Positions 1-64,000 of a stretch of 64,000 nucleotides of DNA are shown piece by piece. Position 1 is the stretch's first letter; each line of letters starts with the position of its first letter. Both the position numbers and the translations under genes were made by a program. The notes beneath the pieces are model-generated. The model ran no database searches. It was not told the DNA's origin and worked only from the letters and a program-made list of their open reading frames with translations. The stretch is from Phormidium tenue FACHB-886 (GTDB lineage: Bacteria; Cyanobacteriota; Cyanobacteriia; Elainellales; Elainellaceae): contig NZ_JACXWX010000004.1 in assembly GCF_014764505.1 (NCBI RefSeq), positions 1 to 64,000 on the forward strand. Reading direction: 5' to 3'.

Positions 1-99
1 CATCGTCCAGTGCTGGAGTATTTAGTCGAGGCTTGCCGTGCTGCTCGTCACGGTCTACCGGCTCCATCCTTACTGCCAACCTATGGCAGCACCCCCTGA
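1..99 (+). mobile_element. C-terminal end of a putative IS66-type transposase (partial)
   Basis: Frame 1 is open from the first base and ends at a TGA at 97-99, giving 32 residues. The tail carries YLVEACRAA, then APSLLP just before the stop. A Pro-Ser-Leu-Leu-Pro tail after an alpha-helical stretch is, from memory, typical of IS66-family transposase C-termini. Only the end of the gene is inside the window, so the family call is tentative. It fits the debris-rich character of the following 13 kb. Confidence 0.4.
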
Positions 100-342
100 A
101 CGATTACATGCGTGGGTTATGCTTTGCCAACCCATCCTACATTGAATCATTCTGGTAGATACAGTCCAAACAGATAACTGTAATGAATCCAGGAATGAAG
201 GCTGTCGCTCTTGCTGAAGTAATGAGGCAATTGCCAGCGTTGCCCAACAACTCAAGATTTACCATCCAGATTTGAATGTAATTATTCACGTTGCCGCTAA
301 ATCTAAATGGTCGCATTAATTGAAACAAGCAGGAGAAACAAA
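100..342. other. Non-coding stretch upstream of the first dehydrogenase
   Basis: About 240 bases between the transposase-like tail and the first dehydrogenase. Short open frames exist on the minus strand but have no ribosome binding site or recognisable sequence. The AGGAGA at 331-336, six bases before the ATG at 343, fixes the start of the next gene; an in-frame ATG at 307 has no such signal. Confidence 0.5.
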
Positions 343-1098
343 ATGATACTTCAGGATAAAGTGGCTTTAGTCACCGGAGGTACAGCAGGAATTGGTCGAG
401 CAACTGCGATCGCCTTTGCTGCTGCTGGTGCAAAAGTAGTGTTCTCAGGTAGACGGGATGCAGAAGGAAAAAAAACCACCAAATTAATTCGCGAAATAGG
501 TGCTGAATGTTTATATGTTCATTCCGATGCCTCGAAAGAGGAAGATATTAAAGCGTTAGTGCAAAAGACAGTCGAAACCTATGAGTGGCTCGATTACGCC
601 TTCAACAATGCGGGCATTGAATCACCCGCAAAACCCTTACACAAACACTCGATCGAAGAGTTTGACAACCTCATGGCGATCAACTTGCGTGGGCTGTTCT
701 TGTGTATGAAATATGAAATCCAACAGATGCTAAATCAAGGATCTGGCGCGATTGTTAACAACTCCTCGACACAAGGGTTGTTCTCATATCCAGGAAACTC
801 TCTCTACACCGCCAGCAAACACGCTGTTATGGGGTTAACGCGATCGGCAGCACTGGACTATGCGAAGCAGGGCATTCGGATTAATGCAGTGAATCCTGGA
901 AGCATTACGACTGAACTACTCGATCGCGCCTTTAGGCAACTGGGTATCACGGCAGATGTTGTAGACTCTTTGGTTCCAATGGGGCGCGTGGGTCAGGTAG
1001 AAGAAGTCGCTCAAGCGGTTGTGTTTCTTTGCTCTGATGCTGCCAGCTACATCACGGGTCAACCCTTAGTGATCGATGGTGGATATACAGTGAGTTGA
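343..1098 (+). CDS. Short-chain dehydrogenase/reductase (classical SDR)
   Basis: A 251-residue NAD(P)-dependent oxidoreductase of the classical SDR family. The cofactor motif TGGTAGIG lies at residues 11-18, NNAG near residue 90, a catalytic Ser in NNSS near 140, and the YTASK catalytic Tyr/Lys near 157. The PG motif follows and the tail ends with [11 protein letters not shown], as in glucose 1-dehydrogenase and 3-oxoacyl-ACP reductase-like enzymes. The substrate cannot be read from sequence. The start at 343 is chosen for its AGGAGA ribosome binding site. It is the only SDR of three in the first 5 kb that looks intact. Confidence 0.9.
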
Positions 1099-1221
1099 TC
1101 GAGATCCGCAAATTAGCTACCTGTAGATGCAAAGTGGTTTTGATCGCACAGCTTTACTGCGATCGCTTGTGCGATCGCCAATCAAATCACGTACTCAAAA
1201 CACACGATAAGGAGGTTTTCT

Positions 1222-1515
1222 ATGAATAAGGTTCTTTCAAAATTTCAACGCCTTCTGATGATGATTGCAGCAGCAGTCACGCTCACTGTACTCCTACTGT
1301 TCGGTTCTCCATCTCCCGCTCAAGTCAATTCAGCACAAATCCCCAGAATTGAAATTATTGAAAGTTCTTTGGGAGATATCCCACCCGCCTACCGTCTAGT
1401 GATTAGTCAACCTCAACATAGGGTGTATGTTTCCTGCCCTACTGACTTTGCGCCTGAACTGAGTTATGTGCGAAACGTCGAAACAGTTCAGTGTAAGCGT
1501 TTTCCTGCTTCCTAA
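1222..1515 (+). CDS. Small exported hypothetical protein
   Basis: A 97-residue protein I do not recognise. A strong Shine-Dalgarno (AAGGAGG at 1210-1216) precedes the ATG. Residues 9-33 form a hydrophobic signal peptide ending near SPAQ, so the product is probably exported to the periplasm. The mature part of about 65 residues has two cysteines (in VSCPT and VQCKR) that could form a disulfide. Two hairpins follow the gene, one spanning the stop codon (1501-1522). Upstream, 1099-1221 carries two closely spaced HIP1 octamers. No function is proposed. Confidence 0.7.
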   Translation: MNKVLSKFQRLLMMIAAAVTLTVLLLFGSPSPAQVNSAQIPRIEIIESSLGDIPPAYRLVISQPQHRVYVSCPTDFAPELSYVRNVETVQCKRFPAS

Positions 1516-1547
1516 CAGGAAACAATGGGACGCTTTACCTCCCAGAT

Positions 1548-1566
1548 AGCCTCGATTTTCGAGGCT
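1548..1566 (+). terminator. Hairpin after the small exported protein
   Basis: AGCCTCG (1548-1554), a 5-base loop and CGAGGCT (1560-1566) form a perfect 7-bp stem followed only by TTC, so it is a weak or factor-assisted terminator. A second hairpin, TTTCCTG/CAGGAAA, lies just before it at 1501-1522. Confidence 0.5.
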
Positions 1567-1577
1567 TTCAAAATTCA

Positions 1578-2237
1578 ATGGTTGCGGCTCTCGTGCCCAC
1601 AATCGCTGAGGCACGACTCAGCCATGGGGTTTCACTGAGTGGCTGCGAGGCAGATTTGCCATCGGGCACTGGTCCTGTCCTCGGACTACGACATCTTGAG
1701 CAACAGCTTAACAAAGTTGAAGGATTGAACGTTCTCCATCTGCGGGCTGGGTACTTCATGGAGAACCTGCTGCCATTCGCAGATCAGATCGTCAGGGGAG
1801 ACATGATCACCAGCCCCTACAGCCCCACAGTTCCCCTACCGTTCGTTGCCACCCGCGACGTAGGCGAAGCAGCAGCGGAAGCACTCCTCACACTCGATTT
1901 TCAGGGGAAAGTCGTTCGAGAGGTTCAAGGGGAGCGCGATCTGATTTTTCAGGAAGAAACAGCCATCATAGGGCGCATCCTCAATCGCCCCGGTCTTCGC
2001 TATGTTCAAATTCTCCTAGGGCAAGCCAAGCAAGAATGGCAGAAATCTGGTATGTCCAGTAACGTTATCGACCTCATGACTGAAGTGGTGGAGGAGATTA
2101 ACGCTAGAGGTTATCACGTCACTCAAGCGCGTGATGCACACACCTCGACATCGACATTTCTGGAGCAATTCATAGAGGATGTTTTCGTTCCCCATTGCAA
2201 GAGAGTTCTAAAGTCAATGCCGATTCTTCAAACATGA
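1578..2237 (+). pseudogene. NmrA-like NAD(P)-binding protein lacking its N-terminus
   Basis: The 219-residue frame matches the C-terminal two thirds of NmrA/YwnB-type NAD(P)-binding proteins: EADLPSGTGP, LNVLHLRAGYFMENLL and PFVATRDVGEAAAEALL are typical. The N-terminal Rossmann segment with the GxxGxxG dinucleotide motif is missing; roughly the first 25 residues of this frame do not look like the family, and no upstream frame supplies the missing part. The first ATG lacks a ribosome binding site. A 5' truncation by an old rearrangement is most likely, so the product probably cannot bind NADPH. It could still be expressed as a fragment. Confidence 0.7.
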
Positions 2238-2244
2238 GGTTTTT

Positions 2245-2778
2245 ATGAAAGTTGCGATCGCACCATCTCAACAGACTGTGTATTGGAGAAAAGTCATCAA
2301 CAAGATAATCACTGCCTTAGGATGCATTTTTGTTACGTTACTCGTTGTGTTTTTACCTGCTATCACTACTGCACAAACTCGACCAGAAATGATTGCATCA
2401 CAAACTCAACCAGAACAGAGCCGTCGCGAACGAGGCAATCAAGTTATCAATAAGCTAACCAGTGGGGCAGGGCAACCCGTACTCGATGCTCTACGTCAGG
2501 ATTTTCCATTCCTTGCAGATGCGATCGTTGACTATTCGCTTGGTGAGGTCTGGTCGCGTCAGGGGCTAGACGATCGCACTCGTCAACTTGCCACCGTCGC
2601 CGCCTTTGCTGCCGCTGGAAATTTGCCACAACTGAAGATTCACGCAGGCTACGCCCTCCGACTTGGCGTGACGCAAGACGAACTTAAGGAAATCATTTAC
2701 CTAACCACGGTGACGGCTGGTTTTCCACGTTCCATTGATGCGGCACAAGCAATGCGGGAAATCTTCACCACGCAATAA
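2245..2778 (+). CDS. Exported carboxymuconolactone-decarboxylase family protein
   Basis: A 177-residue protein with a hydrophobic N-terminal segment (about residues 20-42) ending at TTAQ, which suggests a signal peptide and periplasmic location. The remainder matches the all-helical CMD/AhpD fold: a long helix around DALRQDFPFLADAIVDYSLGEVWSR, then LDDRTRQLATVAAFAA and LKIHAGYALRLGVTQDELKEII. There is no CxxC pair, so peroxidase activity like AhpD is unlikely; it resembles the gamma-carboxymuconolactone decarboxylase branch. It starts seven bases after the NmrA-like fragment and may once have been co-transcribed with it. Confidence 0.8.
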   Translation: MKVAIAPSQQTVYWRKVINKIITALGCIFVTLLVVFLPAITTAQTRPEMIASQTQPEQSRRERGNQVINKLTSGAGQPVLDALRQDFPFLADAIVDYSLGEVWSRQGLDDRTRQLATVAAFAAAGNLPQLKIHAGYALRLGVTQDELKEIIYLTTVTAGFPRSIDAAQAMREIFTTQ

Positions 2779-2841
2779 AGCGTTTTAGCACTGCAACATA
2801 AATTTGCTTTACAACCACAAAATAATTGGGAAGTAAGGCTC

Positions 2842-2938
2842 ATGACGACTAACGAAAACAGCCAAAAAGTGGTGCTCATTACAGGTGCAAGTAGCGGTAT
2901 TGGTGAAGCTACCACTAGATTATTCGCTCAGAGAAAAG
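2842..2938 (+). pseudogene. N-terminal fragment of a short-chain dehydrogenase
   Basis: The first 32 residues are a normal SDR start, VVLITGASSGIGEATTRLFAQR, with the TGxxxGIG cofactor motif. The sequence then runs into a 139-bp inverted-repeat element and the frame becomes meaningless until a TGA inside the right repeat. No SDR C-terminal part is found after the element, so the gene was both interrupted and deleted. Confidence 0.75.
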
Positions 2939-3077
2939 TGTCAGAACTGAGTACTCATCATTCCTTTTTGAAAACTTTACTTTATTTTTTCCAGTGGAAC
3001 CCTAGTTCTTTCGTTAGGCTTATTGAGAAAAATCTCAACAACATTGAGAATTTAGCTTTGAGTACTCAGTTCTGACA
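2939..3077. mobile_element. 139-bp MITE-like element with 19-bp perfect terminal inverted repeats
   Basis: Left end TGTCAGAACTGAGTACTCA at 2939-2957 and right end TGAGTACTCAGTTCTGACA at 3059-3077 are perfect reverse complements. The inner 10 bases of each end, TGAGTACTCA, are themselves palindromic. The AT-rich interior (101 bp) encodes nothing. It lies exactly where the SDR coding sequence stops, so it looks like an insertion or deletion breakpoint. No clear target duplication is visible at the flanks. Confidence 0.7.
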
Positions 3078-3095
3078 GTTTCTTGTGAAAGGCTA

Positions 3096-3639
3096 CTACT
3101 GGATGATACTGGAACGAGCCGAAACAAAATCGCGCGATAGCGCAACATTTGTATCTTGCACAATTGCAATCAAATCACTGCCCTTATAGATGGCAGTGTC
3201 AATTGCTGAGAAATTCCCTCTCAATAATCCTGTTTCCAAGCGGTAATCGCTGGCTTCTCCATACACTCGAATCTTATCGCCTTCTGCGGCATTGCCTGTA
3301 CCACCCACAAGGCGATCGTTGCCCTATTGCTCCAGTCATCGCTAACTCAAAAATACCTTTTAGCGTGGTGCAAGCTACGCTGCTGTACGAGCATTATCAC
3401 AAGCTCTCTCAAAGTGTTGGCGAAGCCTTTCTCTTCGAAATACGCTGGCGATCGCTTCCTGAAGGGGCAAAGCCACTGCGTCTGGTGTGGAATTGCACAG
3501 ATATTTCGCCTGAATCTGCCTGGTGTTATCTTCAGATGCTACTGGCTCCTGAAACCGTGATGCTGTTGTTGCCATCCACGCTGGAAAGGTTTAATGGCTC
3601 CGTCCCACTTCCTGCTGCTTGCCTTCCGTACAAAACCAT
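3096..3639 (-). pseudogene. Decayed FG-GAP/RTX-type secreted protein gene
   Basis: Two separate minus-strand pieces look coding. At 3532-3639 the frame reads VLYGR and LNLSSVDGNNSITVSGA, close to the integrin-like FG-GAP repeats of cyanobacterial secreted proteins. At 3096-3323 the frame starts with GNDRLVGGTGN, an RTX calcium-binding nonapeptide, and continues with a C-terminus containing YKGSDLIAIVQDTN, similar to RTX protein tails. Stops and frameshifts separate them, so this is a relic. The plus-strand frame across the same bases has no recognisable content. Confidence 0.5.
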
Positions 3640-3747
3640 TAAATGGCGTCTTATCTCAAAGAACTTGAGTGGTCTGAATGGGGCGATCGCTGAAGAATGA
3701 AGTTAACCGAGGTGGGCAGCAAGCTCACCCATCTAAAGGAGAACAAG

Positions 3748-4215
3748 ATGAATAGCAATCAGGCAACCAGTCAAAACATGAAGCTCGAAGTTGTGGTAAT
3801 TCCCGTCTCCGATGTCGATCGCTCCAGGGACTTCTATAAAACATTGGGATGGCGGTTGGATGCCGACTTCGTCACTAGTGAAGACTTTCGAGTGGTGCAG
3901 TTGACGCCTCCCGGCTCAGAAGCCTCGATCATCTTTGGTAAAGGAGTTACGTTAGCCGCACCGGGTTCAGTTCAAGGTCTGTACCTCATCGTTTACGACA
4001 TCGAGGCAGCCCGTGCCGAACTCCTCGATCGGGGTGTTGAAGTGAGTGAGGTGTTCCACGACATCGGCGGGATCTTCCACCACGCCGGAACTCAGGGACG
4101 GGTATCTGGTCCCGATCCGAAACGCCGCGACTATGCCTCCTTCGCCTCGTTCAGCGATCCAGACGGCAACGGTTGGGTGCTTCAAGAGGTGAAGACGCGG
4201 GCTCCTGGACGGTAA
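3748..4215 (+). CDS. VOC (glyoxalase/bleomycin-resistance) family protein
   Basis: A 155-residue protein with the paired beta-alpha-beta-beta-beta VOC fold: VVVIPVSDVDRSRDFYKTLGWRL opens the first module and SFSDPDGNGWVLQEV closes the second with the usual metal-site Glu region. AAAGGAG at 3736-3742 supports the start at 3748; an earlier in-frame ATG at 3697 lacks one. VOC proteins include glyoxalases, extradiol dioxygenases and antibiotic-sequestering proteins, and the sequence does not separate these. It precedes a frameshifted SDR by 65 bases. Confidence 0.85.
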   Translation: MNSNQATSQNMKLEVVVIPVSDVDRSRDFYKTLGWRLDADFVTSEDFRVVQLTPPGSEASIIFGKGVTLAAPGSVQGLYLIVYDIEAARAELLDRGVEVSEVFHDIGGIFHHAGTQGRVSGPDPKRRDYASFASFSDPDGNGWVLQEVKTRAPGR

Positions 4216-4280
4216 TGCACTGAGAACAATGAACTGAGAATTTGACAATATTCATCCATTAAATTTCCAGAGATTGTTTT

Positions 4281-5058
4281 ATGAAACTTGAAGGGAAGAA
4301 GGCATTGATTACTGGGGGAAACAGCGGCATTGGTTTTGCCACCGCTCGGCGCTTCATTCAGGAAGGGGCTGAAGTAGCAATCACAGGTCGAGATCAGAAA
4401 ACACTTGATGCTGCCGTTGCAGAACTGGGTCCGAAAGCCGTTGCCTATCGTGCCGACGTGACCGACTCCAATGCCCGCGCCGACCTTTTCAGCAAAATCA
4501 GTCAGCGGTTCGGTAGCCTGGATATTGTCTTTGCCAACGCAGGTATTCCTGGAGTCACACCGGTTGGGAATACGGATGAAGCGGTGTTTGAGAACATCAT
4601 TCGCGTCAATCTCACCAGCGTTTTCTTTACCGTGCAGGCTGCACTGCCATTACTCAATGACGGCGCCTCAATCATCTTAAACAGTTCAGTGCTTGGCTCG
4701 TTGGGTCATCCAGGACAAGCAGCCTACGCCGCAAGCAAAGCAGGGGTTCGCGGCATGGCACGATCGATGGCATCGGAGCTTTCTCCCCGCAACATTCGGG
4801 TCAACGTCGTCGCACCAGGAGCCACCAAGACTCCTATCTGGGGCCGTGATTCTACTCCATCTTGAAGAGGTAGATGAACTGGAGGCGACAATGGCGGCAA
4901 CGATTCCACTAGGTCGTTGGGGAGAAGCAGATGAAATTGCCAAAGCAGTTCTTTTCCTTGCTTCAGACGATTCATCCTACGTCCAGTCTGTTGAACTTTT
5001 TGTGGATGGCGGCAACGTTGGTTCTCCAAACGGTGGAGCCAGTTTCCGCAGTGAATAA
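4281..5058 (+). pseudogene. Frameshifted short-chain dehydrogenase
   Basis: The first frame (4281-4865) holds a normal SDR N-terminus: LITGGNSGIGFATARRF, NAGIPG, a catalytic Ser in NSSVLGS and YAASK, then [15 protein letters not shown]. It stops at 4865. The expected continuation, [35 protein letters not shown] to FVDGG, is in the +1 frame from about 4862 to 5058. One surplus base near 4860-4862 explains the break. The two parts together would make a full SDR of about 258 residues. Either a recent inactivating mutation or a sequencing error would account for it. Confidence 0.85.
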
Positions 5059-5131
5059 ATCTCTTGTTCTATCTCAACGATCGATCGCTACCGACTTTGC
5101 TCCTACGTTCTTTGCAACTTCTATTTAACCA

Positions 5132-6013
5132 ATGGTAATGACAATGAAGACACTAGAGACAATGACAGAAACAATCAGCCCTCAAGCACTGATTGAAAGC
5201 AGACTGCAATTGCACTATGCCGTTCAATATATTGCCGCAACAAGCGCAGCATTGGCAGAACCTCTACCAGACGATAGCCATACCAGCTTTGGATGGAATC
5301 CGGTTTTAGAAGCGTTTGTTGGATCAACAATTCCAGCGGCTCAGCCCTTTCAAGTTGCACTCGAACCCGTCAGCCTCACCTTAATCCTGGTAGATGATCA
5401 GAATGACACGATCGCCTCTTTGCCATTACAGGGAAAGACCATGCGAGAAGGACTGGACTGGCTCCAGCAAGAGGTTTATAAACTCGGTGCAGATGCCAGC
5501 AAAATTGTGTTCTTAGACTATCCACCGAATGACTTTCCCGATCATCCTCTTGCTCATGGTGCAACTTTTGATGCCAGTCAAAAGTTGGCATTGCGTGAAT
5601 TAGCAGATTATTACATCATGACTGATCGACTACTTCAGGCGATCGTTACCCCAAACGGGAATGCTTCAGCGATTCACATTTGGCCGCATCACCTTGATAT
5701 CGCAATGCTGATTACGCTTCCCAGCACCAAAAACGGGTACCCATTGATGGTCGGGATTGGGCTATCGCCCGGAGACGCTAGCTATCCAGAACCCTACTGG
5801 TATGTATATCCTTATCCGTATCCAGACATCGCTAATCTTCCTACCCTGGAGGGTCAAGCTTTTTGGCATACCCAACACTGGGTTGGCGCTGTGCTGCGAT
5901 CGTCTCAATTGGCTGAGAATGCCAATGCTGAAACCCGACAACAGCAGGTTGATGCATTCCTGCATTCTGCCGTGAATGCATCAATAACCCTGCTCAAACA
6001 GGGTGTGTCTTGA
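5132..6013 (+). CDS. Conserved hypothetical protein resembling DUF5996
   Basis: A 293-residue soluble protein. The C-terminal half carries IHIWPHHLDIAMLI, GIGLSPGDASYPEPYWYV and FWHTQHWVGAVL; this order (a His-rich PHH strand, GD..Y.EPY.YV, then WHT..W.GAVL) is what I recall of DUF5996 proteins. No signal peptide or membrane segment is seen. Four in-frame ATGs lie within the first 36 bases, none with a good ribosome binding site, so the exact start is uncertain. No function is proposed. Confidence 0.7.
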   Translation: MVMTMKTLETMTETISPQALIESRLQLHYAVQYIAATSAALAEPLPDDSHTSFGWNPVLEAFVGSTIPAAQPFQVALEPVSLTLILVDDQNDTIASLPLQGKTMREGLDWLQQEVYKLGADASKIVFLDYPPNDFPDHPLAHGATFDASQKLALRELADYYIMTDRLLQAIVTPNGNASAIHIWPHHLDIAMLITLPSTKNGYPLMVGIGLSPGDASYPEPYWYVYPYPYPDIANLPTLEGQAFWHTQHWVGAVLRSSQLAENANAETRQQQVDAFLHSAVNASITLLKQGVS

Positions 6014-6076
6014 GACAAAGCATTTAACGATCTAGTGCAGCGAAGACCGTGCAGTGAAGACAGCGCAAAGGAGAAC

Positions 6077-6937
6077 ATGCAACGAAACACCTTCACAACG
6101 TCTGATGATGTCCAATTGAGCTACATTAGTGCGGGCAAAGGGCAGCCGATCGTGATGATTCCCGGTTGGTCGCAATCGGTAGAACAGTTCAAATATCAAA
6201 TTCCTGTTTTTGCTGAACATTACTCCGTGATCGCGATCGATCCACGAGGACACGGTGAGTCAGAAAAAGTACCGTTCGGTTATCGCATTGCCCGCTTAGC
6301 TCAAGATATCCACGAATTGATCAGTGCTCTGCAACTCAAAAAGCCGCATCTATTCGGTCACTCAATGGGGTGTTCCCTGATCTGGAGTTATTTCGATCTA
6401 TTTGGATTCAATGAAATTGATCGATTAGTGTTAGTTGATCAATCTCCGTTAGTCGTTTCAAGATCCCATTGGAATGCTCAAGAACTAGCAGAGTCCGGAG
6501 CAGTGTTTACTGCCGAACAACTCAATGCAACAGTACATGCGCTAGAGAATCATGAAGCTGAGGAATTTACCCGCCATCTCCTGACTTCAATGGTTACACC
6601 AACGATGTCGAGAGATCAGTTTGAATGGATTGTCGAGTGCAATCTTGGCTGTCCACGTCCGATTGCCGCAACCCTGCTATACAACCATGCTCATACGGAC
6701 TGGCGCGATCAAATTGTCAGGATTCGTCAACCCACTCTGATCGTGAGCGGCAGAAAAAGTATTATTCCGTGGCAATCGCAAGCCTGGATTCATCAAAGCA
6801 TTCCGAACTCTGAACTGGAAATTTTTGAAGAGACAGAAGGTGGCGGACATTTCATGTTCATCGAGAATCCAGAAAAGTTTAACCGACGAGTTTTGCAGTT
6901 TCTATCGCGATCGCTTGAAGCAAACCGGGAAAGGTAG
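6077..6937 (+). CDS. Alpha/beta hydrolase
   Basis: A 286-residue alpha/beta-hydrolase. IVMIPGWSQS contributes the oxyanion-hole region, DPRGHGES follows, and GHSMGCS is the nucleophile elbow with the catalytic Ser. A late Asp/His pair would come from the QPTLIVSG strand region and GGGHFMFIENP. AAAGGAG at 6068-6074 fixes the start at 6077 rather than the in-frame ATG at 6035. The fold covers esterases, lipases, haloperoxidases and dehalogenases; no choice can be made. Confidence 0.88.
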   Translation: MQRNTFTTSDDVQLSYISAGKGQPIVMIPGWSQSVEQFKYQIPVFAEHYSVIAIDPRGHGESEKVPFGYRIARLAQDIHELISALQLKKPHLFGHSMGCSLIWSYFDLFGFNEIDRLVLVDQSPLVVSRSHWNAQELAESGAVFTAEQLNATVHALENHEAEEFTRHLLTSMVTPTMSRDQFEWIVECNLGCPRPIAATLLYNHAHTDWRDQIVRIRQPTLIVSGRKSIIPWQSQAWIHQSIPNSELEIFEETEGGGHFMFIENPEKFNRRVLQFLSRSLEANRER

Positions 6938-7004
6938 AGGAGGAGGAGGGTTGAACACCCATAGGTAGCCGCTCTAGAGAGGGAATAAATGCCGTTCATG
7001 CGTT

Positions 7005-7169
7005 GATACGTGCTTGCTCTGCTTTGTTGGCACTCCAATTGAAAAGACAGAATCGTTCTTTAAATTTGGTTCTACCTTTAACATCACTCAGATTGGAAGT
7101 GATGAAGCGATCGACATGGTGCCGGACCGTGAACGAGTAAAAGATCTGGCGCAATTTGCAAATGAGTGA
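7005..7169 (+). pseudogene. Orphan coding remnant of unknown family
   Basis: The 380-base gap 6938-7317 contains a frame ending at TGA 7167-7169 that reads like protein: FVGTPIEKTESFF, FGSTFNITQIGS, DEAIDMVPDRERVKDLAQF. It has no start codon with a ribosome binding site and is too short to be complete, so it is probably the C-terminus of a lost oxidoreductase-like gene. I could not name the family. The remainder of the gap shows nothing further. Confidence 0.4.
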
Positions 7170-7317
7170 CGCAATTGATTAGTGCGTCTCTAGACCAGCA
7201 TTCTGGCTTCTAATAATTTAAGATGAACTGTGGTTAAACATCAGTGATCAAAAATAGGACAAGAGGCTAAATCGCTAACAGGTTTTAGCCTTGCAAGATT
7301 ACGTTCTCAGATGCGCT

Positions 7318-7788
7318 TCAAAGATGAAAAATGCGGGTCGCAATGCCAAAGAGTATATTCTGCAAGCCGTTGCGCTGTTGAATGCGGCAATTGTGAAATG
7401 CGGTAAATTGCCAGTTTCCATCCTGCTTCACAGCAACTAGAGTTTGAATAGAAGGGCGTTTTGCCTGCATCGATTTGGGCGTCATCAACATTCCGCCCGC
7501 TAAATGCACAATTGCCACATCACGACTTAAGAAGCGAATCCTTTCCACCTGTCCAGCTAGACGAGTATCTTTTAGCCAAGTCTCAAAAAGATACTGATGG
7601 GCGATCGCATTCTCTTCGCGCCCTTTGTAGTGCGTTCCGTCAAACGCGATGTAATCTGAGTCTTCGGTAAAGTGAGCGGCGTAGGCATGACCATCGCCAT
7701 TTCCCCAACTCTGCAAAAGGCTTTGACAAAGATTGCGAATTAACACTTCGTCATCTGTGTGGCTAGGCAGTTGTGTCGGTTTACTCAT
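7318..7788 (-). CDS. SnoaL-like/SgcJ-type NTF2-fold protein
   Basis: A 156-residue protein of the NTF2-like superfamily: a helix with LIRNLCQSLLQSWGNGDGHAYAAHFTEDSDYIAFDGTHYKG, then beta strands with DVAIVHLAGG and VAVKQDGNWQFTAFHN. This matches the SgcJ/EcaC and DUF4440 group of small proteins, often encoded beside oxidoreductases. No catalytic residues can be assigned. It is divergent from the MarR regulator gene at 7903, which probably controls it. Confidence 0.82.
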   Translation of the reverse strand: MSKPTQLPSHTDDEVLIRNLCQSLLQSWGNGDGHAYAAHFTEDSDYIAFDGTHYKGREENAIAHQYLFETWLKDTRLAGQVERIRFLSRDVAIVHLAGGMLMTPKSMQAKRPSIQTLVAVKQDGNWQFTAFHNCRIQQRNGLQNILFGIATRIFHL

Positions 7789-7838
7789 CGTATTGCTCTC
7801 TTCTATGCTACGGTTAAAATAAATGCTTTAGCCGCTAT

Positions 7839-7875
7839 TTATCTTAATCTATTATTATCTTACCTTCTAAGATAA
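7839..7875. promoter_or_regulatory. Candidate MarR operator
   Basis: In the 114-base divergent spacer, TTATCTTA (7855-7862) and TAAGATAA (7868-7875) form a perfect inverted repeat with a 5-base spacer, and a third TTATCTTA lies at 7839-7846. The dyad sits 27 bases before the MarR start codon. MarR proteins commonly bind such dyads and autoregulate. Confidence 0.55.
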
Positions 7876-7902
7876 AGAGTGGCAGCCGGGTGGAGTTAAG
7901 TT

Positions 7903-8391
7903 ATGTCACGTAAGCGAACCGATCGTGCAATATTACTCAATGACATTGTGTTTACTCTGGGGCGGGAACTCAGCACTCAAACAATTCTGTTTCATGCCGC
8001 GATTGCTGAACGATTGGGCTTAAATCCAACCGATCACAAGGCGCTTGACTTAATTTGCCGTGAAGAAAATATGACAGCAGGACGTTTGGCAGAACTGACT
8101 CGATTAACAACTGGGGCAGTGACTGGAATTGTCGATCGCCTGGAAAAAGCAGGATTTGTCCAGCGGGTCAGACCGCAGAGCGATCGCCGTCAGGTACTGA
8201 TTCAACTGATTCCTGAGAACGTAGAAAAGATTCATGACTTGTTTGAGTCGATGAGTCAAGCTGTGATGACGTTAACCGAGCAATACAGCGATCGTGACCT
8301 AGCTGTGATTCACGACTATCTCACCCGCAGCATTCAAACCGTTCAGGTAGAAACGGCAAAGTTACAAGAAGTCGAGGCATCGGAATTGTAA
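7903..8391 (+). CDS. MarR-family transcriptional regulator
   Basis: A 162-residue winged-helix regulator. The recognition region is MTAGRLAELTRLTTGAVTGIVDRLEKAGFVQR, followed by the wing with RVRPQSDRRQVLIQL, where the DRR motif is a MarR hallmark. Long helices at both ends form the dimer interface. The family responds to phenolic or oxidative ligands. It is divergent from the SnoaL-like gene across an inverted-repeat spacer and lies upstream of the ECF41-type operon, so it may respond to related stresses; that link is inference. Confidence 0.92.
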   Translation: MSRKRTDRAILLNDIVFTLGRELSTQTILFHAAIAERLGLNPTDHKALDLICREENMTAGRLAELTRLTTGAVTGIVDRLEKAGFVQRVRPQSDRRQVLIQLIPENVEKIHDLFESMSQAVMTLTEQYSDRDLAVIHDYLTRSIQTVQVETAKLQEVEASEL

Positions 8392-8426
8392 GTTAAAGCA
8401 CGGATCGATCACTAAATTTTTTGATG

Positions 8427-8453
8427 TGTCACAACCCAAGCGACTACCTCGTC
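8427..8453 (+). promoter_or_regulatory. ECF41-type promoter (TGTCACA-N16-CGTC)
   Basis: TGTCACA (8427-8433), exactly 16 bases, then CGTC (8450-8453). This is the promoter consensus published for ECF41 sigma factors. It lies 36 bases before the AhpD-like gene whose operon encodes an ECF41-type sigma factor, so the sigma factor very likely drives its own operon. The predicted start of transcription near 8460 favours translation from 8490. Confidence 0.8.
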
Positions 8454-8489
8454 TTATAGGTGAACAGATCATTCAACGGGAGGTTCACC

Positions 8490-8975
8490 ATGCAGGCAAG
8501 ACTAGAACAAAACGCCAACCCAGCCGCTTATCGAGCTATGTTGCAGCTAGAACAGTACGTCCGAGGCAGTGGCATCAATCCAACGCTGCTGGAATTGATT
8601 AAAATTCGTGCTTCACAGATAAACGGCTGCGCGTTTTGCATCGATATGCATACCAAAGATGCTAGACTTCACGGTGAAACCGAACAGCGCATCTACGCCC
8701 TCAATGGCTGGCGCGAAACGCCGTTTTTTACTCCTGAAGAACGAGCAACTTTGGCGTTTACCGAAGCCGTGACGCTGATCGCCACCAATCACGTATCTGA
8801 TGCGCTTTACGAAGAAGTGAGCCAGTATTTCTCTCCTGAGCAAATTGCTAATCTGTTGATGGCGATCATCACGATTAACGGCTGGAATCGGATTGCAATA
8901 ACCGCCCGCACTGTTCCTGGCACCTATGAGCCACAGCCCGCTCATCAGAGTTCCCATGCGCTGAGTATGGCGTAA
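8490..8975 (+). CDS. AhpD-like carboxymuconolactone-decarboxylase family protein
   Basis: A 161-residue AhpD-type protein. INGCAFCIDMHTKDAR contains the CxxC redox pair and the downstream His of AhpD-like alkylhydroperoxidases. ALLxxIT-like helices follow (NLLMAIITINGWNRIAI). GGGAGG at 8479-8484 supports the start at 8490; an in-frame GTG at 8460 would sit at the predicted transcription start. CMD proteins are the commonest neighbours of ECF41 sigma factors, and the match to the upstream promoter supports this as the regulated target, probably in peroxide or electrophile stress. Confidence 0.9.
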   Translation: MQARLEQNANPAAYRAMLQLEQYVRGSGINPTLLELIKIRASQINGCAFCIDMHTKDARLHGETEQRIYALNGWRETPFFTPEERATLAFTEAVTLIATNHVSDALYEEVSQYFSPEQIANLLMAIITINGWNRIAITARTVPGTYEPQPAHQSSHALSMA

Positions 8976-8980
8976 GGAAT

Positions 8981-9026
8981 CAGGGAGAGAGTAAACAAAA
9001 CCCTCTCCCTGCGATTAAAGTTTTTT
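8981..9026 (+). promoter_or_regulatory. Intra-operon hairpin
   Basis: CAGGGAGAG (8981-8989) pairs with CTCTCCCTG (9003-9011); a run of six T follows at 9021-9026. The T-run is displaced by about ten bases, so it may attenuate rather than stop transcription into the membrane protein and sigma genes. Confidence 0.45.
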
Positions 9027-9043
9027 GCTCAGGGAGAACGAAG

Positions 9044-9439
9044 ATGCTACTTGCCCGCTATGGAACGATTATTGTAGTTGTCCATACGATCGTGGTTGCA
9101 CTCCACGGTTTAGCACATCAAAAAATTCCTGTTCCTATTTCTCTGGCTCAAAGTCTATTTGTGGATATTGTGATTGTGCTGGCTCCGATAGCTGCCGCGA
9201 TTTTACTTTGGACACCGTTCTACCGCATTGGTTGCTGGCTCTTCTTCGGTGCGATGATCGGAGCGCTTCTATTCGGGATCTATAATCATTTCATAGCAAT
9301 CACACCCGATCACATTTCTCAGATTCCCTTTGAAGGCTGGGGGATGTTGTTTCAGGTTACAGCCATCTTGTTACTCATTACAGAAGGATGCGGGGTTGCT
9401 CTATGGAAATTGAACACAACTCAGCGGCAGATTCTATAA
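9044..9439 (+). CDS. Small four-helix membrane protein
   Basis: A 131-residue integral membrane protein with about four hydrophobic segments (residues 5-25, 33-55, 63-83 and 98-120). No named family is recognised. AGGGAGAACGAAG precedes the ATG. Its end overlaps the start of the sigma-factor gene by 37 bases, so the two are translationally coupled. A membrane protein in this position could act as a sensor or anti-sigma partner, but ECF41 factors are usually controlled by their own C-terminal domain, so this is speculative. Confidence 0.75.
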   Translation: MLLARYGTIIVVVHTIVVALHGLAHQKIPVPISLAQSLFVDIVIVLAPIAAAILLWTPFYRIGCWLFFGAMIGALLFGIYNHFIAITPDHISQIPFEGWGMLFQVTAILLLITEGCGVALWKLNTTQRQIL

Positions 9440-10317
9440 ATTCGCTTGAGGCATTCAATCACCATCGTCGATTGCTGTTTGGCATTGCGTACCGGATGCT
9501 GGGCACTGTGAGCGATGCTGAAGATATGGTGCAAGAAACATTTCTGCGCTGGCAGCAGACACCCAAAGCCAGAGTGCAATCTGCGAAAAACTATTTGGCA
9601 ACCACGATCACGCGCCTCTGTATTGATCATCTGAGGTCTGCACGGGTTCGCCGTGAACAGTATGTCGGACCGTGGCTCCCAGAACCTCTACTGACGCAGC
9701 AAGATCCAATCGCGCAGGTGGAGTTAGCCGACTCGCTCTCAATGGCATTTTTGGTCATGCTGGAACGGCTATCGCCGATCGAGCGAGCCGTATTTCTGTT
9801 GCGCGAGGTGTTTGAGTATGACTATCCTGAGATTGCTCAAATCGTCGGCAAAAGCCCTGAGAACTGTCGGCAGATATTGCGTCGATCGCGCCAACATCTT
9901 GCGACTGAACATCCTCGCTTTCCCGTTTCACCCCAACAGCAAGAACAGATTACAAGCCAATTTCTCGATGCCTCAACCCAGGGCAATCTGCAAGACTTAC
10001 TGACGCTCTTAGCAAAAGATGTCACTTTCTGGTCAGATAGTGGCGGTCAAGTTGCGGCTGCCTTAAAGCCTATACAAGGCGCGATGAAGGTAGCTCGATT
10101 CTTGTTAGCGATTCAGCAAAAATGGCTGCCAGCCGCAAGTGCCCATTTAATCGAAATTAATGAGCGGTCTGGCATCCTCATCCGGAACGGAAGTGACATT
10201 CACAGTGTGATGACGTTTGAAATTGTGGAAGGCTATATTCAGGCTATCTATAGTGTGCGGAATCCAGAGAAACTGAAACGGTTGAGCGAGTTTGTAGAGT
10301 TTAGAGTGAAGGAATAA
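9403..10317 (+). CDS. ECF41-type RNA polymerase sigma factor with SnoaL-like C-terminal domain
   Basis: A 304-residue sigma factor. Region 2 is FNHHRRLLFGIAYRMLGTVSDAEDMVQETFLRW; region 4 is LERLSPIERAVFLLREVFEYDYPEIAQIVGKSPENCRQILRRSRQ. The extra C-terminal part (about residues 185-300) is an NTF2/SnoaL-like domain, the fused regulatory domain of the SigJ/ECF41 group. The usual DGGG signature of the group appears only as SDSGGQ. The start at 9403 gives the best fit; an in-frame ATG at 9388 is possible. The operon begins with an ECF41-type promoter. Confidence 0.92.
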   Translation: MEIEHNSAADSINSLEAFNHHRRLLFGIAYRMLGTVSDAEDMVQETFLRWQQTPKARVQSAKNYLATTITRLCIDHLRSARVRREQYVGPWLPEPLLTQQDPIAQVELADSLSMAFLVMLERLSPIERAVFLLREVFEYDYPEIAQIVGKSPENCRQILRRSRQHLATEHPRFPVSPQQQEQITSQFLDASTQGNLQDLLTLLAKDVTFWSDSGGQVAAALKPIQGAMKVARFLLAIQQKWLPAASAHLIEINERSGILIRNGSDIHSVMTFEIVEGYIQAIYSVRNPEKLKRLSEFVEFRVKE

Positions 10318-10318
10318 G

Positions 10319-10346
10319 TGTCACAACCAAAGAAATAAATGTCACA
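10319..10346 (+). promoter_or_regulatory. Two TGTCACA boxes just after the sigma gene
   Basis: TGTCACA at 10319-10325 and 10340-10346 are 21 bases apart inside the longer direct repeat AATAARTGTCACA. Neither has CGTC after 16 bases; the second has GGTC after 17. They resemble decayed copies of the ECF41 -35 box and face a gene-free spacer (10318-10611). Confidence 0.35.
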
Positions 10347-10431
10347 TCGCTTTTTGACTCAAAGGTCTACAAAATAAGGCTTTGAGGCTTTTTAGTCATC
10401 AATTTTTAGAGAAAATGCAACCGAAAAATGA

Positions 10432-10518
10432 TGTTGCTGATTTCTGGGATAATTTTTAAGTGAGAGGGGCGCGCCGCGCCCCTCTCACTTAAAAATTATC
10501 CCCCTGTTAAGCAATGCC
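10432..10518 (+). repeat. 87-bp palindromic repeat, left copy
   Basis: This copy and the one at 13008-13094 are inverted relative to each other and nearly identical. The core, 10446-10502, is a 57-base near-perfect palindrome containing GTGAGAGGGGCGCG and its complement. The outer bases at the right end correspond to the 5' coding part of the IS630-type transposase that survives beside the other copy, so the repeat is probably one end of that insertion sequence. Confidence 0.7.
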
Positions 10519-10611
10519 CAATAAAGATGTCTACGTGCTCATTGTTTAATTAGTTTGATTGTTCTGTCAATTCTTTAATCAATGCCTGGATTAGATCGCT
10601 TATGGGTTCAT

Positions 10612-11448
10612 CTACTCAACTTGTTTCCAGTTTTGCTCTGTCGCTTCATCTGCGGGAAATAAACATTCAATCCTAAGTTCTTGCAGAGTAATGTCGTAGG
10701 GTGTACCCAATGTGGCGATCGTCGAGAAGAATTGCAACTCTAGTTCTGCCCGTCTAAGGTGAACAGTAAGCAGTAGAGTGTTTTGAGCAGTTCGATCAGA
10801 TTGATGCCAAACCTCAGCAACGCCAGGATAGCTCATCAGTTCATCCAGTAACGCTTTGGATTGTTCACTTTCCCCATCGGCGATCGCTTCTCTGTGCAAA
10901 CGTTGTAGCAAATGCCCTGAAAAATCTTTCCAGTTCACGACAAACGGACGCAGCCCTTGAGGATGAAACATCGCTCGCATGAGATTGATCTTTCCATCCC
11001 GCAAGAAGTGAGTTTGCAGTTGCTCTGGAGGAATAAACGCAGTTAATAATCGAGTCGCAGCGTTATTCGTCAGAAGAAGGTTCCAATAGCGATCGACCAC
11101 AATGGCTGGATAGGGTTCTTGTTGTCGCAGCATAAAATCTAACGCCTTACGAACCTGCGCCATTTCAGGAGCCGAAAGATCGGTCTCAGCGTGAATCGGG
11201 GCAAATCCGGCAGCCGTCAGCATCAAATTTTGCTGCCTGAGTGAGATTTCCAGGACTTCAGCCAGTTGCAGCACCATTTCTCGGCTCGGTTTTGCCCGTC
11301 CTGATTCGAGGAAACTGATGTGGCGTTGAGACACCTGACTGGTTACAGCTAGATCAAGCTGACTGAATCCACGCTGGCTGCGCCACTGCTTGAGAAGCAG
11401 CCCAAAAGAGCCAAGCTGATGATCAGGGGTATTGGTGCGCTGTTGCAT
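10612..11448 (-). CDS. XRE-family regulator with MmyB-like ligand-binding domain
   Basis: A 278-residue regulator. The N-terminal helix-turn-helix is FGLLLKQWRSQRGFSQLDLAVTSQVSQRHISFLESGRAKPSREMVLQLAEVL. The C-terminal part (from about residue 95) includes VVDRYWNLLLTNNAA and matches the MmyB-like PAS-related domain of this group, thought to bind fatty acids or similar ligands. The ATG at 11448 is preferred over an upstream in-frame ATG at 11517 because it aligns with family starts and leaves room for the operator at 11473. It is divergent from a hydrolase, a common arrangement in which the regulator represses the enzyme. Confidence 0.88.
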   Translation of the reverse strand: MQQRTNTPDHQLGSFGLLLKQWRSQRGFSQLDLAVTSQVSQRHISFLESGRAKPSREMVLQLAEVLEISLRQQNLMLTAAGFAPIHAETDLSAPEMAQVRKALDFMLRQQEPYPAIVVDRYWNLLLTNNAATRLLTAFIPPEQLQTHFLRDGKINLMRAMFHPQGLRPFVVNWKDFSGHLLQRLHREAIADGESEQSKALLDELMSYPGVAEVWHQSDRTAQNTLLLTVHLRRAELELQFFSTIATLGTPYDITLQELRIECLFPADEATEQNWKQVE

Positions 11449-11472
11449 GATAGAACCGAGCAAATGGATGTG

Positions 11473-11489
11473 ATTACCTGACAGGTAAT
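11473..11489. promoter_or_regulatory. 17-bp palindromic operator
   Basis: ATTACCTG-A-CAGGTAAT is a perfect dyad in the 97-base divergent spacer between the XRE regulator and the hydrolase. Its position, 25 bases from the regulator start and 57 from the hydrolase start, suits control of both promoters. Confidence 0.65.
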
Positions 11490-11545
11490 TGCTGCAACTA
11501 TCTCCTTTTCCCATCATAGAGGCATACCGAGTGAAGGGAAGAGTT

Positions 11546-12427
11546 ATGTTGAAGCTTCAGCAGCCCGAAACGTTATCCACACAAAGTTTATCGCGGCGAT
11601 CGCTCATCGAAACGCAGGACGGCACCCTCTTATTTTTCCAGGATTGGGGAACGGGTCAACCTGTGGTCTTTATCCACGGCTGGGGTGTGGGTGCAGAGAT
11701 GTGGGAGTACCAGATGACCGCTTTATGCAGCCAGGGGTTGCGTTGTGTCGCTTATGACCGACGAGGCTGCGGGCGCTCTAGCCAACCCAATGATGGTTAC
11801 GATTTTGATACCTTTGCCAACGATCTAGCTACCTTACTGGAGCAACTGGATCTGCATCACGTCATGCTGGTGTCTCATTCAATGGGGGGTGGTGAAGTTG
11901 CCCGCTACCTCTCGCGATACGGGACAAGCCGTATTGCGGGTGCAGTCCTGATTTCCACCACCACACCATTTCTCCTCAAAACTGCTGATAACCCAGACGG
12001 CATTGACAAACAGGTGTTCGATCAGATGGTGATTGAATTGCAGCACGATCGCCCCCATTACTTTGCCAGCATTGCCCCTAGTTTCTTTGGGGTTGGCTTA
12101 CCAAGCTGTTCTGTTTCAGCGGAGATGATGCAATGGCTGGTGCAATTAGCCTTGCGAGCATCACCGAAAGCCTCGATTGATATGGTACGAACCCAATCTG
12201 AAACCGATCTTCGAGTTGATATGGCTGCTTTCACTATCCCAACCTTCATCATTCATGGAGACACAGATCTCTCAGCGCCGCTTGAGCTAACTGGAAAAAG
12301 GACCGCAGATGCTATACCAGGGAGCCAACTGCAGGTGTACGAAAATGCCTCGCACGGACTGTTCATCACGCATAAGGAACGCCTTAATCGCGATTTGCTG
12401 ACTTTTATTCAACAGGTGCAACACTGA
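11546..12427 (+). CDS. Alpha/beta hydrolase, haloperoxidase/esterase-like
   Basis: A 293-residue hydrolase. FIHGWGVGAEMW supplies the oxyanion region, YDRRGCGRSSQP follows, SHSMGGGEVARYL is the nucleophile elbow, and FIIHGDTDLSAP and NASHGLF provide the catalytic Asp and His. This is the pattern of cofactor-free haloperoxidase-type esterases. AAGGGAAG upstream supports the start at 11546; the reading frame extends earlier but overlaps the divergent regulator. Probably controlled by the adjacent XRE regulator through the palindrome at 11473. Confidence 0.9.
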   Translation: MLKLQQPETLSTQSLSRRSLIETQDGTLLFFQDWGTGQPVVFIHGWGVGAEMWEYQMTALCSQGLRCVAYDRRGCGRSSQPNDGYDFDTFANDLATLLEQLDLHHVMLVSHSMGGGEVARYLSRYGTSRIAGAVLISTTTPFLLKTADNPDGIDKQVFDQMVIELQHDRPHYFASIAPSFFGVGLPSCSVSAEMMQWLVQLALRASPKASIDMVRTQSETDLRVDMAAFTIPTFIIHGDTDLSAPLELTGKRTADAIPGSQLQVYENASHGLFITHKERLNRDLLTFIQQVQH

Positions 12428-12472
12428 ATTCCATTTCCTTTAAAGTCACTTCACTTAATCACATCAATAACT

Positions 12473-12835
12473 ATGCTGAAATCAACGAATATTTCAACAA
12501 CCCGCACATCCAATTCGCTAAAATTATTGTATTTGGTCTTAACCGTTGCAGGCTCGATCGCCCCTTGGTTCTGGTTGCTGCAAGATCCATCTGCATTGCT
12601 CTCGCCAACGTTATTCCTGCAACGCGCATTCGCCAATTCTATTGCAACTGCACTAACAACAGATTTGCTAATTTCGGCGATCGCATTCTTCTGCTTTGCC
12701 TGGGTTGAATTAAAGCGATTAAATTGTTCTCGTTTCTGGCTCATTCTGTATATTGGTTTGACCTTTGGAGTTGGGTTATCCTGTTCTTTACCGTTCTTTT
12801 TGTACCGTCGGGCGCAGCTGCTTGAACGTGATTGA
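12473..12835 (+). CDS. DUF2834-type membrane protein
   Basis: A 120-residue membrane protein with about three hydrophobic segments (residues 17-37, 61-80 and 89-112). LYLVLTVAGSIAPWFWLL at the start and the FFLYRRAQ end match the short DUF2834 proteins common in cyanobacteria, of unknown function. It lies 45 bases after the hydrolase on the same strand and may share its transcript. Its 3' end abuts an IS630-type fragment on the other strand. Confidence 0.78.
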   Translation: MLKSTNISTTRTSNSLKLLYLVLTVAGSIAPWFWLLQDPSALLSPTLFLQRAFANSIATALTTDLLISAIAFFCFAWVELKRLNCSRFWLILYIGLTFGVGLSCSLPFFLYRRAQLLERD

Positions 12836-12841
12836 TGAAAC

Positions 12842-12998
12842 TTACCGCCGCTTCATGCGGGGCTAGGCATGACGAGTGACGTCGCCCTCGCTTTTTCGCC
12901 TGCAAGGCTTTCGCCCCTTGTTCAGTGACCGCTTTTGTCCAGTGGTGCAAGGCGGTGCGCGAGACTTGGAAGACCCGAGCTGCTTCTGATTGACTCAT
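12842..12998 (-). mobile_element. IS630-type transposase N-terminal fragment
   Basis: MSQSEAARVFQVSRTALHHW followed by TKAVTEQGAKALQAKKRGRR is the helix-turn-helix start of IS630-family transposases. The frame continues upstream without a stop as LLSNAENG into the adjacent palindromic repeat. After about 52 residues homology ends and the catalytic DDE part is absent, so it is a dead remnant. The remaining open frame runs antisense into the end of the DUF2834 gene and is not counted. Confidence 0.7.
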
Positions 12999-13007
12999 GC
13001 CATTTTC

Positions 13008-13094
13008 GGCATTGCTTAACAGGGGGATGATTTTTAAGTGAGAGGGGCGCTCCGCGCCCCTCTCACTTAAAAATCATCCCAGAAATCAGCAACA
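13008..13094 (-). repeat. 87-bp palindromic repeat, right copy
   Basis: Inverted copy of 10432-10518. The central 57-base palindrome (13024-13080) has 27-base arms and a 3-base centre. Relative to the left copy an A:T pair in the stem has become G:C with both arms changed (GGATAATT against GGATGATT), so base-pairing is conserved. It merges directly into the IS630-type transposase fragment. Confidence 0.7.
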
Positions 13095-13137
13095 CCTAAT
13101 TTAGAGCGATCGCCAGCGTTAGGACATACGGTCTGCT

Positions 13138-13878
13138 TCACTCCTGCAGCTGCTCCCACTCCAGGTTGGGCATCCGCTCGAAGGCTTGTCGCAGGGAGAT
13201 TTCCCAAAGCTGGCGCATCTTGACCAGGTAAGGATCGCCAACTCGGAGGCGGAGCTGGTGACGCAGCACAAAACTATTGGACTCATACATGACTAGATCG
13301 ATCGGCGGACCCACAGAAATATTGGATCTCATGGTGGAGTCGATCGACAGCAGTCCACATTTGGCAGCTTCTTCTAGCGGCGTGTTGTAGGTGAGGGTGC
13401 GATCGAGGATAGGTTTGCCGTATTTGGTTTCGCCGATCTGTAGAAAGGGTGTTTCTGGCATCGCCTGGATAAAGTTGCCCTGGCTGTAGATCATGTAGAG
13501 TCCGGGAGCTTCACCGGGCACCTGCCCTCCTAGCAGCAGCGTACACTGATAGTCGATCCGGTCTTTTTCTAGCCAGGGGCGCTCTTGCTCTTGAATCTGA
13601 CGGATTTTGTTGCCTACGTATTGAGCTAGACCAAACAGCGTAGGCAGGGAGTGCAGCGTTTCGCCTACCTCTAGTTTGAGATCTTGATTCAACGCATTCA
13701 CAACTGCTTGCGTAATCGACAGATTTCCAGAGGCTGCTAATAGCAGCACGCGTTCTCCAGGGGCAGAGAAATCGAACAGCTTTTGATACGTGGAGATGTA
13801 ATCCACGCCAGCATTTGTCCGAGAATCTGCTGCCATCACCAGTCCGTGACGGGTAATAATGCCCAAACAGTAGGTCAT
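13138..13878 (-). CDS. Anbu-type proteasome-like protease
   Basis: A 246-residue protein beginning MTYCLGIITRHGLVMAADSRTNAG. After loss of Met the N-terminal Thr would be the nucleophile, and Asp in AADSRT and Lys in YQKLFDF follow as in proteasome beta subunits and HslV. Length and sequence match Anbu (bacterial proteasome-like, COG3484). No ATPase partner and none of the usual Anbu neighbours (transglutaminase, alpha-E, ATP-grasp) are adjacent. It is divergent from the S4 gene across 59 bases. Confidence in the family is high; the substrate is unknown. Confidence 0.88.
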   Translation of the reverse strand: MTYCLGIITRHGLVMAADSRTNAGVDYISTYQKLFDFSAPGERVLLLAASGNLSITQAVVNALNQDLKLEVGETLHSLPTLFGLAQYVGNKIRQIQEQERPWLEKDRIDYQCTLLLGGQVPGEAPGLYMIYSQGNFIQAMPETPFLQIGETKYGKPILDRTLTYNTPLEEAAKCGLLSIDSTMRSNISVGPPIDLVMYESNSFVLRHQLRLRVGDPYLVKMRQLWEISLRQAFERMPNLEWEQLQE

Positions 13879-13937
13879 GAGAGCGGTGAGATAAGATCAA
13901 AAGGTTCTACAAATCATATTTCAAGTCTCCACCCAAT

Positions 13938-14162
13938 ATGTCTCCTCCAGACGAGCAGCCTACAGAAGCGATTAAACTCGATCAATTTTTGAAATGGATC
14001 GGCAAGGTGCAAACTGGCGGCGAAGCCAAGATACTGATTCAGAGCGGTGAAATCAAGGTGAATGGACAAGTGGAAACCCGGCGCGGACGCAAACTCGCAG
14101 AAGGCGATCGTGTCTCGGTGGCTGGGCAAACGGTTGTGGTCAGGATGCGGGATGAAGGGTAG
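13938..14162 (+). CDS. S4-domain RNA-binding protein (YbcJ/RlbA type)
   Basis: A 74-residue protein almost wholly made of an S4 domain: IKLDQFLKWIGKVQTGGEAKILIQSGEIKVNGQVETRRGRKLAEGDRV. This small stand-alone S4 protein resembles YbcJ and the YaaA-type proteins, thought to bind structured RNA on ribosomes. A good intrinsic terminator overlaps its stop codon. Confidence 0.88.
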   Translation: MSPPDEQPTEAIKLDQFLKWIGKVQTGGEAKILIQSGEIKVNGQVETRRGRKLAEGDRVSVAGQTVVVRMRDEG

Positions 14163-14189
14163 TGGTATCGTTCCACTCCACCCTTTTTT
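14156..14189 (+). terminator. Rho-independent terminator of the S4 gene
   Basis: AGGGTAGTGG (14156-14165), a 7-base loop and CCACT-CC-ACCCT (14173-14184) form a stem with a 2-base bulge, followed by TTTTTT. It overlaps the last codon of the S4 gene. Confidence 0.7.
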
Positions 14190-14309
14190 CCCCTATGCTT
14201 CAGTTTCTATCCCTCCAAAAATGTCCCTCTAAAGTGGTAGTCTCTATCTATATGGCTGTGTTTACGACTTAATATGAATCCTGTTTCGTCGAGATTGGGA
14301 GGGAATCTA

Positions 14310-14750
14310 ATGAAACGATTGGTGGGTGTGGTGCTGGCGATCGGTTTAGCAATTGGCTGTCTGGGTTGGCTGCCCCAAGCGGCGCAGGCTGCCCCAGCTC
14401 CTCTAAGCTTTTCTTTGAGCTTTGTCTCCCCCTTGGGCACACCGGTGCTGGCAGCACAGTATCGCAACCGTGCAGATGATAAGCTAGCAACCGAGTTTGG
14501 CAAAAAAATTGATTTGAACAATACTAACGTGCGTGCATTTACCCAATATCCTGGCTTGTATCCCAACATTGCCCGAATGATTGTGAAGAATGCACCGTTC
14601 AGCTCTGTTGACGATGTGTTTGATATGCCCGGTTTAACCGAGCGCCAGATAGAGATTCTGCAAAACAACATTGGCAACTTCACGGTATCTGACCCCGAGG
14701 ATACCTTTGTGCAAGGAGCCGATCGCTACAACAACGGAATCTATCGCTAA
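14310..14750 (+). CDS. psbU: Photosystem II 12 kDa extrinsic protein PsbU
   Basis: A 146-residue lumenal protein. Residues 1-25 form a signal peptide ending at AQA, with a further cleavable stretch to AAQ; the mature part begins near YRNRADDKLATEFGKKIDLNN. The HhH-like core AFTQYPGLYPNIARMIV and DVFDMPGLTERQ is diagnostic of PsbU, which stabilises the oxygen-evolving complex on the lumen side of PSII. GGGAGG at 14299-14304 supports the start at 14310 over the in-frame ATG at 14274. A strong terminator follows at 14821. Confidence 0.97.
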   Translation: MKRLVGVVLAIGLAIGCLGWLPQAAQAAPAPLSFSLSFVSPLGTPVLAAQYRNRADDKLATEFGKKIDLNNTNVRAFTQYPGLYPNIARMIVKNAPFSSVDDVFDMPGLTERQIEILQNNIGNFTVSDPEDTFVQGADRYNNGIYR

Positions 14751-14820
14751 GGATCAGCTACGATCCCAGCCCAATTGCCCCCAACGAGATGGGTTCAGCT
14801 GACTTGCTGTCGTTACACCC

Positions 14821-14844
14821 AAACTGCTAGGGGGCAGTTTTTTT
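14821..14844 (+). terminator. Rho-independent terminator after psbU
   Basis: AAACTGC (14821-14827) pairs with GCAGTTT (14834-14840), followed by a run of T to 14844. The nadB reading frame extends back across this hairpin, so the real nadB start must lie after it. Confidence 0.8.
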
Positions 14845-14864
14845 ATCTTTATCGATCTACTGCC

Positions 14865-16541
14865 GTGTCCCAGTCTGCAATTCCTGCTTCGTTTGACGTG
14901 CTAATTGTGGGGGGTGGAGCTGCCGGACTCTATGCCGCCCTATGTTTGCCCTCTCATCTGCAAATCGGGCTGCTTACCAAAGATACTCTATCCGTATCGG
15001 CAAGCGACTGGGCACAGGGTGGCATTGCAGCAGCGATCGCCCCGGATGACTCGGCAGCGCTACATTTTGCTGATACGCTGCAGGCAGGCGCAGGGCTATG
15101 TGAACCTGAAGCGGTGCGGCTGCTGGTGGAGCAGGCTCCCGCCTGTGTGCAGTCGCTAGTGGAGATGGGGGTGGGGTTTGATCGGCATGGCGAAACGCTG
15201 GCGCTGACGCTGGAAGCAGCCCACTCACGGCGGCGGGTGTTGCATGCCGCTGATACAACCGGGCGGGCAATGGTGTCTACGCTGGCAGCCCAAGTGCTAA
15301 ACCGCAGAAATATTCAGGTGATCTCGCAAAGCGTGGTGCTGGAGCTATGGATGGCGGCAGGGCGCTGTCAGGGCGTTTGCCTGCTGCACCAGGAACAAAT
15401 CCTCTGGCTCCCAGCAGGGGCAGTGCTGCTGGCAACCGGCGGCGGTGGACAGGTGTTTGCCCAAACTACCAATCCTGCTATTAGCACCGGCGATGGAGTG
15501 GCGATCGCTGGGCGGGCAGGTGCAGAGCTACGCGATCTGGAATTTGTGCAGTTTCACCCAACTGCCCTCACCCTCCCTGGTGCGCCTCGCTTTTTGATTA
15601 GTGAAGCGGTGCGTGGGGAGGGAGCATATCTGATCGATGACCAAGGTAAACGCTTTGCCTTTGACTATCACCCGGCCGGTGAACTTGCCCCCAGAGATGT
15701 GGTTAGTCGTGCTATCTTCAGTCATCTGCAGAAGACAGCCGCCGATCCAGCCTCTGCAAATGTTTGGCTTGATCTGCGCCACATTCCAGCTAGCACCATT
15801 CACCACCGCTTTCCTAACATCATTCAGGTTTGCCAGCATTGGGGAGTAGATGTGTTTCGAGAGCCCATTCCTGTAGCGCCTGCTGCTCACTATTGGATGG
15901 GCGGTATCACAACTGATCCCCAATGCCGCACATCCCTGCCTGGGCTTTATGCAATTGGTGAGACTGCCAGCACAGGTGTCCATGGCGCTAACCGTCTTGC
16001 TAGCAACTCGCTGCTAGAGTGCCTGGTGTTTGGGGCACAGCTACGATCGCTAGAGCCGCTAGAACCCAGACAGCCTGGAGTTGCAACAGAATCAAAGATT
16101 TTGTCTCTGCCTGTCGATCCAATATTGATGGCTTGGCGACAGGACATTCCTCGCCTGATGTGGCAAAGTGCGGGCATCTGTCGAGAGCAACACTCATTGG
16201 ATGCGGCGATTGCTCAGATTTCGGCGTGGCAGAGGGAATTTACTGAACTGCCGCTCAGCCGATCGATAATGCAGCAAATAGGGTTAGTCAATCAAATTAC
16301 TGTATCAAACGCACCGTTGCTGCGGCTCTGGGCAGAAACTCAAAATTTGCTCAACGTGGCGTTTCTCATCCTCAAAAGCGCTGCCTTTCGCCAAGAAAGC
16401 CGGGGTGGGCACTACCGCCTAGACTATCCTGCTACTGATCCGGCTTGGCGGGTTCATACGGTGGTTCAGTCTCATGTCTGGCAGCGATCGCCTTTGATTC
16501 CCGTCAACGAATTCGATCCTCAAACTGGGATCATTCAATAG
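14865..16541 (+). CDS. nadB: L-aspartate oxidase
   Basis: A 558-residue flavoenzyme that oxidises L-aspartate to iminoaspartate, the first step of NAD synthesis. The FAD motif is VLIVGGGAAGLYAAL; SASDWAQGGIAAA, HSRRRVLHAADTTGRA, EFVQFHPTAL and HYWMGGITTD are the family signatures, and the C-terminal helical domain contains RGGHYRLDYP. The GTG at 14865 is preferred: the frame upstream crosses the psbU terminator and carries no family sequence. Other genes of NAD synthesis are not nearby. Confidence 0.95.
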   Translation: MSQSAIPASFDVLIVGGGAAGLYAALCLPSHLQIGLLTKDTLSVSASDWAQGGIAAAIAPDDSAALHFADTLQAGAGLCEPEAVRLLVEQAPACVQSLVEMGVGFDRHGETLALTLEAAHSRRRVLHAADTTGRAMVSTLAAQVLNRRNIQVISQSVVLELWMAAGRCQGVCLLHQEQILWLPAGAVLLATGGGGQVFAQTTNPAISTGDGVAIAGRAGAELRDLEFVQFHPTALTLPGAPRFLISEAVRGEGAYLIDDQGKRFAFDYHPAGELAPRDVVSRAIFSHLQKTAADPASANVWLDLRHIPASTIHHRFPNIIQVCQHWGVDVFREPIPVAPAAHYWMGGITTDPQCRTSLPGLYAIGETASTGVHGANRLASNSLLECLVFGAQLRSLEPLEPRQPGVATESKILSLPVDPILMAWRQDIPRLMWQSAGICREQHSLDAAIAQISAWQREFTELPLSRSIMQQIGLVNQITVSNAPLLRLWAETQNLLNVAFLILKSAAFRQESRGGHYRLDYPATDPAWRVHTVVQSHVWQRSPLIPVNEFDPQTGIIQ

Positions 16542-16663
16542 AAGGGCTAAATTTCTACCCTCACGATGATCCCCATCGGGTAATTCCCTATTTACACCTG
16601 AAGCTAGATCGTCTAAGCTCCAAATCTAGAGACAATGCTTAATACCGCTTAGAACGCAAACCT

Positions 16664-17377
16664 ATGTCTGCTGATTGGCTAACGCCAAGTCATTTTGTCA
16701 TGTTTGGATTATTGCTGGGGTTTGCGATCGCACATAGCGGCCTTGCGGCCCTCAGACCCCGAGGAGAAAAGCTGATCGGCGCCCGCCTGTATCGCGTGTT
16801 CTTTGCCCTAGTGAGTTTGCCATTTGCTGTGGTGCTAATTGCCTATTTCATTAGCCACCGCTACGATGGGCTACGGCTCTGGAATGTTCAAGGAGTCAGT
16901 GGGGTTGAGCCCCTGGTTTGGGGGCTATCTGCCCTTTCGTTCATTTTTCTCTATCCTGCCACTTTTAATTTACTAGAGGTGGCAGCCGTTCAAAAACCGC
17001 AGGTGCATCTGTATGAAACAGGCATTATTCGCATTACGCGTCATCCACAGATGGTCGGACAGGTGATCTGGTGCGTAGCTCATCTTCTGTGGGTAGGGAC
17101 GAGCTTCACGTTAGTTACGTCAGTGGGGCTGGTCTTGCATCATCTGTTTGCGGTATGGCATGGCGATCGCCGCTTGCAATCGCGCTATGGCGAATCCTTT
17201 GAATCCCTGAAATCTCGCACTTCGGTTATGCCATTTTTGGCAATTTTTCAGGGTCGTCAAACCATTAAATGGCGCGAGTTTCTGCGTCCGGCTTACTTGG
17301 GGGTGACGGCGTTTGTGCTGCTATTTTGGTTGGCTCATCCGCTAATGATTCGTGCGACAGGTAACATCGCCTGGTAG
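16664..17377 (+). CDS. NnrU family membrane protein (Z-ISO-like)
   Basis: A 237-residue integral membrane protein with about six hydrophobic segments. FAIAHSGLAALRP, GIIRITRHPQMVGQVIWCVAHLLWVG and LHHLFAVWHGDRRL carry the conserved histidines of the NnrU family. In cyanobacteria and plants the group includes 15-cis-zeta-carotene isomerase (Z-ISO), a haem-dependent enzyme of carotenoid synthesis, so that is the likely role here. NnrU proper is linked to denitrification, of which there is no sign in the window. Confidence 0.82.
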   Translation: MSADWLTPSHFVMFGLLLGFAIAHSGLAALRPRGEKLIGARLYRVFFALVSLPFAVVLIAYFISHRYDGLRLWNVQGVSGVEPLVWGLSALSFIFLYPATFNLLEVAAVQKPQVHLYETGIIRITRHPQMVGQVIWCVAHLLWVGTSFTLVTSVGLVLHHLFAVWHGDRRLQSRYGESFESLKSRTSVMPFLAIFQGRQTIKWREFLRPAYLGVTAFVLLFWLAHPLMIRATGNIAW

Positions 17378-17434
17378 CATGATCCCAAGCATTTAAATTG
17401 CAACTTTAGTAAACCAACTTTATCAAGAGGCATA

Positions 17435-17794
17435 ATGGTGCGATTGATCAGACCGGCGGCATTTGAACAGGAAGTTTTAACGTCTTCTGCACCTGTGCTA
17501 GTTAACTTCTGGGCGCCTTGGTGCGGCGTTTGTCGCTTAGTAGACCCGATGCTTTCAGATTTGCAATCAACCTGGAAAGAGCAACTGCGGACAGTTAGCA
17601 TCAACGCTGACGAAAGTCTGAAGCTAGTCAGCACCTACAAGCTCACTACCTTACCTACGGTAATGCTCTTTAGCAACGGCAACGTGTTATATCGGATCGA
17701 CCAATTTCGCAATCGCCAAGATTTTCAAGCGGCTGCGGCTGAACTGCAGTCTAAGCTAGAACAGGTTGTTAATTGCTATAGCTATTCGCTTTGA
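17435..17794 (+). CDS. Thioredoxin-like protein with a CGVC active site
   Basis: A 119-residue single thioredoxin domain. VLVNFWAPWCGVCRLVDP contains the active site, WCGVC in place of the usual WCGPC; LTTLPTVMLF contains the cis-proline. Loss of the active-site Pro usually alters redox potential, so it may be a specialised thioredoxin rather than the main TrxA. The C-terminus continues about 15 residues past the domain and ends with an extra Cys (NCYSY). Confidence 0.88.
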   Translation: MVRLIRPAAFEQEVLTSSAPVLVNFWAPWCGVCRLVDPMLSDLQSTWKEQLRTVSINADESLKLVSTYKLTTLPTVMLFSNGNVLYRIDQFRNRQDFQAAAAELQSKLEQVVNCYSYSL

Positions 17795-17961
17795 GCAGAG
17801 GTAAACTGAGTTTTACTTTCATAGAAGCTTTAGCTTGTAAGAGGCTTTGTTCGCTTCAAGCCGAAGTTTGTGTGTCAGAAATCGTTTAATCTCTGAAGCG
17901 CAGTGGGGTGTAGTTTTGCTGCATCGCAACTCGCCCTCACAAACATTCAGGTCAGGCAACT

Positions 17962-19113
17962 ATGGTTGAAGTATCCAGTCAGCCGGCTGTACAAATTCGT
18001 GCCGTCACTACTGTGACCGATGCCGAGCGGTTTTTGGATGTGCCTGCAAAGGTGTATGCCGGTGATCCCAACTGGGTGCCGCCGCTCCGCAGCAGTATTG
18101 CCAAACAGTTCAAGCCCGAGAACCCATTTCTACAATACGGACGGCTCCAACAGTTCATTGCCCTGAAGCCAGGAACGGATGAAGCAATTGGGCGGATTGT
18201 GGCAGCAGTAAACGATCGGCTAGTCGAGCGGGAGGGGCGCAAAGTTGGTTTATTTGGCTTCTTTGAATGCATCGATGACTTTGCCGTTGCCCAAGGGCTG
18301 CTGCAGGCGGCTTGTCAGTGGTTGCGCGAACAGGATATGGAGCTAGCAAGAGGTCCGATCGATCTATCGACCCATATCAACTGCCTGTTCTTGGTAGACG
18401 GCTTCGATAGCCCGCCCATGGTGATGATGCCCTACAACCCGCCTTACTATCCTCAGTTTGTGGAGCAGGACGGCTGGCAAAAAGCCAAGGATGCGTATGC
18501 CTACGACTTTCCGCTCGACAAGCCCCTGCCCGATGAGTTTGAGAAAGCACACAATATCGCGCTGAAGTCTGGGGTGACATTTCGTTCAATCCATGTCAAG
18601 GGTGAAGCATTCCGACAGGATGCAACTAAAATGTATTACCTGTTCACCAAGATGTTTGCCAACAACTTTAGTTCTACACCCCGCACTCTGGAAGATTTTC
18701 TGGAGGAGGCAAACGACTTACAGACGGTAATCGATCGAGATGCCGTTCTGCTAGCAGAATATAATGGTGAGCTAGTCGGCTTTTTCATGGGCTTGCCCGA
18801 CTACAACATCCCCCTGAAGCACGTCAACGGCAAACTCAACTGGCTGGGAACCCTCAAATTCCTCTGGTATCGTCGTCAAATTGACCAGGGGCGAGTATTG
18901 ATCATTTGTTCCCTACCTGAGTTTCGCCGCAAGATGGTACCGCTAGGATTAATTTACCTGGGGCTGAGAGGGACACAAAAGAAAGGCAAACCCTACAAAC
19001 GAGCGGAGCTAGGGTATGTGTATGAGGACAATGCTGCCTCCCGCAAACTGGTAGAAGCCTCTGGTGGCAAAATTTACAAAACCTACCGGATTTACGAAAA
19101 GTCACTGACTTAG
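17962..19113 (+). CDS. GNAT-like acyltransferase family protein
   Basis: A 383-residue protein. The N-terminal part (AERFLDVPAKVYAGDPNWVPPL) and the C-terminal part (VLIICSLPEFRRKMVPLGLIYL, then AELGYVYEDNAASRKLVEASGGKIYKTYRIYEK) match a bacterial GNAT-superfamily group in which the last segment resembles the acceptor end of N-acetyltransferases. The substrate is unknown. The gene ends 19 bases before the epimerase on the same strand, so the two probably form an operon. Confidence 0.72.
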   Translation: MVEVSSQPAVQIRAVTTVTDAERFLDVPAKVYAGDPNWVPPLRSSIAKQFKPENPFLQYGRLQQFIALKPGTDEAIGRIVAAVNDRLVEREGRKVGLFGFFECIDDFAVAQGLLQAACQWLREQDMELARGPIDLSTHINCLFLVDGFDSPPMVMMPYNPPYYPQFVEQDGWQKAKDAYAYDFPLDKPLPDEFEKAHNIALKSGVTFRSIHVKGEAFRQDATKMYYLFTKMFANNFSSTPRTLEDFLEEANDLQTVIDRDAVLLAEYNGELVGFFMGLPDYNIPLKHVNGKLNWLGTLKFLWYRRQIDQGRVLIICSLPEFRRKMVPLGLIYLGLRGTQKKGKPYKRAELGYVYEDNAASRKLVEASGGKIYKTYRIYEKSLT

Positions 19114-19132
19114 GGCACAACTGGAAGACAAG

Positions 19133-20089
19133 ATGAAAGCATTTGTGACAGGTGCAAGCGGCTTTACCGGATCGCATCTGGTGAGAGCGCTAGAGCAGCG
19201 GGGCGATCGGGTAGTGGCGCTAGTGCGAAAGACCAGCGATTTATCCCGCCTGCAGGATAGCAGAGCCGAACTGGTCTATGGTGACCTTGGCGATCGGGCT
19301 ACTTTAGAAGCAGCGATGCAGGGCGTTGACGTTGTTTTCCATGTGGCTGCCTATGTAGAGTTGGGCGTGGTTGATGCTGCCAAAATGGAGCAGATCAACG
19401 TGGAGGGAACCCGCACGGTCTTGGAAGCCGCCAAAGCCGCAGGCATCTTTAAACTAGTGTATTGCAGCACGATCGGCGTCTACGGCGACACACAAGGGCA
19501 GGTGATTGATGAATCTTTTCAGCGGACTCAGGCAGGGTTTTCCTCGGCGTACGATCGCACAAAGTATCTGGCGCAGCAGCTAGTCGATCAGGCAGCAGCA
19601 GAAGGATTGCATACCGTCAGCCTGATGCCCTCTGGAATTTTTGGAGCAGATGATCCCCACTTCGGTCCCGTGATGGATACCTTCTTGAAGGGCAAGCTGA
19701 AGGTGTGGGCGGGTGGCGATCGGATTACGGGCATTGTCCATGTAGATGACCTAGTGGCTGCAATGCTGCTGGCAGCCGAAAAAGCGCCCGCTGGCTCGCA
19801 CTACATCATCTCTGCTGGAGAAATGAGTACCCGTGAGATGTTCGACTTCCTGAGCCAACAGACAGGCATGGCTGCCCCCAACGAAGTTCCAGAGCCAATT
19901 GTCCGCTTTGTGGGGAATGTGCTCGACCCACTCGGGCGTTTGCTGTCTTGGCAGCCCCCCGTCAGCCGTGAACGTGTCCATTACATCTACGACCGCTGTG
20001 TTCGCATCAAGGCAGACAAAGCGCGGCAAGAACTAGGCTGGGAACCGCGCTCCGTCGAGCAAACGCTGCAGGATGCGCTACGCCGGTAG
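19133..20089 (+). CDS. NAD-dependent epimerase/dehydratase family protein
   Basis: A 318-residue extended SDR. FVTGASGFTGSHLVRAL is the cofactor motif, VFHVAAYVELG follows, and the catalytic Ser and YxxxK are in YCSTIGVYG and AYDRTKYLAQQL. It resembles dihydroflavonol reductase-like and hopanoid-associated (HpnA) epimerases. No sugar or hopanoid genes are adjacent, so the substrate is open. Its 3' end overlaps the convergent DevA-like gene by 12 bases. Confidence 0.88.
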   Translation: MKAFVTGASGFTGSHLVRALEQRGDRVVALVRKTSDLSRLQDSRAELVYGDLGDRATLEAAMQGVDVVFHVAAYVELGVVDAAKMEQINVEGTRTVLEAAKAAGIFKLVYCSTIGVYGDTQGQVIDESFQRTQAGFSSAYDRTKYLAQQLVDQAAAEGLHTVSLMPSGIFGADDPHFGPVMDTFLKGKLKVWAGGDRITGIVHVDDLVAAMLLAAEKAPAGSHYIISAGEMSTREMFDFLSQQTGMAAPNEVPEPIVRFVGNVLDPLGRLLSWQPPVSRERVHYIYDRCVRIKADKARQELGWEPRSVEQTLQDALRR

Positions 20090-20884
20090 CTGGTGGGTTA
20101 CAGCAGCAGAATTGCTCGTAAGCACACCATCTTCAAGATAAGTGACGCGATCGGCAACATCGATAATCCGGGGATCATGCGTTACCATCAGTACGGTGCG
20201 GTTGGCTTCTTTAGCCAGCTTCCGCAGCAGCGAAATCACCGCATGACCACTCTGCGAATCAAGTGCTGCTGTAGGCTCATCTGCCATGATAATCTGCGGT
20301 TCACCCGCCAGCGCCCGGGCGATCGCCACCCGCTGCTTTTGCCCACCCGACAGATCGCGGGGATATTTATTTGCCCGATCGACCAAGCCCACTTGATCTA
20401 GAAGGTACAGCGCTTGCTGTTTGGCAGCCCGTCCCTTGATGCCCTTCATATCTAGCGCCAGTTCAACGTTCTCTAGGGCTGTTAGCGCTGGAAACAGATT
20501 GAACTCCTGGAAGATAAAGCCGATATTTTTTAGCCGAAACTTCGAGAGCTGGGCGCGGCTCATCCGAGTGAGGTCTTGCCCCAGCAAACACAGGCTTCCG
20601 TCCGAGGGAGTAAGGATGCCCCCTAGAATAGAGAGCAGCGTTGTTTTACCAGAGCCAGAAGGACCCATCAGCAGCTGAATATCGCCCCGATATACGTCTA
20701 AATCAATATCTTTAAGCGCCTGGAACCGCTGGGGACCGTTTTGGAAAACCATCTCTACTCCTTTGGCCACAATCGCTCTAGCCCCAGTTTTAACAGGGTC
20801 GATTGTGGTTTCAGCACCCTGGTAAACCACCTTTTGAGCGGCTTCTGTTGCATTCATTTGGAAATTAATAGGAGTCGCAGTCAT
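20078..20884 (-). CDS. DevA-like ABC exporter ATP-binding protein
   Basis: A 268-residue ATPase. LLMGPSGSGKTTLLSILGG is Walker A, the Q-loop is FIFQEFNLFPALTALEN, the signature is LSGGQKQRVAIARAL, and IIMADEPTAALDSQSG is Walker B with D-loop. A 45-residue N-terminal extension precedes the domain. It is of the DevA/MacB type, which powers export of glycolipids or other compounds in cyanobacteria. The permease gene lies upstream on the same strand, separated by 395 bases. Confidence 0.92.
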   Translation of the reverse strand: MTATPINFQMNATEAAQKVVYQGAETTIDPVKTGARAIVAKGVEMVFQNGPQRFQALKDIDLDVYRGDIQLLMGPSGSGKTTLLSILGGILTPSDGSLCLLGQDLTRMSRAQLSKFRLKNIGFIFQEFNLFPALTALENVELALDMKGIKGRAAKQQALYLLDQVGLVDRANKYPRDLSGGQKQRVAIARALAGEPQIIMADEPTAALDSQSGHAVISLLRKLAKEANRTVLMVTHDPRIIDVADRVTYLEDGVLTSNSAAVTHQLPA

Positions 20885-21279
20885 GTGTACCGTTTTGAGA
20901 ATGGGTTGGATAGGGAGCTTGAATGACAGGGTGTGAGAGGAGTGACGAGCTTAGCCTAAATATTCAAAAATTTGGCTAATTATAGATTCACAGGAAGTAT
21001 CTAAAAATTCGGACTGTGCTAATCTGCAGTTTGTTTCTTATCACTGTGGCAAAGTAAAACTTCTAGATTAATTCTTTATCTAACGCCTTTGAAAACCTGA
21101 TCAACTATCTCTGCATCAAATGAGTTGATATAGGCTGTACAAGTTGCGATTCATACTTTGTAATCTATTCAGCTAGAAAAATTATCGCACTTTGGGTGGG
21201 GAACAGCAGCACAGGATAGGGGTCGGAGGCCGGATCTTCATGATGTACTGAGAGAAATGGGTGATTAGGAAAGCTAAAG
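20885..21279. other. Spacer between DevC-like and DevA-like genes
   Basis: 395 AT-rich bases with no open frame worth calling. The length suggests that the DevA-like gene has its own promoter, although no specific element can be named. Confidence 0.5.
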
Positions 21280-22533
21280 TTAAGATTTGAAGACGATCGC
21301 TGGATCAACGCGCGTCACCTTTTGAATGGCAAATAAGGCAGAACCGACACACATAAAAACGGTGATCCCTAGAATGCCAGTGGCAGCAAGCGGCGTAATT
21401 AGAATGGTGATGCCTTGAGTGGCGAATGTCCAAGCACCTAAAGCTAGACATAGACCAATACTGGGAATATATCCTAAGACGGCCATCAGCAACGCCTGCT
21501 GAATGATGATGCTATAAACAACGCGATCAGGAACCCCCATCGCCTTGAGTGTGGCGAACTCTTTGAGGTGATCTGCAACCGACGAATATAGAATTTGTCC
21601 TACAATTACCATGCCGACAACCACCCCAACTGTAGCCCCTAATCCCAATATGAAACCCACCCCAGTCCGCTGCACCCAATACTCGCGCGTGATCGACGCC
21701 ATCTCTTCACGGCTGTAAGCTCGAGTGTTGGGCAGGGCTGCTTCTAGGCGCTGCTTCAGCGTCGCTACATCTTCACCGGGTCTTGCCTGCACCAGCACAT
21801 AGCTAATCGCATCGTTAGCTGAGAGCGGAGTTGGCTGAGCCGATGCCGGGTTAGCACTAGGCGAGGGGGAATATACGTTGGTACACAAAAACTGTTCTGC
21901 TTGCAGTCTGCAGCTGAGATTTGAGGTGCGGTTGCCAGTGACATACGACTTGACGCTCTCGATCGAGGCAAACATGTAGTTGCTAGAGGCGATTGACTGC
22001 GTTCCGCGTGTCAGACCCACCAGCTTAATGCTGAGTGCACCGATGTTAGCAGTGTCACCAATTCGGCTAACGTTTAGGCTGTCGAGGTTGGTTTCATCGG
22101 CAATGACGGTGTAAGGCTGCTTCAAATCATTGATGCTGCCCTGGGTAGTTTCAAAGGCATCAAATAATTGCCCGGATGGATCAAAGCCAAAGAGCCGCAC
22201 CGAAGTAATTTTGCCGCTAGGGCTGCGCCAAGTGCCACCGCCCAGCAGCAGCGGCTCTGCCCGCTGCACGCCGGACACCTGCTGCGCTTGAGACAGATAG
22301 CCCGCGGGCAGTGGCAATGTTAGCTCCAGGTTGACCATGTCTTTGCTGGCAACCCAAATATCTGCTTTTGAGCGATCGATCAGGACACCAGTCGAGCGGG
22401 TAAACCCATTGAGAATTCCTGTTTGAATTGCTACCAAGCTCACTGCAAACATAATCCCTGCCTGCGCTACCAGAAAGCGGGGAATATCTTCAAACAGGTT
22501 TTTGCGGGCAAGGGATGCCATAACGGTGATCAA
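21280..22533 (-). CDS. DevC-like ABC exporter permease
   Basis: A 417-residue permease of the FtsX/MacB type. One transmembrane segment lies near residues 20-45, then a periplasmic domain of about 230 residues, then three C-terminal segments (about 290-315, 340-365 and 375-400). LYSSVADHLKEFATLKAMGV is the typical cytoplasmic coupling sequence of DevC. A second in-frame ATG at 22521 could be the start. DevC normally works with the membrane-fusion protein DevB, which is not encoded here. Confidence 0.9.
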   Translation of the reverse strand: MITVMASLARKNLFEDIPRFLVAQAGIMFAVSLVAIQTGILNGFTRSTGVLIDRSKADIWVASKDMVNLELTLPLPAGYLSQAQQVSGVQRAEPLLLGGGTWRSPSGKITSVRLFGFDPSGQLFDAFETTQGSINDLKQPYTVIADETNLDSLNVSRIGDTANIGALSIKLVGLTRGTQSIASSNYMFASIESVKSYVTGNRTSNLSCRLQAEQFLCTNVYSPSPSANPASAQPTPLSANDAISYVLVQARPGEDVATLKQRLEAALPNTRAYSREEMASITREYWVQRTGVGFILGLGATVGVVVGMVIVGQILYSSVADHLKEFATLKAMGVPDRVVYSIIIQQALLMAVLGYIPSIGLCLALGAWTFATQGITILITPLAATGILGITVFMCVGSALFAIQKVTRVDPAIVFKS

Positions 22534-22805
22534 CCAAACAAATAGATGACAAGAATAGACTATTTACTATTGGACATCAGGCATTTGTCATTTGTGTGAA
22601 CCTAGCTCATCAGCCCTACAGGGAAAGAAAAGATAAAATTGCTCATGGCAGGAATCAGTCGATCTGCACACCCCAGAGATACGTTAGCTCCTGTAACTGT
22701 TTGACTGTATCGCACCCTACCCAATGGCGGTGAAAGCTTGTGACAGTGGCAGGGGGTGGCTGTATTGTTGAGGTGCTTTCATATCAACTGAGTGACACAG
22801 ATTAT
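22534..22805. other. Spacer upstream of the DevC-like gene
   Basis: About 270 bases that probably contain the promoter of the DevC-like gene. No DevB gene, RNA gene or clear operator is visible. Confidence 0.4.
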
Positions 22806-22847
22806 CTATGGCAATTTAACTATGGCAATTTAACTATGGCAATTTTG
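22806..22847. repeat. Three tandem 14-bp repeats at the end of the flavoprotein gene
   Basis: CTATGGCAATTTAA at 22806-22819 and 22820-22833, then CTATGGCAATTTTG at 22834-22847. The last copy encodes the C-terminal LP and stop codon of the flavoprotein gene on the minus strand, so the gene end was duplicated downstream, probably by slippage. Confidence 0.75.
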
Positions 22848-24378
22848 TTAAGATGCCCAGCAAGGTTTTGATGCGAGGCGTTAGCAGCGTTCGGCGATAG
22901 GCATCAGCAGCCTTTTTGATACATTCGGCTTGGGTGGGGTAGGGGTGAATGACGCTAGAGAGTTTGCTCAAGCCGATGTGGTGAACGATCGCCGTAGTAA
23001 TTTCGCTAATCATCTCCCCAGCATGGCGCGCCACAATCGTTGCACCTAAAATTGTGTCTTTGCCTTTGGGATGCAGGATCTTGAGAAAACCATCTGCTTC
23101 ACCATCCGCAAGGGCGCGATCGACGCTGTCGAAGGAAATCTTGATCGTTTCTACCTCGATTCCTTGCTGGAGTGCCTCTTGCTCATATAGACCGACATGG
23201 GCGATTTCAGGATCGGTGTAGGTGACCCAAGGCATAATCAGGCTGCTGAGCTTAGTCCGTCGGATGCCAAAGGGAGAAAACAGCGCATTTTTGATGACAA
23301 TGCGGGCAGCAGCATCGGCGGCATGGGTAAATTTCCAATCCATGCAAATGTCGCCTGCTGCGTAAATTCTAGGGTTTGTTGTTTGCAGATAGTCATTGAC
23401 GACCACACCTTTATGGGGATCGTAGTGAACACCGATTGCTTCTAGATTTAACCCTTCTACATTAGGTGCGCGTCCGGCTCCAATTAAGATCTCATCCACA
23501 GCGATCGAGTCAGGCTGTCCATCGCGATTGAAGTGAACCACTTTGCCCGCTGCTGTTTTTTCAACGCGCTGAATATCGCTGTTCAGGACAAGCTGCACGC
23601 CATCGCGCAACAAAGCCTGCTCGACGAACTCAGCAGCATCCTGGTCTTCTTTCTTCAGCAGATGTGAATTGTTGTGAAACAACACCGCCTGCGCGCCCAA
23701 CCGCTGGAAAGCTTGAGCCATCTCACAGCCAATTGGCCCGCCTCCAATCACAGCAAGCCGATTGGGACGATCGACCAGCGAAAACACCGTTTCGTTGGTT
23801 AGGTATCCCGCTTCATCCAAACCGGGAATCGACGGGCGACTCGCCCGTGCGCCTGTCGCAATCACCGCTTTTTTGAAGCGGAGGGTGCGATCGTCGACCT
23901 GAATTGTTTGATCGCTGGTAAAGCAGCCTTCGCCCAAAAAGACATCTACTCCCACTGCCTGAAACCGCTGGGCCGAATCGTGTGGGCTGATATCCGAGCG
24001 GACCCGCCGCATCCGCGCCATCACCGCCGCAAAATCAATCTCGGCGTCAACAGGCTTGATCCCAAATGCCGCTGCATCCCGCATGTCTGCCGCAACGCGC
24101 GACGATCGAATCATACACTTGGAGGGCACACAGCCTGCATTGAGACAATCGCCGCCCATCAAATACCGCTCCACTAATGCCACCTTCAAGCCCAGCTCTA
24201 GCCCAGCCGCGCCCGCAGCCGCCACTAAACCTGCCGTGCCCCCGCCGATCACTACCAGATCGTAAAGGGGCTGCGGTGTAGGATTAGTCCAGTCGGGTGG
24301 ATGGACATAGGAAACAAGCCGCTGATTGTATTCATCCATTGGCGGCACAGAAACAGGCTGGACGGTAGATTGAGACAT
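22834..24378 (-). CDS. MerA-like pyridine nucleotide-disulfide oxidoreductase
   Basis: A 514-residue flavoprotein. LVVIGGGTAGLVAAAGAAGL binds FAD, GGDCLNAGCVPSK is the redox-active disulfide, LAVIGGGPIGCEMAQAF binds NAD(P)H, and IYAAGD and HPYPTQAECIKKAAD complete the class I pattern. It is usually annotated as mercuric reductase, but the N-terminal metal-binding domain and the C-terminal vicinal Cys pair of true MerA are absent, so mercury is unlikely to be its substrate. It lies downstream of a TVP38 membrane-protein gene on the same strand, a pairing seen elsewhere as gene fusions. Confidence 0.88.
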   Translation of the reverse strand: MSQSTVQPVSVPPMDEYNQRLVSYVHPPDWTNPTPQPLYDLVVIGGGTAGLVAAAGAAGLELGLKVALVERYLMGGDCLNAGCVPSKCMIRSSRVAADMRDAAAFGIKPVDAEIDFAAVMARMRRVRSDISPHDSAQRFQAVGVDVFLGEGCFTSDQTIQVDDRTLRFKKAVIATGARASRPSIPGLDEAGYLTNETVFSLVDRPNRLAVIGGGPIGCEMAQAFQRLGAQAVLFHNNSHLLKKEDQDAAEFVEQALLRDGVQLVLNSDIQRVEKTAAGKVVHFNRDGQPDSIAVDEILIGAGRAPNVEGLNLEAIGVHYDPHKGVVVNDYLQTTNPRIYAAGDICMDWKFTHAADAAARIVIKNALFSPFGIRRTKLSSLIMPWVTYTDPEIAHVGLYEQEALQQGIEVETIKISFDSVDRALADGEADGFLKILHPKGKDTILGATIVARHAGEMISEITTAIVHHIGLSKLSSVIHPYPTQAECIKKAADAYRRTLLTPRIKTLLGILTKLP

Positions 24379-24526
24379 AGGAAAAATAATGGATGAAAGA
24401 TAGTACTGAGGAGCGAGAATCTCCTCATCGATAGAGAAACCAAAGCCGGCGCCAACAAAGCTAACAGCCCGGTTTGTTCCAGATCGTCCACCTCAAGGCA
24501 GTTTATGGCAGGTTATGGCAGGCATT

Positions 24527-25264
24527 TTAAGGCGCTTGCTCTCTGGCGGCATCCGGTGCAGCATCCGCTAGGGCTTTGCGGGCAATGCGAGTGATATACA
24601 CCGTCACAGCAACCGTGGCAATGAAGCCAACAATCTGAACTGCCCACTGCAGAGCGGGATTGGTGGGCGAGTTGGCAGTGCCGATCGCCGCTAAGCTGCC
24701 TGCTAGTGAGCCAATGTAGACATACAGAATCGTACCGGGAATCATGCCGAGGCAGCCCAGCACATAGTCTTTGAAGGCAACATTCGTCACGCCGAAGGCA
24801 TAGTTGAGCAGAGTAAAGGGAAAAATGGGTGATAGACGGGTCAGCAGCACAATTTTTAATCCATCTCGCCTTACAGCTTCATCGATCGCCCGAAACCTGG
24901 GATTACCTGCAATCTGCTTAGAAACCCACCCTCGTGCCAGATAGCGCCCCACCAGAAACGCCAGCGTTGCCCCCAGCGTTGCACCTACAAGCACATAGAG
25001 CGATCCTTGCAGGACGCCGAACACCACCCCCGCCCCCAGCGTTAGAACGGATCCTGGAATAAAGGCAACCGTGGCGATCGCATAAAGCCCAATAAAGGTG
25101 ATAATGCCGAGTACGCCTAAGTCCTGAATCCAGGCAAGTGAATCGTGCAGCAAACTTTGGGGATTGAGAGTTGCTGCATAGGCTGGCACGGGGGTAATGA
25201 GGCAGACGATCGTGGCAAGTCCGATCGTCTTGAGGAGTTGCCGTAAGGCAAGAGAGTAGTGCAT
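24527..25264 (-). CDS. TVP38/TMEM64 family membrane protein
   Basis: A 245-residue membrane protein of the VTT/DedA superfamily. A signal-like first segment ends near YAA; the core has VAFIPGSVLTLGAGVVFG, LGATLAFLVGRYLARG, LLTRLSPIFPFTLLNYAFG and LGCLGMIPGTILYVYIG, the glycine- and proline-rich motifs of the family. Such proteins act in membrane lipid or solute transport, including lipid scrambling. The following MerA-like gene is 148 bases downstream and probably co-transcribed. Confidence 0.9.
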   Translation of the reverse strand: MHYSLALRQLLKTIGLATIVCLITPVPAYAATLNPQSLLHDSLAWIQDLGVLGIITFIGLYAIATVAFIPGSVLTLGAGVVFGVLQGSLYVLVGATLGATLAFLVGRYLARGWVSKQIAGNPRFRAIDEAVRRDGLKIVLLTRLSPIFPFTLLNYAFGVTNVAFKDYVLGCLGMIPGTILYVYIGSLAGSLAAIGTANSPTNPALQWAVQIVGFIATVAVTVYITRIARKALADAAPDAAREQAP

Positions 25265-25449
25265 GACCAGTCTCAGATTGGAGAATCTGCTTTTACTGTA
25301 CGAGGAATCTGACAGGGCGGATGATGAGCGGATAAATTGCAGCTGAGGATTTGCTGAGTTGTGCCGAGCGCTGCCCTATATTTGAGCAGACTCGCCCAAA
25401 TAAAAGCCCTAACGATACACTGAGAAATAGTGTCATCTCATTCCTTCTG

Positions 25450-27882
25450 ATGGAATTTAAGCCATTTTGGGAGTTGCTCTCTGAATTGGGCATTCAGCTG
25501 CCCGATTCCGCCAAGCTTCAGCGGCAGAATCGCCAAGACCGGCAGAAAAAATTAGCAGATCGCGCTGAGGCAATGCGGATCATTTCTTTGCCGACTGGGG
25601 CTTCTGCAGGCAGCTCGTTTGAGATGATAGAACTGCTGGAAGAGTATTTGCAGGACATCCAAACCAACCGTGAAGCAGAAGGCGATCGCTGCTGGGTTCC
25701 GCCTGGAAAAACGGTGAGAGTAGCAGGCTACAAGCTTTCGGGTATGGTATACGTCGGGGAGAGTTTGACTGCAGTCAGCCACTCGCGGGCGATCGAGCCG
25801 AGCTTAATTCGCCCCAGCTCAAAGGTCGATCGCAAACGAGCCGATCTGCAAGGGCAGGACATGGCGTATGGCTACAACAGCCGCTCTTATACCCAGATGC
25901 AGCCGAGCAGTCGTGCAGGGTATTTGGAATGGCTCTCGACGGGGCGACGCGATCCCAAAGCATTTAACGGCTATGTCTGGCTTTTCTTTTATGGATTGGA
26001 GCGGCGCGTTTTCCATGAGCTGCTTCAATCCAACTGGCAAGCCGACGCCAAGAAGCGCCAAGAGCTTGACCAAATCATCAACGAAGTAGAAGAGCTGAAA
26101 CAGGTCTACGGCAATGCCTACAGTTTCCACGGTGCGTTCAACTATAAGGCAGATGAGTTTTTGAGCATCTGTCGGATTCTCAAATCACCCGATCGCCTCA
26201 CCGAGATCAATCCCCTAACCGCCAAGCCGCTAGAACTGCAGATTGGGCTGGGGCAAAAAGTAAAACAGCGCCAGCCGCTCCCAGCAGATTGGGCGCTGGC
26301 GTGGTATTCCCGTTTGTCTAACCACAGTTTGCCCACGGCAGCGTTGCGCTGCCCGGATGAGTTTCGGACGCTGTTTCAGCTGCGCTATGCCGATCGCTTT
26401 GGCGAAGGCATGAAACTCAAGATAGGCAAAGCCTTGCTGAGTACGGTCTACCAGCCCACCAGCCAGTCTTTTTGGGGGCGAGCGATCTCAGTCAATGTAG
26501 GCGACATTCCAGATGTCTCGCGCTTTTCTGCCAAGCTGAAGCAGATTGGTGAGGTCGTGCAGCAGTGCCGCTCAGAGCTGGAGCCGCTGAGCCGATTTTT
26601 GGCGCGGAACCCAGAGGGACGCAACACGCTCTCTGCAACTGCTCTGCTGCCCGCCGATCTGATTGTCAGTCATGGTGGAGCAGTTATTGAAAAGCTGCAG
26701 AAGTGGCTAGATAAGCTCTTCCCTCAGCCACACACACAGGTAGTGGTGATCTCTGGTAAAGAAGTGCTGAAGCAGTGGGCGGGCAGCAATCCAGAGAAGT
26801 TAACAAAAAGCGAAGCGACTGGGTTTGCTCAGTTTCTAGAAAAGCTGGGGTTTGGGGTGGAGCCTGACCCACGCGTTTCCTCTAGCTTGCCCTCCCTGAA
26901 AAGCCACCTGGCGCTCTTTCGATCGCCCCCAGAAGCGACTCAAAACCCGATTGAACTGGAAGCTGAGTATTTTACAGCAACGCTGGTGGCTCAGATGGCA
27001 CTGGCAACCGCTAGCGGCGATCAGATGCCAAGTCAGCTAGAGCAACAGTATCTAGAGGCACACATTAATTCTGTAGTAGATTTAGACACCGCCGAGCGAT
27101 CGCGCTTTGTTGCACATATCCACTGGCTGCTGCAGGATAAACCCACGCTGAAGAGCCTTAAGTCGCGGCTTGAGCGGCTGGAACCAGCCCAACGGGCAGA
27201 AATAGCCCCGTTTTTGGTGCATGTCGCTGCTGCAGATGGGCAGATTACGCCACCAGAGATCAAGATTCTGGAGAAAGCCTATACGCTGCTCGATCGAGAC
27301 CCTCAGCTTTTATATAGCGATATTCATGATCGCAACACGACACCGTCGAAATTGCGTTCTGGGCGCGATCCGGTTACCGTTCGGGCTGCTGTTTCCACAG
27401 AAGGTCACAAGATTCCACCGCCGCCAAAGCGCCCTAGAAAAGATGCGCTGACGCTGGATATGGAATTGGTGCAATCGAAGCTGGCAGAATCGCAGGAGGT
27501 GTCTAGCCTGCTGGCAGAGATTTTTGTGGAAGAGGAACCCGTCCAACCTGCCAAAGCCCCCCGAAAAACTTCAAAGAAGACTAGTAGTGCCGCCGGACAG
27601 AAATCTGCTAGACAAAAATCCGCTAAAGCTGTGAAAACGCTAGATGTGCAACTAGTAGCAGGGTTGGATGCTGCTCATTCTGGACTGTTGCAGGCAATCG
27701 CTCAGAAACCCGAGTGGCAGCGCAGCGAGCTAGAGGCGATCGCCGCTCGGCTCAGTCTTATGCTAGATGGAGCGCTGGAGGTGATCAACGAAGCCGCATT
27801 TGATCGCTGTGACGAAGCCGTGATAGAAGGAGATGACCCGCTAGAGGTTAACCCCATCGTGGTGCAGGAGCTATTAGCATGA
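25450..27882 (+). CDS. TerB-N/TerB/TerB-C domain protein
   Basis: An 810-residue soluble protein, the first gene of a three-gene cassette. The TerB-N domain spans about residues 125-330 (SRAGYLEWLSTGRRDP and GYVWLFFYGLERRVF). A TerB helical domain with acidic metal-site residues, VHVAAADGQITPPEIKILEKAY, lies near residue 590. A lysine-rich linker (about 700-725) leads to a TerB-C domain with LDMELVQSKLAESQEVSSLLAEIF and LMLDGALEVINEAAFDRCDEAVIEG. TerB-N/TerB-C proteins are known from tellurite-resistance-type and phage-conflict gene neighbourhoods. The start at 25450 removes 33 residues of unlikely sequence; no clear ribosome binding site is seen for either. Its stop overlaps the next start by four bases. 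Confidence 0.88.
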   Translation: MEFKPFWELLSELGIQLPDSAKLQRQNRQDRQKKLADRAEAMRIISLPTGASAGSSFEMIELLEEYLQDIQTNREAEGDRCWVPPGKTVRVAGYKLSGMVYVGESLTAVSHSRAIEPSLIRPSSKVDRKRADLQGQDMAYGYNSRSYTQMQPSSRAGYLEWLSTGRRDPKAFNGYVWLFFYGLERRVFHELLQSNWQADAKKRQELDQIINEVEELKQVYGNAYSFHGAFNYKADEFLSICRILKSPDRLTEINPLTAKPLELQIGLGQKVKQRQPLPADWALAWYSRLSNHSLPTAALRCPDEFRTLFQLRYADRFGEGMKLKIGKALLSTVYQPTSQSFWGRAISVNVGDIPDVSRFSAKLKQIGEVVQQCRSELEPLSRFLARNPEGRNTLSATALLPADLIVSHGGAVIEKLQKWLDKLFPQPHTQVVVISGKEVLKQWAGSNPEKLTKSEATGFAQFLEKLGFGVEPDPRVSSSLPSLKSHLALFRSPPEATQNPIELEAEYFTATLVAQMALATASGDQMPSQLEQQYLEAHINSVVDLDTAERSRFVAHIHWLLQDKPTLKSLKSRLERLEPAQRAEIAPFLVHVAAADGQITPPEIKILEKAYTLLDRDPQLLYSDIHDRNTTPSKLRSGRDPVTVRAAVSTEGHKIPPPPKRPRKDALTLDMELVQSKLAESQEVSSLLAEIFVEEEPVQPAKAPRKTSKKTSSAAGQKSARQKSAKAVKTLDVQLVAGLDAAHSGLLQAIAQKPEWQRSELEAIAARLSLMLDGALEVINEAAFDRCDEAVIEGDDPLEVNPIVVQELLA

Positions 27883-29204
27883 GTGAGCTGATTAAAGCGA
27901 AAGACCGAGACACTGTAATTCAATCGCTGCAGGCAGGTGTGGTGCCACGTCGAGGGCAGCAGTTGATTCAGGTGGGGCGGGTGGAAGAAATTAAGGCGCT
28001 GATTCGGGATCTCGATCGGATGGCAGAGGGTGGGGCTGCGTTTCGGTTTGCCATCGGGGAGTACGGCTCTGGTAAAACCTTTTTTCTGTCGCTGGTGCGA
28101 TCGATTGCCCTAGAGAAGAAATTTGTGACGGCGCAGGCAGATTTAACGCCCGATCGCCGCCTCCATGCCACGGGCGGACAGGCGCGATCGCTCTATGCGG
28201 AGCTCATGTATAACCTCTCGACGCGCACGAAGCCAGATGGCGGCGCGTTGCCCAGCGTAGTGGAACGGTTTGTCACTTCTGCAGTGAGTGAAGGACGCGA
28301 TCGAGAAGTCGATCCGGAAGTCGTGATTCGGGAACGGTTGGAACATTTATCTGAAATGGTTGGCGGATACGATTTTGCAGAAGTGATTGCTGCTTACTGG
28401 CGCGGCTTCGATCAGGGTGATGAAACTCTGAAGATGAACGCAATCCGCTGGCTGCGGGGAGAATTTACGACCCGAACAGATGCACGACAAGCGCTAGGTG
28501 TACGAACGATTGTCGATGATGCCAATGTATACGATCAGCTTAAGCTGTTTACTCAGCTTGTTCGGCTGGCTGGATATGCGGGCTTGCTCATTTGTCTAGA
28601 TGAACTGGTGAACCTTTATAAACTGCCCAATACACAAGCTCGTAAAAGTAATTACGAACAGATCTTACGCATTTTGAATGATTGTCTGCAGGGAAATGTA
28701 GAAGGGCTAGGCTTCATTCTGGGTGGCACACCTGATTTCTTGATGGATACCCGACGAGGATTGTATAGTTACCCAGCGCTGCAATCGCGGCTTGCCGAAA
28801 ATACTTTTGCGGTGAATGGTTTAGTAGATTACAACAATCCCGTGCTGCGGCTAGGCAACCTCAGCCCAGAAGATTTATTTGTACTGCTCAGCAAGATTCG
28901 CCACGTGTTTGCCTATGGCAATCCAGAAGAGTATTTACTGCCTGATGCAGGCATTCAAGCCTTTATGGAGCATTGCCTGACGCGGATTGGCGAAGCTTAC
29001 TTCCGAACGCCGCGCAACACGATCAAAGCATTTATCGATCTACTCTCGGTGCTGGAGCAAAATAAACAGGTGTCCTGGAAGGATTTGGTATCGCAGGTGA
29101 ATCTCGATCGAGAATCCAACCCCGATTTATTACCGTCTCAGAACGGTAAAGCTGCCCTTTCTGATCGCATGGAAGATGACGATCTTGCCTCCTTCCGACT
29201 CTAG
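27879..29204 (+). CDS. BrxD-like P-loop ATPase (DUF2791 type)
   Basis: A 441-residue ATPase. Walker A is GEYGSGKT (from about residue 60), Walker B is LLICLDELVNLY (about 236-247), and a sensor region FILGGTPDF follows; ARKSNYEQILRILNDCLQG and YFRTPRNTIKAFIDLL are typical of the BREX-associated BrxD/DUF2791 ATPases. An early VGRVEEIKALIRDLDRMAEGG helix precedes the P-loop. In type 2 BREX, BrxD is encoded next to the helicase BrxHI, exactly as here. The gene overlaps its neighbours at both ends (4 and 29 bases), which implies coupled translation and a shared complex. Confidence 0.88.
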   Translation: MSELIKAKDRDTVIQSLQAGVVPRRGQQLIQVGRVEEIKALIRDLDRMAEGGAAFRFAIGEYGSGKTFFLSLVRSIALEKKFVTAQADLTPDRRLHATGGQARSLYAELMYNLSTRTKPDGGALPSVVERFVTSAVSEGRDREVDPEVVIRERLEHLSEMVGGYDFAEVIAAYWRGFDQGDETLKMNAIRWLRGEFTTRTDARQALGVRTIVDDANVYDQLKLFTQLVRLAGYAGLLICLDELVNLYKLPNTQARKSNYEQILRILNDCLQGNVEGLGFILGGTPDFLMDTRRGLYSYPALQSRLAENTFAVNGLVDYNNPVLRLGNLSPEDLFVLLSKIRHVFAYGNPEEYLLPDAGIQAFMEHCLTRIGEAYFRTPRNTIKAFIDLLSVLEQNKQVSWKDLVSQVNLDRESNPDLLPSQNGKAALSDRMEDDDLASFRL

Positions 29205-31410
29205 CCGCTCCTCCACCGCCTTTCACCAGCTCCACGAACAGGTGCAGCGCTGGATCTGGCAGCAGCGCTGGACAGAGCTACGTGATATCCAGGAACAGGC
29301 GATCGCACCGATCCTGGCAGGCGATAGGGATGTTATTATTGCCGCCGCCACCGCAGGTGGCAAAACGGAGGCGGCGTTCCTGCCGCTCTTCTCGAAGCTG
29401 GTCAGCAATCCCGGTGCAGGGATTCAGGTGCTCTACATCAGCCCCCTGAAAGCATTGATTAACGATCAATACCGCCGTCTGTCTGAGCTAGGCGATCTGC
29501 TAGAGATTCCTGTACATCCGTGGCATGGCGATATTAGCGCTGGACGTAAGCAAAAGGTGCTGAAGCAGCCTGCAGGTGTGCTGCTGATTACGCCGGAAGC
29601 GCTGGAGGCAATGTTTATTTTGCGAGGGCATGAGCTGCTCTATTTGTTTGGGGCGCTGCAGGCTGTAGTGGTGGATGAGCTGCATTCGTTTATTGGCACA
29701 GAGCGGGGGCAGCAGCTGCGATCGCTCTTGCATCGTCTAGAGCGAGTTGCAGACCGACAGATTCCTCGGATTGGGCTGAGTGCCACCCTGGGCGAAATGA
29801 ATCTGGCAAAGGCATATCTAAGAGCGCCACAGGAGCGATTGCCCAATGCCGCTCCGGTAGAGCTGATTCAATCTTCGGAGGCAGGGCAAGAAATCAAGCT
29901 GCAAATCAGAGGCTATCGCAAAATTGCCCCGCTGTTTCTAGAAGAATCACAGGCAGAACCCCAATCAGAACACTCCAGAGACGAAATTGATATTGCTCGT
30001 CACCTGTTTAAGGTGCTGCGGGGCGGTAAAAATTTAATCTTCATCAATCGACGGCAGGACGTTGAGCAATACGCTGATCTGCTGGGGCGATTGTGCGAGC
30101 AGCACCATGTCCCAAATGAGTTCATGCCGCACCACGGCAGCTTGTCTAAGGAATTGCGCGAGGCGGCTGAAGAAGCGCTGAAAGACAGCGATCGCCCTGC
30201 TAATGTCGTCTGTACCTCAACGCTAGAGCTGGGCATCGACATTGGGGCAGTCAATTCGATCGCGCAGATTGGCGCACCGTTTTCAGTTGCCAGTACCCGT
30301 CAGCGATTGGGACGCTCCGGGAGACGGCAAGGCGATCCGGCAATTTTGCGGCTCTACATCACTGAGCCAGAAGTGACGCCAATCACGCCGCCGGAGCAAG
30401 CCTTGCATCCCTCGCTGATGCAAGCGATCGCCGCGGTGACTCTGCTGCTGCAGGGCTGGTACGAGCCGCCCATTACCGGGAAGCTGCACCTGTCCACGCT
30501 AATCCAACAGCTGCTTTCGCTGATTGCTCAACGGGGTGGGGTTCGTGCCGATCGCGCCTGGGAGATCTTGCGAGATGCATTTGAGGCAGTCGATCAGGCA
30601 ACCTACATCAGAGTATTGCGCTGTTTGGGGCAGCAAGATTTAATTCAGCAGAGCCAGGAAGGGTTACTGCTGCTGGGACTCAACGGCGAACGGTTGGTGA
30701 ACCACTACAGTTTCTACACCGCCTTCAAGACGCCCGAAGAATACCGCGTGACCACTACAGGGAAAACGCTGGGAACACTGCCGATCGACTATCCGCTGGT
30801 GGAAGGGATGCTGCTAATCTTTGCCGGAAAACGCTGGCAGATTATAGCCGTCGATCGAGACCGGCGCGTGATCGAAGTGATTGAGGCGGCAGCGGGACGA
30901 GTGCCTTACTTTGGCGGTGAACCCGGCTTGATACATGATCGCGTTCGTCAGGAAATGCTGCGCCTATATACCGCAGAAGATACACCAATTTTTCTGGATG
31001 CTATGGCAGAAGATCTGCTGGAAGAGGCACGATCTATCTTTGTCACCTATGGACTTGACCAAACGAATATCTTGAGCAACGGCAGCGATACGCTTCTGCT
31101 TCCCTGGCAGGGCAGCTTAGTGATGAACACATTATTTGTGCTGTTTCTAGCCAATGAATGGGAGGTGCAACAAGGCTCGATCGCGCTGACGATCTCAAAT
31201 GTTTCTTCCCGTGAACTAGTGCGTCATCTCAAAAAACTCGCAAAAAGCACTCCTCCTGATCCAATTAAGCTAGCCGCAACGGTACGCAACAAAGTAAACG
31301 AAAAACACGATCGGTTTCTCAGCGAAGAACTGCTATGTCAGAACTATGCTGCTAGCTATCTGGATATCCCAAAGACCTGGGCAGCGATTCGGCAAATTTG
31401 CGGCACTTGA
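29176..31410 (+). CDS. Lhr/BrxHI-like DEAD/DEAH-box helicase
   Basis: A 744-residue superfamily 2 helicase. Motif I is AATAGGKTEAAFLPLF, Ib VLLITPEALEAM, II VVVDELHSF (DELH), III LSATLG, and motif VI RQRLGRSGRR, with CTSTLELGIDIG before it. This is the core of the Lhr-like group; the length is about half that of full Lhr and similar to BREX BrxHI. The C-terminal part has a winged-helix and beta-rich region (YRVTTTGKTLGTLPIDYP). Start ATG 29176 lies inside the ATPase gene. The operon ends here: the next gene is convergent, 10 bases away. Confidence 0.9.
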   Translation: MTILPPSDSSRSSTAFHQLHEQVQRWIWQQRWTELRDIQEQAIAPILAGDRDVIIAAATAGGKTEAAFLPLFSKLVSNPGAGIQVLYISPLKALINDQYRRLSELGDLLEIPVHPWHGDISAGRKQKVLKQPAGVLLITPEALEAMFILRGHELLYLFGALQAVVVDELHSFIGTERGQQLRSLLHRLERVADRQIPRIGLSATLGEMNLAKAYLRAPQERLPNAAPVELIQSSEAGQEIKLQIRGYRKIAPLFLEESQAEPQSEHSRDEIDIARHLFKVLRGGKNLIFINRRQDVEQYADLLGRLCEQHHVPNEFMPHHGSLSKELREAAEEALKDSDRPANVVCTSTLELGIDIGAVNSIAQIGAPFSVASTRQRLGRSGRRQGDPAILRLYITEPEVTPITPPEQALHPSLMQAIAAVTLLLQGWYEPPITGKLHLSTLIQQLLSLIAQRGGVRADRAWEILRDAFEAVDQATYIRVLRCLGQQDLIQQSQEGLLLLGLNGERLVNHYSFYTAFKTPEEYRVTTTGKTLGTLPIDYPLVEGMLLIFAGKRWQIIAVDRDRRVIEVIEAAAGRVPYFGGEPGLIHDRVRQEMLRLYTAEDTPIFLDAMAEDLLEEARSIFVTYGLDQTNILSNGSDTLLLPWQGSLVMNTLFVLFLANEWEVQQGSIALTISNVSSRELVRHLKKLAKSTPPDPIKLAATVRNKVNEKHDRFLSEELLCQNYAASYLDIPKTWAAIRQICGT

Positions 31411-31420
31411 AGACGTGAAG

Positions 31421-32152
31421 TTAAGCAGTCTGCGCGGGCTCCACCGATCGTACTTGCAAAAAGTCCTGCATAAACCGGCTGGAAATCGGCGCTAGCTCAG
31501 GCGCATATTGTTTTGCGTCGGTTAAGAGCTTTGGCATGGTTGTGTGATCAATTCGGCTATCGAGTAGCTCTTGCTCAATCACAGGAGCGCAGGCTGCTAA
31601 GACGGGTTCATCAATCTCTAAGTGGAACTGAAGCGCCCAGACCCGATCGCCATAGCGAAACGCCTGATTAGGATACTGACTGCTGTATGCCAGGTGGGTG
31701 CTCCCTGCTGGAATCTCAAAGGTGTCCTGGTGCGATTGAAACACGCGAAACTTCGTGGGAAACGATCGCAGCAGCGTATCTGTTTTGGCTGCCTCTGTGA
31801 GCTGCACTTCGCACCAGCCCACCTCGCGCCCCGCTTCACCCCGGTATACTCTCGCGCCCAGCACCTTCGCAAGAATTTGCGAACCCAAACAAATTCCCAC
31901 GATCGGGATGCCTTGCTCAATCGCTTGTTCAATCAGCCGGAACTCGTCGCGCAGGAAGGCGTAGCGATCGTCTTCGTAGGCGCTGACTGCCCCGCCCAAC
32001 AGCACAATATGAGAAAAGCTGGCGATCGGCTCTGAGAGCGTTTCACCCTGTGCCAAATTGACATAGTGAACGGAATGCGGCTCAGGCGCTTTCAGCATTC
32101 CCAAACTCGATCCAGTTTCGTGTCGAATGACCAATAGCTTTGAGGCGTTCAT
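31421..32152 (-). CDS. Class I glutamine amidotransferase-like protein
   Basis: A 243-residue protein with the class I amidotransferase fold: IVLLGGAVSAYEDD is the oxyanion region, GIPIVGICLGSQILAKVLG contains the nucleophile Cys, and VWALQFHLEID contains the catalytic His and Glu. It resembles stand-alone GMP-synthase-type amidotransferases; gamma-glutamyl hydrolases such as PuuD use the same fold. Its gene is divergent (146 bases) from the PhyH pair of an amine-type cluster, which suggests that it hydrolyses a gamma-glutamyl compound. That role is inference. Confidence 0.85.
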   Translation of the reverse strand: MNASKLLVIRHETGSSLGMLKAPEPHSVHYVNLAQGETLSEPIASFSHIVLLGGAVSAYEDDRYAFLRDEFRLIEQAIEQGIPIVGICLGSQILAKVLGARVYRGEAGREVGWCEVQLTEAAKTDTLLRSFPTKFRVFQSHQDTFEIPAGSTHLAYSSQYPNQAFRYGDRVWALQFHLEIDEPVLAACAPVIEQELLDSRIDHTTMPKLLTDAKQYAPELAPISSRFMQDFLQVRSVEPAQTA

Positions 32153-32298
32153 TTGCGTTTGGGTAGAGCTTTCTGTATCTTATGTAACGATTAGCAGCCT
32201 GTTGCTAAACATAGAATGGCGTGGCGTACGCTTCTAGTCAACCCATTCCAGTTCACCCATTCCAGTCAACTCATTCAGGTCAAGCCTGCATTTAGTCT

Positions 32299-33189
32299 AT
32301 GTCTGTTCTCACCCTAGAGCAAATCGATCGATTTCATAGCGACGGCTTCTTGGTGGTCGAAAACCTGATTGATCCAGCCACGATCGCTCGGGTAGTAGAT
32401 CGAGTTGAGCCGCTGTTTTCCGGCGAGTTTGAGACGGGCATCTATCCCGATGAGTGGTACTGGAATCCGCGACTGGGAATGCCTGGCGCATCCGGGCAGA
32501 TGAGCAACGCCTGGAAAAGCGATCGCACTCTTGCCTCACTGACGCTGTCGCCTATAATTGGCGAAATTTGTGCTGAGCTGGGCGACTGGACGGGGGCACG
32601 GCTCTTGAGCGATAGCCTCTGGCGCAAACCCTATGGAGCATCCGAAACCACGCTTCACCAGGATTCGATGTACTCCTTCTACCACACGCCACAAGAAATT
32701 GTAGTTTGCTGGATCGCTCTCAGCAATGCAGTTCTGGGCGCTAGTGCGATCGAGTATGTGCGTGGCTCTCACCGTTGGCCGCTGTCCCAAACCGTTTCAG
32801 AATTTCATGCGACGGGCAAAAGCTACCGCTGGGAAATGGAGCAAGCCGCCCAAAGAGCAGGCATCGAGCATCCAGAAGTGGTGCAGCTGGCTCTCCAGCC
32901 CGGCAGCTGTGCCTTCCACCATGGGCACATGTGGCACGGCTCTGGTAAAAACCTGATGCCCGATCTAATTCGCCGCAGCTTGGTCATTGCCCATATTCCT
33001 GCAAACTCCCGGTTCAAGCCGACAGGCGCTTATGTGGAAGGGGGATATTTGGCAGGGCGCTATAAGCGGTTTGGCGATGACACGATGGACGAAAACTTTT
33101 TCCCGATCGTTTGGCAGCAAGATGGCTATCGCTCGCCGTTTTTGCAGGACTATTGCAAGCAGGACTATTGCGGGCAAGGAGCTAGATGA
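32299..33189 (+). CDS. Phytanoyl-CoA dioxygenase (PhyH) family protein 1
   Basis: A 296-residue Fe(II)/2-oxoglutarate dioxygenase. The iron-binding triad is visible: H120-x-D122 in TTLHQDSMYSF and H213 in GHMWHGSGKN; an Arg after it (DLIRRSLVIAH) would bind 2-oxoglutarate. The N-terminus LTLEQIDRFHSDGFLVVENLIDP is typical of PhyH. All catalytic residues are present, so it is probably active. The substrate is unknown; relatives hydroxylate ectoine, aminoalkylphosphonates and acyl-CoAs. The TGA stop is directly followed by the ATG of its paralogue. Confidence 0.9.
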   Translation: MSVLTLEQIDRFHSDGFLVVENLIDPATIARVVDRVEPLFSGEFETGIYPDEWYWNPRLGMPGASGQMSNAWKSDRTLASLTLSPIIGEICAELGDWTGARLLSDSLWRKPYGASETTLHQDSMYSFYHTPQEIVVCWIALSNAVLGASAIEYVRGSHRWPLSQTVSEFHATGKSYRWEMEQAAQRAGIEHPEVVQLALQPGSCAFHHGHMWHGSGKNLMPDLIRRSLVIAHIPANSRFKPTGAYVEGGYLAGRYKRFGDDTMDENFFPIVWQQDGYRSPFLQDYCKQDYCGQGAR

Positions 33190-34056
33190 ATGCAGCTTAC
33201 CGACTCCCACCTCGCTCAGTTTCGATCGCAGGGCTTTCTAATTCTCGATAAATTTCTGCCGCTAGATCTGGTAGAGCAGATAGACAGCCGGCTTGATCCG
33301 CTGTTTGCAACGCGGTTTGAAACGGGCGTTTACCCCGATGAGTGGCACGGACGACCTGGACTGAGCCAGCCCAACGCTACGCGGCAAATGGTTGGCATGT
33401 GGCGCTGCGATCGCACGGTAGCAAGTCTTTCGCTCTCGGCAGAGATCGCCCGCCTCAATGCTACCCTGGCTGGCTGGACAGGCGGACGTTTAGCAATGGA
33501 TAGCTGCTGGATTAAGCCCCCCAATGCGCCTGCAGTATCCTATCATCGCAACAATACGCTGGTGAGCTGCCTCCAGCCCGCAACGATGGTGACCTGCTGG
33601 ATTGCCTTCAGCGATATCACAGCCGAGATGGGGACGCTAGAAGTCGTTCCTGGCTCTCATCGCTGGCAGTGTGCCGATCGCTTTCGGTTTCTCCATGCCC
33701 CGGTGGAAGACTATCGGCAACCCCTCTGGCAGGCAGCAGCAGCAGCAGGGGTGGCTGAACCAGAGATTTTGAAAATAGAGCTGCCGATTGGTGGCTGTGT
33801 CTTTCTAGATGGCAACCTGTGGCATGGTTCGGGCTGTAACATAACGCAACACACGCGCCGTAGTTTTGCAGTTAGCACTCTGCCTGCAGAAGCTCGGTTC
33901 CAGCCCATTGGCGTGGGCACAGGCTATATTTTTAGCCGCTATCGCCGCTTAGGCGAAGACGCAGTCGATGAAAGCTTTTTGCCGATCCTTTGGACACCGG
34001 AAGAATACCGATCGCCCATGGTTTTAGAGTATTGCCGAGATGCGCTTGCTGTTTAA
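33190..34056 (+). CDS. PhyH-family protein 2 with altered iron site
   Basis: A 288-residue paralogue of the preceding protein, similar along its whole length (FRSQGFLILDKFLPLDLVEQ, FETGVYPDEWH, VPGSHRWQ). The iron triad aligns as H119-R120-N121 in VSYHRNNT and H212 in GNLWHGSG: the metal-binding Asp is Asn. Family members with Asp changed to Gly or Ala can be halogenases; Asn could mean altered chemistry, weak metal binding or a regulatory partner for the first protein. The start directly follows the stop of gene 1, so the two are co-translated. Confidence 0.88.
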   Translation: MQLTDSHLAQFRSQGFLILDKFLPLDLVEQIDSRLDPLFATRFETGVYPDEWHGRPGLSQPNATRQMVGMWRCDRTVASLSLSAEIARLNATLAGWTGGRLAMDSCWIKPPNAPAVSYHRNNTLVSCLQPATMVTCWIAFSDITAEMGTLEVVPGSHRWQCADRFRFLHAPVEDYRQPLWQAAAAAGVAEPEILKIELPIGGCVFLDGNLWHGSGCNITQHTRRSFAVSTLPAEARFQPIGVGTGYIFSRYRRLGEDAVDESFLPILWTPEEYRSPMVLEYCRDALAV

Positions 34057-34250
34057 TAAATTTGCACAATGAAACATCATTAACGAATAATCTGGACTGT
34101 TTTTGGAGAGATCGCTATAGTTAACACCAGTGCATCTGCTGGCAAGCATCCGTAGCCAATATTACGAATTTGTCAGGAAAACTGGCGTACTGTTGAACCA
34201 GTCTTATCTGATACTGCAGCTTCGGTATTCCCCCTATACAGGCTACTACT

Positions 34251-35708
34251 ATGACTGATTCAGAAGCTCGTTCCTCGTCGGCATCTGGGCTACGTCCAGA
34301 CTGTCTACCGTTTTCTGAGGTGCTAGCACAGTCGATCGCTAACATTGCTCCCACGGTCACTCCCACAGTTAATGCTGCGCTGGTGTTTGCTAGCGCGGGG
34401 ACTGGCACCTGGTTTACCTATGTGTTGGCAACGATTGGGCTGGTATTTGTTGGATTGAATATTAACCAGTTTGCTAGGCGATCGGCATCACCAGGGTCGC
34501 TATATGCCTACATTGCTAGAGGTTTAGGAACCACAGCGGGTGTAATCACCGGCTGGGGACTCGTTCTGGCCTATATGCTAACGGCAATGGCAGTTTTGAG
34601 CGGCTTTGCAAACTATGGGCAGGTGCTGCTCGCTCCACTGGGAATCACGCCCTCGCCCGTTTTTCTATTCGCTATTTGTGCTGGGATTGCCTGGTATGTG
34701 GCATACAAGGACATCCAGCTCTCTACGGTGATCATGCTGGCAGTAGAAGCCGCATCCGTGGGGCTAATCCTAATTTTGGGCATGATTATCCTTGGCAACA
34801 AAGGCTATGTCGTTGACACGACGCAGCTCACTCTTCAGGGAGTGAAACCAAACGGCATCATGCTGGGACTGGTGCTGGGGGTGTTTAGCTATGTCGGCTT
34901 TGAAAGCGCGACTACCTTGGGCGATGAAGCCAAGCGTCCCTTGCGAAATATTCCCCGCGCCGTCATTCTCAGTACGATCGCCTCTGGAACGTTCTTTGTG
35001 ATCATGTCCTACATCGAGACGCTGGGCTTCCAGGGAACATCGGTGATCTTCAACGAAAGCGCAGCGCCCATGACCGATCTGGCTAACTTTGCGGGCGTTG
35101 GTTTTTTTGGGATCTTGATTGAAATTTGCGCCCTGATTAGCCTTTTTGCCTGTGCGATCGCCAGTATCAACGCCGGCTCACGGATTCTCTTTTCGATGGG
35201 TCGTCACGGCATTTTTCACAGTGCCGTTGGGCGGGCACATGGGCGCAATGAAACACCGCACATCGCAGTTACAGTCACGTCGCTGATCGCATTCCTGATT
35301 CCCATGATTCTGTCATTCATGGGTGTGAAACCGCTGGATATCTACGCTTATACAGGTACCATCGCCACCTATGGCTTTTTGGTTGCCTATATCCTGATCT
35401 CGATTGCGGCTCCGGTCTACCTGGCGCGGGAACATCAGCTGAAGCCTAAAGACATTGTTTATTCCGTACTGAGCGTTGCGTTCATGCTGATTCCGCTGGT
35501 GGGCAGTATTGGTATTCCAGGGGAGAATAGCATTTTCCCTGTGCCGTCCGCTCCTTACAATTTCTTTCCGTATCTATTCTTGGTCTATTTGGCAATTGGC
35601 GCAGTCTGGTTCTACATTCTGAGAAAACGTTCTCCAGAAATTATCCAGGCGATCGAGAGTGATATCGAAGCTTCCCATACCCGCTTCGAAGAAATGAAGA
35701 AGGTTTAG
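34251..35708 (+). CDS. APC-family amino acid/amine permease
   Basis: A 485-residue membrane transporter with about twelve hydrophobic segments. Early NIAPTVTPTVNAALVFASAGTGTWFTY and later FSYVGFESATTLGDEAKRPLRNIPRAVI are the conserved TM1 and TM6 loop motifs of the amino acid-polyamine-organocation superfamily (KGG/PuuP-like branch). It lies between the PhyH pair and the glutamine-synthetase-like gene, all on one strand, so it probably imports the substrate of this cluster. Confidence 0.9.
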   Translation: MTDSEARSSSASGLRPDCLPFSEVLAQSIANIAPTVTPTVNAALVFASAGTGTWFTYVLATIGLVFVGLNINQFARRSASPGSLYAYIARGLGTTAGVITGWGLVLAYMLTAMAVLSGFANYGQVLLAPLGITPSPVFLFAICAGIAWYVAYKDIQLSTVIMLAVEAASVGLILILGMIILGNKGYVVDTTQLTLQGVKPNGIMLGLVLGVFSYVGFESATTLGDEAKRPLRNIPRAVILSTIASGTFFVIMSYIETLGFQGTSVIFNESAAPMTDLANFAGVGFFGILIEICALISLFACAIASINAGSRILFSMGRHGIFHSAVGRAHGRNETPHIAVTVTSLIAFLIPMILSFMGVKPLDIYAYTGTIATYGFLVAYILISIAAPVYLAREHQLKPKDIVYSVLSVAFMLIPLVGSIGIPGENSIFPVPSAPYNFFPYLFLVYLAIGAVWFYILRKRSPEIIQAIESDIEASHTRFEEMKKV

Positions 35709-35871
35709 CATTGTAACCTGTCAGTTCCTTGATCGTTCAAGCTGTTTAAATGGTTTGTCAGTTCTGACCTCAAAGATGAGTGATGGGAGGTGCGCATGGC
35801 GTATCTCCCATCGCCTATTTCAGGTTGCAGATCGATTCCCCTCCCCTATTTTTTGTTGACGAGGTAGCGTT

Positions 35872-37242
35872 ATGATCGCAGTTGAATCAAATTCAAGCTT
35901 GAATACTCAATCAATTTCTCCAGATCAAATCAATGAGTTTCTAGCAACGCTTAAAGAGAAAAATATTGAATACGTCCGGTTTGAGCTACCAGACTTGCAC
36001 GGCGTTTCGCGGCTAAAGGTTGTGCCGGTTGACAAAGTAGAAGGCTATCTGCGGAAGGGCTTGAACTTCTATGGCGGCACGCTAGCTCTAGATACAGCCT
36101 CAATGGTAGTTTCTGGTTCTGGGCTGCATGCAGAGCGCAAGTATCAAGACCACATGCTGATTGCCGATCTGGACACGCTGGGAGCTGTGCCTTGGTGCGA
36201 TCGTACTGCCAAAGTGATTTGCGACCCGCAGTGGAGCCCCGCAGAACCGCTGACCGTAGCGCCACGCTATGTCCTGAAGTCACTGCTGCACAAAGCTGCC
36301 GAAATGGGCTTTGATGTGATGATGGGGCACGAATTCGAGTTTTATTTGCTGCACGCAGAAACGCAAGAGCCACTGTTTGGTGGAGTGCATATCTTCAACC
36401 ACATTCGCAATCAGTATGTGCCAGAGCTAGATCAACTGCTTAACTACTTGCGGCAGGCTGGCATTGATGTAATTACGCACAACTGCGAATATGCACCTTC
36501 GCAGTTTGAAATTAACTTTGGCGCAAGTGTTGGCATTCGGGCGGCAGATAAAGCGTTTACCTTCAAAAACGCCGTCAAAGAAATTGCCCATCGCATGGGC
36601 TACCAGGCTACATTCATGTCAAAGCCGTTCTCCGATCGCGCGGGCTGCTGCTGCCATTTCCATATCAGCTTGCTCGATCGCCAGACTGGGGAAAATGTCT
36701 TTCTCGACCTAAACGATCCAGACGGGCTCTCATCCACCCTGCGATCGTTTACGCAAGGCATCCTTACCCACGCGCCCGCCATGATGCCGCTGATTGGCCC
36801 CACGCCCAACTGCTATCGCCGCCTCAAGCCTCATACCTTCGCGCCTTCCAACATTAGCTGGGGCATTGAAGATCGAACGGCAATGGTGCGAGTTAAAGCG
36901 ACCCATGATGAGGGCACTCATCTAGAGATGCGGGCAGGCTCCGGACTCAGCAACCCCTACCTCAGCGCTGCCGCCACTCTCGCCGCTGGGCTGTTAGGCA
37001 TCCAAAACCAATACAGCTTGCAGCCGATGACTGCCGGACCCAGCGAAGACAGCCCCGACTTACCAAAGCTGCCGCCCACCTTAGATGCCGCGCTAGATAG
37101 CCTCAAAGCCGACGCTGCCATGCGATCGCTTTTGGGCGAAGAGTTTGTTCACCTGTTCACGACGGTCAAACAGTTTGAACTCGATCGCTTCCATGCTCAT
37201 GTCAGCGATTGGGAACGGCAGGAATATATGGAGATATATTAA
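35872..37242 (+). CDS. Glutamine-synthetase-like gamma-glutamyl ligase
   Basis: A 456-residue protein with the glutamine synthetase fold. VRFELPDLHGVSRLK and GGTLALDTAS open the beta-grasp domain; MMGHEFEFYLL gives metal-binding Glu residues, CEYAPSQFEINFG the second Glu group, GCCCHFHISLLD the His loop, and HTFAPSNISWGIEDRTAMVRV the glutamate and ATP loop. It is closer to the GlnT/PuuA-like group, which ligates glutamate to amines, than to housekeeping GlnA. With the permease, dioxygenases and aldehyde dehydrogenase around it, gamma-glutamylation of an imported amine is the likely role. Confidence 0.85.
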   Translation: MIAVESNSSLNTQSISPDQINEFLATLKEKNIEYVRFELPDLHGVSRLKVVPVDKVEGYLRKGLNFYGGTLALDTASMVVSGSGLHAERKYQDHMLIADLDTLGAVPWCDRTAKVICDPQWSPAEPLTVAPRYVLKSLLHKAAEMGFDVMMGHEFEFYLLHAETQEPLFGGVHIFNHIRNQYVPELDQLLNYLRQAGIDVITHNCEYAPSQFEINFGASVGIRAADKAFTFKNAVKEIAHRMGYQATFMSKPFSDRAGCCCHFHISLLDRQTGENVFLDLNDPDGLSSTLRSFTQGILTHAPAMMPLIGPTPNCYRRLKPHTFAPSNISWGIEDRTAMVRVKATHDEGTHLEMRAGSGLSNPYLSAAATLAAGLLGIQNQYSLQPMTAGPSEDSPDLPKLPPTLDAALDSLKADAAMRSLLGEEFVHLFTTVKQFELDRFHAHVSDWERQEYMEIY

Positions 37243-37251
37243 TAAAACCCG

Positions 37252-38049
37252 TTATATCGGGCTGCCGTTATCCCATACCTCGATCGTCAAGCCGATTGCC
37301 TCGGCTTGCTCACGGACGGCAGCTTGGTGTTCGCTGGGGATAAAGAGCAGCACACCTCCCCCATAGCCATCGTTGCGGTTGAGGGCTTGGGCGACTGCCT
37401 CAGCCGACTGTAGATAGTAACCTTGCCAGCCAAATTGGAGATAGGTGTCGCAGACTACGATCAGCTGCTTTGCTGCTCCCTTGACGCTGCCTGCTAGCGT
37501 GAGGAAGTGTCCAACAATCCAGTCGGCGCTGGGCGGCGAAATAGGCTGACCGTTGAGATAGGCGATCGCATCGCTGACCGCTAAGCTTGAACCCCACAAG
37601 TTTCCCGTTTGTACATTGCAAAGCGGAACCGTTTGCCAAGACTGACAGAGTTGCAGCAGAGCATTAACTCGATCGCCGCTCCAGTGCGTTTGCAAAGGCA
37701 GCAGGCAGTACGCATTCTGGGTGAGTTGGTCAACAGCGGCAATTAAGCCTTGGGCAGAAGTGCCTGCGTCGCTTGCAGAAGTCGTGGTGGGTAAGGGAAT
37801 GCTGTGATCTTGTTTGGGGGTTGCACCTGTGGGTAGCCAAGACGCCGGATCGCCTACAGGCAAAACGGTTCCAGCTAGCTGAGCCACTGCTTCTGGGGTA
37901 ACGTCAAAGCCATGCGATCTCAGTAAGATAGACACCCAATAAGGTCCACACAGGTTATCAGGCTGTTGACCCTCTTGCTGACGCGCTTGAGCAATTGCCA
38001 AAAAACTAGAAAGAAACTGAACTGGAAAGCAAGATTGATCGATCATTAT
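37252..38049 (-). CDS. Putative papain-like (C39-type) protein of unknown function
   Basis: A 265-residue protein I cannot name with certainty; it recalls the DUF6885 family. DNLCGPYWVSILLRSHGFDVTPEAVAQLAG resembles the Cys-helix of C39/papain-like peptidases, and DWIVGHFLTLAGSVKG followed by LIVVCDTYLQFG would provide His and Asp. It may therefore be a peptidase, transglutaminase-like enzyme or gamma-glutamyl amide hydrolase. The ATG at 38049 is used; the frame extends to 38208 but with no convincing sequence. It is convergent with the ligase gene (9 bases) and divergent from the aldehyde dehydrogenase. Confidence 0.65.
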   Translation of the reverse strand: MMIDQSCFPVQFLSSFLAIAQARQQEGQQPDNLCGPYWVSILLRSHGFDVTPEAVAQLAGTVLPVGDPASWLPTGATPKQDHSIPLPTTTSASDAGTSAQGLIAAVDQLTQNAYCLLPLQTHWSGDRVNALLQLCQSWQTVPLCNVQTGNLWGSSLAVSDAIAYLNGQPISPPSADWIVGHFLTLAGSVKGAAKQLIVVCDTYLQFGWQGYYLQSAEAVAQALNRNDGYGGGVLLFIPSEHQAAVREQAEAIGLTIEVWDNGSPI

Positions 38050-38241
38050 CTCTAAAGTTTCTGATGCTTTGATTGATAGAATACCTTGATTGCGAACTGA
38101 ATTTTTACCTGGCAACTTAAGATTTTCTGTTGGAAAGAGTGCGGACAATAAAAATCGAAACAGTACAAGCTTAAACGCTGCCGGATTAATAGAACTAACT
38201 AAACCCAAAAGCCAACTTACTCACAACTCACATTACCTCTC

Positions 38242-39684
38242 ATGACTTCAAACCTCACAGAACTTCTGATCGACGGCGATCGCCTGCCTGCCTCCTCAGG
38301 TCAGCAGACTGAGCTGATTGATCCGGCAACGGGCGAACCTTGGGCAGCGGTTGCTACGGGTGGAGCCGCAGAAATCAATCGCGCTGTTCAAGCTGCCGAT
38401 CGGGTTCGTTCTGCCTGGCGACGAGTGAACAGTCGCGATCGCACCCGCATGCTGCTGCGATTAGCCACCTTGATTCGAGAACAGGCAGAAAGCCTTGCCC
38501 AGTTAGAGAGCCGCAACGTCGGCAAGCCGATCCGGGAAGCCCGGGAAGAAGTGGAACTGGCAGCAGACTGTTTTGAATACTATGCCGGGGCAATCAACAA
38601 GGTCGGCGGACAAACGGTTCCGGTTGCAGCAGCAGGAACCTGTCTCACCTTCCGTGAGCCAATTGGGGTTTGTGGACTGATTGCGCCCTGGAACTTTCCG
38701 CTGGTGATTACCGCCTGGAAAGTTGCGCCTGCGCTAGCCATGGGCAATACGATCGTCCTTAAGCCTGCCTCCCAAACGCCGCTAACAGCTTTGCGTTTGG
38801 GTGAACTGGCGCTTGAGGCAGGCATTCCCGCAGGTGTGTTTAATGTGGTTCCTGGTTCTGGTACGGTAGCGGGAACGGCATTGATTCAGCATCCGTTAGT
38901 CCGGAAAATCTCGTTTACGGGTTCTACGGAAGTGGGAACGCAGGTTATGCGGCTGGCAGCTGATGATATCAAGCGAGTGACGCTGGAGCTGGGGGGCAAG
39001 TCTGCTAATTTAATCTTTGCAGATGCCGATCTCGATAAAGCTGTTCCTAAAGCGGTGTGGAGCGTCTTAGGAAATGCGGGTCAAGATTGCTGCGCTCGAT
39101 CACGTATCCTCGTACAGCGTCCGATTTATGAAGAATTTCTCAGTCGGCTTACGGCTCAATTCAAGTCGCTAAAGCTTGGCTCTCCCCTGGATGAGCAAAC
39201 TGAAATTGGCGCTTTGGTTTCGCTGGCGCAGCGCGATCGGGTGCTGGAATACATCCACAGCGGCATTGCGGAAGGAGCAGCGCTACTGTGTGGCGGCGAA
39301 ATGCCCACCGCTGAGCCGCTGGCTAAAGGGGCATACTTGTATCCAACTATTTTTGCTGATGTGCAGCCGCAAATGCGAGTCTTCCGGGAGGAGATCTTTG
39401 GTCCAGTGGTGTGCGTGATGCCGTTTGGAACAGAAGCAGAAGCGATCGCGCTTGCCAACAATAGCCTCTATGGTCTGTCTGGCTCAATTTGGACGCGGGA
39501 TATTAGTCTGGCGCTGCGCGTAGCAAAGGCGATCGAAACCGGAGTGCTGTCGATCAATACGGGGCACAGCGTTCATCTAGAAGCGCCGTTTGGCGGAGTT
39601 AAGCGAAGCGGCATGGGGCGAGAGCTGGGGCTGGCGGTGCTGGATCACTATAGCGAATGGAAGAGTATATTTATCGCTGAATAA
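38242..39684 (+). CDS. NAD(P)-dependent aldehyde dehydrogenase
   Basis: A 480-residue enzyme of the betaine/gamma-aminobutyraldehyde dehydrogenase type. The catalytic Glu is in VTLELGGKSANLIF, the catalytic Cys in GNAGQDCCARSR, FTGSTEVGTQVM binds the cofactor, and EIFGPVV and PFGGVKRSGMGRELG complete the family pattern. In the Puu pathway such an enzyme (PuuC) oxidises gamma-glutamyl-gamma-aminobutyraldehyde, and the surrounding permease, ligase and dioxygenase genes suggest the same stage here. It is divergent from the papain-like gene across about 190 bases that should hold both promoters. Confidence 0.92.
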   Translation: MTSNLTELLIDGDRLPASSGQQTELIDPATGEPWAAVATGGAAEINRAVQAADRVRSAWRRVNSRDRTRMLLRLATLIREQAESLAQLESRNVGKPIREAREEVELAADCFEYYAGAINKVGGQTVPVAAAGTCLTFREPIGVCGLIAPWNFPLVITAWKVAPALAMGNTIVLKPASQTPLTALRLGELALEAGIPAGVFNVVPGSGTVAGTALIQHPLVRKISFTGSTEVGTQVMRLAADDIKRVTLELGGKSANLIFADADLDKAVPKAVWSVLGNAGQDCCARSRILVQRPIYEEFLSRLTAQFKSLKLGSPLDEQTEIGALVSLAQRDRVLEYIHSGIAEGAALLCGGEMPTAEPLAKGAYLYPTIFADVQPQMRVFREEIFGPVVCVMPFGTEAEAIALANNSLYGLSGSIWTRDISLALRVAKAIETGVLSINTGHSVHLEAPFGGVKRSGMGRELGLAVLDHYSEWKSIFIAE

Positions 39685-39708
39685 ATGAGCCACAGAGAGG
39701 CTGGAACT

Positions 39709-39806
39709 ATTGTGATTTCCAGTTGCATGAGGTGCAGGTTCTTTGTTGGGTGCTGCGAATACGGCACCCAACAAAAACCGCCCTTCATTTGAACGCGAAG
39801 CGCTAT
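39709..39806 (+). repeat. 98-bp dispersed repeat, copy 1
   Basis: Begins ATTGTGATTTCC and ends GAACGCGAAGCGCTAT, enclosing a hairpin with arms TTTGTTGGGTGC and GCACCCAACAAA. The same 98-bp layout occurs in direct orientation at 41693-41790. The pair brackets the RTX-lectin gene. Confidence 0.7.
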
Positions 39807-39827
39807 ATTGCTCAGTAAGGTAATTGA

Positions 39828-41111
39828 CTAAGCAAAATAATTAGCGGCTACCAGCGATCCTCGCTGTTGATCTCCTGGCTTAAACTGAATCCCTGTCACA
39901 TCTGCAACCAGGTCGGCTTTGGCAGAGAAGGGAGCTTTATTGTCGTTAATCGATAAATAAGTGCGCTTTCCGAGCTTAAAGAACACCGCCTCATCTCCCT
40001 TCAGTGCCTGTCTGCCTCGATTCTTCTGGTTCTTGTCGGTGTACGCAAACTTAACGGCTTCTGTCAAGTTTCCTGCTTTGATCGTGCCTGCATGAGACAA
40101 ACTTTTAGGTCGACTGACTGTGTTGAGGTTGTTATCAAAATCAAGCTGGAAGCGATCGCCCTCAGCAAAGCTGAAGTCAGTGATCTTATCTGGATTGCGG
40201 AGTAGAGAAGTTTTTAGGGCTGCTGCCTTGTTTCTGCCTGCAAAAACGAAGCGATCGGAACCACTGCCGCCGGTTTGCGTATTGCTGCCATTATTGCCAA
40301 CCAGGACATCGTTGCCGCTGCCGCCTGTTAACGGATCGTTTGTTTTGCCGGTTCCGGTAACCACCAGCAGATCACTTGTGAAATTACCAGCCACAGGTGA
40401 ACCGTTAGAGGTTACTACTCTGAAATTGCCGACTTCGTGGATGTTGGTGGCTGCTCCGGTCGATCCGGCAAAGCCAAACTTGAATGTGGGTGGCAGTAGG
40501 CCACCGTTGACAGCAACGACGTTAAGGGAATCGATCGGCTTTTCGCCTGCATCCAGAAAATCCTCGTCGTTGTTTAGGTCAATCTGTACGGTGAGCAGAC
40601 CAGCAGGGGTTAGATCAACTTGGGCGCGGCGCTTCGAGTTGGCGCGGGTAGCCGTTGGACCTGGGTTGTCTAAGCTAACATTAACAGGCAGTGCTTGCCC
40701 GGTCAGGTAGACGTATTGAGTGGCTTGGCTTCCCCGAACGGCAATCGTATCTGGAGATCTCCCCGGACCCCCGACCCGTCCCTCGGTGCCGCTTGAGAAG
40801 TTGCCGAACTCATCGAACCCGACTCCAATATAGCCGCCATCAATGCCAGAGCCGCTGGCACCAGTGCGTTGGGCATATCCTAGCGAACCGCCGAAGCCGC
40901 CTGCCTGCACAGGCGATTTGCTGCCATCGATAAAGAAGAAGCCGATACCATCGCCGCCTGTGCCGCCGCTTAGGCCACCAGAGCCGCCGTAGGAGTAAAA
41001 ATCAAAAGAGACTGAAAGCCCTTGGGTCGCATCAACAGGTGTAGTGTAGAGAACAAATTTGCTTTGTTCTGTAACGGCATCAGTCAGTCGCAGAATGTCA
41101 GAAGTTGCCAT
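39828..41111 (-). CDS. Secreted RTX protein with L-type lectin domain
   Basis: A 427-residue protein. Residues 15-235 resemble legume/L-type lectin domains: FVLYTTPVDATQGLSVSFDF, GGDGIGFFFIDGS, GGFGGSLGYA and GYIGVGFDEFGNF. Two RTX calcium-binding nonapeptides follow (LTGGSGNDVLVGNN and TQTGGSGSDRFVF), then a C-terminal beta domain with ITDFSFAEGDRFQLDF that would carry the type I secretion signal. There is no Sec signal peptide, as expected. The type I exporter encoded further along the same strand is its probable secretion machine. Predicted role: sugar-binding surface or adhesion protein. Confidence 0.82.
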   Translation of the reverse strand: MATSDILRLTDAVTEQSKFVLYTTPVDATQGLSVSFDFYSYGGSGGLSGGTGGDGIGFFFIDGSKSPVQAGGFGGSLGYAQRTGASGSGIDGGYIGVGFDEFGNFSSGTEGRVGGPGRSPDTIAVRGSQATQYVYLTGQALPVNVSLDNPGPTATRANSKRRAQVDLTPAGLLTVQIDLNNDEDFLDAGEKPIDSLNVVAVNGGLLPPTFKFGFAGSTGAATNIHEVGNFRVVTSNGSPVAGNFTSDLLVVTGTGKTNDPLTGGSGNDVLVGNNGSNTQTGGSGSDRFVFAGRNKAAALKTSLLRNPDKITDFSFAEGDRFQLDFDNNLNTVSRPKSLSHAGTIKAGNLTEAVKFAYTDKNQKNRGRQALKGDEAVFFKLGKRTYLSINDNKAPFSAKADLVADVTGIQFKPGDQQRGSLVAANYFA

Positions 41112-41692
41112 ATGTTTGGGTAGCCGCGTAACTATTAAAGAACAAGGTCAGGGTGAATAGAAAGAATAACTGCGTGAGGAACAATCGCATTGAGCGCACA
41201 AGCTGCTTGGCAGTTTTAGAATCTAGCTAATTCCATTCACTAGCTCAGCAATTTGCGTGTCGTTTTGCTGTGGAGGCAATTTCTGCAAAATTCGATCGCA
41301 AGATCAGTTAGGAGAGACGGGATTTGGAAGAACACCCTTGATATTAATTTGGATCTCTTTTGCATCACCAAAAGGATGTCCGAACTTAGAATAAAAGGCG
41401 CTAGTTTTGCAATCGCCGAATTATGCTAGATCTGTTATCTGAGCTAGACTCTCTTAAAGACGCTTTTAAACAGATTTCACATAGCACGTTGGCAGCGAAC
41501 TAGCTATTTGACATACAGCCAACCTTATTCGCTCTAAGTAGCTCTACTCAAAGTTTGAATCAGGATCAGCTTTATTTCCTAGTAAATATTGTTGACTTAC
41601 TGAAGATTAATCAGCTTTCTGAGTTTCATAAATTCGCGATAAAGCTTCTGCTAAAATATGTAGCGCGCTCAACATGTTCAAGACATAAAAAT
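41112..41692. other. Spacer upstream of the RTX-lectin gene
   Basis: About 580 AT-rich bases. A plus-strand frame of 73 codons from 41555 runs into the repeat that follows and shows no recognisable sequence, so it is not called. The segment next to 41111 should hold the RTX gene promoter. Confidence 0.45.
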
Positions 41693-41790
41693 ATAGCGAT
41701 TTCCAATCGCGTGAGGTATGGGTTTTCTGTTGAGTGCCGCACTTGCGGCACTCAACAGAAAACCCCCTTCATTTGAGCGCGAAGCGCTAT
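41693..41790 (+). repeat. 98-bp dispersed repeat, copy 2
   Basis: Starts ATAGCGATTTCC and ends GAGCGCGAAGCGCTAT, so the ends form an imperfect inverted repeat (ATAGCG/CGCTAT). The centre is a perfect hairpin with 18-base arms (TTTTCTGTTGAGTGCCGC). Relative to copy 1, several stem bases differ in both arms, keeping the pairing. MITE-like. Confidence 0.7.
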
Positions 41791-41819
41791 CAAGGTGGCA
41801 CTGCAGGCATACGTTAACA

Positions 41820-41870
41820 ATTTTCTTTATGCAAAAGCCTCGCGTAGCGAGGCTTTTGCATAAAGAAAAT
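41820..41870 (-). terminator. Long perfect hairpin after the exporter gene
   Basis: Two 24-base arms (41820-41843 and 41847-41870) pair perfectly around a GTA loop; the inner part is AAAAGCCTCGC/GCGAGGCTTTT. Read on the minus strand it ends with a T-rich tail 38 bases after the stop of the exporter gene. A related hairpin lies at 49252-49300. Confidence 0.65.
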
Positions 41871-41908
41871 CTCAATTTAGACGGGTAGCGAAGGTGCCAG
41901 TAATTGCT

Positions 41909-44437
41909 CTACACCGATGCCTGCTGCCGTTGATAGAGCGACCAATACAGCCCCTTCTGCCCCAGCAGCCCTTCATGCGTTCCTCGCTCTACTACCACGC
42001 CTTTCTCCATAGTGAGAATTAAATCTGCATGTTTCAGCGGTGCAAAGCGGTGAGCAATCAAAAACATAGTGCGATCTCTAGAGATGCGCTTCAGGTTCTC
42101 TAAAACCTGCTGTTCTGTTTCGGCATCTAGATGGCTGGTTGCTTCATCCAGAATCAAAATGGGCGCATCTGATAAAAATAGCCGCGCTAGGGTAATCCGC
42201 TGCCGCTGCCCACCCGAAAGGGCTGTACCGCGTTCGCCAACGTTCGTTTCGTAGCCGTGTGGCAGATCGCAGATGAAATCATGCGCGACCGCCAACCGGG
42301 CCGCCTCAACGACTTGTTCCGCTGAAACTTCTGGATTGCCAAGCGTGATGTTTTCCAGAACGGAGCCGTTAAATAGAAAATCTTCTTGCAGCACGACGGC
42401 GATCTGCGGTCGGAGGGAAGCCAAATCAGCACTCTTAATGTCGAAGCCGTCGATCGCAATCCGTCCTGATTCGGGCTGATACAGCCGTTGAATCAGCTTC
42501 GAGAGGGTGCTTTTTCCCGAGCCGCTGCGTCCCACCAGCCCAACAAACATGCCAGGTTCAGCATTGAACGACACCCCCCGCAGAATTGGCTCTTGCTCTT
42601 CGTTGTAACGGAAAAACACCTGATCGAAGCTCACCTGTCCGCGCAGCGGCGGCAGCATCAAGCCCGTTCCTGGTTCTGCTTCCGGAGCCACATTGAGAAT
42701 ATCCCCAATTCGATCGACCGCCAGCAGCACTTCTTGCAGCGTCTGCCAAAGCTGAATCAGCCGCAGCAGCGGACCCGTCACCCGACCGGAAAGCATTTGA
42801 AACGCTACGAGCTGACCGATCGTCAGTTGCTGCTTGATTACCAGCTGCGCACCAAACCAGAGAATCAGCAGCGCCGAAAAGCTGGTGAGGAAATCGCCAA
42901 TGTGGTTGCTGACGTTGGCCGTTGTCGAAGCCTTAAAGCTCGTACGGATAAAGCGGGCATAAAGGCCTTCCCAGCGATCGCGAGTTGTCTTCTCGGCAGC
43001 ATGGGCTTTCACCGAGTGAATACCCGTGATTGTCTCCACCAGAAAGGATTGGCTATCTGCGCTCCGGTTAAACGTCTCGTTTAGCCAGTTTCGTAAAATC
43101 GGCGTGGCGATCAGCGTCAGCAGGGCGAACAGCGGAATCACCGCCAGCGCTACGCCCGTCAGGGTGATGTTGTAATACGCCATCATCACCAAATAAACCA
43201 CCGAAAAGATGCTATCTAGCACCACTGTCAGCGCCGTACTGGTTAGAAACTGGCGAATTTCTTCTAGCTCCTGCACCCTCGCCACCGTATCACCAACTCG
43301 TCGCGCCTCAAAGTAAGACAGGGGCAACCGCAGCAGATGCCGGAACAGCTGCGCCGACAGCGCCATATCGAGGCGGTTTGTGGTGTGGGTGAAGATGAAC
43401 ATTCGCAGAATGCCCAGCACCGCCTCGAAGACGGCTGTCAGCACTAAGGCAACCGCCATCACATCCAAAGTTGCCAGGCTCTCCTGCACCATCACCTTGT
43501 CGATGATCACCTGCGTAATGATCGGCGATGTCAAGCCCAAGATCTGCAGCGTGAAAGATGCCAGCAGCACCTCCCCCAGCAGCTTGCGAAACTTCCAAAC
43601 TGCAGGCAAGAACCAGGTTAAATTAAACTTCTCCTGTTTTTGGATCAGCTCCACCTGCCAGAGTTGTCCATCCCAGGATGCCTCTACCAGGCTGCGCGGT
43701 ATGCTCTCGCAGGTCTGATTGGGATTCAACGGGTCTGAGATTAGAAGGCGATCGCCCCGCACTCCATAGACCACTACCCAATGCCCCGCCTGCTGCCACT
43801 GCGTCAGCGCCGGAAACGTGATTTGCCGCAGGTCTTGCCAGTTGCCCACCAGCAACCGTCGCATCTGCAAGCCCGCTTTTTCTCCCGTGTTGACCAAATC
43901 TTTAGGACGCTTGCCCCGCAGCTGCCGCTGCACCCACTCGATCTGCACGGGCGTATCTAAATACTGCGCCAGCATCGTTAAACAAGCGGCAGCTGTGTTG
44001 ATGCTGGAAATAAAGGGAAAACCAGTGACAGGCTGTGGCGCATTGGAATAATTTGGCTGATAGCGCGACCGCACCGATGCCCAAAACTGCCGCATCTCTG
44101 GAGAGGCAAGTTTATCCCAGCTGGTAGCAGACCATTCCAGCAGCACTACTTCCTTACTGGCTGCCCGTGCTTTCCAGGCATCTGCCAACTCCAGCACATC
44201 GCCAAACCAGTCGCCTGCTTTTAGGCGCACTGCATCGCCTTCTGCTGGGACAAGACGCACATTACCAGAGACGATCAGATAGTGACTGCCAGGCGTTTCG
44301 GTAGACCAAATCACCTCCCCCAGCCCAAAGCTACGAGATTTTGTCTGAGTTTTGATCTGAGCTTGCTGTTCAAACGAGAGCCAGGAGAAGGGCGGTGCTG
44401 CCCAGTCTACCCTGGCGGTTGGGTCGTCAGTCATCAT
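41909..44437 (-). CDS. Type I secretion ABC transporter with degenerate C39 domain
   Basis: An 842-residue exporter. A cyclic-nucleotide-binding-like domain (about residues 15-120) is followed by a C39-like domain (130-275), six transmembrane segments (290-560) and a nucleotide-binding domain: GLVGRSGSGKSTLSKL is Walker A, LSGGQRQRITLARL the signature and ILILDEATSHLD Walker B. In the C39 domain the catalytic DCG of peptidases reads NTA in SINTAAACLTML, so the nucleophile Cys is Thr; His and Asp (AGHWVVVYG, LLISDPLNP) remain. This is the HlyB-like, non-proteolytic version suited to RTX substrates. It shares the strand with the RTX-lectin and parvulin genes; no HlyD-type adaptor is present. 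Confidence 0.9.
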   Translation of the reverse strand: MMTDDPTARVDWAAPPFSWLSFEQQAQIKTQTKSRSFGLGEVIWSTETPGSHYLIVSGNVRLVPAEGDAVRLKAGDWFGDVLELADAWKARAASKEVVLLEWSATSWDKLASPEMRQFWASVRSRYQPNYSNAPQPVTGFPFISSINTAAACLTMLAQYLDTPVQIEWVQRQLRGKRPKDLVNTGEKAGLQMRRLLVGNWQDLRQITFPALTQWQQAGHWVVVYGVRGDRLLISDPLNPNQTCESIPRSLVEASWDGQLWQVELIQKQEKFNLTWFLPAVWKFRKLLGEVLLASFTLQILGLTSPIITQVIIDKVMVQESLATLDVMAVALVLTAVFEAVLGILRMFIFTHTTNRLDMALSAQLFRHLLRLPLSYFEARRVGDTVARVQELEEIRQFLTSTALTVVLDSIFSVVYLVMMAYYNITLTGVALAVIPLFALLTLIATPILRNWLNETFNRSADSQSFLVETITGIHSVKAHAAEKTTRDRWEGLYARFIRTSFKASTTANVSNHIGDFLTSFSALLILWFGAQLVIKQQLTIGQLVAFQMLSGRVTGPLLRLIQLWQTLQEVLLAVDRIGDILNVAPEAEPGTGLMLPPLRGQVSFDQVFFRYNEEQEPILRGVSFNAEPGMFVGLVGRSGSGKSTLSKLIQRLYQPESGRIAIDGFDIKSADLASLRPQIAVVLQEDFLFNGSVLENITLGNPEVSAEQVVEAARLAVAHDFICDLPHGYETNVGERGTALSGGQRQRITLARLFLSDAPILILDEATSHLDAETEQQVLENLKRISRDRTMFLIAHRFAPLKHADLILTMEKGVVVERGTHEGLLGQKGLYWSLYQRQQASV

Positions 44438-44517
44438 GGGGCGGTTTTAGGGGCAGGGTTAGATGCTACAGGAGCAGTGATCTGGCAAGCAGCGGGCTGC
44501 TATCCCGCTAAAAGGAC

Positions 44518-45276
44518 TCAATCTACCTGGATCTTGATCGGCAGGTTTTGCATCTTTTCGGCAAGCCAGTGTTCAAACAGCTCATCTTGTAAGGTTTGTT
44601 TGAGCTGAGCATCTTCCAACGAAGCAGGCAGAAATGCCTCCACCCGGAATAAGCCCCAGCGATCGTCTAGTCCCAAAGGGCCGACGACCTCTCCTGGCTG
44701 TGCCAAATCAACAGCGGCGCGGAGCATGTCGGGCATTGTACCTCGGCTAACCGGGCCGACCATGCCGTTCATGATGCGATCGTCTGTGATTGAGTAGTCT
44801 TTTGCCAACTGATCAAAGCTGGCTCCTTCGTCTAGCTGACTTTTTAATTCTTCGGCAAGTTCCTTGTCTTGCACGATAATTCGAGAAATAACGACGCGAT
44901 CGAGAAAAACTTTGCGCTCGATGAAGTATTCGGGCAGGCGCGGCTCTGTGACATCGTCTCGCAGCTTTTTTAGCCGAAAATTCATTGCAAGCTGGTTGTG
45001 GAAGGCTTCGTAGGTCAAGCCATTGTTTGCCAGCCATTCCTGAAACTGCGCCGGATCGGTGAGCTGGTTTTGCAGACGGAAGTCGATCACGGCTTGCTCA
45101 ACCACGGCAGAGTTGATATTGAAGTTGTTTTGAGCCTGCAGCTCCCGCTCAATCACAAACTGCCGCACAATATCACCGATGAACCCGTCTAGCTTGCGAT
45201 TGGCTTGCAGATAGCGGAACACTTGCCCCAGAGAAATGGGCTGCTCGTCAATCGTTAAGAAATTTTCGGATGCCAT
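44518..45276 (-). CDS. SurA/parvulin-like peptidyl-prolyl isomerase
   Basis: A 252-residue protein: a helical SurA-N-like region (FVIERELQAQNNFNINSAVVEQAVIDFRLQNQL) followed by a parvulin domain (about 125-220) with VVISRIIVQD, GASFDQLAKDYS, NGMVGPVSRGTMP and WGLFRVEAFLPA. It has no signal peptide, so it probably acts in the cytoplasm. In cyanobacteria such genes often accompany C39-type ABC exporters, and this one lies 80 bases upstream of one. It may hold the secreted substrate in an export-ready state. Confidence 0.85.
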   Translation of the reverse strand: MASENFLTIDEQPISLGQVFRYLQANRKLDGFIGDIVRQFVIERELQAQNNFNINSAVVEQAVIDFRLQNQLTDPAQFQEWLANNGLTYEAFHNQLAMNFRLKKLRDDVTEPRLPEYFIERKVFLDRVVISRIIVQDKELAEELKSQLDEGASFDQLAKDYSITDDRIMNGMVGPVSRGTMPDMLRAAVDLAQPGEVVGPLGLDDRWGLFRVEAFLPASLEDAQLKQTLQDELFEHWLAEKMQNLPIKIQVD

Positions 45277-45528
45277 GACCCGTCCAGATTGTTACGCTTG
45301 CAACCTCATTATGCCCAAACTCAAGAGCGGTTCATCTAAACTTTACGAAGACGTTAGGTAAGAGTACCAGGGCGATCGCTAAGATTTCTCTAGCGGCATC
45401 CTGTCCCAGAGATGATTTAGACAGCTAATAGCAGCCTCAAAGCAGTTGAGCCCAACCCATTCAGCCCTACTGAATTTAGCTTAGGGATTGAAGAATTAAA
45501 GGCAGATTAAAGAATAAAAAATACAAGG

Positions 45529-46119
45529 ATGAATCAACGCATTATTGGCATTACGGGCGGCGTAGGGATGGGCAAAACAACCGTTTCGAATTATCTAGCA
45601 ACGGTTCACCAACTACCTGTGCTAGATGCTGATCTGTATGCCCGTGAAGCGGTTGAGCCTGGGTCAAGTGTTTTAGAAGCGATCGCCACCCGCCACGGCT
45701 CCAAAGTCTTTCAGCCCGACGGCAGTCTCGATCGTCGTCGTCTCGGTGAGATTATTTTTGCAGACCCCACAGAACGGCTGTGGCTAGAGCAGCAAATTCA
45801 TCCTTTCGTGCGCGATCGAATGACGGCTGACCTACACAGGCTTAAAGAGACGCCCATTGCGGTGGCTGTGATTCCACTCTTGTTTGAAGCCCGTATGACA
45901 GATTTAGTCACAGAAATTTGGGTGGTGCAATCATCCCCAGCCCAACAGCAGCAGCGCCTTCTGAAGCGCGATCGGCTTGACCTGGAGCAAGTGCATCGCC
46001 GCATTGCCAGCCAGATGCCAATCGAGGAAAAGATTGCTCAAGCCGATGTCGTGCTAGCAAATTTTTCTACTGTGGAGGCGCTGCTGCAGCAAGTCGAGGC
46101 AGCCCTGAAGCAGGGCTAA
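45529..46119 (+). CDS. coaE: Dephospho-CoA kinase
   Basis: A 196-residue kinase that makes CoA by phosphorylating the 3'-hydroxyl of dephospho-CoA. GITGGVGMGKTTVSNYLA is the P-loop, LDADLYAREAVEPGS the substrate motif, HPFVRDRM and IPLLFEARM further signatures, and QQQRLLKRDRLDLEQVHRRIASQMP the lid. Length is typical. Its stop codon overlaps that of the convergent protease gene by four bases. Confidence 0.95.
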   Translation: MNQRIIGITGGVGMGKTTVSNYLATVHQLPVLDADLYAREAVEPGSSVLEAIATRHGSKVFQPDGSLDRRRLGEIIFADPTERLWLEQQIHPFVRDRMTADLHRLKETPIAVAVIPLLFEARMTDLVTEIWVVQSSPAQQQQRLLKRDRLDLEQVHRRIASQMPIEEKIAQADVVLANFSTVEALLQQVEAALKQG

Positions 46120-47531
46120 CCCTTCTCCTCCGCCAAAAACTGCTTAACTGTTTCGATCGGAATGCTAACCCCCTCGCCTGTGGACTCTTGAAGGGCACGG
46201 TTGATGCCGATTACTGTGCCGCTTGTGTCTAGAAGCGGTCCGCCACTGTTACCCGGTTCCAAAAAGCCTTTCGGCATTCGGATACATTTCAGACTGGGCA
46301 AGCCACAGGCGCTCTGTACTGCAATCACTTGCGCCTGAGTCAGCTTCCAGTGGCTTCCTGTCGGTGAGCCGAGGGCATAGACGGTATCACCCACTTTCAC
46401 TTGAGTAGTGGCATGGGCAAGGGGGGCAACAGGCAAGCCGCTAGCACCCGAAAGCTGCACCAGCGCCAGATCGATGCGTCGATCGGTGGCAACCACCCGT
46501 CCGGGATATTGCCGCTCGGTCTGCCGATCGCTGCGGATGCGGATAGTTGGATTCGGGTTGTTTGCCACTACGTGGGCATTCGTAAGGATTAAGCCATCGG
46601 TCGATAAAATAACGCCAGTGGCAGGGGCATTTGTGCCGTCCTCTAGCGTGATCCAAACTTCTACCGTAAAAGGTTCTGCTTTCGCATGGACTTGGCTAGC
46701 CGAAAGTAGAGTAGGAGTGTCGGGACGCCCTGGAAAAGGCAGCTTAAACCAGCCTGGAAGCGGGTTGCTGGGAGGCGGTGACGGAGTCGGCGGCTGGAAA
46801 GCGACAGGATTTTCTACTAGGGCAATCAAAGCGCGATCGCGCCGCAAGCCTCCGACCTGTGCCAAACGAGTCTGACGCAGCCGCTCATTGGGTGGTGCAT
46901 TGGGGCGGCTGAGTCGCTCTAGCGCCTGCCGCCGGTAAATAGACCGCTGTTGGGCGACTGTCATTGCGGCTCTAGTAGGATCGGTTGGCAAATCTGTGAG
47001 AAAGGTTCTGCCGGTCTCAATGCCAAAGCTAACTAGCGTATCCAAGCAGACGGTATCCATGGGAGCGGCATAGCTGCCACAGTTGCCCTGCTGCCAGAAG
47101 CGCTGATACAGGCTTCTGGCTTCTGTGTCGCTGAGCCTGCTGATATCTTGAGGCGGCTGGTTTTGCGATCGCTGCCAGTCGTCGTATAGGTTTTGCGAGA
47201 TGCCGTAGTTGCTTTGAGATTGCAGCGCAGGCGGGGCGTTTTCCAGGGCAGCGTTCACTATTTGTAGTGTTGCCTGATATGCCCGTTCAAACTGGGGTTG
47301 GTTTGCCTCAAGATTGCCCTCCAGCGTCAGCTGACGCAGCAATAGAGCCGCTATTACCCAGATCAGCAGCGTTAACAGCAGAATGCTGTACTTGCGCCCC
47401 AGCTGCCCGAACACCAATGTCGCTTTTTCTGCCAGATTTAGCAGCGGCAGAGCGATCGGGCGAATTACCCGTTGCCAGCGTTTGTTGAATTTGCGGGGCT
47501 TGCGAGCCTTAGAGCGGGGTTTTTGCTGCAT
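46116..47531 (-). CDS. Membrane-anchored trypsin-like serine protease
   Basis: A 471-residue protein. A basic N-terminus and a single transmembrane segment (about residues 48-68, ILLLTLLIWVIAALLL) anchor it; a helical region follows, then a Pro-rich linker (PPTPSPPPSNPLPG) and a trypsin-like domain with LILTNAHVV, RRIDLALVQLSG and FLEPGNSGGPLLDTSG giving His, Asp and Ser. No PDZ domain is present, unlike DegP/HtrA. The ATG at 47531 is chosen; a GTG at 47612 in the same frame is an alternative. Cell-envelope proteolysis is the likely role. Confidence 0.85.
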   Translation of the reverse strand: MQQKPRSKARKPRKFNKRWQRVIRPIALPLLNLAEKATLVFGQLGRKYSILLLTLLIWVIAALLLRQLTLEGNLEANQPQFERAYQATLQIVNAALENAPPALQSQSNYGISQNLYDDWQRSQNQPPQDISRLSDTEARSLYQRFWQQGNCGSYAAPMDTVCLDTLVSFGIETGRTFLTDLPTDPTRAAMTVAQQRSIYRRQALERLSRPNAPPNERLRQTRLAQVGGLRRDRALIALVENPVAFQPPTPSPPPSNPLPGWFKLPFPGRPDTPTLLSASQVHAKAEPFTVEVWITLEDGTNAPATGVILSTDGLILTNAHVVANNPNPTIRIRSDRQTERQYPGRVVATDRRIDLALVQLSGASGLPVAPLAHATTQVKVGDTVYALGSPTGSHWKLTQAQVIAVQSACGLPSLKCIRMPKGFLEPGNSGGPLLDTSGTVIGINRALQESTGEGVSIPIETVKQFLAEEKG

Positions 47532-47853
47532 TAAATCAAGAGATTGTGATTGAATACAGAGTTCTTTACGATTTTCGCTTAGGTTGGCGGGAATGGGGGC
47601 AACCGACAGCACGGGAGCAAAATCAAAGCAACTGTCGTCACTACTTTTGATGAAGTTTCATCCGGATCAAAAGGCTATCTCGTTGTACTAAGTTAAAAAA
47701 CGGTTAGAGAACTGACATCTGTACGCTTCATTTCCCACCCTCGTTCCTGAGGGGGTGTCGGATATTTTGTGGATTATTTGAAGAATACGCGCCGCGCACT
47801 TTTCAAACGATCAACAGCCTATTTGAAACACTATCATTCCCTGCTCCGAAGTT

Positions 47854-49221
47854 ATGGCTAAAGATAAGCGACATCTGTCTCAACGGATTGGGTCTACCCA
47901 AGTTAGATCAGGACGAACCTGGTGGAGTTCTCTGCAGCTATTGACTGTTTCCCTAGCGCTGGTGCAGTTTCAGGGTAATTCCACGTTAATTGCTAAAACT
48001 CTATCTCCAGAAGAGGGCGATCGCCAAGCTGCACCGCCAGCACAAACGCCCCAACCTGATGAGCCAATTCGGGTAGCGGACGAGCCAGTATTGATCGATC
48101 GCTATCCTACGCCTACTGCACCAGAAACAACCCCGCCAGAAAGTTCAGGCGCAATTGTCGTTCCTACAGTCCCAATTGAAGACGCTGCAGCCCCAAGCGA
48201 ACCGCCAGCAGAAGCTGCCCCACCGGTTGCCAGCGAGCCTGAACCTATTGATGAAGCTTATATTGATGAAACTTACGCGGCTCCGGCTGATGAGGCGTAT
48301 TATGCCGACGTGCCCTCGTCTCGCAATCTGCCCTCGGCTGGCAATCGTTCTAATCCTCCTGCTGGTTCGCAGCCTGCAAAGCCAGTAGAACGCCTATCGC
48401 AACAAGAGCTATTGTCCGAATACCAAAACAAAATTTATACTCTAGTCAGCGAAAACAGCCTCAAATCAACTCCCGACAACAGTGAACTGCGCGACCAAGC
48501 GAAAGCTGAGACAGTCGCCACACTAGAGCAACTAGATGGAAATCGCAAAGCCGAACTGCTGAAATTTTTAGCGGAATCGAACTTAATTGATAGCAGCCGG
48601 CCGATCATCTCGTTAGTGGGAGCTGATCTCAGCGAAGCCAACCTCAACAACGTCACCCTGAGCAAGCTAGATCTGCGCGACGCCAACCTGCGCGATGCCA
48701 AACTCAACCGCGCTAACTTGTCAGGCACAAAGCTGTTTCGGGCTAACCTGAGCGGAGCCGATCTCTCATTTGCCAACCTCAGCAGCGCCGAACTGTTTCG
48801 CGCTACCTTGAGCGATGCCAAGCTGTTTTTTGCCAACCTTAGCAATGCTAACTTGAATGGCGCTGACCTCAGCAACACTGATATTTCACTTGCTAACCTC
48901 AGTAGCGCCGACTTGAGTAACGCGACCCTCAATGACGCCGATCTTTCGTTTGCTAACCTCAGTAACGCCAAGCTGATTGTTGCGAATCTCAACAGCGCCC
49001 AAATCTCGTTTGCTAACTTGAGGGGGGCAAACCTCAAAGAAGCAAATTTGAGTGGGGCAAACCTCCGTAATGCCGACCTCACCAACGCCGATCTGAGCGG
49101 AGCAAATCTACAAGGAGCAGATTTAACAAACGCCAAACTAAATGGTGCAAATCTATCAGGCGTAAACATTAATGCCGCTAAGCTGTCCAATACCACCCTT
49201 CCCGACGGAACAGTGAAGTGA
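47854..49221 (+). CDS. Pentapeptide-repeat protein
   Basis: A 455-residue protein. Residues 20-45 form a signal-like hydrophobic stretch. A long Pro/Ala/Glu-rich low-complexity region (about 55-190) precedes a short helical segment with LLSEYQNKIY. From about residue 255 to the end there are some 38 pentapeptides of the A(D/N)Lxx type, such as ANLSGADLSFANLSSAELFRA, which build a right-handed quadrilateral helix. Such proteins are abundant in cyanobacteria, often in the periplasm or lumen, and mostly of unknown function. The 253-codon frame on the opposite strand is a by-product of the repeats. Confidence 0.92.
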   Translation: MAKDKRHLSQRIGSTQVRSGRTWWSSLQLLTVSLALVQFQGNSTLIAKTLSPEEGDRQAAPPAQTPQPDEPIRVADEPVLIDRYPTPTAPETTPPESSGAIVVPTVPIEDAAAPSEPPAEAAPPVASEPEPIDEAYIDETYAAPADEAYYADVPSSRNLPSAGNRSNPPAGSQPAKPVERLSQQELLSEYQNKIYTLVSENSLKSTPDNSELRDQAKAETVATLEQLDGNRKAELLKFLAESNLIDSSRPIISLVGADLSEANLNNVTLSKLDLRDANLRDAKLNRANLSGTKLFRANLSGADLSFANLSSAELFRATLSDAKLFFANLSNANLNGADLSNTDISLANLSSADLSNATLNDADLSFANLSNAKLIVANLNSAQISFANLRGANLKEANLSGANLRNADLTNADLSGANLQGADLTNAKLNGANLSGVNINAAKLSNTTLPDGTVK

Positions 49222-49251
49222 GCTTGGGCATTGGTTGCAGCAGTTTGATTA

Positions 49252-49300
49252 GATTCTTTGTGTGGAAGCCCTGTTAGGCGAGGCTTTCACACAAAGAATC
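49252..49300. terminator. Bidirectional hairpin between convergent genes
   Basis: GATTCTTTGTGTGGAAGCC (49252-49270) pairs with the segment 49282-49300 with one G-U pair. It lies 31 bases after the pentapeptide gene and 30 bases after the FTR1 gene. Its inner sequence GCGAGGCTTT and outer AAAGAA match the hairpin at 41820-41870. Confidence 0.65.
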
Positions 49301-49329
49301 CCAATCAGGAACAGTGAACTAGCGGTTAG

Positions 49330-50271
49330 TTAGCCTTCGCTAGCTGAGTTTGGGCGAACAACTCCCGTGGATTGTAGGGGCTTGCCCGCAATGCTCTGAA
49401 AATAGATGCTGCCTACAGTAATTAAGAAGACTAAATACGCGATCGCCTGCACCCAATACAGCTTTTGCGTATAACCAAAGAAGGCTTTTAGCAACACCCC
49501 TGGAAACTGGCGATCGGGCAGCACTGTGCTCAAGTCCCACACTTGCCCGCCCAAGATGCAAGAGTCGTGGCTAGGGGGACAGAGATCGGCAAAGCGGATG
49601 TCTACCTGTGCCAAGGTTGCCACAGCGGCATTAAAGTGGCGCAGCGCACCCACTACCAAACCCGCTACGATCAGCAGCAACAGCACCCCCATCACCTGGA
49701 AAAACTGCCGCAGGTTGATCTTGACGCCCAACTGAAACAGCAGAATTCCAATTCCCACGGCTCCAACTAGTCCAGCGATCGCCCCTAATGCAGGCATCCA
49801 TCCCTGCTGAAACTGCGCTGAAATAAATACAACCGTCTCAAAACCTTCTCGTAGCACCGCAATCGTAATTAAGCCAAACACCCCCCAGCCCGCACTGCCC
49901 GTCTGCTGGAGTGCCTCAGACACTGCCCCCTCAATCTCCGATTTCATCGAGCGCGCTTGCTGCGTCATCCACACCAGCATCCAGCTCAGCAGGACGATCG
50001 CCACGACTCCAAATACCCCTTCCAGCAGCGGCTTCACGACTGGTGTATAAGGTTGTTGCGAAGTCTCCAATGCGCTTAACAAGCCATTAAACACCACCCC
50101 AACCAGCACACTTGCCAGGACACCTACGCCAATGCCGGCATAAACAGAGGCATTTAGCCGTGTCTGTTCCGCTTTCTTTAAGTAAGCCAAAACAATACCA
50201 ACCACTAGAGCCGCTTCAACGCCTTCACGCAGGGTGATTACGAAAGTTGGCAATGCTGCAGATAAGTCCAT
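49330..50271 (-). CDS. FTR1-family iron permease
   Basis: A 313-residue membrane protein with about seven transmembrane segments. The two REGxE iron-binding motifs are present: VITLREGVEAALVVG in the first helix and IAVLREGFETVVFIS in the fourth. This is the Ftr1/EfeU pattern for high-affinity iron uptake. The ATG at 50271 is preferred because the family begins close to the first motif; the frame extends to 50331. No EfeO or EfeB partner lies next to it. hrcA ends 63 bases upstream. Confidence 0.9.
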   Translation of the reverse strand: MDLSAALPTFVITLREGVEAALVVGIVLAYLKKAEQTRLNASVYAGIGVGVLASVLVGVVFNGLLSALETSQQPYTPVVKPLLEGVFGVVAIVLLSWMLVWMTQQARSMKSEIEGAVSEALQQTGSAGWGVFGLITIAVLREGFETVVFISAQFQQGWMPALGAIAGLVGAVGIGILLFQLGVKINLRQFFQVMGVLLLLIVAGLVVGALRHFNAAVATLAQVDIRFADLCPPSHDSCILGGQVWDLSTVLPDRQFPGVLLKAFFGYTQKLYWVQAIAYLVFLITVGSIYFQSIAGKPLQSTGVVRPNSASEG

Positions 50272-50334
50272 AGGAAATGAGACAAACATCAAAGTTTTGC
50301 TGAAGAAAGCAGCACTGCTGCTTTCTATCATTAT

Positions 50335-51420
50335 TTATGCCGATTGGCTCAGCGCCTCTGATAAATAATCTGCCGTCGCCTCTACTAAGGCGATCGCGTT
50401 CTCATACACCATCCGAGTTGGACCCAACATGCCGACGCTACCGATCGGTACAGAGCCACGCTGGTAGGTCGCAGACACCAGCGTACAAGTGCGAATCGGT
50501 TCCAAAGGATTTTCTGCCCCAATGCGGACAGTGACTCGCTTGCCAGAGGACTCTAGCTCAAGTGGGTCGAAGATTAGCGACCAAAGCTGGTCTTGCTGGG
50601 ATTCCAAAAGCTGGAGAATGGTTTGGACTTGCTGCAGCTCGGAGAATTCAGGCTGTCGCCGCAGCACTTCTGCCACACCGCTAATCAAAATTTGAGTGGA
50701 GATGGCAAGGGTGCTGCGCCGCTTTAGTTCTACCAACGAAGTGCGAATCAGATCCGCATAGCGATCGAACTCACGCCCCAGTTCGCCCCAATCTAGCATT
50801 GAGAGCTGATCAAGCGATCGTCCCCGTAGCTCAGCATTCAGGAAATTAGAAAGAATCTGCAGCTCTCGGTCTAGCTGTTCTGGATCAGGAGCGTTTCCTT
50901 CTGGGGGAGCCGGCAGATTGACTACGGTCGATTGGGTGGCATAAGAATCCAGCACCACAATCAGCATTACCCGACCTGGATCGATCTGCACAAGCTGAAC
51001 GTGCCGCAGCTGGGCAGTACTGGCTTGGGGCATTGTCACCAGCGCGATGTAGCCGCTGAGAGTCGAGAGGATTTGGGCAGCTTCCCGCAGCAGAATTTCT
51101 AGGGCAGTTTCTTCCCAGTTCAATTGTTCAGACAAGAGCTGATCGACCTGCCGTGCCACAGTTTCCGAAGGAATCACCAGCTGATCGACATACAGCCGAT
51201 AGCCAAAATCTGACGGAATTCGCCCGGCTGAGGTGTGGGGCTGGTAGAGCAGTCCGGACTTCTCCAGATAGCCCATAGCATTGCGGATGGTGGCAGAGCT
51301 GACTCGGGGATTAAACTCATCAACGATCGCTTCTGAGCCAACGGGTTTCGCTGTAGCGATGTATTGGCGCACCGTTGCCCCAAGCACTTGTTGCTGGCGA
51401 GAGTTAAGCTTCACTTGCAT
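50335..51420 (-). CDS. hrcA: Heat-inducible transcription repressor HrcA
   Basis: A 361-residue repressor of chaperone genes. The winged helix is [28 protein letters not shown] and [43 protein letters not shown], diagnostic of HrcA; the GAF-like core and dimerisation region follow to [26 protein letters not shown]. It binds CIRCE elements upstream of groE operons. No CIRCE dyad is seen in the window. The ATG at 51420 is chosen; the frame extends to 51501 without family sequence. Confidence 0.95.
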
Positions 51421-51517
51421 AGGGATTGGGGAAGAAGTTTTAAGGATTCTATAAAGATAGAACGGGGCAAAAATTGCCTTGCAGAGAATAGCGGGTCGCA
51501 AGACCTACGAGCGGCAA

Positions 51518-51865
51518 CTAATAGCGTGGCACAGAAGCATCCACCCGCGCTGCATATTCCTCGATCCCGCCTACTACATTTCTGACATGGCTAAAACCCT
51601 GTTGGTGTAGCCAACTGCACATTTGCGCCGAACGGATGCCGTGGTGACAAAGCACGATCGTTTCGGCATTCGCATCAAAACGGCTACGAATCTCGTTTGA
51701 CCAAAGCGCGAATTCACTCAGCGGCAGATTCACAAAGCCCGTCAGCTGAGCGATCGCTAGCTCTTCTGGCTCTCGGACATCAATCATCTGCAGATTTGGC
51801 TCTGATAGCCGCTCGGCTAACTCGGTAACGGTGATTTGTGAATATGGAGAAGGTTGATTTGTCAT
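51518..51865 (-). CDS. Single-domain rhodanese-like protein
   Basis: A 115-residue rhodanese domain. MIDVREPEELAIAQLTGFVNLPLSEF is the N-terminal part and IVLCHHGIRSAQMCSWLHQQGFSHVRNVVGGIEEYA holds the active-site loop with the catalytic Cys in LCHHGIRS. It is probably a cytoplasmic sulfurtransferase. It lies 97 bases upstream of hrcA on the same strand. Confidence 0.9.
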   Translation of the reverse strand: MTNQPSPYSQITVTELAERLSEPNLQMIDVREPEELAIAQLTGFVNLPLSEFALWSNEIRSRFDANAETIVLCHHGIRSAQMCSWLHQQGFSHVRNVVGGIEEYAARVDASVPRY

Positions 51866-52200
51866 CCTTATAAAGCGAATTGTACTTTTCGGAATCTTTC
51901 AAAGATGGATAGCCAGAGTTCAACGGCTATTACTTAAATCAGTTTTAGGGATGTTCCCAAATTACCTAGAATTGCTGGTAAATGACAAGCTGGCAGCTTA
52001 GCGAAAGCTCCATATCTTGCTAACCTAGAAGACTGACACTTCGTCAAGGGAACAAACACAGCTATAAAGAAATCTCTTCTATCAAAAGATAGATCCAATC
52101 GGGTGAAGTGCGGTTGTGATTGTACAGCGCACCATTACATTATCGGCTTGCTAGCTTACTCAGCTTAGCGATGTCAGCAAGTGTGGAGGGAGGACAGGCG
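51866..52200. other. Spacer before the small membrane protein
   Basis: About 335 bases containing the divergent promoters of the rhodanese gene and of the small protein that follows. The frame of the small protein can be extended upstream to a TTG at 52120 without a ribosome binding site. Nothing else is seen. Confidence 0.45.
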
Positions 52201-52347
52201 ATGTGGACAAGACTAATGCAGGCAGCAGCGCTAACTTTGATGCTGTATTTTGTAGTGGGCATGAGTAAATCTCCTGCGAATCCATCCATTACTAATTTTG
52301 AAGTGTCCAGATACATCCAGCAGCTGCTAAGACAGAGTACAAACTAG
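52201..52347 (+). CDS. Small single-span membrane protein
   Basis: A 48-residue protein with one hydrophobic segment (about residues 6-21) and a polar C-terminal tail (NFEVSRYIQQLLRQ). The start is supported by GGAGGGAGG seven to fifteen bases upstream. No family is recognised. Small membrane proteins of this size in cyanobacteria often belong to photosynthetic or transport complexes, but nothing here points to one. Confidence 0.5.
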   Translation: MWTRLMQAAALTLMLYFVVGMSKSPANPSITNFEVSRYIQQLLRQSTN

Positions 52348-52437
52348 TCTTAGCCGTGGGGCTTAAGGTAATCTAGCGCCAACAGACCTTTGCTTCCCGC
52401 TACACTAAAAGGCGATGTTTCGCGGCTCTGCTGATCC

Positions 52438-53601
52438 ATGTCGCTTCCTCGCGCTGGCAATTCTCCTCTAGAAAATCCCTCTGTTTCTAATGCGCCTTCT
52501 AATGCGCCGGTTCTGGGTGTCGCTTTAGTGGGAACTGGATTTGGGCAAAAAATTCATCTGCCGGGGCTGCAGGCGCACCATCGGACTCAGGTTGTGGCAG
52601 TGCATCACCGCGATCGACAAAAAGCAGAGGCGATTGCGGCTGCCCATGGAATTTCTCACGCCTGTCAAACGATCGAAGAGATCATTGCCCTGCCGGATGC
52701 ACAAGCCGTCAGCCTCTCGACGCCGCCCTTCTTGCACTACGAGATGGCAAAACCCATCCTGGAGGCTGGCAAGCACCTGCTCCTAGAAAAACCCACGGCG
52801 CTGAATGTCCAAGAAGCCATAGCGCTCTATCGGCTGGCTGAAGCAAAAGCCGTTAGGGTTGCTTTAGATTTTGAATTTCGCTTTGTGCCGGCTTGGCAGT
52901 GGTTTGCAGAACTGTTGGCAGAAGGCTACGTGGGGCAAAAGCGTCTGATTAAGGTGGATTGGCTCGTCTCAAGCCGCGCAGATGCAAGCAAGCCTTGGAA
53001 CTGGTACGCCTGCAAGGACAAAGGTGGTGGCGCACTGGGGGCGATCGGCTCTCATTTGTTTGACTACATTACCTGGCTGTTTTGCCCGGTGCAGCGGCTC
53101 TGCGGACGGCTCAGCACAACAATTTCCACTCGCCCCGATCCGCTGACAGGCACAGCAAAACCTGTGGATGCCGATGATACCTGTGCGCTGATGCTGGAGC
53201 TAGTGGATGGCACGCTTTGTCAGGCTAGCTTAAGCGCTGTGACGCATCAGGGGCGGGGGCATTGGGTGGAGGTTTATGGCGATCGCGGCACGCTGATATT
53301 AGGCAGCGATAACCAAAGTGATTATGTTCATGGGTTTCGCCTCTGGGCTGCCCCAGCTGGACAGCCGTTGGCTGAAGTGGAAATTCCAGCGCACCTGCAG
53401 TTTCCCCAGACCTATGTCGATGGACGGCTGGCTCCGTTTATTCGGGTGGTCGATCGCTGGGTGCAGAGTATCGATCGGCGGCAAACGCTGGCTCCTTCGC
53501 TGCGCGAGGGCGTTTATTCTCAGCTTTTGATGGATTTGACTCATCAATCCAGCGAAGCAGGGCAGTGGATAGAAGTTCCTAGCCTAGAGTCTGTAATTTG
53601 A
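52438..53601 (+). CDS. Gfo/Idh/MocA family oxidoreductase
   Basis: A 387-residue NAD(P)-dependent oxidoreductase. VALVGTGFGQKIHLPGL is the Rossmann motif, LSTPPFLHYEMAKPILEAGKHLLLEKPTALN includes the EKP signature, and GGALGAIGSHLFDYITWLF contains the conserved GSH/D motif of the C-terminal domain. Such enzymes act on sugars, inositol and biliverdin-like substrates; the specific one cannot be read here. Confidence 0.9.
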   Translation: MSLPRAGNSPLENPSVSNAPSNAPVLGVALVGTGFGQKIHLPGLQAHHRTQVVAVHHRDRQKAEAIAAAHGISHACQTIEEIIALPDAQAVSLSTPPFLHYEMAKPILEAGKHLLLEKPTALNVQEAIALYRLAEAKAVRVALDFEFRFVPAWQWFAELLAEGYVGQKRLIKVDWLVSSRADASKPWNWYACKDKGGGALGAIGSHLFDYITWLFCPVQRLCGRLSTTISTRPDPLTGTAKPVDADDTCALMLELVDGTLCQASLSAVTHQGRGHWVEVYGDRGTLILGSDNQSDYVHGFRLWAAPAGQPLAEVEIPAHLQFPQTYVDGRLAPFIRVVDRWVQSIDRRQTLAPSLREGVYSQLLMDLTHQSSEAGQWIEVPSLESVI

Positions 53602-53890
53602 GCTGGGAGCTGATAGTTAGAAAACTGGAGACTCCACCCTGCCCGACGCTTCAAAGGGTAAGGTGGAGCCTCGTAGCAATTATGCTCACACTCTGGGCAA
53701 AGGAACAAGCTGTATTGAGTTAAATATAATTACAGCGACTAAATTTCCACGAGTACTATTTCTAGTTTCATGACAGGGGTTCACTTTTGCGAGGCAAAAT
53801 TGCTATTGCTCGTTCAATGGTAGGTTCAATCGTAGAGGGGTGGTGGGCGAAGCCCACTACCCCTCTAGGGTAGTTTATTGAAACAGTAGT
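53602..53890. other. Intergenic hairpins and a short tandem repeat
   Basis: CTCCACC (53632-53638) and GGTGGAG (53662-53668) could form the oxidoreductase terminator. TAGAGGGG-TGGTGGGC (53833-53848) and its complement to 53867 form a strong 16-bp hairpin around GAA. TAGTTTATTGAAACA then occurs twice in tandem (53871-53902), the second copy running into the end of the small minus-strand frame. Confidence 0.55.
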
Positions 53891-54085
53891 TTATTGAAAC
53901 AAACGTCTTGCTAGATGGTGGGTTGACCTAAGCTGATGTCGGCGTTGAGCCTGTTGCTCGCAGAGGAGAAGCTGACGTTTTGTCTGTTCTTGCGCTCCGA
54001 GTGAACGTTCGATAGGAAGCTTAGAGGCTGCGGGTGGTTCCGAAGGTTTATCTGGACGACCCGGAAGCCGAAGATATAGCAACAT
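53891..54085 (-). CDS. Small basic hypothetical protein
   Basis: A 64-residue frame rich in Arg, Gln and Leu (LYLRLPGRPDKPSEPP, then KRQLLLCEQQAQRRHQLR). AAGGAG eight bases before the ATG is a proper ribosome binding site, and the upstream bases carry repeated ACTACA boxes that look like an operator. I recognise no family. It may equally be a chance frame, so confidence is modest. Confidence 0.42.
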   Translation of the reverse strand: MLLYLRLPGRPDKPSEPPAASKLPIERSLGAQEQTKRQLLLCEQQAQRRHQLRSTHHLARRLFQ

Positions 54086-54123
54086 AGGATAGGCTCCTTC
54101 GCGGCAGTTCCGGCGTAATTTGA

Positions 54124-54161
54124 TGTAGTTAGTATACTACACATACTACAAAACGACTACA
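54124..54161. promoter_or_regulatory. Cluster of TGTAGT/ACTACA boxes
   Basis: TGTAGT (54124-54129) and ACTACA (54136-54141) make an inverted repeat with a 6-base spacer; further ACTACA copies are at 54145-54150 and 54156-54161. It lies 39 bases upstream of the small minus-strand gene and after the CAAX-protease gene. The same TGTAGTAT word is doubled at 58700-58717. Confidence 0.45.
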
Positions 54162-54213
54162 CACAGTGTCAGGGCAACCCGGAGATCGTCTTCAGTTTCG
54201 CCTGCCAGCTCCT

Positions 54214-55755
54214 CTAGCCTTTCACACCGCTTCCTAGTAGAAATAGCCCGATCATCGTGACGCTGTTCCAAAGGCTGTGCAACAGCATCGGTGCCAACAG
54301 CCCCCGCGATCGCGTGTACACAAACCCCAAGACGCTGCCCAACACACTTAAGGGCAATATCTCTGAAAAACTGAGGTGCGCTGTTGCAAAAATTAGGGAG
54401 CTAAGCGCGATTGCCCCCCACACCGGCATATAGCGCGTTAGCGAGGTCAGCAAGAAGCCCCGAAACAGAAGTTCTTCAAACACAGGCGCAGCAATGGCAG
54501 CCGTTAGGAAAAACAGCAGGAGGGCAACTGGGTCGCCTTCTTCCAAGACAATTTGTAGCAGCGGATTGCTGCCGCCTTGCCCCTGCCAAATCTGCTGGTT
54601 AATCACAGAAGTCATCAGCATCAGCGGCAGCGCTACAAGATAGCCACCTGCTCCCCACAGCACCCAACTGCGCTTGCCCGTTAGCCGAAACCAATCTGGC
54701 GGCAGCGGAAAATAGGGGCGAATCGAAAAATACAGCACCGCCAGACCAGAGCTTGCCATTAGCAGGTAGTAGGTCAGCGTGTAGGCAGCTCTAGCCCGAG
54801 TGCCCAATGCCGCTACGAACTCAGTGCCGAGCGCCTGCACCAGTACCGGAATCACGATTTGCCCCATCAGGAAAAAGCCCACCAGCAAGACTTGGGCGAT
54901 CGTCTCCCAATCCCAAGGCACTGACCAAGGCTCATTTTCAGTCAGCGGAGAGGGCTTACGCAGCAGCCACCTACCACCCAACACCAGCAGCAGCACTAAA
55001 CCTGCTACTCCAGCAAATACAGGCAGCGTTCCCACTAGCGCCAGCTTGATTAACGTCTGTTGGGCGACTTGCTGTTCTGCCGCCTGAAGGGTCGCCAGCA
55101 CATCCGATCGCTGCTGTAGCTCATACAGCCGCGCTAGGGCTTTATAGCGAAACCAGCCATCCAGTGATTTTTGCAGCGTCGGTTCGGCATCCGGCAGTAG
55201 GCGCGGCGGATCGCTCCAGAGCCCACTCAATACTGCAGCAGCAGATAGGACAGGCTGCGGCGCTGCCGGATCGATCGCCTTCCAAGTGCCAACGGCTGCC
55301 CCTAGCTGATTCTGCTGTGCCTGCAAAATGCCGATCCGCAGATCGAGCTGATAGAGCAACTCCCGCTGCTGCCGGATTGCCGTCTGGATCTGCTGCTGCG
55401 GATTCGATCGCCGCGTTGCCCCGGTTTCGGGCAGCGTACTGGGGTTTTCAGAAACGGCAGGCTGCTGGAGGCGTTTCTGAAACTGCTGCAGATTAGTTGC
55501 GGCAGTCTGTCGCACCTCCTGATACTGCTTTAGCGCTTCTCCAAGCGGATCAGCGCCCAGTACTGCATTCCGGCTCTCTGCCAGGTCGCCGCTGTTTAGC
55601 TCCGTGGCGTGCAGCAGCAAATCGGTTTGATAAAGCTGGAGGCGACTGGTAATTTGCGGCTCACCCAAACTGCCCAACAGCGAACTAGACAGCATCAACA
55701 GAACGACCAGGGCGATCGCGCCCAGAAAAAGTCGTTTTAGTGGGGTTGGGTTCAT
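54214..55755 (-). CDS. CPBP (CAAX-type) intramembrane metalloprotease
   Basis: A 513-residue membrane protein. One N-terminal segment (about residues 10-30) precedes a Gln-rich coiled region, then about eight transmembrane segments. The protease core has APVFEELLFRGFLL (EExxxR near residue 425), ATAHLSFSEILP and LLHSLWNSVTM, the Glu/His motifs of Abi/CPBP proteases. GGAGG five bases before the ATG at 55755 fixes the start; the frame continues to 56070 with no family sequence. In cyanobacteria such proteins include the SpxT-like and chloroplast BCM-type homologues; the substrate is unknown. Confidence 0.88.
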   Translation of the reverse strand: MNPTPLKRLFLGAIALVVLLMLSSSLLGSLGEPQITSRLQLYQTDLLLHATELNSGDLAESRNAVLGADPLGEALKQYQEVRQTAATNLQQFQKRLQQPAVSENPSTLPETGATRRSNPQQQIQTAIRQQRELLYQLDLRIGILQAQQNQLGAAVGTWKAIDPAAPQPVLSAAAVLSGLWSDPPRLLPDAEPTLQKSLDGWFRYKALARLYELQQRSDVLATLQAAEQQVAQQTLIKLALVGTLPVFAGVAGLVLLLVLGGRWLLRKPSPLTENEPWSVPWDWETIAQVLLVGFFLMGQIVIPVLVQALGTEFVAALGTRARAAYTLTYYLLMASSGLAVLYFSIRPYFPLPPDWFRLTGKRSWVLWGAGGYLVALPLMLMTSVINQQIWQGQGGSNPLLQIVLEEGDPVALLLFFLTAAIAAPVFEELLFRGFLLTSLTRYMPVWGAIALSSLIFATAHLSFSEILPLSVLGSVLGFVYTRSRGLLAPMLLHSLWNSVTMIGLFLLGSGVKG

Positions 55756-55896
55756 CCGTCCTCCAGACCTAGTGTAATTGCCCTGATTGGCATTATCGCA
55801 GTCTAAACCCTTCATAGGGGAGGGGATTTGCGGAAGCAGTGTTGCTGCAAATCCCCTATTTGAATTAAGCAATGCGCTAAACACGCTAAAATTCTG

Positions 55897-57267
55897 GTGA
55901 CTTTTCCTCATTCCAGTCAGGAGGGTACAGCCCTGGTTACTCGCGTTATTTTGGTGCGGCACGGTGAAAGTACATTCAATGTTCAGCGTCGAGTGCAGGG
56001 ACACTACGATCAGTCCAACTTGACGGAGACAGGGCAGGCGGGCGCAGCTCAGGTCGGCGAAGCGCTGCAAGAACTCTCGTTTGCGGCAGCCTACGGCAGC
56101 CCTCTGCAGCGGGCACGAGAAACGGCAGAAATTATTTTGTCGCAGCTAGGGCAGCCCCCTAAGCTCCAGCTTACGGATGACCTGAAGGAAATTAACCTGT
56201 ACGAGTGGGAAGGGCTGGGATTTGATGAGGTGGAATCTCGGTTTCCGGAAGGGTTCCTCTACTGGCGCGATCGCCCCCACGAGCTAAAGATGAAAGATGC
56301 CAATGGCGTAGAGTTCTACCCGGTTATAGAACTCTATGAACAGGCGCGGCGGTTTTGGCAATCGGTGCTGCCACAGCACTCTAACGAAACAATTTTGGTC
56401 GTTGCCCACAGCGGTATCAATCGCTGCCTGATTGGAACAGCGCTGGGTTTAGATGAAACGCACTACACCTCGCTGCATCAATCTAACTGCGGCATCAGCG
56501 TCCTCAACTTTGCTGGAGAACTGGGCGAACCCGTGCAGCTAGAATCGATGAATTTGACGGGACATCTGGGGCAGCCGCTTCCCTCCACCAAGAAAAATAA
56601 AGGCATTCGGCTGCTGCTAGTCCGTCACGGTGAAACCGACTGGAATCGGCAGAAGCGCTTTCAAGGGCAAATCGACGTGCCGTTAAACGAGATGGGCAAG
56701 GTGCAGGCAGGGCAAGCCGCCGAGTTCCTCAAAGCCGTACAGATCGATCGGGCCCTCACTAGCCCAATGCTGCGCCCTAAAGAAACGGCTGAAGCAATTT
56801 TGCAATATCATCCTGACCTAATGCTGGAACAAGTTCCTGATCTAGCCGAAATTAGCCACGGGCTCTGGGAAGGTAAGCTAGAAGCCGAAATTGAGCAAGC
56901 CTATCCCGGATTGCTGAGGCAGTGGCAGCAAGCTCCCGAAACCGTGCAAATGCCAGAAGGCGAAAATCTCCAGCAGGTGTGGGATAGAGCGACTGCCGCT
57001 TGGGATGCGATCGTCGCTTCTACGCCACCGGGTGATGGACAGGTGATCACGGTGTTAGTCGTTGCTCACGATGCCGTCAACAAAGCGATTCTCTGCCACG
57101 TGGTGGGACAAACACCGGTGCACTTCTGGACATTTAAGCAGGGCAACGGAGCCGTGAGCGTGATCGATTATCCCCAAGGGGCAGCAGGTAAGCCGATTCT
57201 GCAGGCAATGAACATCACTACTCACTTGGGCAGCGTTCTCGATAAAACTGCTGCTGGGGCGCTTTAA
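55897..57267 (+). CDS. Two-domain histidine phosphatase (phosphoglycerate mutase-like)
   Basis: A 456-residue protein with two complete histidine-phosphatase domains in tandem. The first has VILVRHGESTFN (H22) and VAHSGINRCLIG; the second has LLLVRHGETDWNRQ (H244) and VVAHDAVNKAILCH. Each has the RHG, Arg, Glu and late His set. This tandem form is common in cyanobacteria and annotated as phosphoglycerate mutase, though cofactor-dependent mutase activity is not certain; phosphoserine or sugar-phosphate phosphatase is as likely. The GTG at 55897 is used because no ATG precedes the first motif. Confidence 0.88.
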   Translation: MTFPHSSQEGTALVTRVILVRHGESTFNVQRRVQGHYDQSNLTETGQAGAAQVGEALQELSFAAAYGSPLQRARETAEIILSQLGQPPKLQLTDDLKEINLYEWEGLGFDEVESRFPEGFLYWRDRPHELKMKDANGVEFYPVIELYEQARRFWQSVLPQHSNETILVVAHSGINRCLIGTALGLDETHYTSLHQSNCGISVLNFAGELGEPVQLESMNLTGHLGQPLPSTKKNKGIRLLLVRHGETDWNRQKRFQGQIDVPLNEMGKVQAGQAAEFLKAVQIDRALTSPMLRPKETAEAILQYHPDLMLEQVPDLAEISHGLWEGKLEAEIEQAYPGLLRQWQQAPETVQMPEGENLQQVWDRATAAWDAIVASTPPGDGQVITVLVVAHDAVNKAILCHVVGQTPVHFWTFKQGNGAVSVIDYPQGAAGKPILQAMNITTHLGSVLDKTAAGAL

Positions 57268-57285
57268 GCTCGTCGCTCCATTTCT

Positions 57286-57313
57286 TGTAGGAGGGTTGAC
57301 TTCACCTCCTACA
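57286..57313. terminator. Hairpin between convergent genes
   Basis: TGTAGGAGG (57286-57294) pairs perfectly with CCTCCTACA (57305-57313) around a 10-base loop, between the phosphatase and MFS genes. No long T-run follows on either side. Confidence 0.55.
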
Positions 57314-57316
57314 GGG

Positions 57317-58519
57317 CTATTGGATGTTCGACCGGCTAGGCACCCCAAGCAGCAGGCTAATTGGCCCAAGCAGCAGCACCCATAGGGCGGTGGTCAAACC
57401 TAGTCGATCGGCAACCATGCCCAGCAGGAGCGGCATCAATGGGCTGATTTGACCGGTTAAGGTACTCAGGCTTAAGACTAGACTGCTTTGGTTGGGGAGG
57501 GCAGCATAGAGCTGGGCTGTGAGAATGGGATACCATGCCGATCGTCCCAGGCTAATCAGACAGAGCATCGCCAGCTTTACCAGCGCTGAGGGCACCAGCA
57601 AAAAGGTAGGAAACGCGACCAGAAGCAGCAGAGCGGTGATCCGCAAATATGCTCGTGCATCCACTCGTGGCAGCAGCGGAATCAGCAAAACGCTGCCCAG
57701 CAGATCAATCCCACTGCATAGCGCAACCGCTAGCCCAGCTTCGGCTTCACTAAATCGAGCGGCAGAAACAAGGTAGAGCGGCAGCAGGTCTGTGAAAATG
57801 TCCAGCATTAAATCGGCAAGCTGCACCAGCAGCAGCCAGCGCCAAATGACAGGACGACGGAGCGCTGCGAGAGCTTGCCTCACCCCATGCCAAAAGCTGT
57901 TTGTAGGCAAAACATCAGGCACGGCAGTTTCAACCGGCACGGCAGCCGAAACTCGTTGAAAGACAAGCACCAGGCCCCATGACAGAATCGCGAGCCCTCC
58001 AAACACCCAACGCCAGTTCCCACCCCAGAAAACTACAGCGCTGCAGCTTAGTGCCCCGGCAACTACGCCCACTGAGCTTGCCACCATCCAACGTGCCATA
58101 TTCAGTTCGTGCCGATCGCGCTCTAAATCCATCAGCATGGCTTGCGAAAGGCTAACGAATGCGCCCGACGCTGGATGCAATAGACAAAATGCGATCAGCA
58201 GTGCTGCCCACCGTGGGCTCAGCCCCACTAGCCCTAGTGCTGCCCCAAAGGCAACTCCGCCCCAAGCAATGCAGCGCCGCCGTCGACCTGCATCTGCCCA
58301 AATGCCCAAAACTGGCTCAGCCAAGTTGCTGACCCAATCGGGAATAGTGCTAAGTAAACCAAGCTGCGTATAAGACAGGTGCAGTTCTTGCTGCATCAAC
58401 GGCAACGCTACGCTACGTGCCCCATAGACCCATTCATCTAAACACTCGATCGCCAGCAGCACGATCGCCAATGTTGCGCCCTGTTGCAAGGGCGGCTGGA
58501 CTCGCAATTTCTTAAACAC
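57317..58519 (-). CDS. MFS transporter
   Basis: A 400-residue membrane protein with about twelve hydrophobic segments and the MFS loop motif in GIWADAGRRRR between helices 2 and 3. LHLSYTQLGLLSTIPDWVSNLAEPVLGI recalls the fosmidomycin-resistance (Fsr) branch. Export of a small molecule or drug is the likely role. The central loop (VSAAVPVETAVPDVLP) is of normal length. Confidence 0.88.
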   Translation of the reverse strand: MFKKLRVQPPLQQGATLAIVLLAIECLDEWVYGARSVALPLMQQELHLSYTQLGLLSTIPDWVSNLAEPVLGIWADAGRRRRCIAWGGVAFGAALGLVGLSPRWAALLIAFCLLHPASGAFVSLSQAMLMDLERDRHELNMARWMVASSVGVVAGALSCSAVVFWGGNWRWVFGGLAILSWGLVLVFQRVSAAVPVETAVPDVLPTNSFWHGVRQALAALRRPVIWRWLLLVQLADLMLDIFTDLLPLYLVSAARFSEAEAGLAVALCSGIDLLGSVLLIPLLPRVDARAYLRITALLLLVAFPTFLLVPSALVKLAMLCLISLGRSAWYPILTAQLYAALPNQSSLVLSLSTLTGQISPLMPLLLGMVADRLGLTTALWVLLLGPISLLLGVPSRSNIQ

Positions 58520-58824
58520 GCCAATATTCTCCTGATTCTAGATAGCCAAACTCACTGGGAATCAATGGATTGGCTCAGGAGGCGGACGTGCTAAAAGGGA
58601 AAGTTACCAGGGGGGAAACATGATCACTTGTGAGGAAATATGATTACTTGTGAATCCTTGTGAGGAGAAGGACAGGGTGAGGAGCGATGCTAAAGGTGCT
58701 GTAGTATTTTGTAGTATAGCAACGGCTCAGCTAGAAAGACAGCTGAACTGCATGAACTCTGCCTATTGCTGGGTGCAAAATTTCTTCCAAGGCACTAAAG
58801 TTTAACGGAGCTTGGAGATGCTTT
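58520..58824. promoter_or_regulatory. Control region upstream of the histidine kinase
   Basis: Contains TGATCACTTGTGAGG (58621-58635) and a related TGATTACTTGTGAAT (58641-58655) with 20-base spacing, then TTGTGAGGAG. TGTAGTAT is repeated at 58700-58707 and 58710-58717, one helical turn apart. These are plausible binding sites for regulators of the kinase gene. Confidence 0.45.
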
Positions 58825-60033
58825 ATGGATTTTAGCCAGGTGCTCGCTGAAAAGAGCGAAGCAATTGTGCAATCCTGGGTGAAAGCGGTTTACCAGGATG
58901 AGCAAATTGAGGTGACAAACGAACTCACCTACAAAGCAGTTCGCGATAGCCTGCCAAATGTTCTTCACGCACTAGCAACTGTGCTATCGAAATCGCAAGA
59001 TAGCGACTTGGGCATGCTGGTAGATGCTAGCCTGAAGCATGGAACTATCCGAGCAGAGCAAGGGTTTGAGCCAGCCGAAATTGCGCGTGAGTATCGGTTG
59101 TTGCGATCGATCATCTTCTCTGAATTAGAGCCAGATTTGCTGAAAGGTTCGCCAACCGAAGTGCTGCGAACCGTCCGGCTCATTGACACCGTAATCGATG
59201 AAGCGATCGCCCGTTGCTTCAACAGCTACACGGTGGGGCGGCTAACTGAGCTGAGCCAGCTTCAGAGCCAGTTAAAGCTAACCAATCAAGAACTTACACG
59301 GCTCGTTCGCGCTAGCAAAGAAAATCTCTCCCAGCTAGCCCATGAGCTTAAAACACCGCTCACCTCGATCATTGGCTATGCCGATCTCTTTCTGCGTCAG
59401 CAGCGTCAAGATCCAGAACTGCGAGACACAACCACCAATTTGGAATCTATTGAGCGAGTGCTACGAAACGGGAGATTGCTGCTGCGGCTAATCAACGATT
59501 CGTTAGAAATCTCCCGCTTCGATGCTGGCAAGCTGGTGCTGCAACCTGCTCCAACCAACGTTCGAGAGTTGCTCAATACAGTCCTAGAGATGGTCGATCC
59601 TTTGGCTCACGCTAAGCATCTCTCCCTTGCAGTCAATTTTGAGCGCGCACCCGCCCAAGTCATCACCGACCCATTGCGCCTGCAGCAAGTTATCACCAAC
59701 CTACTGAGTAATGCAGTTCGCTACACCGATTCGGGCACGGTGCGTTTGGAATGCTGGCAGTCAGAGCAGCAATGGGCGATCGCCATCTCCGATAGCGGTA
59801 TTGGAATTGCATTAGAAGACCAAGAGCGAATTTTTGACCCTTACTTCCAGGTTGCTGCGGAAGTCGTTTCTACTCAAACAGGCGGAACAGGGTTAGGGCT
59901 AGCCATTGTCTCTCGCTTAGTGAAGTTGCTTCAGGGTGAAATTCAGCTAACCTCCTATCCTGGCGATGGCTCCACCTTCACCGTCATCTTTCCTCTGGCA
60001 ACCAAACTAGAAGCAGGTGCGCTCAGCGCTTGA
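58825..60033 (+). CDS. Sensor histidine kinase with RsbRD-like N-terminal domain
   Basis: A 402-residue soluble kinase. The helical N-terminal domain (about 1-150; IVQSWVKAVYQDEQI, AEIAREYRLLRSIIF) resembles the RsbRD/RsbT co-antagonist N-domain. A coiled coil (residues 140-165) leads to HisKA with the phosphoacceptor H173 in LAHELKTPLTSIIGY, and HATPase with NLLSNAVRY, SDSGIGI and GGTGLGLAIV. There is no membrane segment, so it senses an internal signal. No response regulator is adjacent; cyanobacterial kinases are often orphan. Confidence 0.92.
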   Translation: MDFSQVLAEKSEAIVQSWVKAVYQDEQIEVTNELTYKAVRDSLPNVLHALATVLSKSQDSDLGMLVDASLKHGTIRAEQGFEPAEIAREYRLLRSIIFSELEPDLLKGSPTEVLRTVRLIDTVIDEAIARCFNSYTVGRLTELSQLQSQLKLTNQELTRLVRASKENLSQLAHELKTPLTSIIGYADLFLRQQRQDPELRDTTTNLESIERVLRNGRLLLRLINDSLEISRFDAGKLVLQPAPTNVRELLNTVLEMVDPLAHAKHLSLAVNFERAPAQVITDPLRLQQVITNLLSNAVRYTDSGTVRLECWQSEQQWAIAISDSGIGIALEDQERIFDPYFQVAAEVVSTQTGGTGLGLAIVSRLVKLLQGEIQLTSYPGDGSTFTVIFPLATKLEAGALSA

Positions 60034-60319
60034 CGCTGGTTTTGCAGCTGGTGAGATTGGCGATCGTCTTGCCGTTTGCAGCAGAGTTATTAATTTTCTT
60101 GCGGCTATTTCGCATTTCACCCCGAAATGCCAGCAGGATGAAACTGAATCTTGGATACCTGAAGATCCAGGTTGTATGGCAGGATGTCCGTCCCTACCTT
60201 TTTAATCTACTCAGAAGCTAAGGATTCAGTCACTTCGATTTAATCTGCTTCTGTGCGGGCGCAGCGTCGTCTGCCCGAGCCATCCTCAAATTCTCGCTCT
60301 TCCTTAAATCTGCGATTTT

Positions 60320-61603
60320 ATGTCTGATTTGCTCCGCTCCGTTCGCCTGCTTGACCCCCTCTCCCATACCGATCGCCCTACAGATGTTTTGATTGCTGAG
60401 GGTATGATTCAGGCGATCGCAGAGCATATCTCCGACTCCGACCTACCTCCAGACACCCAAATTCAGGACTGTACTGAATTGGTTTTGGGCACAGGGCTGG
60501 TGGATTTGTATAGCCACTCCGGAGAGCCAGGATTTGAATCGCGGGAAACGCTAACATCGCTGATGGCGGCGGCGGCGGCAGGCGGCTTTACCCGTGTAGT
60601 ACTGCTGCCAAATACAAATCCACCGCTCGATAGCTCAGCAGGGGCAGAATGGCTGCGATCGCAAGTTGCCCAGCTAAGAGGACGGCTGACACAAGCACCG
60701 CAGCTCCAAGCTTGGGGGGCGCTCACGTTGGGAGTGAAGGGCGAACAGATGGTAGAGCTGGCAGAGCTGGCGGCCGACGTGGTGGGGTTTGCCGATGGGC
60801 TGCCTTTGCAGAATGGGCTATTGGTGCGACGGCTTCTGGAGTATGGGCAGCCACTCGGCAAGCCGATCGCACTATGGTGTTGCGATCGGCAGCTGGCAGG
60901 TGACGGCGCAGTGCGGGAAGGCGCAGAGTCAATGCGGCTGGGAATTGCAGGCAGCCCGGCAGTTGCAGAAACAGCGGCTCTGGCGGCACTTTTGGAGCTA
61001 GTAGCGGCGATCGGCACCCCCGTTCACCTGATGCGAATTTCTACTGCTCGCAGCGTTGAGCTGATTCGGTCGGCGAAAGCACAGGGGGTGCCGGTGACTG
61101 CCAGCGTAGCCTGGATGCATCTTCTGCTGAATATTACAGACGTGTGGAGCTATGACCCCAGCCTGCGCCTCGACCCGCCCTTGGGCAATCCAGAGGATCA
61201 GGCAGCGCTAATTCAAGGCATTGAAGATGGCACAATTGACGCGATCGCCATCGACCACAGCCCCTATACCTACGAAGAAAAAACAGTTGCCTTTGCCGAA
61301 GCACCTGCGGGGGCAATTGGGCTAGAGCTAGCGCTGCCGTTGCTCTGGCAGGCTTTTGTGGCTTCGGGTCGCTGGTCCCCGCTCACGCTTTGGCGCTGCC
61401 TGAGTACGAATCCGGTAGCCTGTCTGGGCTGGCAGCAACAGCCAATCGCAGCTGGGCAGCCCGCTGAACTAACCCTGTTTGATCCGCAGAAGCAATGGCA
61501 AGTTACCGCCCAAACGCTCCAGTCGAAGTCAATTAACACGCCTTGGCTGGGGCAAGAGCTGCGAGGTCGGGTTGTCAGAATCTGGAATGATTCTTTGCGC
61601 TGA
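60320..61603 (+). CDS. Dihydroorotase-like protein with lost metal ligands
   Basis: A 427-residue amidohydrolase-fold protein close to dihydroorotase (GLVDLYSHSGEPGFESRETL, VVLLPNTNPPLDS, AIDHSPYTYEEK, GLELALPLLW). The expected HxH is Y-S-H, the HCED and HIST histidines are missing (LWCCD, MRIST), and the Lys and PHH sites are changed. The zinc site therefore looks inactive. In some bacteria a non-catalytic homologue (PyrC') is a structural partner of aspartate transcarbamoylase, a plausible role here. It is separated by 286 non-coding bases from the kinase gene. Confidence 0.85.
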   Translation: MSDLLRSVRLLDPLSHTDRPTDVLIAEGMIQAIAEHISDSDLPPDTQIQDCTELVLGTGLVDLYSHSGEPGFESRETLTSLMAAAAAGGFTRVVLLPNTNPPLDSSAGAEWLRSQVAQLRGRLTQAPQLQAWGALTLGVKGEQMVELAELAADVVGFADGLPLQNGLLVRRLLEYGQPLGKPIALWCCDRQLAGDGAVREGAESMRLGIAGSPAVAETAALAALLELVAAIGTPVHLMRISTARSVELIRSAKAQGVPVTASVAWMHLLLNITDVWSYDPSLRLDPPLGNPEDQAALIQGIEDGTIDAIAIDHSPYTYEEKTVAFAEAPAGAIGLELALPLLWQAFVASGRWSPLTLWRCLSTNPVACLGWQQQPIAAGQPAELTLFDPQKQWQVTAQTLQSKSINTPWLGQELRGRVVRIWNDSLR

Positions 61604-62009
61604 AGTCATGAGGTGGGAGAGCCGATTGACCAAAGAATTGAGATGCACTGAAGCAGAAGTTGTACAATTGAAAGCCAAGAATGCAGATAGAACTGCGCTT
61701 TGGGAGAGGCTCAATTCTCTCTCAGTTTCGTTTTAACTGTTTAACTGTGGTGTGGTGCGGTATTAGTTGGGTGTTTCTAGCCGTTTGGAGCTGAGAGCGA
61801 TTCCTGCTCGTCACTTTTGCCATTCTCTTCTGGTGCTGTGCCAGAAATTTATCCCCTCAGCATTCCGTCTGTTTCCTGTTCAGCGTGCCGCATTGACCAG
61901 ACGACCGTTTGAAAAGGTGCGATTTGCAGCATCGACGTCGCCTTTTATCCCAACTGTACTGCGCAAGCTTCTAATCCTTCGCGGCAACGTTTAGAGAGTT
62001 TTCGTTTGC
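61604..62009. other. Spacer before the helicase gene
   Basis: About 405 bases. A short charged frame near 61640-61736 has no ribosome binding site and is not called. The promoter of the SNF2-type helicase gene should lie in the second half; no element stands out. Confidence 0.4.
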
Positions 62010-64000
62010 ATGGCAATTCTTCATGGCAGCTGGGTTCTTCAGCCTCAAAGTCAAAGTCAATCTTCCGGTTTAACTCCTCCCCAATCTGAGGCGAATGACG
62101 ATCGTGCTTATTTCTTTGTTTGGGGCGAAGTTTGGCGGCGAGTAGAGCCGATCGAGACCCAAAACACTGACAGCAGCAACGTGCTGCAGCCGGCTGTTCC
62201 CCTTCATCCTTTCACGATGTCCGCTGAAGAGCTGCGCGATCTGCTGCGATCGCTCCACGGTTCGCAGCAAATCAACTGGACAGCAGCAGATTTTCCGTTA
62301 GATGTGCCAACCGCCTCTCGTGCCAAATCTACTAAGGCAGAAGCGACAACGCCCAAACGCAGCGCTACTCAAACGTTAGAAGCTGTGCCATCCCGCTGGC
62401 AGTCGATCGCCCTGTCTGCTCCAACTTATCGTATAGAGCAGTCGAATAGGGTGGCATTGCTGCCACAGCATTCTGGGACGCAGCCTTCCCCCACGGCAGG
62501 GGATTCTGATAGCAACAGCACTACAGGTGATTCGGCGGTAATCTTCTGTCCTTGGCAAATCCAGGGCATTTGCCTTACTGCCCCAGAAGCCTTGCAGCTC
62601 CTGCATTCTCTGCCGCTTAGCTCAGTCCAAGATGACGAATTTGGCTGGCTGGGAGCAGATCTGCGCTTCTGGTCTCACATTGCTCGCTGGCGGCTTGACT
62701 TACTCGCTCGTGCCAAATTTCTGCCGGTTCTGGAGAAGCAAACCGATGCTGATGCGATCGCTCATTGGCAAATCTTGCTCGATAGTGCCACCGACCAGGC
62801 TCGACTAGAGCAATTTGTCCGGCGGATGCCCGGTCTATGCCGTGCTTATGGCACAGAATCAACGCTCCAGTCTGCCCCATCCCTGCTGCTGTCTTTCTTG
62901 AACCAAACGATCGACACAGCCGCGCGATCGCAGCTTGCTACACAGCCGCTGCCTGCCGTGCCGCTGCCCAAAGACGTTCCTCTGCGCGAATGGCTCCATG
63001 CTCTCGGTAATTCTGCGGTACTAACGGCAGAGTCAGGTAAGCTCGATCGCCTCTTTGCAGCGCTTACTGCTTGGACGGCTCCGATTCAGGCGCAGCTCAG
63101 CCAGAAGATCGCTTCGTTTCGGACGTGCTTCTACCTGCAGCCGCCTGCTAGCGGGCGCGATTGGACGTTGGAATATTATCTGCAGGCAGTCAACGATCCA
63201 GCCTTCCTGGTTGGGGCACGGATCATTTGGAGTCAGCCCGTAGAGCGACTGGAGTACATGGGACGGACGATCGACCAGCCGCAAGAAACGCTGCTGGCAG
63301 GGTTAGGGTTGGCATCGCGGCTGTATCCGGTGATCGAACCTAGCTTGCAGGCACAGCAGCCGCAGTTTTGCCAGCTCAATCCGCTTCAGGTGTATGAGTT
63401 CATCAAGTCGGTTGCCTGGCGGCTACAAGACAGTGGCTTTGGCGTCGTGCTGCCACCCAGCCTCTCCAGCCAGGAGGGTTGGGCAAACCGGCTGGGTTTG
63501 CGGGTGCAGGCAGATGCGCCCAAGCTGGGCAAAAACCAGCGTTTGGGGTTGCAAAGCCTGCTCAATTTCAAATGGGAGCTGACGATCGGCGGACAGCGGC
63601 TCTCCAAGGCAGAGTTCGATCGGCTCGTTACTCTCAATATGCCCTTGGTGGAGGTGAACGGCGAATGGGTGGAGCTGCGCCCCCAAGATATCAAAGCGGC
63701 TCAATCTTTCTTTGAAAGCCGCAAAGACCAGATGGCGCTGTCACTGGAAGATGCCCTCCGCATCAGCACAGGGGATACGCAAATGCTGGAGAAGCTGCCG
63801 ATCGTCGGCTTTGAGGCATCAGGCACTCTGCAAGAGCTAATCAACGCCCTTACAACCGGCAATCAAAGCATTGAACCCCTTCCCCCGCCCAAACAGTTCA
63901 AAGGTGAACTGCGCCCTTACCAGGTGCGGGGGGCGTCTTGGCTGGCATTCCTAGAGCGCTGGGGGTTGGGTGCTTGTCTAGCAGATGATATGGGATTGGG
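62010..64000 (+). CDS. SNF2-family helicase, N-terminal part (runs off the window)
   Basis: An open frame of 663 codons from ATG 62010 continues past the end of the window. It begins MAILHGSWV and has FFVWGEVWRRVE, a typical start of cyanobacterial SNF2/Rad54-type helicases. A long SNF2-associated region (to about residue 620) precedes FKGELRPYQVRGASWLAFL, the Q-motif/motif Ia entry, and the window ends inside motif I at LADDMGLG. The catalytic core lies outside. Such proteins are double-stranded DNA translocases; a role in repair or transcription is likely. Confidence 0.9.
   Translation, partial: MAILHGSWVLQPQSQSQSSGLTPPQSEANDDRAYFFVWGEVWRRVEPIETQNTDSSNVLQPAVPLHPFTMSAEELRDLLRSLHGSQQINWTAADFPLDVPTASRAKSTKAEATTPKRSATQTLEAVPSRWQSIALSAPTYRIEQSNRVALLPQHSGTQPSPTAGDSDSNSTTGDSAVIFCPWQIQGICLTAPEALQLLHSLPLSSVQDDEFGWLGADLRFWSHIARWRLDLLARAKFLPVLEKQTDADAIAHWQILLDSATDQARLEQFVRRMPGLCRAYGTESTLQSAPSLLLSFLNQTIDTAARSQLATQPLPAVPLPKDVPLREWLHALGNSAVLTAESGKLDRLFAALTAWTAPIQAQLSQKIASFRTCFYLQPPASGRDWTLEYYLQAVNDPAFLVGARIIWSQPVERLEYMGRTIDQPQETLLAGLGLASRLYPVIEPSLQAQQPQFCQLNPLQVYEFIKSVAWRLQDSGFGVVLPPSLSSQEGWANRLGLRVQADAPKLGKNQRLGLQSLLNFKWELTIGGQRLSKAEFDRLVTLNMPLVEVNGEWVELRPQDIKAAQSFFESRKDQMALSLEDALRISTGDTQMLEKLPIVGFEASGTLQELINALTTGNQSIEPLPPPKQFKGELRPYQVRGASWLAFLERWGLGACLADDMGL

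Follow-up and report, generated by a model that had tools for sequence, protein, structure and literature searches.

The CMD-MEM-ecf41 operon of Phormidium tenue FACHB-886 very probably constitutes an ECF41 module that regulates itself, has a single target and is gated by the extension of its own sigma factor, with a small membrane protein (MEM) as co-regulated output. Under the proposed mechanism, ECF41-bearing RNA polymerase would read TGTCACA-N16-CGTCTTAT and transcribe the three genes (Table 1), and the sigma factor would boost its own level along with those of a CxxC-containing AhpD-like enzyme and a histidine-bearing membrane protein. The C-terminal extension of the sigma factor would gate its activity, probably via a small ligand, with no separate anti-sigma factor, and MEM would be a co-regulated output, probably a membrane partner of the enzyme, either for redox or for substrate. 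The motif, gene order, family identity, genomic uniqueness and joint conservation are properties of the sequence, and from them we infer transcription, sigma dependence, gating, ligand, substrate and the role of MEM. Coordinates refer to the window, i.e., the whole 64-kb stretch of DNA that was analyzed.

Table 1. Features of the predicted ECF41 module in the window
Feature	Coordinates	Strand	Size	Remarks
-35 element, ECF41 promoter	8427..8433	+		TGTCACA; block shared with L089 starts at its first base
-10 element	8450..8457	+		CGTC with conserved TTAT extension
CMD/AhpD-like gene	8490..8975	+	161 aa	CxxC motif; PF02627, 2e-22; TIGR00778, 1e-19
Intercistronic hairpin, candidate attenuator	8981..9011	+		z -2.57; T run 9 nt past the inner stem
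MEM, membrane protein	9044..9439	+	131 aa	Four predicted helices
MEM 3' end overlapping sigma gene start	9403..9439	+	37 nt	Equal length in five relatives
ECF41 sigma factor	9403..10317	+	304 aa	C-terminal extension

Assignment of the last gene to the ECF41 group, already proposed in a sequence-only reading of this DNA, is based on whole-length profile matches (TIGR02957, 379.6 bits against a cut-off of 323.25; SigJ PRK09636, 339.8 against 271), the WLPEP linker motif, the motifs SDSGGQ (DxGG; usually SDGGG) and NPEKL in the C-terminal extension (about 100 aa in the ECF41 group), the promoter and the COE neighbor. The sigma factor matches Mycobacterium tuberculosis SigJ (PDB 5xe7) over its full length (E 1.4e-47), and the likeness includes the SnoaL-like extension despite the different phylum. 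The name SigJ is also borne by a cyanobacterial developmental sigma factor, which is distinct from the M. tuberculosis protein. No other ECF41 protein in the 8.9-Mb genome scores over the cut-off, and profile searches found no anti-sigma domain among the operon proteins. Elsewhere in the genome, a broken fragment of a second ECF41 C-terminal extension (C79:92832-93080, L009; L043, about 9780-10010), 64% identical and with stops, adjoins apparent nitrate-assimilation genes. The same reading had named a CMD protein as the typical ECF41 neighbor, and the profile matches and CxxC motif of the first gene product bear this out. Its relatives with solved structures are PA0269 and Atu0492, and a ribosome-binding site (GGGAGG) precedes its ATG.

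CMD, MEM and the sigma gene follow one another in one direction, with the sigma gene last. L089, the nearest relative, belongs to another family and encodes a 90% identical sigma factor; its DNA is similar over positions 8427 to 10301, and that of L090 over positions 8426 to 10286. In both cases, similarity spans the promoter up to the inside of the 3' end of the sigma gene and goes no further, and the genes flanking the module differ from those of L089 and L090. These borders and unlike flanks indicate that the promoter and the three genes form a conserved unit. The upstream MarR gene was rejected as a member, as it was not found at related loci. Related operons were also found on plasmids, which fits horizontal spread. 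The sigma factor tree, in which several branches are weakly supported, intermingles the partner types CMD-MEM, epimerase-MEM, epimerase-DoxX, CMD alone and NAD(P)H-dependent oxidoreductases.

Most relatives lack the hairpin between CMD and MEM, and in several of them no more than 15 nt separate the two genes. The hairpin could split or attenuate the operon; as a guess, it would reduce how much MEM and sigma factor is made, thereby weakening the feedback. Downstream of the module, 129 nt past the sigma stop, a 28-bp perfect palindromic hairpin (GGGATAATTTTTAAGTGAGAGGGGCGCG...) lies at 10446-10502; a second copy follows after 2.6 kb (13005-13105), and approximately 20 partial matches are found at other places in the genome. 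These hairpins are a MITE- or REP-like repeat family. A short minus-strand open reading frame beside the second copy (12741-12998) encodes a transposase-type helix-turn-helix domain and is possibly an IS630-like remnant.

Comparative analysis covered 39 ECF41 loci: the present locus was joined by 36 drawn from further genomes of the phylum and 2 from plasmid records. Loci were collected by similarity to the present sigma factor, with ECF41 sought at E values up to 1e-30, a threshold that distant or fragmentary copies may escape. MEM is present at 12 of the 39, most ECF41 operons being without it. The description of MEM as a nonstandard ECF41 partner therefore stands against the published list of COE partners but not for cyanobacteria, where MEM is recurrent. 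At nine loci, MEM lies directly upstream of the sigma gene with an overlapping frame (37 nt in six of them), an arrangement that makes translational coupling likely. MEM is fragmentary at L117 and located downstream of ECF41 at L113. On Chroococcidiopsis sp. CCNUC1 plasmid pB (L121, 6636-7952), an IS701-family transposase separates MEM from the sigma gene, which it splits.

MEM has no credible relative among Pfam, NCBIfam or PDB sequences. Its predicted helices run from residue 2 to residue 130 (AlphaFold model from four sequences; mean pLDDT of 56, i.e., low confidence), and His14, His21, His25 and His82 are invariant among 23 full-length members. Relationship to DoxX/DoxX_2 was ruled out at the profile level (hhalign probability, 0.1%). 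MEM was also rejected as a class I anti-sigma factor, since it has no family match and consists almost entirely of membrane helix, leaving no space for the cytoplasmic N-terminal anti-sigma domain, which averages about 100 aa in that class (PMC7406223).

Among 378 genomes of the class, 11 contain both MEM and ECF41, 12 contain MEM only and 22 contain ECF41 only (p 3e-7, an optimistic value, as the sampled genomes are related and kinship was not corrected for). No promoter motif was found at the 23 MEM loci that are unlinked to ECF41, and in 20 of them MEM lies just behind an NmrA-type epimerase gene or what remains of one. Upstream of three Nostoc-type MEM copies, the DNA aligns with the L032 promoter, with the -35 element mutated to TGTTACA or the -10 element deleted. 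In the epimerase-MEM pairs of Nostoc and relatives (L050-L053 and L122), MEM is 55-61% identical and shares the invariant histidines, but these pairs, unlike the present operon, have neither an adjoining ECF41 gene nor the promoter. MEM thus goes with COE-type enzymes and the promoter with the sigma factor, which argues for MEM as output rather than regulator. Two more MEM genes of P. tenue FACHB-886 also lie behind epimerase genes (L042, 17.6-19.05 kb, on C244; L039, on C208); neither locus has the ECF41 promoter, and the C244 copy is broken by stops.

The sequence-only reading had suggested that MEM could be a new regulator. It would then be a membrane-embedded, histidine-based sensor that holds, releases or tunes the sigma factor and is translationally coupled to it, and this would give a membrane input to a sigma group thought to sense solely via its own C-terminal domain. 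The invariant histidines and the more-than-expected co-occurrence with ECF41 are in line with such a role, which we consider improbable and retain mainly because of the overlap with the sigma frame at nine loci. Against it, MEM persists behind epimerase genes with no ECF41 nearby, the majority of ECF41 operons manage without MEM and retain both promoter and C-terminal motifs, and the 131-aa protein is almost wholly helix in membrane, compared with the size of class I anti-sigma domains. Judged from gene neighborhood alone, MEM is likely part of the output rather than of the switch and is probably a redox-linked membrane protein.

The promoter motif TGTCACA-N16-CGTC is exact at 8427-8453 on the plus strand and agrees with the published ECF41 promoter (PMC3426412), and 36 bases (8454-8489) separate it from the ATG at 8490; motif and distance are as had been claimed. 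It is the sole match in the window, where shuffled sequences lead to an expectation of 0.03. Genome-wide, the bare motif (spacers of 15 to 17) occurs at chance frequency, with five matches versus six for a reversed-pattern control, and the remaining four matches are all within coding sequence. As the bare motif is not rare, its meaning depends on position and conservation. The extended form, TGTCACA-N16-CGTCTTAT, is single in the genome, with the nearest alternatives having at least two mismatches. A wider regulon was rejected, with three sites at two mismatches compared with 10 in the reversed control. The genome-wide motif search therefore led to one operon, with one extended site and one ECF41 gene, in accordance with the earlier view of a self-contained regulon; autoregulation, put forward in the same reading, is supported as a prediction by the motif, its conservation and the sole ECF41.

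The exact motif occurs within 2.5 kb upstream in 32 of the 39 ECF41 loci (0.02 expected from shuffles), and neither the reversed pattern nor the opposite strand gave any match at these loci. In 33 aligned sites, the spacer is always exactly 16, although 15 to 18 was allowed, and the CGTCTTAT extension is conserved. Because TGTCAC served to pick the sites, the selection itself accounts for part of the invariance of these six bases, but not for the conservation of base seven, the spacer length and TTAT. Seven loci lack the exact motif: L116 has TGTC at -10 (and is included among the 33 aligned sites), L113 carries GGTC at -10, L093 starts near a contig end and the sigma genes of L115, L117, L118 and L119 are truncated or broken. 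Across the phylum, the extended motif is found in 7 of 386 genomes, compared with approximately five matches for the reversed control, and the seven include every one of the four same-class genomes that have an ECF41 match. The match in G099 (L055) resembles real sites but was rejected as chance, given that background and the lack of an ECF41 match in that genome.

Although the bare motif occurs at chance level genome-wide and the codirectional MarR gene ends 35 nt upstream, a fortuitous motif, with the operon transcribed from another promoter or through read-through from the MarR gene, is highly improbable, since the motif with fixed spacing is kept in most ECF41 loci, the MarR gene is absent near the operons of relatives, DNA similarity to relatives begins at TGTCACA and a search for a sigma-70-like site before CMD found none. 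Two further TGTCACA sequences are located just past the sigma gene stop (10319-10346), neither with a -10 partner. At the equivalent place, L093 has an intact TGTCACA-N16-CGTCTTAT before an alpha/beta hydrolase gene, and the first TGTCACA past the stop may be the relic of a similar second ECF41 promoter.

The predicted ECF41 module resembles Ecf41Bli-ydfG of Bacillus licheniformis and RSP_0606-RSP_0607 of Rhodobacter sphaeroides (PMC3426412). Common features are the promoter, an upstream CMD gene with CxxC, gene orientation in one direction, the WLPEP linker, the C-terminal extension and a single target operon (here predicted), whereas the extra membrane protein gene, the -10 element extended to CGTCTTAT and the cyanobacterial host distinguish the present operon. 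For the ECF41 proteins of both species, experiments have shown single-operon regulation as well as gating through the extension (PMC3426412), and by analogy the present sigma factor should activate its own operon only and be gated by its extension. DoxX_2 proteins in epimerase-ECF41 operons (L034 and L092) are small membrane proteins in the equivalent operon slot but have no detectable homology to MEM. Within the searched literature that touches both ECF41 and cyanobacteria, the 2012 survey alone centered on ECF41; it included two cyanobacterial proteins and, while noting hypothetical proteins encoded between COE and sigma genes, does not describe MEM (PMC3426412).

In its promoter, gene order and type of sigma factor, the operon is a textbook ECF41 case; what is new is the extended promoter of the cyanobacterial loci, MEM as a recurrent partner and the decay of the promoter at MEM loci without the sigma factor. 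The one-operon rule for ECF41 is extended to a cyanobacterial set of >30 loci, with CGTCTTAT giving a sharper promoter definition. An uncharacterized membrane protein family accompanies both ECF41 and epimerase genes, and operons with and without MEM, together with MEM loci with a decayed promoter, provide a natural comparison for the signal of ECF41 operons.
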